IMG/VR virus record: IMGVR_UViG_3300025137_000350
Coordinates: 1 to 21,777 of that record
Reading direction: 5' to 3' (one strand)
DNA length: 21,777 nucleotides
Source of the DNA: a virus
Each line of letters begins with the position of its first letter. The stretch's first letter is position 1. Positions 1-21,777 of the stretch are shown here, piece by piece. The notes under the pieces were generated by a model that worked only from the letters and a program-made list of their open reading frames with translations, did not search any database and was not told the origin of the DNA. The position numbers were made by a program, and so were the translations under genes.

Positions 1-583
1 TAGCTACTCTGTTTGGAGAGTAGTATGTATTGTACATACGAGTAATCTCTGCTTGAGTTAGTTCTCTATCAAATACTGCAAACTCATCTATGTTACCTTG
101 AAAGTAATTACCATTTGCTGCTTTATCCCCACCAATAGTTAATGATTCTGTGTATGCTGCAGGAGAACTTGAACCTGCACCTACAACAGCAGATACAGTT
201 TGTAAAACACCATCACAATATAATTTACATTTTGTAATATCAGTATCTAAATAAACTACCCAATGATGCCACTCTCCATCATCTTGTGCAGTATTAGCCA
301 CCCAATAAACATAATAAGAATTATTAAGCCATAAAAGAGGTCTTGTGCCATCTTCGTTAAAATGAAATGCACCATTTCTATCTCCTCCGTGTCCAAACAC
401 ACCTTTATTAGCACCTGTTTCACTTGATTTACACCAAAAAGAATAAGTAGTGTTTTGTAGTACAGTATCTGCACCATCAGTAACAATACATTGGTCTACT
501 CCATCAAAGACAATAGAACGTTTATTTACAAACCTATAAATAGGTTCTGTCGGTAAACTTAGCTTATTTGCTAATGCTAACAT
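1..583 (-). CDS. LamG-domain (concanavalin A-like lectin) protein, partial at left edge
   Basis: The minus strand stays open from an ATG at 581-583 to the window edge, giving 194 codons with the C-terminus missing. The protein reads as a LamG_3 / concanavalin A-like fold: an SIVFDGVDQ strand near residue 24, TYSFWCKSS near 49, a GEWHHWVVY strand near 114, CDGVLQTV near 132, and the hallmark end GNIDEFAVFDRELTQAEI around 166-183. Proteins of this fold bind carbohydrates, and in phages they usually sit in tail or capsid-surface proteins that touch the host envelope. The gene starts 3 bases after the stop of the preceding 87-aa gene, so it belongs to the late structural operon. A receptor-binding or capsid-decoration role is inference; the fold call is fairly secure. 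Confidence 0.82.
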   Translation of the reverse strand, partial: MLALANKLSLPTEPIYRFVNKRSIVFDGVDQCIVTDGADTVLQNTTYSFWCKSSETGANKGVFGHGGDRNGAFHFNEDGTRPLLWLNNSYYVYWVANTAQDDGEWHHWVVYLDTDITKCKLYCDGVLQTVSAVVGAGSSSPAAYTESLTIGGDKAANGNYFQGNIDEFAVFDRELTQAEITRMYNTYYSPNRVA

Positions 584-586
584 ATA

Positions 587-850
587 TTAGTTTTTATATC
601 CGATAGCTAAACCTGAAGTCAGAGTAATAGCAGTCGTGTTCATAAACAATGTAGTTCCAGCAGGTATTGTCGTAACCAAGTTACTTGCACCTGTAGAATT
701 AGCTACAGTAATAGCAGATATTACACTTTCTAAAACAAAGTATATTGCATAATAATCTTTACCTGTCTGTGCAGTAGTTGTAAAAACTTCTACCCCACCT
801 AATTGACCTAATTGCTCATTTAATAATGCTTGTGTATTTTTTATTCCCAT
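587..850 (-). CDS. Small structural protein of unknown function (87 aa)
   Basis: The 87-aa product has no catalytic motif that I recognise. It is rich in small and beta-branched residues (Thr, Val, Ile, Ala, Gly), and its second half has a TTIPAGTTLF-NTTAITLTSG pattern typical of short beta-structured virion proteins of environmental phages. The ATG at 848-850 lies behind an A-rich leader (AAATAAAATAAAAAAATG), as expected for Bacteroidota translation. It sits between the 160-aa structural gene and the LamG gene, so it is probably co-transcribed with them as a minor virion component. The function is unknown. Confidence 0.6.
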   Translation of the reverse strand: MGIKNTQALLNEQLGQLGGVEVFTTTAQTGKDYYAIYFVLESVISAITVANSTGASNLVTTIPAGTTLFMNTTAITLTSGLAIGYKN

Positions 851-863
851 TTTTTTATTTTAT

Positions 864-1346
864 TTAACTAACGTATATATAATTATCTGAAGCAGGTTCA
901 TTGTACTCTGTATATTGTACTTCTTCTCCTCCACTTGGTTCTTTAACGTATAATTTACCTAACTCTACGCTTCCTTGTACTACTCCTTTAGTATCTGCTA
1001 CAGGACTTAGTACATCTGTTTCATTTATTGGCGCAGTACCTGATCCTAATACAACACTTGAACTAATCCAACTAACTTCAAAAATCTCATAAGTCCAGTA
1101 TCCATTAGGTTTAAAATTAATTGCACCTGTGTATACATTTTGTGATAAGCTATGTGGCATAAAAAATATTGTATACCTATCATTTAATATTGTAAATTGC
1201 CCATAAGCATAAACTACACTTCCTGATAAATCGTTTGTAAACTTACATAAATACCTTAATTGACTTGTCGGTACTGTTGTATTGATACGTTTCTCTAGTG
1301 TAGTAGTGTAAAACGTTGAAGTTTGTCCGTAAGTTGTATGTATCAT
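864..1346 (-). CDS. Putative virion structural protein (160 aa)
   Basis: The 160-aa product is mostly beta-strand in character. The middle reads NGYWTYEIFEVSW (residues about 81-93). The C-terminal third contains TDVLSPVADTKGVVQGSVEL, then VQYTEYNEPASDNYIYVS. I believe similar proteins occur near capsid genes in Bacteroidota phages, but I cannot name a characterised homologue. It opens a transcription unit of its own: a strong terminator lies at 1394-1423 and a promoter-like element at 1359-1393 directly upstream. A role in the neck, tail or fibre attachment is possible, and downstream genes include a LamG protein. Existence as a gene is well supported; the function is not. Confidence 0.6.
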   Translation of the reverse strand: MIHTTYGQTSTFYTTTLEKRINTTVPTSQLRYLCKFTNDLSGSVVYAYGQFTILNDRYTIFFMPHSLSQNVYTGAINFKPNGYWTYEIFEVSWISSSVVLGSGTAPINETDVLSPVADTKGVVQGSVELGKLYVKEPSGGEEVQYTEYNEPASDNYIYVS

Positions 1347-1358
1347 GTTGTGTTTACT

Positions 1359-1393
1359 TATTATATAATAGAAAAAAGGTAAATTTATTTGAT
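1359..1393 (-). promoter_or_regulatory. Candidate phage late promoter, copy 5 (upstream of the 160-aa gene)
   Basis: Read on the minus strand, ATCAAA (1393-1388) is followed after 17 bases by TATTAT (1370-1365), inside the core TCTATTATATAATA (1372-1359). The same two boxes at the same spacing occur ahead of four other late genes. Eighteen bases separate TATTAT from the ATG at 1346, and a strong terminator ends directly upstream, which fits a promoter restarting transcription. Confidence 0.55.
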
Positions 1394-1423
1394 AAAAAAA
1401 AAGACTACCGAAGTAGTCCCTTT
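1394..1423 (-). terminator. Intrinsic terminator with UUCG tetraloop
   Basis: On the minus strand GACTAC (1418-1413), TTCG (1412-1409) and GTAGTC (1408-1403) form a perfect 6-bp stem closed by a stable UUCG loop. The stem can extend by two G-U and three A-U pairs, and nine Ts (1402-1394) follow. It lies after the 188-aa gene and before the promoter-like element of the 160-aa gene. This is a textbook rho-independent terminator for the capsid transcript. Confidence 0.9.
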
Positions 1424-1445
1424 AATAAATATAATAAATAATATA

Positions 1446-2012
1446 TTATGAAGTTATAATTGAATTAAATGTAAATGCTGAATTGTCTAATGGTGTAGTA
1501 GTATAATCTGCTACTGTTACCATAGGATTTTTTTCCATACCATCTAAAGTCCAGTCATAACCTGCCATATCCCCAAAACTTACACCTGAAGAATTAGTAC
1601 CTGCATTTAATTCTAAACCATTTTCTAAACCTAAACATAATAACACATTATGAGAATTAGTAGATAATACTTCGTTTAATTCAACAAATACTACTAATCT
1701 TTGTGCAGTTAAAAGTTTAATTTGGTTTTGATCTTCCTTTGTTAGCTTATGTAGTTTAATATTAACTGTAGGAGTATAGAAAACAGTACCATTTTCAGAA
1801 GAACCAGTAATAGTTTCTGTAACAGAACCTGTACCCCTTTTAAGAGTATACTTATAGATGTCATCTGAACCACCTAAATCAAAATCTGTTAATTCTCCTG
1901 ATGCAGTTACAAAAGTAGCAACCTCATCATATTGTGCAAAGTATACTGCTTTGATTCCACCTACTGTATCTCTACAAGTAATATTTCTTCCTTTTGTTAA
2001 ATTACAAGACAT
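1446..2012 (-). CDS. Putative major tail protein or head-associated structural protein (188 aa)
   Basis: The 188-aa product starts MSCNLTKGRNITCRDTVGG and continues with IKAVYFAQYDE, a pattern I associate with structural proteins beside the capsid gene in Bacteroidota phages. It has a central NGTVFYTPTVNIKLHKL strand segment (residues about 74-90) followed by a helix and VVFVELNE. This alternation of long strands with one helix resembles tail-tube folds. A GDMAGYDWTLDGMEKNP stretch follows near 147-163. It lies directly after the major capsid gene, separated by a hairpin, and is followed by a strong terminator. A tail-tube role is a guess from size and style; a head decoration or completion protein is the main alternative. 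Confidence 0.5.
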   Translation of the reverse strand: MSCNLTKGRNITCRDTVGGIKAVYFAQYDEVATFVTASGELTDFDLGGSDDIYKYTLKRGTGSVTETITGSSENGTVFYTPTVNIKLHKLTKEDQNQIKLLTAQRLVVFVELNEVLSTNSHNVLLCLGLENGLELNAGTNSSGVSFGDMAGYDWTLDGMEKNPMVTVADYTTTPLDNSAFTFNSIITS

Positions 2013-2037
2013 TTTTTATTGTTTTAAAAGTTAAAGA

Positions 2038-2059
2038 AAGGGAGATTTTACTCTCCCTT
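2038..2059 (-). terminator. Hairpin downstream of the capsid gene
   Basis: The minus strand has AAGGGAGA (2059-2052), a 6-base loop, and the exact complement TCTCCCTT (2045-2038), followed by a broken T tract (TCTTTAACTTTT). The 8-bp stem lies between the capsid stop (2073) and the next ATG (2012). Because its T tract is interrupted, it may terminate only partly or protect the abundant capsid mRNA from 3' decay. Confidence 0.7.
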
Positions 2060-2072
2060 ATCTGTTTAGTTA

Positions 2073-2984
2073 TTAATCTTGTTGTACTGTTTCAGCACCA
2101 ACACCTACCTGAACACCTCCTGAAAACTTAGCAACAACTCTCATATTATCTGAACCATCAAGCTGAGTCATATCTAACATCTTAATGTTTGTATCATCAG
2201 ATAGTAAATCAGTACCATAAAATAAATTTGATGTTTGAGCAGCAACTAATTTGTTGTCTGGCATACCAGGACATGGCTGAATAGTAATTCCTTCAAACAT
2301 TGGGATATAATCTCCGTTCATATTGTAAGCATTTACATACCCTAATGTAGAGATAGCTGAAATATAGAATCTGTAAGTTTTCATGTTCATATAAATTCTT
2401 AAATCATCTTTACCATATACGTTAACAGGAATAGATGCTACTAAAAATTGTAATTGAGCAATAATGTTTGCAGCAGTATAAGCAGTACCTGCACCACCTA
2501 CATTAGCAGTTTGTACTGTTCCTCCTGTAGCAAAAGCACCACCAGCAGTTAAAAATCCTTTAAAAGTACCTGAATTAGCAGCACCTGAACCAGTCCAAAT
2601 AGAACTCTCTACTGAATCAGCAATAATTTCTCCAAAGTATGCTAATACATACTGGTCAAAAGATGGTGCAGTTCTGTTAAAAGCACCTGCTTTCATTTCT
2701 TCAGCTTCCCAACCTGATAATAAAGTTTTTTTACAAAGGTCTACATTGATTTGTAGATTTTTAGGTTCTAAAACTGCTTCTGTTAAAGCTAGAGTACCTG
2801 CATCAGTAAAATCACAAGTTGCATCTGCTACTAAGCTAGAACCTGCCATTTTTCTAATGTTTTCTTTATATTTAATATTTTCTAAGACAGTTAAACCCTC
2901 TAAGGATTTAGCTTCTTTTAAAGCAGCCGAAATATATTGTCCGAATACTTTACCTGCGTAATTTGATGTTACTGTAAAAGCCAT
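2073..2984 (-). CDS. Major capsid protein (HK97-fold, Bacteroidota phage type)
   Basis: The 303-aa product forms the icosahedral head shell. Features typical of Bacteroidota phage coat proteins are visible: the N-terminal LEGLTVLENIKYKENIRKM segment (about 28-46), CDFTDAGTLALTEAVLEPK (about 57-75), the LCKKTLLSGWEAEEMKAG helix (about 82-99), an SSIWTGSG stretch around 126-133, and a KMLDMTQLDGSDNMRVVAKFSGGVQVG C-terminus split over about 268-295. It follows the scaffold gene with a short gap, in the usual protease-scaffold-capsid order. The leader ahead of the ATG is a run of nine As behind AAATAAAT, a strong Bacteroidota-type initiation region that suits a highly expressed protein. A hairpin follows the stop. 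Confidence 0.9.
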   Translation of the reverse strand: MAFTVTSNYAGKVFGQYISAALKEAKSLEGLTVLENIKYKENIRKMAGSSLVADATCDFTDAGTLALTEAVLEPKNLQINVDLCKKTLLSGWEAEEMKAGAFNRTAPSFDQYVLAYFGEIIADSVESSIWTGSGAANSGTFKGFLTAGGAFATGGTVQTANVGGAGTAYTAANIIAQLQFLVASIPVNVYGKDDLRIYMNMKTYRFYISAISTLGYVNAYNMNGDYIPMFEGITIQPCPGMPDNKLVAAQTSNLFYGTDLLSDDTNIKMLDMTQLDGSDNMRVVAKFSGGVQVGVGAETVQQD

Positions 2985-2994
2985 TTTTTTTTAT

Positions 2995-3618
2995 TTATTT
3001 AGTTATGTTATATAATATTCTTTCTCTTTTAGTCATTTTAGATATATCTCTTTGTGAGATTTCTTTACCTAAAGAACTAAATTTGTTTGTATCTACAGGT
3101 TTAGCAGCAGGTTCGTTTGATAACTCTACTACTTGTGCAGATAGTTTTTCTTTTTCTGAAGATAAATCTTCATTTGTTGATTTAAGTTCTGCTAATTCAG
3201 CTTTTAAAGTTTCTATGTCTGTATTTACATTACTCATTAGATCAACTACAACAGACTTAACTTCATCCATAAAAGCTACTGAATCAAATTCAACTTCTTC
3301 CATATCTTCTTTAGATGCTTCTTCTTCTACTGGAGTTTCTTCAGCTTCTTCTTCTTCAGCTTCTTCTTCCATAATTTCAGCAACTACACCCTCAACCTCT
3401 ACAGAAAAACTTTGACCATCTTCAGTTTTGTATTCTCCAATAGGTAAAAGCATTGTAGTTCCATCTTCTGTAAGAACAGAAATATCTACTCCTGCTTCTA
3501 ATGTTTCAGCAGTTGATACTATAATAGTACCATCTTCAAGTTTCGCTTGATACTCTAAATTCACTTCTTCTTGCTTATCAAGACCAAGTGCTACTAATAT
3601 TTGTTGTTTTAAATCCAT
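2995..3618 (-). CDS. Capsid scaffolding protein (acidic, coiled coil)
   Basis: The 207-aa product is very acidic. Residues about 82-112 are almost all Glu, Ala and Val (MEEEAEEEEAEETPVEEEAS). They are followed by a helix and a coiled-coil stretch (about 125-168: IETLKAELAELKSTNEDLSS and EKEKLSAQVVEL). The C-terminus is basic (MTKRERILYNITK), as in scaffolds whose tail contacts the coat protein. Scaffolds assemble inside the procapsid and are removed by the prohead protease, which is the preceding gene; the coat protein is the next one. A promoter-like element at 3633-3666 lies upstream, so this gene and the coat gene may have their own start site. The identity rests on position and composition, not on a catalytic signature. 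Confidence 0.75.
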   Translation of the reverse strand: MDLKQQILVALGLDKQEEVNLEYQAKLEDGTIIVSTAETLEAGVDISVLTEDGTTMLLPIGEYKTEDGQSFSVEVEGVVAEIMEEEAEEEEAEETPVEEEASKEDMEEVEFDSVAFMDEVKSVVVDLMSNVNTDIETLKAELAELKSTNEDLSSEKEKLSAQVVELSNEPAAKPVDTNKFSSLGKEISQRDISKMTKRERILYNITK

Positions 3619-3632
3619 TGTGATGTCTTTTT

Positions 3633-3666
3633 TTTATATAATAGAATAAATTATTATTTGTTTGAT
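3633..3666 (-). promoter_or_regulatory. Candidate phage late promoter, copy 4 (upstream of scaffold and capsid)
   Basis: On the minus strand ATCAAA (3666-3661) is followed after exactly 17 bases by TATTAT (3643-3638), within TCTATTATATAAA (3645-3633). Nineteen bases then lead to the scaffold ATG at 3618. This copy would give the scaffold and coat genes a dedicated transcript. Confidence 0.55.
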
Positions 3667-3675
3667 TTTTAAAGT

Positions 3676-4626
3676 TTATAATTTAGGTAAGTCAGGAATA
3701 CTTTGAACTTTCTTTCTGTTTTCTTCAGCTTGTGAAACTGCAACTTTGAATTTTTTAATAACAGGAACTTTATTTGCATCTATTCCTAAATCTTTTAATT
3801 GTTTTTCTATTCTAGTTATATTTGCCTTTCCCTGTTTAACTCCTTTCATACTTTCTTGTGAGTTTGCTTTTATTGAATTTATTTTTTTTCTTATACTAGA
3901 AAATTCTGTAGTAATTGTTTTTAATTGCTTTTCAATTATAGAATCTTGTTTTTGTAAAAACTTTAAACCATCTGTTAAGTCATCGATAACACCTAATTCA
4001 ACTTTTTCAGCTTTTAGTTCTGTCTTTTCTTTTATTAGTTCGCTTAATGCTTCTAATATATCTTCGTTTGAAAATTGTTGTTTACCCATTTTTTCCATTT
4101 TATTAATAAAGTAGCCCTCTATACTTAGACCTTTTAGTTCTCCATCTTTTATTTTACTCCACATCTCATCATTCTCTATCTTCATCTTTACAAACCAAGT
4201 ACCATCAGGTAAGTCAAAGCCATATAACTTAGATTTGTCCATATCCCCCTCTTTTATCCAACTCTCTATAGTTAATACACCTGATACATTTTCTTCATGT
4301 TGATATGTAGCTTTATGATGATTGTTGTGCTTTAAATACAACTCACTAGCTTGTCTTACTGTTTCTTTTGAGAAATATACATAGTAATCTGAATCAGTAT
4401 TAGGATCGTATCTAAATATATTTTTGTTTGGTATTAAAGCAGGACTAACTAACATTCTTTTCTCCTCATCTATCTTGGCTAAAGTCAAGTTGTTCTTTTC
4501 TTTTCCAAAAAACACAAAGTCTTGCTCTATAGCAGGACTTGTAACTAAACTAATAGCATCTATAGTCATTTCTTGACTTTCATCTGATATAACTAACTCT
4601 ACAATCTTAGTTGGTTTCTTTTTCAT
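3676..4626 (-). CDS. Prohead maturation protease, XkdF-like, with coiled-coil extension
   Basis: The first ~165 residues of this 316-aa protein match the XkdF-like phage serine protease domain. Visible pieces are VSPALIPNKNIFRYDP (about 60-75), KATYQHEENVSG with a conserved His (about 104-115), ESWI (about 121-124), and GTWFVKMKIENDEMWSKI followed by GELKGLSIEGYF (about 142-173), the Ser-bearing end. Such proteases cleave scaffold and coat N-termini during head maturation. Residues about 180-316 form a long charged helical, probably coiled-coil region with many Lys, Glu and Gln. This may be a fused scaffold-like segment that tethers the protease inside the prohead. The order protease, scaffold, coat supports the call. 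The ATG at 4624-4626 directly abuts the promoter-like core. Confidence 0.8.
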   Translation of the reverse strand: MKKKPTKIVELVISDESQEMTIDAISLVTSPAIEQDFVFFGKEKNNLTLAKIDEEKRMLVSPALIPNKNIFRYDPNTDSDYYVYFSKETVRQASELYLKHNNHHKATYQHEENVSGVLTIESWIKEGDMDKSKLYGFDLPDGTWFVKMKIENDEMWSKIKDGELKGLSIEGYFINKMEKMGKQQFSNEDILEALSELIKEKTELKAEKVELGVIDDLTDGLKFLQKQDSIIEKQLKTITTEFSSIRKKINSIKANSQESMKGVKQGKANITRIEKQLKDLGIDANKVPVIKKFKVAVSQAEENRKKVQSIPDLPKL

Positions 4627-4660
4627 AATATATAATAGATTATTTATTAATTTATTTGAT
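4627..4660 (-). promoter_or_regulatory. Candidate phage late promoter, copy 3 (upstream of prohead protease)
   Basis: On the minus strand ATCAAA (4660-4655), 17 bases, then TATTAT (4637-4632) inside TCTATTATATATT, which runs straight into the ATG at 4626. The 16 bases TCTATTATATATTATG are identical to those ahead of the chaperone gene. Only five bases lie between the -10-like box and the start codon, so a transcript from here would be leaderless or nearly so. Confidence 0.5.
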
Positions 4661-4664
4661 TTTT

Positions 4665-6071
4665 TTATATTGTTGCTCTCCTACGGATATTAGCTAACTT
4701 GTTTTGATTGTTTGTCATGTCATCAGTAACAACATACGCTTGAACTGGCTGCTGCTCTTGTACTCCTCCTAATGTAAATGCACCACTTAACATCTCAGGT
4801 GCAGGTGTACTTTCTATACTAGGAGTTAAACCACCACCACCACCTTCTCCTCCTACATCTGTACTTAATATTTTTCTTACATTAGATAATCCTGCTGCTA
4901 TGATTGCTGCACCTGTAACGAATCCTGCTACACCTCCTTGTGCAAATGCCTTATTAGCACCTGCAAATGTATCTATAGTTGCTTGTGCTATTGCTAATGC
5001 TTTGTTATCTCCTGCTAAACTACTTAATGCACCTGCTAGGTCGCTATACGCTTGTATTTGCATATCTGCATTTTCCATAGCTAAAGCAGCTTGTTCTTTT
5101 TGTAGAGATACTTGATTTACTATTTGCTCAGATTGAAAACCAGTAATTTGTGCTAATACTGCATCTTTTTCTGTTTTAGCTTGTATTAAAAGTATAGCAT
5201 TTTCATCATTATCATTTAATTTTTTTTGTGCTTCTGCTGCTGCTATTATAGCATCTGCATTTTCTAACATTAAAACTTTTTGAGATTCTAATATTCTTCC
5301 TAGTTCTTCGTTTGCAGCTATTCTTTGCTCAAATGTTTTTGTTTCATCATCTCTTATTTGTCTTTGTAATTCAGCTTCCCTGTCTTTTTGCTCTATAATT
5401 TGTTGATTTGTAGCTGCTGCTAATTGAGCAGCTTTGCTTAATTCTATAATATTTCCAGCAGTTTTTAAAGTATTTTTACCATATTCTACTATTGCATTAC
5501 TAGCATTAGTAATTGTTTCAGTAATCTTATCTAAACTACCATCAACACCTGTTAAAACATCTATACTTTCTTTACCTGCTTGTTTTACAACTTCCCATGC
5601 TTCACCAAACTCTCCATCAATTAAAAGTTTTAAAGATTTGCCTAATAATCCAAAAGTTTCCAATAAACTATTAAATCTTTCTATTAAATTAGTTTTTATA
5701 GCATCTCCAAAATCTTTTAATGCTTGTTGAGGATTTTCAAATATGTCTTTAAAATATCCTGTTATAGTTCCAATATTATCTTCTAAAAATTTAAAGAAAT
5801 CATTAAAAGCAATACTTAAAGAAATCATAGCAGTTTCAAATTTATCAATTACTTTTTGATTTTTACCAAACACCTCCATTAGTTTAGCAAATAAAGCAAC
5901 AAAAAGACCTATACCTGCTGCTTTCATTGCAGTACCTACACCTTTTACAGTTTTACTTACACCCTTAAAACCTTTTTTTGCATCATCTGTTGCATCTGCT
6001 AATCTTTCTGTTTGATCTGCAACTTCTCCAACGTTTGATTTAATTTCTGCTTCTATTACTGTATCTGCCAT
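4665..6071 (-). CDS. Tape measure protein (short)
   Basis: The 468-aa product has the usual tape-measure make-up. It has an N-terminal helical region (TERLADATDDAKKGFKGVSK), a first hydrophobic segment (about 46-68, AMKAAGIGLFVALFAKLMEV), long Ala/Gln/Glu-rich helices (about 205-350), a second hydrophobic glycine-rich segment (about 380-397, GGVAGFVTGAAIIAAG), a Gly-rich linker (GGEGGGGG, about 407-414) and a short basic end (NIRRRATI). The protein sets tail length inside the tube and is ejected with the DNA. At about 0.15 nm per residue it would give a tail of roughly 70 nm, a short siphovirus tail. Its place after the large tail proteins, not directly after the chaperone pair, is unusual. 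Confidence 0.82.
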   Translation of the reverse strand: MADTVIEAEIKSNVGEVADQTERLADATDDAKKGFKGVSKTVKGVGTAMKAAGIGLFVALFAKLMEVFGKNQKVIDKFETAMISLSIAFNDFFKFLEDNIGTITGYFKDIFENPQQALKDFGDAIKTNLIERFNSLLETFGLLGKSLKLLIDGEFGEAWEVVKQAGKESIDVLTGVDGSLDKITETITNASNAIVEYGKNTLKTAGNIIELSKAAQLAAATNQQIIEQKDREAELQRQIRDDETKTFEQRIAANEELGRILESQKVLMLENADAIIAAAEAQKKLNDNDENAILLIQAKTEKDAVLAQITGFQSEQIVNQVSLQKEQAALAMENADMQIQAYSDLAGALSSLAGDNKALAIAQATIDTFAGANKAFAQGGVAGFVTGAAIIAAGLSNVRKILSTDVGGEGGGGGLTPSIESTPAPEMLSGAFTLGGVQEQQPVQAYVVTDDMTNNQNKLANIRRRATI

Positions 6072-6072
6072 T

Positions 6073-6915
6073 TTATATTGTTATTTGTAGTTTATTTCTC
6101 CATAATTTTACACTTGCAGTCCATTGTATTCTAGTTCCTGCTATACCTGTAACATGAACACCAAAAGAAGTAGCCGTTACATCTTTCATAGTTGCAGTTA
6201 TATTCATTCCACTATGTCCTGCTTGTACTATATGTGATGTTGTTTGATGATATGTTGATGCTAGACCATTTGTGAATGTTACTGCACCTGTAATTTGAAC
6301 ATATCCATAATCTCCTACATCTCCCTCTCCTCCATAATTTACACCTATTACATTAGCTTCAAATCCTATTACAGAATTTTTTACTTTTTGTATATATGTT
6401 AAAGGTAGGTATTGAGTAAGTAAAGCAGTTTCTGTAGCATCTAAAGTCTTATTAGATTGTTGCACAAAAGATTGTTGACTTAATCCTAAACCTAATGCTT
6501 CGTTAAAACCACCTGCACCTATTACAACCTCTCCTTGATTTTCTGCTTGTCCGTATGAACCTCCAAGAATTATAGAATTTTTTATACCATTTTCTAACTG
6601 ATTAAATTCTCCATTTATAATATTATTTATATTTCCTCCTTTAGTTAAATTCTTTTGTCCATTAAGTATAGTGTTTTTTGTTCCGTTTTCTGTTGTACCT
6701 CCACTAACATTATTGTGTATATTATAAAATTTTCTGTCTAAAGTAGAATTAAATTCAAAAGCATTACAAGTACCAGTATTTGAATTGTAAACATATCCGT
6801 ATGCTTCACAAGCTAATTGATTAGGTATTACATCATTTGTTCCATCAGTAAATCTAATCTCTCCTGTACTTAAAACTTTTTTAGGTTTTATATTAAATCC
6901 TTTTTTATATTCCAT
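6073..6915 (-). CDS. Putative tail fibre / receptor-binding protein with Asn-Gly beta-roll repeats
   Basis: The 280-aa product has three parts. The N-terminus (1-60) contains two Cys (LACEAYGY and TGTCNAF). Residues about 64-137 carry a loose repeat of the form N-x-I/V-x-x-G-x-x-N (NNVSGGTTENGTKNTILNG, then NNIINGEFNQLENG, NSIILGGSYGQAENQG, VVIGAGG). This looks like the left-handed beta-roll of trimeric adhesin heads or phage fibre shafts. The C-terminal 130 residues are beta-rich, with YGYVQITGAVTF and HVTGIAGTRIQWTASVKLW strands. The gene begins one base before the stop of the 912-aa tail protein ends (TAATG overlap) and precedes the tape measure. A trimeric fibre or receptor-binding role is inference from the repeats and position. 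Confidence 0.55.
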   Translation of the reverse strand: MEYKKGFNIKPKKVLSTGEIRFTDGTNDVIPNQLACEAYGYVYNSNTGTCNAFEFNSTLDRKFYNIHNNVSGGTTENGTKNTILNGQKNLTKGGNINNIINGEFNQLENGIKNSIILGGSYGQAENQGEVVIGAGGFNEALGLGLSQQSFVQQSNKTLDATETALLTQYLPLTYIQKVKNSVIGFEANVIGVNYGGEGDVGDYGYVQITGAVTFTNGLASTYHQTTSHIVQAGHSGMNITATMKDVTATSFGVHVTGIAGTRIQWTASVKLWRNKLQITI

Positions 6916-9653
6916 TATGGTATAAGTATAAATTCAACAGTTGATAAATCATTTGGTTTATATTCTATTTTATTAACTCTATAGTTTCTATTTTTTATCA
7001 TTACTTGATCAAAAAAATTAAACTGGTTAATATCTGCTGCATTAAGATTTACTTTTAATGTCATATATCTTGTATCAGAATTATATAACTCATCATAGTA
7101 AGGACTCCAATAAGTACCATATAAATTGTCTACAGGAGAAACTCCTACAGTACCAATTAATTGTATTGCACCAAAATTTAAATCTGAATCATCTAATGTA
7201 GATGGTAAAGCTGAAGTATGACTAAATCTTAAATAATCCTCAGCAGGTTCTCCATTAACACTATTTTGTTTAGGTATTTTATATGTTACTGAACCTGACA
7301 AAGTAAAAGGAGTAGCAGAAACTTTATAAAGTATTCTTGGTTTATTATTAAAACTTTCAAATTCTGTGTTATCATCATTTGAAGAATAGATTACAGGTAC
7401 TATAAATTCTCCTAAATAATCTGCTATTGGTTTTACAACTGTAGATGCAAATGGAGTTGCTAATACTTCTTCTTCTCCAGATAGTAAAGTTAAATCACGA
7501 TTTAAAAAAGGATAACTACCATAATCTTTATTAGTTGTATTTTTATAAAAATTTCTAGGATAATCTCCATCATCATCAACATATTTAAAAATAGTTTTTT
7601 TAACTAATTCTAATGGAGATAGTTTTATTTCAGTAACATCTATTTTGTCTGTCCAATCATGTAATATATTTCTAGATGCTAAAGAAGTTCCTGAAGTGTT
7701 TTTAATAAATATATCATTGTATGGTTCTATAATTAAATTATTAGGATTGTTTTTATCTTGTAATACAACTAAATTAAACATATTAAAAAATCCTTTTAAA
7801 TATTCCCACTGACCTAAATCCCCTCTTAAAGTGTTTAATAAAATTGAATTAGTCATTGTAGTAAAAGTTACTGAACCAGTAATATTTGCGAAAGTGCATT
7901 TAATACCTAAAGAAACAGTTGATAATGCTTCTAATTTTAAAGTATCTCCATCATCTAAAGTTACATTAATAGTACCCTGATAAAGTTTTTGGTAAGGTAA
8001 AGAACCTGTAGTAACTACCGCACCATCAGGATTAATAATAGTTGTAACACCACCTGAAGTTTTTAACCATCTTACTTGTAAAGCACTACTAACATCAGAC
8101 CATACAAATCTTGCACCATAATTAAACTGATATATTGTATTGTCAGCAGTACAAGTAAAAATATCTGTAGACAAATCAAATCCAAAATCAGTTGTAAAAG
8201 TTGTAGCATCAAAATTTAAAGGTGTAAATGTATTAACAATGTTATCATCAGTTGATAATGATGCCTCTCCTAAATGAACTATATCGTTTGGTGCATTACC
8301 CTCTCCCCAATTAAAGTCCATAAACAAATCTGTAAATCTTGAAGTATTTAAAAATTCTGAAGTGTATGTAAAAATATTTGTATCTCTAAATATTTGATCT
8401 AAGATATATTTACAATTTATAAATGGTCTAAAAGCATCTTCTAAACTTGAAAGTATAATATTATCGTTTGCATCTAATTCAAAATCTCCTACCCAGTTTA
8501 CAAAAGGGTATTTTAAAACATCAGTATTATTAACTCCTAAAGTTGCATTGTAAGCATTAGAATCTGTACTTAATGGAGTATTTAATGTAATACCTGTAGA
8601 ATCATACCAACTTGCTTTTATATTTGTTTTATTGTAATCGTGTTCTAATTCAGAAAAATCTAAATCTCTAAACTTTTTATTTTCTAATATATCTTTTAAT
8701 GCAATAGGTTCTGAATATAAATTAACATTATAACTAATTTCTTCTTCTTTGTTTACTATGTCTATTAATTTAAGAAAACCCTGAAATATAGTATAACCAT
8801 CTTGTTTTAATATACATTCAGTTTTTACATAAGGATTAAAACTTAAACCATCTTGTGTTTTAGTAACCTCAAATAAATGTGTAAATATTTTGTTGTTTCT
8901 TTTTGTTGCAGGTAAATTAAAATCTTTAGAATAACTCTGTACTTTTTCAGCTACATTTTTAAAGTTATCTATTGATAAAGTTAATGGTATATCTTCTTCT
9001 TCATAAGTATCACAGATTACCTGACCATCAAAAAGTTCTCCGTAAGTTTGAGATGGTGCATTTACTTTATCTTTTATACTAATTTTATTTATTCTAATTG
9101 TAGTTCCATTACTATTCCTATAATCTAATATTAATGTTTCTGTAGTATTAGCAGCAGTAAATAATATTGATTGTGTTCCAGTAGCTGATGTACTTAATTG
9201 AGTTACTAAACCTCCTCCTATTGTGTTAGTAGATAAAGAATTACCAATTATTAAAATACCTCCTGCACCTGCTTGTGTTATATTTATATTTAATTCATAT
9301 TGTACACCTACATATAAATTTTGTATTTTTTGATATACACCACTACTTGATAAATTACTTGATGAAGAATTTATAACAAGTCTATTAAGAAAGCTTTGAG
9401 ATGGCATAGTTGTAACACCATATATACCTGATGTATTTGTACTTCTAAATTTTTTCCATGATGGTATAGCAGGAGAAGATGTTAAAGCATCAAACGCAGG
9501 ATTTGTAGATGTAGTTGGTGCATCATATCCTGATAAAAAATTAATAGAATTAAAAAACTTACCATCTGATACATATTCTCTTAATACAGGAAAAGATGTA
9601 GTAGTATAAACTCCATCATGATTTTGTGGATATAAAACTAATTGTATTGACAT
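6915..9653 (-). CDS. Large minor tail protein (hub/tip-like) with N-terminal carbohydrate-binding-like domain
   Basis: This 912-aa protein is the largest in the window. Residues about 30-200 look like a jelly-roll carbohydrate-binding module, with SGVYQKIQNLYVGVQYELNI, then ILFTAANTTETLILDYRNSN and TTIRINKISIKD. From about 210 comes a segment I associate with Bacteroidota phage tail proteins (EEDIPLTLSIDNFKNVAEKV, QSYSKDFNLPATKRNNKIF, ILKQDGYTIFQGFLKLIDIV, SYNVNLYSEPIALKDIL), which resembles baseplate-hub or tail-tip proteins. Its C-terminus reads INQFNFFDQVMIKNRNYRVN and KIEYKPNDLSTVEFILIP. It overlaps its neighbours by TAATG on both sides and lies in the tail module. It probably forms the tail tip that meets the cell; the CBM part could bind surface glycans. 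Confidence 0.65.
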   Translation of the reverse strand: MSIQLVLYPQNHDGVYTTTSFPVLREYVSDGKFFNSINFLSGYDAPTTSTNPAFDALTSSPAIPSWKKFRSTNTSGIYGVTTMPSQSFLNRLVINSSSSNLSSSGVYQKIQNLYVGVQYELNINITQAGAGGILIIGNSLSTNTIGGGLVTQLSTSATGTQSILFTAANTTETLILDYRNSNGTTIRINKISIKDKVNAPSQTYGELFDGQVICDTYEEEDIPLTLSIDNFKNVAEKVQSYSKDFNLPATKRNNKIFTHLFEVTKTQDGLSFNPYVKTECILKQDGYTIFQGFLKLIDIVNKEEEISYNVNLYSEPIALKDILENKKFRDLDFSELEHDYNKTNIKASWYDSTGITLNTPLSTDSNAYNATLGVNNTDVLKYPFVNWVGDFELDANDNIILSSLEDAFRPFINCKYILDQIFRDTNIFTYTSEFLNTSRFTDLFMDFNWGEGNAPNDIVHLGEASLSTDDNIVNTFTPLNFDATTFTTDFGFDLSTDIFTCTADNTIYQFNYGARFVWSDVSSALQVRWLKTSGGVTTIINPDGAVVTTGSLPYQKLYQGTINVTLDDGDTLKLEALSTVSLGIKCTFANITGSVTFTTMTNSILLNTLRGDLGQWEYLKGFFNMFNLVVLQDKNNPNNLIIEPYNDIFIKNTSGTSLASRNILHDWTDKIDVTEIKLSPLELVKKTIFKYVDDDGDYPRNFYKNTTNKDYGSYPFLNRDLTLLSGEEEVLATPFASTVVKPIADYLGEFIVPVIYSSNDDNTEFESFNNKPRILYKVSATPFTLSGSVTYKIPKQNSVNGEPAEDYLRFSHTSALPSTLDDSDLNFGAIQLIGTVGVSPVDNLYGTYWSPYYDELYNSDTRYMTLKVNLNAADINQFNFFDQVMIKNRNYRVNKIEYKPNDLSTVEFILIP

Positions 9654-11089
9654 TATATTGCTTGTGTTCTTTTGTTTTTAGTTTTTTCTAATTGAAATGT
9701 ATATTGAATTAACTTATCATTAGCTTTAGTTTTCCTAGTATAACTTGATGTAGTCAATGTTACAGGTTCTATATATTTATTTGTAATACCTCCAACATCA
9801 GATGAATAATCATTTACTTTATAAACTTCAGGACTATTAATTAATTCTTCAAACCATACTGCATCACTTTCTAATAAGTAATCAGTATTTATAGTAATTA
9901 ATTCTTTAGTGTTTACTCTGAAGTTTTTCTTACCACCTTTATAACCATTAATTCTAAATGTACTACCATTCCATGTGCCACCTTGTTGAGTATAAGATGT
10001 TCTATTTGTATTTAATGTTTTTATAGATTTTTTAGTAAATGTATAATAATCCCAAGTACCATGAGGATTTAACCATGTCAATCTTATTGGTTTAAAACCT
10101 TTGCAGTCATCTGATATAATACTTATAGTGTATACTAAACTAATTGCTTGATCATCATCATCAAATGCTTGAACTGTATAATAAGATATATTAGTTTCAT
10201 GAGTTTCCCAGTCTGAACTCCAATTTTTTAAATTAGCAGGAAAAATTCCGAAAAACATTACTCTAGTATTTGAAAATTCATTATTATTATTAAAAGCACC
10301 ATTAGCTACAGTAGCATATACATTTATAGAACTACCTAATTGTGTTCCTGAACTATTATATAATTTAATTTCTAAAAAATTAACTTTATCTATTGCTACT
10401 CCTAAAGTACCAACTTTAAAACTATTAGTAGGTATATTTAAAAAGTTAAAAAATGAAAGCGTTCCATAATCTTCTAATCTTGCATATTGTTTTACTGGTG
10501 CATTAGTCATGAATTTACTTTGAGCATCATTCATGATATATTGATATGCGTTTAAATCATATCCGTAATTATTACCATTTAAATTTAAAACATCATCATA
10601 TTGTAAAATACCATTATAAGATAAATAATTTTCTGCTCTTACAGATTTACCAAATTTTAAAGTATCTAATGATGCATTATCATAATATTCTACATTAAAA
10701 ACTATACTAAAATATATAGCAGTATTATTATTGTTTGAATACTTATCTATTAAATGTATTGGGTGTGGTGTACTTTCTGTAAAAGGTATATTTTTATATG
10801 TACTATAAATTATATTGTCAAAATCAGTACCATTATAATCAGGACTAACATAACTTTCTAATATGTTACTTAATGAAAAAATACCTACTCCTTTATTATT
10901 TGGTGTAACTTTTAAATTAGCTACTATTGAATCAGTTAAACCTAAATTAGAAACTCTAGAACTTACATGAACTTCAGCAGTAAATTTTGGCTGAAATTTA
11001 TTTACTATAATAGTTTCATCTGATACTGTAAACACTATATCTTGTCCTACTGGTAATGTATTATATAATGGTTTTTGTTCTATTATCAT
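9653..11089 (-). CDS. Minor tail / tail-tip structural protein (478 aa)
   Basis: The 478-aa product is beta-rich and has a C-terminal third typical of Bacteroidota phage tail proteins: FKPIRLTWLNPHGTWDYYTF (about 333-352), then GGTWNG, NFRVNTKELITINTDYL, and AVWFEELINSPEVYKV, with QYTFQLEKTKNKRTQ at the end. The WLNP-G-WDYY segment with later ITINTDYL-WFEEL blocks suggests a protein that packs repeatedly with tail partners, as in distal-tail or upper-baseplate proteins. It starts with an ATGA overlap with the preceding tail-completion gene and ends with a TAATG overlap with the 912-aa tail gene, so the pair is translationally coupled. The exact structural position is not determined. Confidence 0.55.
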   Translation of the reverse strand: MIIEQKPLYNTLPVGQDIVFTVSDETIIVNKFQPKFTAEVHVSSRVSNLGLTDSIVANLKVTPNNKGVGIFSLSNILESYVSPDYNGTDFDNIIYSTYKNIPFTESTPHPIHLIDKYSNNNNTAIYFSIVFNVEYYDNASLDTLKFGKSVRAENYLSYNGILQYDDVLNLNGNNYGYDLNAYQYIMNDAQSKFMTNAPVKQYARLEDYGTLSFFNFLNIPTNSFKVGTLGVAIDKVNFLEIKLYNSSGTQLGSSINVYATVANGAFNNNNEFSNTRVMFFGIFPANLKNWSSDWETHETNISYYTVQAFDDDDQAISLVYTISIISDDCKGFKPIRLTWLNPHGTWDYYTFTKKSIKTLNTNRTSYTQQGGTWNGSTFRINGYKGGKKNFRVNTKELITINTDYLLESDAVWFEELINSPEVYKVNDYSSDVGGITNKYIEPVTLTTSSYTRKTKANDKLIQYTFQLEKTKNKRTQAI

Positions 11090-11607
11090 TTTTCTATTTT
11101 ATTTATTATATCTTCTTTAAGTGCTTTACCCATTGATGTAGTAAAACCTCTCATCTCTAATTTTAATGGTTTCTGAAAAAAACTAATCCCCTCTTTACCT
11201 TGTGTATATATTTTTCTAGCTATTAAGAACTTTAAACTCTTACGAGATATAAACCTACCTTTATCATCTCTTGGTGCAATACCTCGCATTACAATCCATT
11301 TATCTAATGCTCTAGTTAAACTACCATCTCTTGTTTTACCATAAGTAAAAGGACTTTTTCTTTTCTTTCCTTTATAGTCTACATAATATCTATCTTTCTT
11401 TGTTCCTGATACTCCTTTGTCTATAAACTTACCATAGTCAGCCATTAAAAACTTTAAAGTAAATCCTTGTTTACTTTCACTTAAAGTATAAGATATACTA
11501 TTTAAAAGAGTTCCAGTTACTACCTTCTTCTTTTTTTTAAGTATACCTTTTGATTTATTGACTACACTTTGACCAAAGCTATTTAAGTATCTTTCTATTG
11601 CTTCCAC
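11086..11607 (-). CDS. Tail completion / head-tail connector protein (HK97 gp10-like), GTG start
   Basis: The 173-aa basic protein has the layout of HK97 gp10-like tail-completion proteins: an N-terminal helix with a KSKGILKKKKKVVTGTLLNS stretch, strands ISYTLSESKQGFTLKFLMADYG, then the typical YGKFIDKGVSGTKK turn (about 58-71), and a C-terminal helical part. It would join the connector to the tail. The start codon is GTG (11605-11607): it overlaps the preceding TAG stop by one base, and the next in-frame ATG is over 50 codons away, too far in. It ends with an ATGA overlap with the following tail gene. Family assignment is by pattern only, and the fold rather than sequence identity carries it. 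Confidence 0.65.
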   Translation of the reverse strand: MEAIERYLNSFGQSVVNKSKGILKKKKKVVTGTLLNSISYTLSESKQGFTLKFLMADYGKFIDKGVSGTKKDRYYVDYKGKKRKSPFTYGKTRDGSLTRALDKWIVMRGIAPRDDKGRFISRKSLKFLIARKIYTQGKEGISFFQKPLKLEMRGFTTSMGKALKEDIINKIEK

Positions 11608-12056
11608 TATACACTAGCTACAAACACTTCTAAATCAACATTAGTAGTTCCTACTGGTGTAACTGATATGTTTTGTAAAGCAGCCATTGTTCCATAGCTT
11701 GGAGTAGTATCTGCTTCAGCCAACATAATATTATCTGCTGCACCTAATATATGTGATTGCCCTGCTTTTAAAGTTACCTGATATAAAGTTGCTGCACCTA
11801 CTATAGCAATTTCTACTGATATAGTTGCATTAAGATTTGTTACTCTTATATATCTTACATCTTCTTTATCTAATTGCACTACTGCACCATAAGAATTACT
11901 ATTAAAAGCTACTAATGTAGTTGCTTGTGAATGAGTACAAGTTACTATACGTTCATAGACATTGTTTATCCCTGTAGTTGTTACTGTGTTTGTTGTTCCT
12001 CTGACTGCTGAGTTCAAAGTAACACTTTCACTAATTGTTGTTGTTAAATCTGCCAT
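11607..12056 (-). CDS. Virion structural protein of unknown role (149 aa)
   Basis: The 149-aa product is dominated by Thr, Val, Ile and Ala and reads as a beta-sandwich. Visible segments are ERIVTCTHSQATTLVAF (about 35-51), VVQLDKEDVRYIRVTNLNAT (about 59-78), VEIAIVG, and YQVTLKAGQSHILGAADNIM (about 92-111). The RYIRVTNLN and KAGQSHIL patterns are common in small virion proteins of environmental phages. It lies between a probable tail terminator and the tail-completion protein and is coupled to the latter by a TAG/GTG overlap. A tail or neck component is likely; a precise role is not visible. There is a 70-base gap upstream that may hold a 22-codon ORF. Confidence 0.6.
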   Translation of the reverse strand: MADLTTTISESVTLNSAVRGTTNTVTTTGINNVYERIVTCTHSQATTLVAFNSNSYGAVVQLDKEDVRYIRVTNLNATISVEIAIVGAATLYQVTLKAGQSHILGAADNIMLAEADTTPSYGTMAALQNISVTPVGTTNVDLEVFVASV

Positions 12057-12058
12057 AA

Positions 12059-12127
12059 TTATAATTTATAAGTTATTTTTGGGGGTATTAGTTGTATTGT
12101 TAATTTTCCTATTTTTATTTTAAACAT
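12059..12127 (-). CDS. Possible 22-aa micro-ORF
   Basis: In the 70-base gap between two structural genes the minus strand holds an ATG (12125-12127) that overlaps the preceding TAA as TAATG, the same coupling used by real genes here. It reads MFKIKIGKLTIQLIPPKITYKL and stops two bases before the next ATG (12056). It is basic and hydrophobic. It may be a true small gene, a coupling leader, or chance in AT-rich DNA; conservation in relatives would decide. Confidence 0.3.
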   Translation of the reverse strand: MFKIKIGKLTIQLIPPKITYKL

Positions 12128-12621
12128 TATTTACCTGCGTATGTTGTTGCTTGTGGTGCTATACAAGTATTGTAGTTATTCTCTATTACTATTGGTAAGG
12201 TAAATACCCAACCAGTAACTGAGTTATCAAATCTTTCTGTGAATGGTTCTATAGTTACATCTCCCTCTGTAAAGTATGCAGGACTTTCTCCTTGACTAGC
12301 ACCTGACAAATAAAGACTCTCTCCGTTCTTTAGTGTACCTATCAAGTCATTACAAATACTTAAACAATCTGATAATACTTCTTGCTCGTTACTTTCATCA
12401 TTAAATACTAAATCCATTATAAAGATTTGAAAGTTTAAAGTCATTTGATGTGTAGCAGCTACTGCATTAATTGGATTGATATGCATTAAAGGATATAACT
12501 CATTTGTTTCTAAAGAAATCTCCCATATATCTCCAGTAGTAACAGTTTTAATTTGATAGTGATTAGTACCTAATTGTTTTAAGGTATCTATTGTATTGTT
12601 ATAATTTTTAAAATGCGTCAT
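12127..12621 (-). CDS. Putative tail terminator / neck protein (164 aa)
   Basis: The 164-aa product begins with a helix (YNNTIDTLKQLGTNHYQIKT), then strands GDIWEISL and YPLMHINP, a central MTLNFQIFIMDLVFNDESNE strand-turn (about 60-79), a helix EQEVLSDCLSICNDLIGTLK (about 79-98) and a C-terminal WVFTLPIVIENNYNTC strand. This alpha-beta layout and size resemble tail-terminator/neck proteins that cap the tail tube, and similar proteins occur next to tail-completion genes in Bacteroidota phages. It starts as ATGA with the stop of the frameshifted chaperone reading frame. Assignment is by architecture and position only. Confidence 0.5.
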   Translation of the reverse strand: MTHFKNYNNTIDTLKQLGTNHYQIKTVTTGDIWEISLETNELYPLMHINPINAVAATHQMTLNFQIFIMDLVFNDESNEQEVLSDCLSICNDLIGTLKNGESLYLSGASQGESPAYFTEGDVTIEPFTERFDNSVTGWVFTLPIVIENNYNTCIAPQATTYAGK

Positions 12622-12863
12622 CTTTGAACTGTTTTTATTTCATTTAAATCTACTTCGTAACTTAACCAAGTTAAACATTCGTATAAACTTAACTTTGTTA
12701 TCCTTTCTAAATTTACTATCTCTCCATTTGTCAATCTATACATTATACCGAACCAACTCCACTTTTTTGCAAATTGTTCATCTGTAGAGATTCTATCACT
12801 TTTTTCGTTTGTTCCATTAAATACAATGGCAAAATCGTTGATAGTTTGTTGCCTAAAGTCCAA
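12618..12863 (-). CDS. Tail assembly chaperone, -1 frameshift extension (gpT-like part)
   Basis: This 81-codon frame has no ATG. Its first usable codon is TTG (12861-12863), inside a run of nine Ts, and a TAG in the same frame lies only a few codons upstream. It overlaps the 214-aa reading frame by 121 bases. A -1 slip on the T run after codon 175 joins the two into a 256-aa protein, as in the gpG/gpGT tail-assembly chaperones of siphoviruses. The extension contains KKWSWFGIMYRLTNGEIVNL (about 29-48) and LSLYECLTWLSYEVDLNEI, an alpha-helical pattern similar to the downstream parts in other Bacteroidota phages. In the lambda system the fused form binds the tape measure. It ends with an ATGA overlap with the next gene. 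Confidence 0.75.
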   Translation of the reverse strand: MDFRQQTINDFAIVFNGTNEKSDRISTDEQFAKKWSWFGIMYRLTNGEIVNLERITKLSLYECLTWLSYEVDLNEIKTVQR

Positions 12864-13387
12864 AAAAAAACCAACGCACTATTAACATCATTTGCTTTCA
12901 TCTTCTTAAATTTCTCTGCTCTAACCCTTACACCACTACCATCATAAGATGTAATAGTATAAAATTTATTTTTCTTTTCTACAATCGGTCTGTAAAGAAC
13001 TGCCATAATATTTGGCAAGTTTTTCTCTACTCCGTTTTGTATGTATGTTTCTAAGTCTGCATATTCTCCTAAACTAATATCTGATAAACTAGGATGAAAC
13101 CCATACTCAACACCATCTACTTTAATAATTTTTCTTAAGGTACTATTTGCTTTAGATTGTAACTCAGCTATCTTACTTAAAATAACTGATACATCACTAA
13201 TTTTTAACTCCTTAATAAGTTTAGCAGGTATATCAGATAAAACACTTATTGTATCTAATGCTTCTTTTGTTTTAGATTTGGTTTGACTATTAATTAGTTT
13301 AGACCATTTCTCAAGTGTTACATCTTCCCAACTATTAATAAGATTGTAGTTTTTTTCCTTACCATCTTTTTTAATTTTTACCTGCAT
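12743..13387 (-). CDS. Tail assembly chaperone (gpG-like), unshifted form
   Basis: The 214-aa protein (13387 to 12743) is helical: a basic start, then EDVTLEKWSKLINSQTKSKT (about 21-40), two helices to about 80, and a conserved-looking VDGVEYGFHPSLSDISLGEY (about 90-109) followed by ADLETYIQNG and NIMAVLYRP. It ends in KFKKMKANDVNSALVFFW at the slip site (codons V173-F174-F175-W176), then 38 more residues in the zero frame. Such chaperones coat the tape measure during tail assembly and are made in excess over the frameshifted form. The gene starts a transcription unit: an upstream hairpin and a promoter-like element sit in the 106-base gap after terL. Being four genes upstream of the tape measure is less usual. 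Confidence 0.72.
   Translation of the reverse strand: MQVKIKKDGKEKNYNLINSWEDVTLEKWSKLINSQTKSKTKEALDTISVLSDIPAKLIKELKISDVSVILSKIAELQSKANSTLRKIIKVDGVEYGFHPSLSDISLGEYADLETYIQNGVEKNLPNIMAVLYRPIVEKKNKFYTITSYDGSGVRVRAEKFKKMKANDVNSALVFFWTLGNKLSTILPLYLMEQTKKVIESLQMNNLQKSGVGSV
12860..12871 (-). promoter_or_regulatory. Programmed -1 ribosomal frameshift site (T9 run)
   Basis: On the minus strand the zero frame reads GTT TTT TTT TGG (12871-12860), containing the heptamer T TTT TTT. A -1 slip with tRNAs on TTT TTT makes the next codon TTG (12863-12861) and opens the 81-codon overlapping frame. That frame cannot be entered by an ATG. The downstream stimulatory structure, if any, was not identified by eye. 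Confidence 0.75.
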
Positions 13388-13421
13388 AATATATAATAGA
13401 AATTTGGTTAATATAGTTTAA
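13388..13421 (-). promoter_or_regulatory. Candidate phage late promoter, copy 2 (upstream of the chaperone gene)
   Basis: The minus strand has TATTAT (13398-13393) in TCTATTATATATT, ending directly at the ATG at 13387. The upstream box at the same distance is only TTAAAC (13421-13416), so the -35-like half is weak here. The 16 bases up to and including the ATG are identical to copy 3. Confidence 0.45.
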
Positions 13422-13460
13422 TATCGTAATATTGCATCGTTTTCATAGCTTTAATTAGTT

Positions 13461-13492
13461 AAAAGGTGTTAATTCTTAGAATTGCACCTTTT
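13461..13492. terminator. Two-tier hairpin after terL, possible terminator
   Basis: AAAAGGTG (13461-13468) pairs with CACCTTTT (13485-13492), and within it AATTC (13471-13475) pairs with GAATT (13479-13483). The hairpin starts two bases after the TerL stop codon. The T tract is longest on the plus strand; on the coding (minus) strand only TTTT follows, so termination there may be partial. It separates the terminase genes from the chaperone unit. Confidence 0.55.
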
Positions 13493-13493
13493 T

Positions 13494-14705
13494 TTATTGC
13501 ACATAGTATTTACCTAAGTTTGGATTGTCTAAATGATATATAACGTTATAACGGATTCCATCTATGGCATGATTGTAATTATCTACATATAACTTAGAAC
13601 CTTTGTCTGCATATACATAATTGTTTAACTCTTTAGCTATGTTAGTAGATTCAGCCGTAACAACTAATTGATAGTCTTGCATACGAGTTATACCACTTTC
13701 TATAGTTCCTTTCTTAACTGGTCTTATATTAACTCCTAAGTGCCTTAAATCTTCTATTAGTCTTGGTTCTGCACTATCAGCTATTATTAATTTGTTTTCT
13801 ACCTTATCCAATATAATCTTAGCTAACTCATGAGATTTTAAACCATTTCTGTAAATGTGTTCCTTAATGTATATTTTCATCTTACTTTTATCTATAGCTA
13901 TTTCTGTAAGACTATCAGGATCAATAGAAAATCCAAAGTCCATACCACAAGAAGTTTGTAAACCATCAGGATTAAATTCTCCTATTGTCCAGTTATCAAA
14001 TACTACACCCTCTGCTTTATCTAACCAACCACCAAGAATTTTATGTAAATATTTTTTAGGATTGTTTTCTTTAAGTGTATATATTCTTTGTAAGAAACTA
14101 TCTGATAGGTTCTGCTTGTTATCTAAGTAAGTAGAATGAATGTAACAGACATTATCTTTAATGCCATTAAAACCTGCTTGTATACCTTTATCTTCAAAGA
14201 ATCGTTTATATATCCAATGCTCTTTAGTTGTAGGATTAAGTATTAATATAATTCTATTCTGTATATTCTTTTCCCTTATACTTAAATCAATAGTATCAAA
14301 TATATTCTCATCAACAAGTTCTTCTGCTTCATCTAATATCCAATTTGAAACATTAGTTAAAGATTTTAAATTACCAGTCTGATTACCTGATGAAGTTTTA
14401 ATACCTCTAAATAGTATATCACTTTTAGTTGATTCATTTACTACTTCTGATTTATTAATACTAAATATAGAATTATAACCTAATAAACCAATCTTTTCTA
14501 AAAATTCAGGTATAATAGATAGATGTGCAGATACCATAGTATATCTTGTAAACAAAACCCTTATACCTTGTGCCATTGTAAGCAAAGTAAGAAACACAGT
14601 TACTGCGTAAGATTTACCTGAACCTCTCCCTCCTGTAATTATATAGTATCTACAATTAGAAGAAAATAGTACACTATACTTTTTATTCAGTTTCGGATTC
14701 AACAA
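13494..14705 (-). CDS. terL: Terminase large subunit (packaging ATPase-nuclease), TTG start
   Basis: The 403-aa protein drives DNA packaging and cuts the concatemer. ATPase motifs are visible: Walker A GGRGSGKS (25-32), Walker B WILDEAEE (122-129) and the coupling motif LNPT (156-159). Nuclease-domain acidic residues are D256 (CGMDFGFSIDP), D310 (IIADSAEP) and D382 (HAIDGIRY). It resembles the PBSX/phage terminase type common in Bacteroidota phages. No ATG is available: the first Met after the start is residue 44, past Walker A, and a stop lies just upstream in frame. The likely start is one of two TTG codons (14700-14705) inside the end of terS. The gene overlaps terS by 23 bases. Confidence 0.93.
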   Translation of the reverse strand: MLNPKLNKKYSVLFSSNCRYYIITGGRGSGKSYAVTVFLTLLTMAQGIRVLFTRYTMVSAHLSIIPEFLEKIGLLGYNSIFSINKSEVVNESTKSDILFRGIKTSSGNQTGNLKSLTNVSNWILDEAEELVDENIFDTIDLSIREKNIQNRIILILNPTTKEHWIYKRFFEDKGIQAGFNGIKDNVCYIHSTYLDNKQNLSDSFLQRIYTLKENNPKKYLHKILGGWLDKAEGVVFDNWTIGEFNPDGLQTSCGMDFGFSIDPDSLTEIAIDKSKMKIYIKEHIYRNGLKSHELAKIILDKVENKLIIADSAEPRLIEDLRHLGVNIRPVKKGTIESGITRMQDYQLVVTAESTNIAKELNNYVYADKGSKLYVDNYNHAIDGIRYNVIYHLDNPNLGKYYVQ

Positions 14706-14952
14706 AGTTTATTATAGGTATGTTTAGTGTTTCGCTATTACTCGTTACATCAACTCTCTGTTGTGGCTTACCGTAAAAATATTCAAAGAATAATTTAACT
14801 GCCCATTGTTCTTTATTTTTTAAACCTATCTCTAAAGACTTTAAAGCATCAGGATTCATAGGAGTTAGATTTTCTATTAGCTTTTGTTCTTCTGCTTTGC
14901 CTTTACGCCCTGCACCCTCTCTTTTACCTCCGTTGTTTATTCGTTTATCCAT
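14683..14952 (-). CDS. terS: Terminase small subunit
   Basis: The 89-aa protein (from the ATG at 14950-14952) starts MDKRINNGGKREGAGRKGKA, the Gly/Arg-rich GGKREGAGRK block typical of small terminase subunits. It continues with a helix (NPDALKSLEIGLKNKEQWAV) and LFFEYFYGKPQQRVDVTS, another family hallmark. The small subunit recognises the viral DNA and loads the large subunit. An upstream TTG (14976) would extend it by eight residues (NNQSFSI), but the ATG puts the family pattern at the start, so I prefer it. It lies directly before terL, overlapping it, and after the promoter-like element at 14978-15014. Confidence 0.85.
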   Translation of the reverse strand: MDKRINNGGKREGAGRKGKAEEQKLIENLTPMNPDALKSLEIGLKNKEQWAVKLFFEYFYGKPQQRVDVTSNSETLNIPIINFVESETE

Positions 14953-14977
14953 AATTGAAAAAGATTGATTATTCAAA

Positions 14978-15014
14978 TCTATTATATAATAGAAATTAGT
15001 TGTATTCGTTTGGT
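14978..15014 (-). promoter_or_regulatory. Candidate phage late promoter, copy 1 (upstream of terS)
   Basis: On the minus strand ACCAAA (15014-15009) and, after 17 bases, TATTAT (14991-14986) match the boxes of the other copies. The core TCTATTATATAATAGA (14993-14978) is a perfect 16-base palindrome here. The upstream box lies inside the end of the ninB gene. It would launch terS-terL and the genes behind them. Confidence 0.55.
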
Positions 15015-15379
15015 AGCATTAATCTTATTCCTAACTCTGTCATAGCCCATATTCTTATTTGTTCTGCATAGACTTCAAATGCTTTAGTGTTTAGTGTTGC
15101 CGTACTTCCTATCTTGTTTATACCTACTTTCTTATCGTTTATCTCTAACATCTCCCATTCATTAAGAAACTTTGCCCTAAGTATATCATGCATTTCTTGT
15201 GGAAAATAGCCAAGTGAATTTCCTAATTCTTGCACAATACATTTCCAATAATAATTGTTTTGCATATTTGATCTATTATTTCTTTGTTTCTTTACATCAA
15301 CTATATAATCGTTTCCTAACTCCTTTAAATAGTTTATTAAACTTTGCTTGTCTTTATCATCCTTTATTACAAATTTCAT
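14996..15379 (-). CDS. ninB: NinB-like recombination protein
   Basis: The 127-aa protein resembles lambda NinB (Orf), a recombination mediator that binds SSB and single-stranded DNA. Visible family features are the KKQRNNRSNMQNNYYWKCIV segment (about 30-49), the ELGNSLGYFPQEMHDILRAK helix (about 51-70) and the WAMTELGIRLMLPNEYN C-terminus. It is in the same block as a NinG homologue and an SSB-like protein, as in lambda's recombination genes. It overlaps the preceding zinc-ribbon gene as TAATG. Its own end carries the upstream box of the terS promoter-like element. Confidence 0.7.
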   Translation of the reverse strand: MKFVIKDDKDKQSLINYLKELGNDYIVDVKKQRNNRSNMQNNYYWKCIVQELGNSLGYFPQEMHDILRAKFLNEWEMLEINDKKVGINKIGSTATLNTKAFEVYAEQIRIWAMTELGIRLMLPNEYN

Positions 15380-15612
15380 TAACTGGTAAATTTAGACTTA
15401 GTATCTTTCCACATTCTATCTTTGCTTTTGCTTAACGATGGTTCTGTTCTTTTAATACTAGGAAACCCTCCAAACTTATAAATCTCTTGCATATACTCTC
15501 CACATTCAGGACATTCAGTTCCTACATTAACTACTTTGCCATCTATCACTTTCATTACTACTCTACTTAATTCTTTTTGTATCTCACATTTGTTACATTG
15601 ATATTTTAACAT
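15379..15612 (-). CDS. Small zinc-ribbon protein (77 aa)
   Basis: The 77-aa product carries two CxxC knuckles, C6-C9 (QCNKCE) and C34-C37 (TECPECGE), spaced as in FmdB-like zinc ribbons; the rest is basic and probably disordered (PSLSKSKDRMWKDTKSK). It probably binds zinc and perhaps nucleic acid, but no function is assigned. Its ATG overlaps the stop of a 55-aa ORF (TATGTTAA) and its stop overlaps the ninB start. Confidence 0.7.
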   Translation of the reverse strand: MLKYQCNKCEIQKELSRVVMKVIDGKVVNVGTECPECGEYMQEIYKFGGFPSIKRTEPSLSKSKDRMWKDTKSKFTS

Positions 15613-15773
15613 ATAGCTTTTTTATTAAGTTCTATTCTTTGCTTACCATGTTCTTTTGTTCTTGTATCTTTTCTTCCTCTTGTACACCAAGATGTTTCAG
15701 GATATGAAAAACCAAACTGCATTATAAAAAGATTTGTTGTTTTAGAACAATATAATTTATTTCTTTTCGGCAT
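15606..15773 (-). CDS. Small protein of 55 aa filling a gap, unknown function
   Basis: The 160-base space between the DUF3310 gene and the zinc-ribbon gene is filled by a minus-strand ORF from ATG 15771-15773 to TAA 15606-15608. It begins MPKRNKLYCSKTTNLFIMQF, has YPETSWCTRGRKD near 24-36, and ends LNKKAIC. It is strongly basic, with three Cys. Its start overlaps the end of the DUF3310 gene and its stop overlaps the next ATG, the coupling style seen all through the window, so I think it is real. No family is recognised. Confidence 0.55.
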   Translation of the reverse strand: MPKRNKLYCSKTTNLFIMQFGFSYPETSWCTRGRKDTRTKEHGKQRIELNKKAIC

Positions 15774-15990
15774 TGTCTTTATTTAGTTTTAATTCTTCTA
15801 ACTCAAATTGTAAATGGTGTATTGCTTTTTCTATACATTCTTCAGGTCTGTTATGCTTAAAGTTTGCTCTTAATAAATATGTAACTGCATTTCCTATATT
15901 CCAACTAAGTTCCCAATCAGAGATAACTTTTCTAGCTTCATACTTATAATTTTTTCCTATGTAATAATTAGGTATTTTTTTATCTGCCAT
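15757..15990 (-). CDS. DUF3310 family protein
   Basis: The 77-aa product (ATG at 15988-15990) has the DUF3310 layout: a short PNYYIGKNYKYEARKVISDW strand-helix, then the conserved LSWNIGNAVTYLLRANFKH (roughly 27-45) and a helix ECIEKAIHHLQFELEEL. In many phages this small domain is part of, or sits near, nucleotide-metabolism genes, but its function is unknown. The frame opens a few codons earlier at a TTG (15999), but the ATG is preferred. It overlaps the upstream zinc-binding gene by 11 bases. Confidence 0.75.
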   Translation of the reverse strand: MADKKIPNYYIGKNYKYEARKVISDWELSWNIGNAVTYLLRANFKHNRPEECIEKAIHHLQFELEELKLNKDNAEKK

Positions 15991-16381
15991 ATTTCTCAAC
16001 TATTTGTCTTATTCCATGATAGCAATTATTTAAACAAGTTCCACAATTACTTGTAGGTTTATAATTTGTACCATGTATTGTATTATACAATTCAATCATT
16101 TTCTTTTTTACTGTTACGTTCTTTGCTACTCCTGTCTTTACATCATCCCAAATTAATAAACATTCTTCTATTAATTCTTCAGGTATGTGATCAGGTCTTT
16201 CTACTTCTGTTGTCTTACCCCAATATTTCTTTGGACACTCCATTACGGAAATTCTTGACTTGATTTTCATAAAACAACCACAAATTTTGCAATTTCCTGT
16301 AGGTTTAAAGTAATATACACATTCTCTGCATAATGCTATACGTTCTTGATACACCTCATCTTTGACAAAGAAATTACTCAT
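15980..16381 (-). CDS. Protein with two Cys-rich putative zinc-binding clusters (133 aa)
   Basis: The 133-aa product has a Cys cluster at C18, C21, C31, C34, C36 and C49 (RIALCRECVYYF, GNCKICGCFMK, MECPKKYW) and a second at C113, C116 and C120 (SNCGTCLNNCYHG), with an acidic helical linker between them. Both look like metal-binding knuckles, so a nucleic-acid or protein-binding role is plausible, but nothing catalytic is visible. It overlaps the sigma-like gene by eight bases and the DUF3310 gene by 11, so all three are translated together. Confidence 0.65.
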   Translation of the reverse strand: MSNFFVKDEVYQERIALCRECVYYFKPTGNCKICGCFMKIKSRISVMECPKKYWGKTTEVERPDHIPEELIEECLLIWDDVKTGVAKNVTVKKKMIELYNTIHGTNYKPTSNCGTCLNNCYHGIRQIVEKYGR

Positions 16382-16928
16382 CTAATAATTCTTCTTTTAA
16401 TATATTTCTTACTTTATCTATTGTAGTAAATAAACTATTCCTACTTATACCAGTTTTTTTTGCTAAAGAATCTAATGTATTTGATTCTCCATAATATAAC
16501 TCGAAAATCTTTTTATCATACCAACACAACTTATTTAATTCTTTTTCTATAAGTTCTATCTTATCATTTTGGTAAGTATCTACTTTTACATTTGGTAAGT
16601 TATAAATACTTTTATGAAAGTTATTTTTTGCAAATGAATAATTAGCAGTAGGTGTAACTAAGTTTCTGTAGTATTTTTTATACTTATAATAAAAAGGACT
16701 TCTTACAGATGTGTAACTTCTTTTTAAAACTACTGCACCATATTTTATAATACCATCCCTACCATCTTTTTCCCAAATACTTTTTAATTGATCAGGATTC
16801 ATAGAAAGAAAATAAAGCATTAACTCTTGTACTGCATTTTTTATTTCTGTTTCATTTTGTACAAGACCATAAGACATTTCTATAAACTTATCAGTTAGCT
16901 TTGATATTTCTATATAAATTTTATTCAT
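16374..16928 (-). CDS. Sigma-70-like transcription factor (phage sigma factor candidate)
   Basis: The 184-aa protein has a C-terminal helix-turn-helix like sigma-70 region 4: KLCWYDKKIFELYYGE (about 133-148), then TLDSLAKKTGISRNSLFTTI (about 151-170) and DKVRNILKEEL. The N-terminal half (TEIKNAVQELMLYFLSMNPD, about 27-46, then a basic aromatic KYKKYYRNL stretch near 82-90) could be a diverged region 2 that binds the -10 DNA, though the match is weak. Small sigma-like proteins are known in Bacteroidota prophages. It is the last regulator-like gene before the late genes, where five copies of a non-host promoter-like element occur, so it is the best candidate to read them. Whether it is a true sigma factor or a late activator of the ArpU/RinA type is open. 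Confidence 0.55.
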   Translation of the reverse strand: MNKIYIEISKLTDKFIEMSYGLVQNETEIKNAVQELMLYFLSMNPDQLKSIWEKDGRDGIIKYGAVVLKRSYTSVRSPFYYKYKKYYRNLVTPTANYSFAKNNFHKSIYNLPNVKVDTYQNDKIELIEKELNKLCWYDKKIFELYYGESNTLDSLAKKTGISRNSLFTTIDKVRNILKEELLDE

Positions 16929-17277
16929 TTACAAATTCTAATTCTGATAAATCTGTAACTAAATCCTCTAAATATTTATCTAATAAAACTTTGTATACTC
17001 TTATTGATTTTGCATTTCGTTTTGTTTCTAGTCCTGCAAAATACCCATTAGTCATAACTGATAAATTAATTGGTAGAATCATTAACCAATCATTCCAGTT
17101 ACCTATACCTACACTTTTACCATAACCATTATGATATTCAATAATTATATTAAATACCTCTTTAAAATTTTCAAACTTAGATTTTGTAGAACATTCTTTA
17201 ACAGATGATAACATTAAATTCATATACTCCGAAACTAAAATTTGATGTTTTGTACTAGAAAAAATTGGTTTTTCCAT
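16921..17277 (-). CDS. Protein of unknown function (118 aa)
   Basis: From the ATG at 17275-17277 the product is 118 aa; a TTG two codons earlier is less likely. It is helical with mixed charge. Visible parts are HQILVSEYMNLMLSSVKECS (roughly 11-30), FEVFNIIIEYHNGYGKSVGIG-like residues near 40-58 with the motif GIGNWNDWLMILPINL, and an acidic end SELEFVNE. No family is recognised. It lies between ninG and the sigma-like gene and overlaps the latter by eight bases. Confidence 0.6.
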   Translation of the reverse strand: MEKPIFSSTKHQILVSEYMNLMLSSVKECSTKSKFENFKEVFNIIIEYHNGYGKSVGIGNWNDWLMILPINLSVMTNGYFAGLETKRNAKSIRVYKVLLDKYLEDLVTDLSELEFVNE

Positions 17278-17298
17278 TATCAAATATAAATAAATTAA

Positions 17299-17709
17299 TT
17301 ATTCTATATTTTTTTCTTGTTTGATTTTATTAACAACTGATTTATAATAAGTTATCTTTTCTTCGTAATCACTTCTGCTAATTTTACAAATTGTATATCC
17401 TAATATAACTAATTCTTCAGAAACACCTTTGCCTAAATTTCTATCTAAAAATTGTCCAAATTTCCATTGTTCTCCATATTTAAAAATATTGCAACTTACA
17501 CATTGTGGAAAGCAGTTCATCTCATGAAAACGAGTAGCTAAATGTTTTCTACTTACAAAATGACCACATTGTAACTTTTTCCAATTATCTATAGTACCAC
17601 AAGTGCAGCATTGATTGTTACCATTATCATCTGCACCTCTTAATCTAATGTATAAACTAAACCATTTATCTAATTCTTTCTTTAACTTACTAATAGTCTT
17701 TAACCCCAT
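17299..17709 (-). CDS. ninG: NinG-like recombination nuclease
   Basis: The 136-aa protein matches the lambda NinG (Rap) pattern: a start helix KLKKELDKWFSLYIRLR (about 8-24), a Cys pair QCCTCG (33-38), then LQCGHFVSRKHLATRFHEMN (about 46-65) and QCVSCNIFKYG (69-79). GHF, the later His and the CxxC knuckles form the HNH-like metal centre that cuts branched or Holliday-type DNA. It is shorter than lambda NinG (about 200 aa), lacking a C-terminal extension. With the NinB and SSB-like proteins it forms a recombination set. It overlaps the upstream HTH gene by ten bases. Confidence 0.8.
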   Translation of the reverse strand: MGLKTISKLKKELDKWFSLYIRLRGADDNGNNQCCTCGTIDNWKKLQCGHFVSRKHLATRFHEMNCFPQCVSCNIFKYGEQWKFGQFLDRNLGKGVSEELVILGYTICKISRSDYEEKITYYKSVVNKIKQEKNIE

Positions 17710-17978
17710 ATTAATTTCTGTTCAAATATTGGTGTAGGTTTAAAATATAAGTATTTAGCTATAGTTGTTTTTTTACCAAATCTTGATTCTACTTTTAAAT
17801 CAGATGTATGTATATTATAACCATCTTTTTTTAATTTATATATAATATCGGCAAGTCTAGTAGCACCATATTCTTTTATAGCTTCCCAACTTGTAATATG
17901 TCCATAGTTTTTTAAATGCCATTTAATAGCATCCTTTTGTGTTTTAACTTGATCTTTAGTAATTTTAATTGTTTTCAT
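17700..17978 (-). CDS. Small helix-turn-helix DNA-binding protein (HTH_55-like)
   Basis: The 92-aa protein carries a compact winged-helix core: AIKWHLKNYGHITSWEAIKE (about 17-36), YGATRLADIIYKLKKDGYNI (about 37-56) and a wing with a basic KVESRFGKKTTIAKYLYF stretch. This is the common phage HTH form in which an IxSWEAIxEYG block precedes RLAxxIYxLKxxG. It probably binds DNA or RNA and may regulate early genes or aid recombination; the target is unknown. It begins one base after the methyltransferase stop. Confidence 0.75.
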   Translation of the reverse strand: MKTIKITKDQVKTQKDAIKWHLKNYGHITSWEAIKEYGATRLADIIYKLKKDGYNIHTSDLKVESRFGKKTTIAKYLYFKPTPIFEQKLIWG

Positions 17979-17979
17979 T

Positions 17980-18645
17980 TTAAAATAATTCAGTTTGATT
18001 AATATTTTCTTTTTTTACTATGCCTAACATTGTTTCAAATATTGTTTTACCTACTTCATAATCTACTAAGTTTCTTATAATTTTGATTTTAGATTGTTTT
18101 CCTTTATAAGTTAATAAAAATTCTTTTTTTATATTATGAAAATTACATAACTTATTAAATTCATCATTTGTTTGTCCACACATAATACCTTTTGCTTCTT
18201 TTCTATCTAAATTATAAGGTAAATTAAAATTAGTCCAATATAAATGTCTACCTCTTTTATGTGCAGATATAAGTGGTTCATAATATGGTATAACATTTTC
18301 AATTACATAATGACCTTTAAAATGTTCTTTTAAAAAAATTATTTCTTCATAAAGTTTCATTTCAGGATATTTAGGAATATAAAAATCTTGATTTTTTTGA
18401 GTTACTCTTACTTTACTATGTGTAGGACATGGTGGAGAACTCCATATAAAATCAAACTCTTTGTAATGATCTAGTAAGTATTGATGAGCATCTGCTACTA
18501 TTACTTTATCATTAGGAAATCTATCCTGGTATAATCTAGCACATTCAGGATCAAGTTCAACAGCTGTAACTTGTATATCTTCTTTAACTTCGTTCCACTT
18601 GTATCGGTTACCACCAAGACAAGCATATAAATTTAATATTTTCAT
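17980..18645 (-). CDS. DNA cytosine-5 methyltransferase (solitary, phage type)
   Basis: The 221-aa protein has the C5-methyltransferase motifs in order: motif I LNLYACLGGNRYKW (4-17), the VELDPECA acidic motif (about 29-36), motif IV SSPPCPTHS with the catalytic Cys (about 69-77), motif VI VIENV (about 114-118), and motif VIII-like GRHLYWTNF (about 132-140). The C-terminal VGKTIFETMLG resembles motif X, but with Lys where Asn is usual. Length is short for the family, with a small target-recognition region. There is no restriction gene beside it, so it probably protects phage DNA from host restriction. Its target is unknown. Short overlap or gap with neighbours places it in the same operon. 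Confidence 0.82.
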   Translation of the reverse strand: MKILNLYACLGGNRYKWNEVKEDIQVTAVELDPECARLYQDRFPNDKVIVADAHQYLLDHYKEFDFIWSSPPCPTHSKVRVTQKNQDFYIPKYPEMKLYEEIIFLKEHFKGHYVIENVIPYYEPLISAHKRGRHLYWTNFNLPYNLDRKEAKGIMCGQTNDEFNKLCNFHNIKKEFLLTYKGKQSKIKIIRNLVDYEVGKTIFETMLGIVKKENINQTELF

Positions 18646-19010
18646 TTTAATAATTTTAAAGGTTCTTGATAAAAAGGAACTTGTTTAGGATTTTTATTTA
18701 ATGTATGTACTTGATAATAAGCATCATTAATAGTTTTCTTATGACTTATTATAAACCTAAAAAATGTTCTAATATTTAAATAAGGATCAAAATCAGCATA
18801 CCTTACTCCTATGTGAAAAGAATCACATATTTGATTGATAGTCATACGTTTGAACCTATTCTCTTTTTGTAAATCCTCTGCAAATATTTTAGCAAGTGAT
18901 GCCATTGATTTAGGATCTGCTCTATGTCCTAACTCTACTGAAGTCTTAGCAATTAAGTCTAATACCTTAACTTCTAATTCTTTTATGTTTTCTTCTTGTA
19001 ATGTTTTCAT
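18642..19010 (-). CDS. Protein of unknown function (122 aa)
   Basis: The 122-aa product is helical. It starts with LEVKVLDLIAKTSVELGHRA (about 12-31), continues with PKSMASLAKIFAEDLQKENR, then RMTINQICDSFHIGVRYADF (about 55-74) and FFRFIISHKKTINDAYYQVH (about 83-102). The middle block could be a DNA- or protein-binding helix pair, but I recognise no family. Its position after the replication proteins and before the methyltransferase suggests a replication-associated job; a helicase-loading role is only speculation. It overlaps both neighbours by four bases (ATGA). Confidence 0.6.
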   Translation of the reverse strand: MKTLQEENIKELEVKVLDLIAKTSVELGHRADPKSMASLAKIFAEDLQKENRFKRMTINQICDSFHIGVRYADFDPYLNIRTFFRFIISHKKTINDAYYQVHTLNKNPKQVPFYQEPLKLLK

Positions 19011-19216
19011 AATTTTATATTTCTAATTAAATTTTCTTCTTCTAATTTTTCAAAAAATAAATCTTCTACTATTTCATCTAATTCTCTACATTCACTATCC
19101 CATATAATATCGTGCATCATACCATTTGTGTACCATTTAGAAATAATATTTAAAATTTGTAATTCAGTTAAATTTAAATCTTCTATAATGTTTTCATTAA
19201 AATCTAATTCTTTCAT
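19007..19216 (-). CDS. Small acidic protein of unknown function (69 aa)
   Basis: The 69-aa product is strongly acidic (many Asp and Glu), with a helical ITELQILNIISKWYTNG-like centre and a DSECRELDEIVEDLFFEKLE stretch (about 40-59). Acidic small phage proteins of this kind sometimes mimic DNA or inhibit host enzymes, but nothing here proves it. It overlaps the neighbouring genes by four bases each way (ATGA). No family is recognised. Confidence 0.5.
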   Translation of the reverse strand: MKELDFNENIIEDLNLTELQILNIISKWYTNGMMHDIIWDSECRELDEIVEDLFFEKLEEENLIRNIKL

Positions 19217-19377
19217 TTTCTATAGTTTTTTAATCTGTACTTTGGTGTAAGTTTTTTTAAATTAATACTCTTTTCAATTTGTCCACTATATTTAAAATAG
19301 TTATCAAATTCAATAATACTTCTTTTATATAACTTTTCTAAATAAATCTTTTGTCTTAATTCCTCTACTATATTCAT
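19213..19377 (-). CDS. Small basic protein of unknown function (54 aa)
   Basis: From the ATG at 19375-19377, which overlaps the upstream TGA as ATGA, the product is 54 aa. The frame is open back to a TTG at 19401, but that would overlap the replication-initiator gene by 28 bases, so I take the ATG. It is very basic (IYLEKLYKRSII near 11-22, KKLTPKYRLKNYRK at the end) with no known motif. It could bind nucleic acid or the preceding replication protein. Confidence 0.5.
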   Translation of the reverse strand: MNIVEELRQKIYLEKLYKRSIIEFDNYFKYSGQIEKSINLKKLTPKYRLKNYRK

Positions 19378-19976
19378 AATAACTCTTTTGCTTTTTGCCA
19401 AGCATCTATCTGTTGATCTAATTTAGATGTACTATTAAATTTTGGTTTATCCCATTTAGCAGAATTTTTTGACCACCTCTCCAATCTTAATTTAATTTCA
19501 AATGTTACCTGCTTTTGATACCTCATCTTCTTTTTACCCTCTGTCCAGTAATTAATAAAATCTTCTTTCATTTCTTTTGGATAATCAAAAAACATAACCT
19601 GATTAATAAATTTTTCTTTTATAGATATATTATTACTTGTAGTATTAATACTTGTACTAATACCTTTCATCTTTTCGTGTATAGGGCTATCCGTGTTTTT
19701 CGTGATACCTATACATCTTTTAATGATTTGCTTATTAGAATCTCTTTCTATCTTAATAACTATAAACCCATAATTTTTTAAATCTGATAACCAAGATGAT
19801 ACTGTGTTTTTATTTACATTGTACAATTCTGAAAAGTATTTGTTAGATGCAAAACAAAAACCAAACTTATTACTTAAAGCAGTTATTTCGCCATACAATA
19901 ACTTGGCATTTGGTTTTAAATCTGAATACCTTACGTTAGCAGGTATTATAGCATAATAGCTAGGATTATCTTTCAT
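19374..19976 (-). CDS. Replication initiator / replisome organiser-like winged-helix protein
   Basis: The 200-aa protein has an N-terminal winged helix typical of phage replication initiators and DnaD-like organisers: YYAIIPANVRYSDLKPNAKL (about 7-26), LYGEITALSNKFGFCFASNK (about 27-46) and FSELYNVNKNTVSSWLSDLK (about 48-67), followed by NYGFIVI. The linker (about 85-125) is Ser/Thr/Asn-rich. The C-terminal part (about 127-200) contains MKEDFINYWTEGKKKMRYQK and ERWSKNSAKWD, a pattern seen in phage replication proteins that recruit the helicase. The gene overlaps the DnaA domain-IV-like gene by ATGA, in the replication block. It may bind an origin inside its own gene, as in several phages, but no iterons stand out by eye. 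Confidence 0.7.
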   Translation of the reverse strand: MKDNPSYYAIIPANVRYSDLKPNAKLLYGEITALSNKFGFCFASNKYFSELYNVNKNTVSSWLSDLKNYGFIVIKIERDSNKQIIKRCIGITKNTDSPIHEKMKGISTSINTTSNNISIKEKFINQVMFFDYPKEMKEDFINYWTEGKKKMRYQKQVTFEIKLRLERWSKNSAKWDKPKFNSTSKLDQQIDAWQKAKELL

Positions 19977-20488
19977 AATGTTATTATATTAGTTTTGTAA
20001 TCATAATCTTTTAATGATTCCTTAATAATATTAATATTATTTGAAAAATCAAAATAGTTAGTATTTAATGTAAATAGTGCATCTCCACTTTTGATCTTAA
20101 TTTTAACCTGTGGTTTGACTACAGACTTAATACCTGCTATTTTTAAACAACTCATTAAATCCTCCCTTGTTTTAAAAATCTTTTTAGATACATCAATTTC
20201 TTTAAAAGAATTATATACAAGATTAAACATATCTCTATACTTTGGAAAAGATGAGTAATTGTACTTATGTTTTTTTTCGTAATGATAAATTAAACTCCTA
20301 TCTCTATTTAAAACTTTAGCTATAACTTTATAATGTATTTCTTTTTCTAACAAAGCAATTATAGATGCTACCATTCTAGGTATATGATACTCTTGCTTTC
20401 TAGTTTTATCAGCTAAAGAACCTTTATGCAACCCTACTAAACTTGTAGTAAGGTCGCATATGTTTATGAATTTTTCTGTATCAGTCAT
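19973..20488 (-). CDS. DnaA domain IV-like DNA-binding protein
   Basis: The product is 171 aa from the ATG at 20486-20488, one base after the SSB-like stop. A GTG 14 codons earlier would overlap the SSB-like gene by 41 bases and is not preferred. Residues about 20-75 resemble DnaA domain IV, which binds DnaA boxes: KTRKQEYHIPRMVASIIALL (about 28-47), a middle helix IHYKVIAKVLN, and RDRSLIYHYEKKH (about 60-72), comparable to the DnaA signature RDHSTV. There is no Walker A or AAA+ domain, so it is not a full DnaA. It could mark a phage origin or compete with host DnaA. It overlaps the replisome-organiser gene as ATGA. Confidence 0.6.
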   Translation of the reverse strand: MTDTEKFINICDLTTSLVGLHKGSLADKTRKQEYHIPRMVASIIALLEKEIHYKVIAKVLNRDRSLIYHYEKKHKYNYSSFPKYRDMFNLVYNSFKEIDVSKKIFKTREDLMSCLKIAGIKSVVKPQVKIKIKSGDALFTLNTNYFDFSNNINIIKESLKDYDYKTNIITL

Positions 20489-20489
20489 T

Positions 20490-20972
20490 TTAGAAAGGTA
20501 AATCATCAGGGTATTCATCACCACCATCACTAATTATTTGATTTATTTTGTTTTTTAATCTACTATCAAAGTTATCTGATGTATTATTTATACCCATTAC
20601 CCAATTATAAAACATATCTGCATTTTTAAGAACATCTTCAGGAGAACATTTATTATCAAATTCAACGGCAGCTTTTAAACTTGACTGCTTAACAATAAGT
20701 TTTTGTCTATCAGGATTATCATTTGAAGAATTACTAAATGAATTATTAAAAGAATCAGGTTTTATATAAACTGGTTTTACTTTAGGGAATTTACCATCTG
20801 TGTATTCATAATCTGCATTAGTTCCTATTACAAATTTATTTTGTTCTTGATTCTTAGATGAGTATTCTCCTACATCTCCATTTTCAAAACCAATTTCAAA
20901 TTTATACATAACACCATATTTACCCTCCCAACTTCCATTTGATTGTACACTTGTTACTTTACTATTTTTCAT
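20490..20972 (-). CDS. Single-stranded DNA-binding-like protein
   Basis: The 160-aa protein has a beta-rich N-terminal half (about 1-75: KVTSVQSNGSWEGKYGVMYK, FEIGFENGDVGEYSS and NADYEYTDGKFPKVKPVY) consistent with an OB fold, an Asn/Ser-rich linker (about 74-90), a helical region and an acidic tail ending DEYPDDLPF. The DDLPF tip is the bacterial SSB C-terminal signature that docks repair and replication proteins. It lies at the head of the replication genes, followed by DnaA-like and organiser proteins, and NinB (an SSB partner in lambda) is also encoded. The assignment rests on the tail, size and position; the OB-fold part is diverged. Confidence 0.6.
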   Translation of the reverse strand: MKNSKVTSVQSNGSWEGKYGVMYKFEIGFENGDVGEYSSKNQEQNKFVIGTNADYEYTDGKFPKVKPVYIKPDSFNNSFSNSSNDNPDRQKLIVKQSSLKAAVEFDNKCSPEDVLKNADMFYNWVMGINNTSDNFDSRLKNKINQIISDGGDEYPDDLPF

Positions 20973-20983
20973 ATTTATTATTA

Positions 20984-21364
20984 TTATTTAATTATTATTA
21001 ATTGTCTATCATTATCTTCATACATCTTTAACATTTCTTCTGTTAGATTGTAAGAATAAGAACCTGTAATATTATATACACTTTTATCCTTAGCCATCTG
21101 TAACTCTGTTCCTACCATTATACAAGAGTTATAACACCTATCATCATCTGATGAATAAATTGCTCTACCATTAGCACCACTTAAATAATGTACTTGCTTT
21201 AATACTTGAGTAGTACCTTTAAAGTAATGTAGTGTAGCATGAACTATCCTATTATCACATCTATCATATATCTTTTGTAATGCTTCTTGATGCTCTTTTT
21301 CAATCTCTTTTAACCTTTCAACACTTGGTCTTGTTGGTGTGGGTAATCTAAATATATCTTTCAT
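20984..21364 (-). CDS. Protein of unknown function (126 aa)
   Basis: The 126-aa product starts with a Pro-rich stretch (FRLPTPTRPSV) and a charged helix (LKEIEKEHQEALQKIYDR, about 18-35). It continues with a beta-rich part (ATLHYFKGTTQVLKQVHYL, then AIYSSDDDRCYNSCIMV) and an ILTEEMLKMYEDND-like acidic helix near the end. It has three Cys (D-RC-YN-SC pattern near 77-81) but no zinc knuckle. I recognise no family. It precedes the SSB-like gene with an 11-base gap. Confidence 0.55.
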   Translation of the reverse strand: MKDIFRLPTPTRPSVERLKEIEKEHQEALQKIYDRCDNRIVHATLHYFKGTTQVLKQVHYLSGANGRAIYSSDDDRCYNSCIMVGTELQMAKDKSVYNITGSYSYNLTEEMLKMYEDNDRQLIIIK

Positions 21365-21380
21365 ATGTAATTAAATTTTA

Positions 21381-21569
21381 TTAATACCACAAATAAATAT
21401 CCCAATAACCATATACTTTGTATTTATTAAATTTATTACTTAATCTATAAAATAAATGAAATTGTGTTATACATGAATATCTTACTCCTCTGTCAAATTG
21501 AAATTTAAGATACATTCTATATTGGTGTGCTGTGTACATATTTTTATATTTTAATTTAGTGATAGCCAT
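21381..21569 (-). CDS. Small Tyr-rich basic protein of unknown function (62 aa)
   Basis: The 62-aa product has eleven Tyr and five Phe and is strongly basic, with motifs such as HQYRMYLKFQFDRG (about 15-28) and KVYGYWDIYLWY at the end. No family is recognised. Its ATG (21567-21569) lies inside the end of the 53-aa ORF, with 19 bases of overlap. It may be an early host-takeover protein, but that is a guess from size and location. Confidence 0.45.
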   Translation of the reverse strand: MAITKLKYKNMYTAHQYRMYLKFQFDRGVRYSCITQFHLFYRLSNKFNKYKVYGYWDIYLWY

Positions 21570-21712
21570 TTATCATTTAAATGCTTTAAATACTTGACTG
21601 CATAAAACAACTCTTTTTCATTGTATTTAAACTTTGCATACTCTATACTAAAGCACCAAATTCTTTTATAGATTATTATAGAATCTTTATTTGATATTAA
21701 TTTATATTTCAT
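21551..21712 (-). CDS. Small protein of unknown function (53 aa)
   Basis: An ATG at 21710-21712 opens 53 codons ending in TAA at 21551-21553. The product begins MKYKLISNKDSIIIYKRIWC, has a YAKFKYNEKELFYAVKYLKH segment (about 25-44) and is basic and aromatic. The start overlaps the stop of the partial upstream gene as ATGA and the end overlaps the next gene, which supports it as a real gene. No family is recognised. Confidence 0.5.
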   Translation of the reverse strand: MKYKLISNKDSIIIYKRIWCFSIEYAKFKYNEKELFYAVKYLKHLNDKWLSLN

Positions 21713-21777
21713 ATTGCTAAAATATTATCAATTAAACTTGGTAAAATTGCTATAAATAAAGTTGTAAGAACAACTAA
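21709..21777 (-). CDS. C-terminal end of a gene entering from the right edge
   Basis: The minus strand is open from the right edge to a TGA at 21709-21711 that overlaps the next ATG (ATGA). The 22 visible residues, LVVLTTLFIAILPSLIDNIL then AI, are strongly hydrophobic and could be the last membrane helix of a small membrane protein. Too little is visible to say more, and the frame could also be chance. Confidence 0.35.
   Translation of the reverse strand, partial: LVVLTTLFIAILPSLIDNILAI

Follow-up and report, generated by a model that had tools for sequence, protein, structure and literature searches.

Phage regulators of late transcription

Phage late sigma factors are already known. The gp55 protein of T4 is a phage-encoded late sigma factor, and the late promoters of T4 are A/T-rich and resemble -10 elements. 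In SPO1 (Herelleviridae), gp28 and gp33/gp34 are sigma factors that redirect the host core polymerase in a cascade. The RinA, ArpU and Q-like late regulators are encoded ahead of the terminase and harbor a region-4-like helix-turn-helix (HTH). For phages of the Bacteroidota, no mechanism of late transcription was found in the literature, most subscription journals being outside the search. What is new here is a proposed cis/trans pair in uncultured marine phages.

The pair consists of a 184-residue protein and a repeated late promoter-like element, both encoded by a 21,777-nucleotide stretch of viral DNA (IMG/VR record IMGVR_UViG_3300025137_000350, positions 1 to 21,777), hereafter called the window. 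The protein shares its size, regions 2 and 4, and its fold with the ECF sigma factors, such as E. coli sigmaE, S. coelicolor SigR, M. tuberculosis SigL and SigH, and the GFO_1088/PG0214 type of the Bacteroidota. Like these it is without region 3, and its profile matches are weak. Unlike these, it is phage-borne, has no recognised anti-sigma partner and scores under the curated cut-offs, and the late element is unlike the classical ECF promoters (GGAAC / CGTC or TCTGA).

The phage systems differ in other respects. T4 gp55 has no classical region 4 and the T4 late promoters have no -35 sequence, whereas the window system has both; the window protein, with its region 4 domain, is hence not of the gp55 type, which is defined by the lack of one together with action through gp33 and the sliding clamp. 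SPO1 belongs to the unrelated phages of Bacillota and uses a two-step cascade with a split late factor, and the likeness is that of a phage sigma factor redirecting the core polymerase. Compared with RinA, ArpU and the Q-like regulators, the window protein has an additional region-2-like domain and is associated with a non-host -10 element. It does not conform to the RinA/ArpU type, an HTH alone acting at host-type promoters, as it has this domain and the late elements lack the sequence TAnnTTTG.

The sigma-like gene, its neighbors and its family

The gene for the predicted ECF-like phage sigma factor (16374..16928, minus strand) was identified as an open reading frame with an ATG start and by profile, model and fold matches. 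It is taken to be a real gene because it has many relatives in IMG/VR, 237 in a first scan and at least 577 loci in a profile scan, and because both the N-terminal and the C-terminal halves of the family contain invariant residues. Many of the relatives are found on contigs of 27-31 kb, on which almost every gene lies on the same strand (1488 versus 32). A tblastn search of the protein against 50,697 deposited phage records gave no match, and in GTDB genomes the sole match is a 29-kb phage-like contig in a metagenome-assembled genome (MAG). This contig (PBGL02000003.1, 29,000 bases) is titled as a Euryarchaeota archaeon MAG, in which it is probably mis-binned. The phage group that carries the protein is very common, uncultured and marine, and its hosts are probably Bacteroidota. 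This assignment rests on the relatives, on the TAnnTTTG boxes described below and on the absence of Shine-Dalgarno sequences from the upstream regions seen, there being no host link for the contig.

Directly upstream of the sigma gene, and overlapping it by 8 nt, is the first gene of the sigma operon, g16921 (16921..17283, minus strand; likely start ATG at 17277), which encodes a 120-residue protein of no known family, for which an anti-sigma or co-factor role is possible. Both the sigma gene and a homolog of g16921 are present in 19/19 near-complete relatives. Adjoining the sigma gene are also two small CxxC-rich, zinc-ribbon-like proteins (g15980, 15980-16381, and g15379, 15379-15612, both on the minus strand), one of which matches DUF6171. 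These two are likewise kept in all 19, as are g19973, g18642 and NinG. Apart from the sigma factor, the only DNA-binding HTH among the genes conserved to this extent is that of g19973, which is DnaA-C-like.

Fold and sequence signatures

In the full-length AlphaFold model of the protein, two domains are predicted with confidence, and a loose linker (residues 87-115) connects them. With this model as the Foldseek query, all 50 matches shown are sigma factors or their complexes, ECF factors first, at a modest best E-value of 1.9e-3. As one domain can carry two-domain alignments, residues 1-98 were modelled separately, giving a model with pLDDT 88 and pTM 0.76. In VIA-align the eight top places for this model go to structures of sigma region 2 (Z 8.6 to 5.6), followed by an unrelated protein at Z 4.9. 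SigR (1h3l) aligns over 70 residues at 2.2 A (Z 8.4), and region 2 of E. coli sigmaE on -10 DNA (4lup) gives Z 6.8. Foldseek on the N-terminal domain alone returned no E-value below 1, and the support for region 2, though good, thus falls short of certainty. On the basis of the separate model and the VIA-align matches, the region-2-like domain is placed at residues 1-86 (16671..16928, minus strand), with 'xAVQE' at residues 32-35, and its roles in core binding and -10 reading are inferred.

The earlier note had described a 184-residue protein with a region-4-like HTH, and this description is borne out. Residues 151-170 of the protein read TLDSLAKKTGISRNSLFTTI, and the region-4-like domain, at residues 119-182 (16383..16574, minus strand), aligns in VIA-align with region 4 of E. 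coli sigmaE on -35 DNA (2h27) over 67 residues at 1.9 A (Z 10.4). Reading of the -35 sequence by this domain is again an inference. A prediction with no region 2 or 4 would, according to the same note, have refuted a sigma-like protein; the models contain region-2-like and region-4-like domains, and the best solved matches are sigma factors, mostly of the ECF group.

The sequence profiles point the same way at lower strength. The sigma70-ECF profile TIGR02937 is matched by 46/46 family members (E 4e-10 for the best of the 46), but every match falls below the curated cut-off, the best score being 36.3 bits against a cut-off of 42.9 bits, and for this reason we use the term ECF-like rather than classify the protein as an ECF member. 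In the window protein the match is mostly via region 4, while almost the whole profile is matched in G007, G082 and G083, with positions 9-165 and an E-value of 6e-11 in one relative. Sigma70_r4 or r4_2 is found in 25-26 of the 46 members, the window protein scoring below the gathering threshold, and Pfam Sigma70_r2 is matched only weakly, in 9 of 34 members (best E 0.0014). A PDB sequence search with the family profile gave no significant sigma match. Within region 2.2, whose D-x-x-Q-E residues we take to be a core-binding signature, V33 and Q34 are invariant in 34 members and position 31 is D, N or E; E35 is replaced by M in the divergent L298-L301 group. Models and profiles together thus predict an ECF-like sigma factor that is compact and has two domains. 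The protein is very probably a phage sigma factor, with core RNA polymerase binding and promoter-specific initiation both inferred.

The late promoter-like element

In relatives, the consensus of the late element is [TC]AAA(Y)(W)AAW-N10/11-TCTATTATATA, often followed by nTATG. There are five copies in the window, all on the minus strand. The first downstream of the sigma gene is the predicted promoter before the terminase small-subunit gene (14980..15015), some 1.4 kb past the end of the sigma gene with four small genes between, and its exact -10 core is kept in relatives. The second (13387..13422) lies at the ATG of the first gene after the terminase (12743-13387), where the spacing is fixed in relatives, and the third (4626..4661) at the ATG of gene 3676-4626, which matches head maturation protease families. 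The remaining two predicted promoters precede gene 2995-3618 (3632..3667), which the putative capsid gene 2073-2984 follows, and gene 864-1346 (1359..1394).

Within the window the -10-like word alone is not significant, with 42 near-matches against 29 expected, whereas the two-part pattern is, with 2 exact matches against 0 expected. In the window and 80 relatives taken together, the coding strand holds 91 exact copies of the 11-mer TCTATTATATA and the other strand 6, against 0-3 expected under a first-order Markov model. The exact pattern is present in 26/30 near-complete records when these are selected through the sigma gene, and in 22/24 when the capsid protein is used for selection; all of its matches in these records are on one strand, and the reversed pattern is found 0 times. 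The late promoter-like element of the earlier note is therefore real, being present in five window copies and, in relatives, strand-biased and above Markov expectation.

The internal geometry of the element is equally conserved. At the gene after the terminase, every relative in which the element was found (96/96) has AAACnAA and the core 19 nt apart, and this spacing is kept although the protein behind it drops to 34% identity. The terminase cassette itself (13494-14976) is variable, with no homolog of the window TerS/TerL detected in 11/19 near-complete relatives; replaced cassettes are seen in G004, G005, G014, G002, G019, G038, G051 and G082, among others. In the relatives inspected, the late element is kept in front of the replacement cassette.

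The ATG usually lies 13-15 nt from the start of the core (13 nt in 119/318 late cores and 15 nt in 60/318), and this proximity, together with the preference of Bacteroidota for A-rich leaders without a Shine-Dalgarno sequence (PMC6847099), might suggest that the repeat is no promoter but a translation-initiation or RNA-level signal in an A/T-rich leader. We regard this as extremely unlikely. At the terminase small-subunit gene and at 2995-3618 the element stands 26-43 nt before the ATG with its internal spacing unchanged, its -35-like part lies much too far out to belong to a ribosome site, and genes inside the late clusters are without the element.

The host-type box and inferred transcription starts

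The sigma operon itself is preceded by a different signal. In Bacteroidota, the primary sigma factor has TAnnTTTG as its -7 box (PMC6847099, PMC9723704), and a host-type -7 box, TATATTTG, is found at 17281..17288 on the minus strand, 3 nt before the ATG of g16921. TAnnTTTG occurs in 122/144 distinct regions upstream of g16921 orthologs, compared with a background of 26/858 for all gene starts and 1/185 for the upstream regions of late-element genes. The gap from box to ATG is exactly 4 nt in 100/147 upstream regions of g16921 orthologs. In F. johnsoniae the last base of the -7 box lies at -5 (PMC6847099), and this, combined with the 4-nt gap, places the inferred start of the sigma-operon transcript on the A of the ATG. 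For the late transcripts, the distance between core and ATG, and a purine at position +13 of the core in 93% of copies, suggest that they are leaderless or nearly so, their start sites being deduced from sequence. In F. psychrophilum, leaderless messages account for only 5.5% of mapped mRNAs (PMC9723704).

The contrast between the two promoter types bears on whether the protein might be a late activator of the RinA, ArpU or Q-like kind, which would use its HTH to bind DNA upstream of the late element and so recruit host polymerase carrying a host sigma factor. Its location is where RinA and ArpU genes sit, just ahead of the terminase, and the HTH half has the clearest sequence matches, including a weak one to phrog_36 'transcriptional regulator' (E 7.8e-6); a weak match to phrog_79 'anti-termination protein Q-like' is also seen in 19/46 members. 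Such an activator is nonetheless unlikely. The N-terminal half models as sigma region 2, the -10 part of the element is as conserved as its -35 part, the host box is almost absent from late-element genes, and the spacing is rigid and at promoter distance. It is the region-2-like domain and the non-host -10 sequence that make a region-4-only activator the less likely reading, and the protein is better regarded as a two-domain sigma factor.

Co-occurrence of element and gene

The occurrence of the motif in relatives that lack the gene would, as the earlier note recognised, have refuted the pairing, which survives this comparison. All capsid-chosen records of at least 25 kb (14/14) carry the sigma gene. 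Seven capsid-chosen records without it are fragments of 19.8-23.8 kb that appear, judged by the positions of their promoters, to end before the sigma locus. Among the relatives, none was found that has the element and reaches the sigma locus but is without the sigma gene. Among 2.9 million contigs scanned, three long records (29.6, 77 and 176 kb) match the motif but carry no sigma gene; such long records with a single motif match look like chance matches, although only the 29.6-kb one was checked.

That record, G033, was rejected as a counter-example since it has no homolog of any window protein. G096, considered as a relative without either motif or gene, was also rejected: its motif is present as the variant TACATTATATA, and the contig stops within the terminase gene and so does not reach the sigma locus.

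Coordinated change of the -10 sequence

The -10 part of the element varies between lineages. G005 has TCTATTTAATA-like sequences, G096 the variant just mentioned, and G021 has TCTCTTATAT at three of its five promoters, while the promoters of L303/G082 and of L302 carry CTTTATAT. In the sigma proteins of L302 and L303, NKNTYYYKYRRYY replaces the usual PRSPFYYKYKKYY just after the third long helix. In G100/G102, G025 and G004 the -10 sequences are mixed rather than uniform.

Promoters of one genome carry -10 variants that are alike. With sites extracted automatically, restricted to those with C at position 2, and genomes shuffled within each gene class, the mean mismatch was 0.71 compared with 1.45 in the permuted sets, and 0/10,000 permutations were as low. 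Without the C-at-position-2 filter the effect is smaller (2.40 versus 2.81, p 0.0004). Sigma distances and promoter distances show only a small partial correlation (r 0.13, p 0.0085), and tests of the Mantel type are lenient when the sequences are related. Assignments of residues to bases would be premature with so few independent variant lineages. As the -10 sequence differs together at several promoters within a lineage, a trans-acting reader is favored.

A parallel case in the Nonlabens phages P12024S and P12024L

The closest terminase to that of the window belongs to the Nonlabens (Persicivirga) phages P12024S and P12024L (63%), of the genus Inhavirus. At the same place ahead of the terminase, these phages encode P12024S gp33 and P12024L gp35, annotated as Sigma-70 region 2, and Pfam Sigma70_r2 is matched by 7/7 members of the gp33 family. 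They thus resemble the window in having an ECF-like sigma factor ahead of the terminase and a repeated element before structural genes. Their late element, AAAACAAA-N11..14-CGTTAATA, is found at gp05, gp08, gp35, gp41, gp44 and gp45, and with a weaker -35 at gp01, always at the ATG, and TATATTTG-N4-ATG stands before gp29, at the start of the gene run that contains gp33. The reverse strand of NC_018271.1 has two further matches to this element, which may drive the minus-strand genes at 32-35 kb.

The sigma factors of the two groups are only weakly detectable as similar (hhalign probability 54 over 49 columns, with no tblastn match to the window protein), and the -10 sequence is CGTTAATA in P12024S/L as against TCTATTATATA in the window clade. 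Comparison of sigma factor and element with those of the window therefore reveals two related phage groups that share a layout in which reader and -10 both differ. No promoter for the gp33 system has been reported in the searchable literature, which excludes most subscription journals. The cultured Bacteroidota phages P12002L, Harreka_1, 11b and RAP44 have no TIGR02937 match, and neither type of repeated late element was found in the part of each record examined. Among other terminases, that of 'Shigella phage Henu10' (OQ791282.1) is of the Riemerella phage type, sharing 44.3% identity with the window as those of Riemerella phages do, and its host label may be wrong.

The Nonlabens phages also help to judge whether the element could be read by another phage protein or by a host ECF sigma factor, leaving the sigma-like protein with some other target. 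Conservation alone cannot exclude this, as g19973 with its DnaA-like HTH, g18642, NinG and the CxxC-rich g15980 and g15379 are retained in the same 19/19 relatives, and flavobacterial hosts themselves encode several ECF sigma factors (PMC9723704). We nevertheless consider it very unlikely: P12024S possesses a sigma-like gene and an element of its own, yet no homolog of g19973, g18642, g15980 or g15379 was detected there, and a host ECF factor would leave the lineage-specific, coordinated -10 changes in the phage genomes unexplained.

The 184-residue protein itself very probably reads the late element, a view supported by position, conservation, coordinated change and the parallel case. The pairing, proposed in the earlier note as an inference, has gained support that is strong though indirect, at its best in the coordinated -10 change within genomes and in the different P12024S/L pair; with no experiment and no biochemical link between the two partners, it remains an inference.

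A proposed early/late switch

Computationally, the two domains, the element and its conservation, the host-type box, the coordinated change and the co-occurrence are all observed. They make it highly likely, in the absence of expression or biochemical data, that the 184-residue ECF-type two-domain sigma factor is a phage late-gene switch that reads the late element. In such a switch, the operon g16921-sigma-15980-15757 would be transcribed by the host primary holoenzyme from the TAnnTTTG promoter at the first ATG. The phage sigma factor would then bind the host core RNA polymerase, with [TC]AAA(Y)(W)AAW recognised by region 4 and TCTATTATATA by region 2, and the resulting holoenzyme would initiate at promoters before the terminase, neck, head and tail genes. 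At many late genes, transcription would start on the start codon or no more than a few nucleotides from it. Core binding, promoter recognition, timing and transcription start are inferred.

A broader proposal is that marine Bacteroidota phages use co-diverging pairs of sigma factor and late promoter as their late switch, with at least two very different pairs, in the window clade and in Inhavirus, and several variants within the window clade, and that the transcripts of the switch, both early and late, are leaderless. Flavobacteria examined to date have few such mRNAs, and we consider the evidence for and against this proposal to be evenly balanced.

A complete early/late switch, comprising the protein, a promoter class and a host-type starter promoter, is thus proposed for very abundant uncultured marine phages. 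The lineages with differing -10 sequences represent a natural experiment on the joint change of a sigma factor and its promoters, and small, possibly orthogonal sigma/promoter pairs for use in Bacteroidota could come from these phages. As P12024S and the marine isolate on which it grows are both in culture, the idea of the switch is directly testable.
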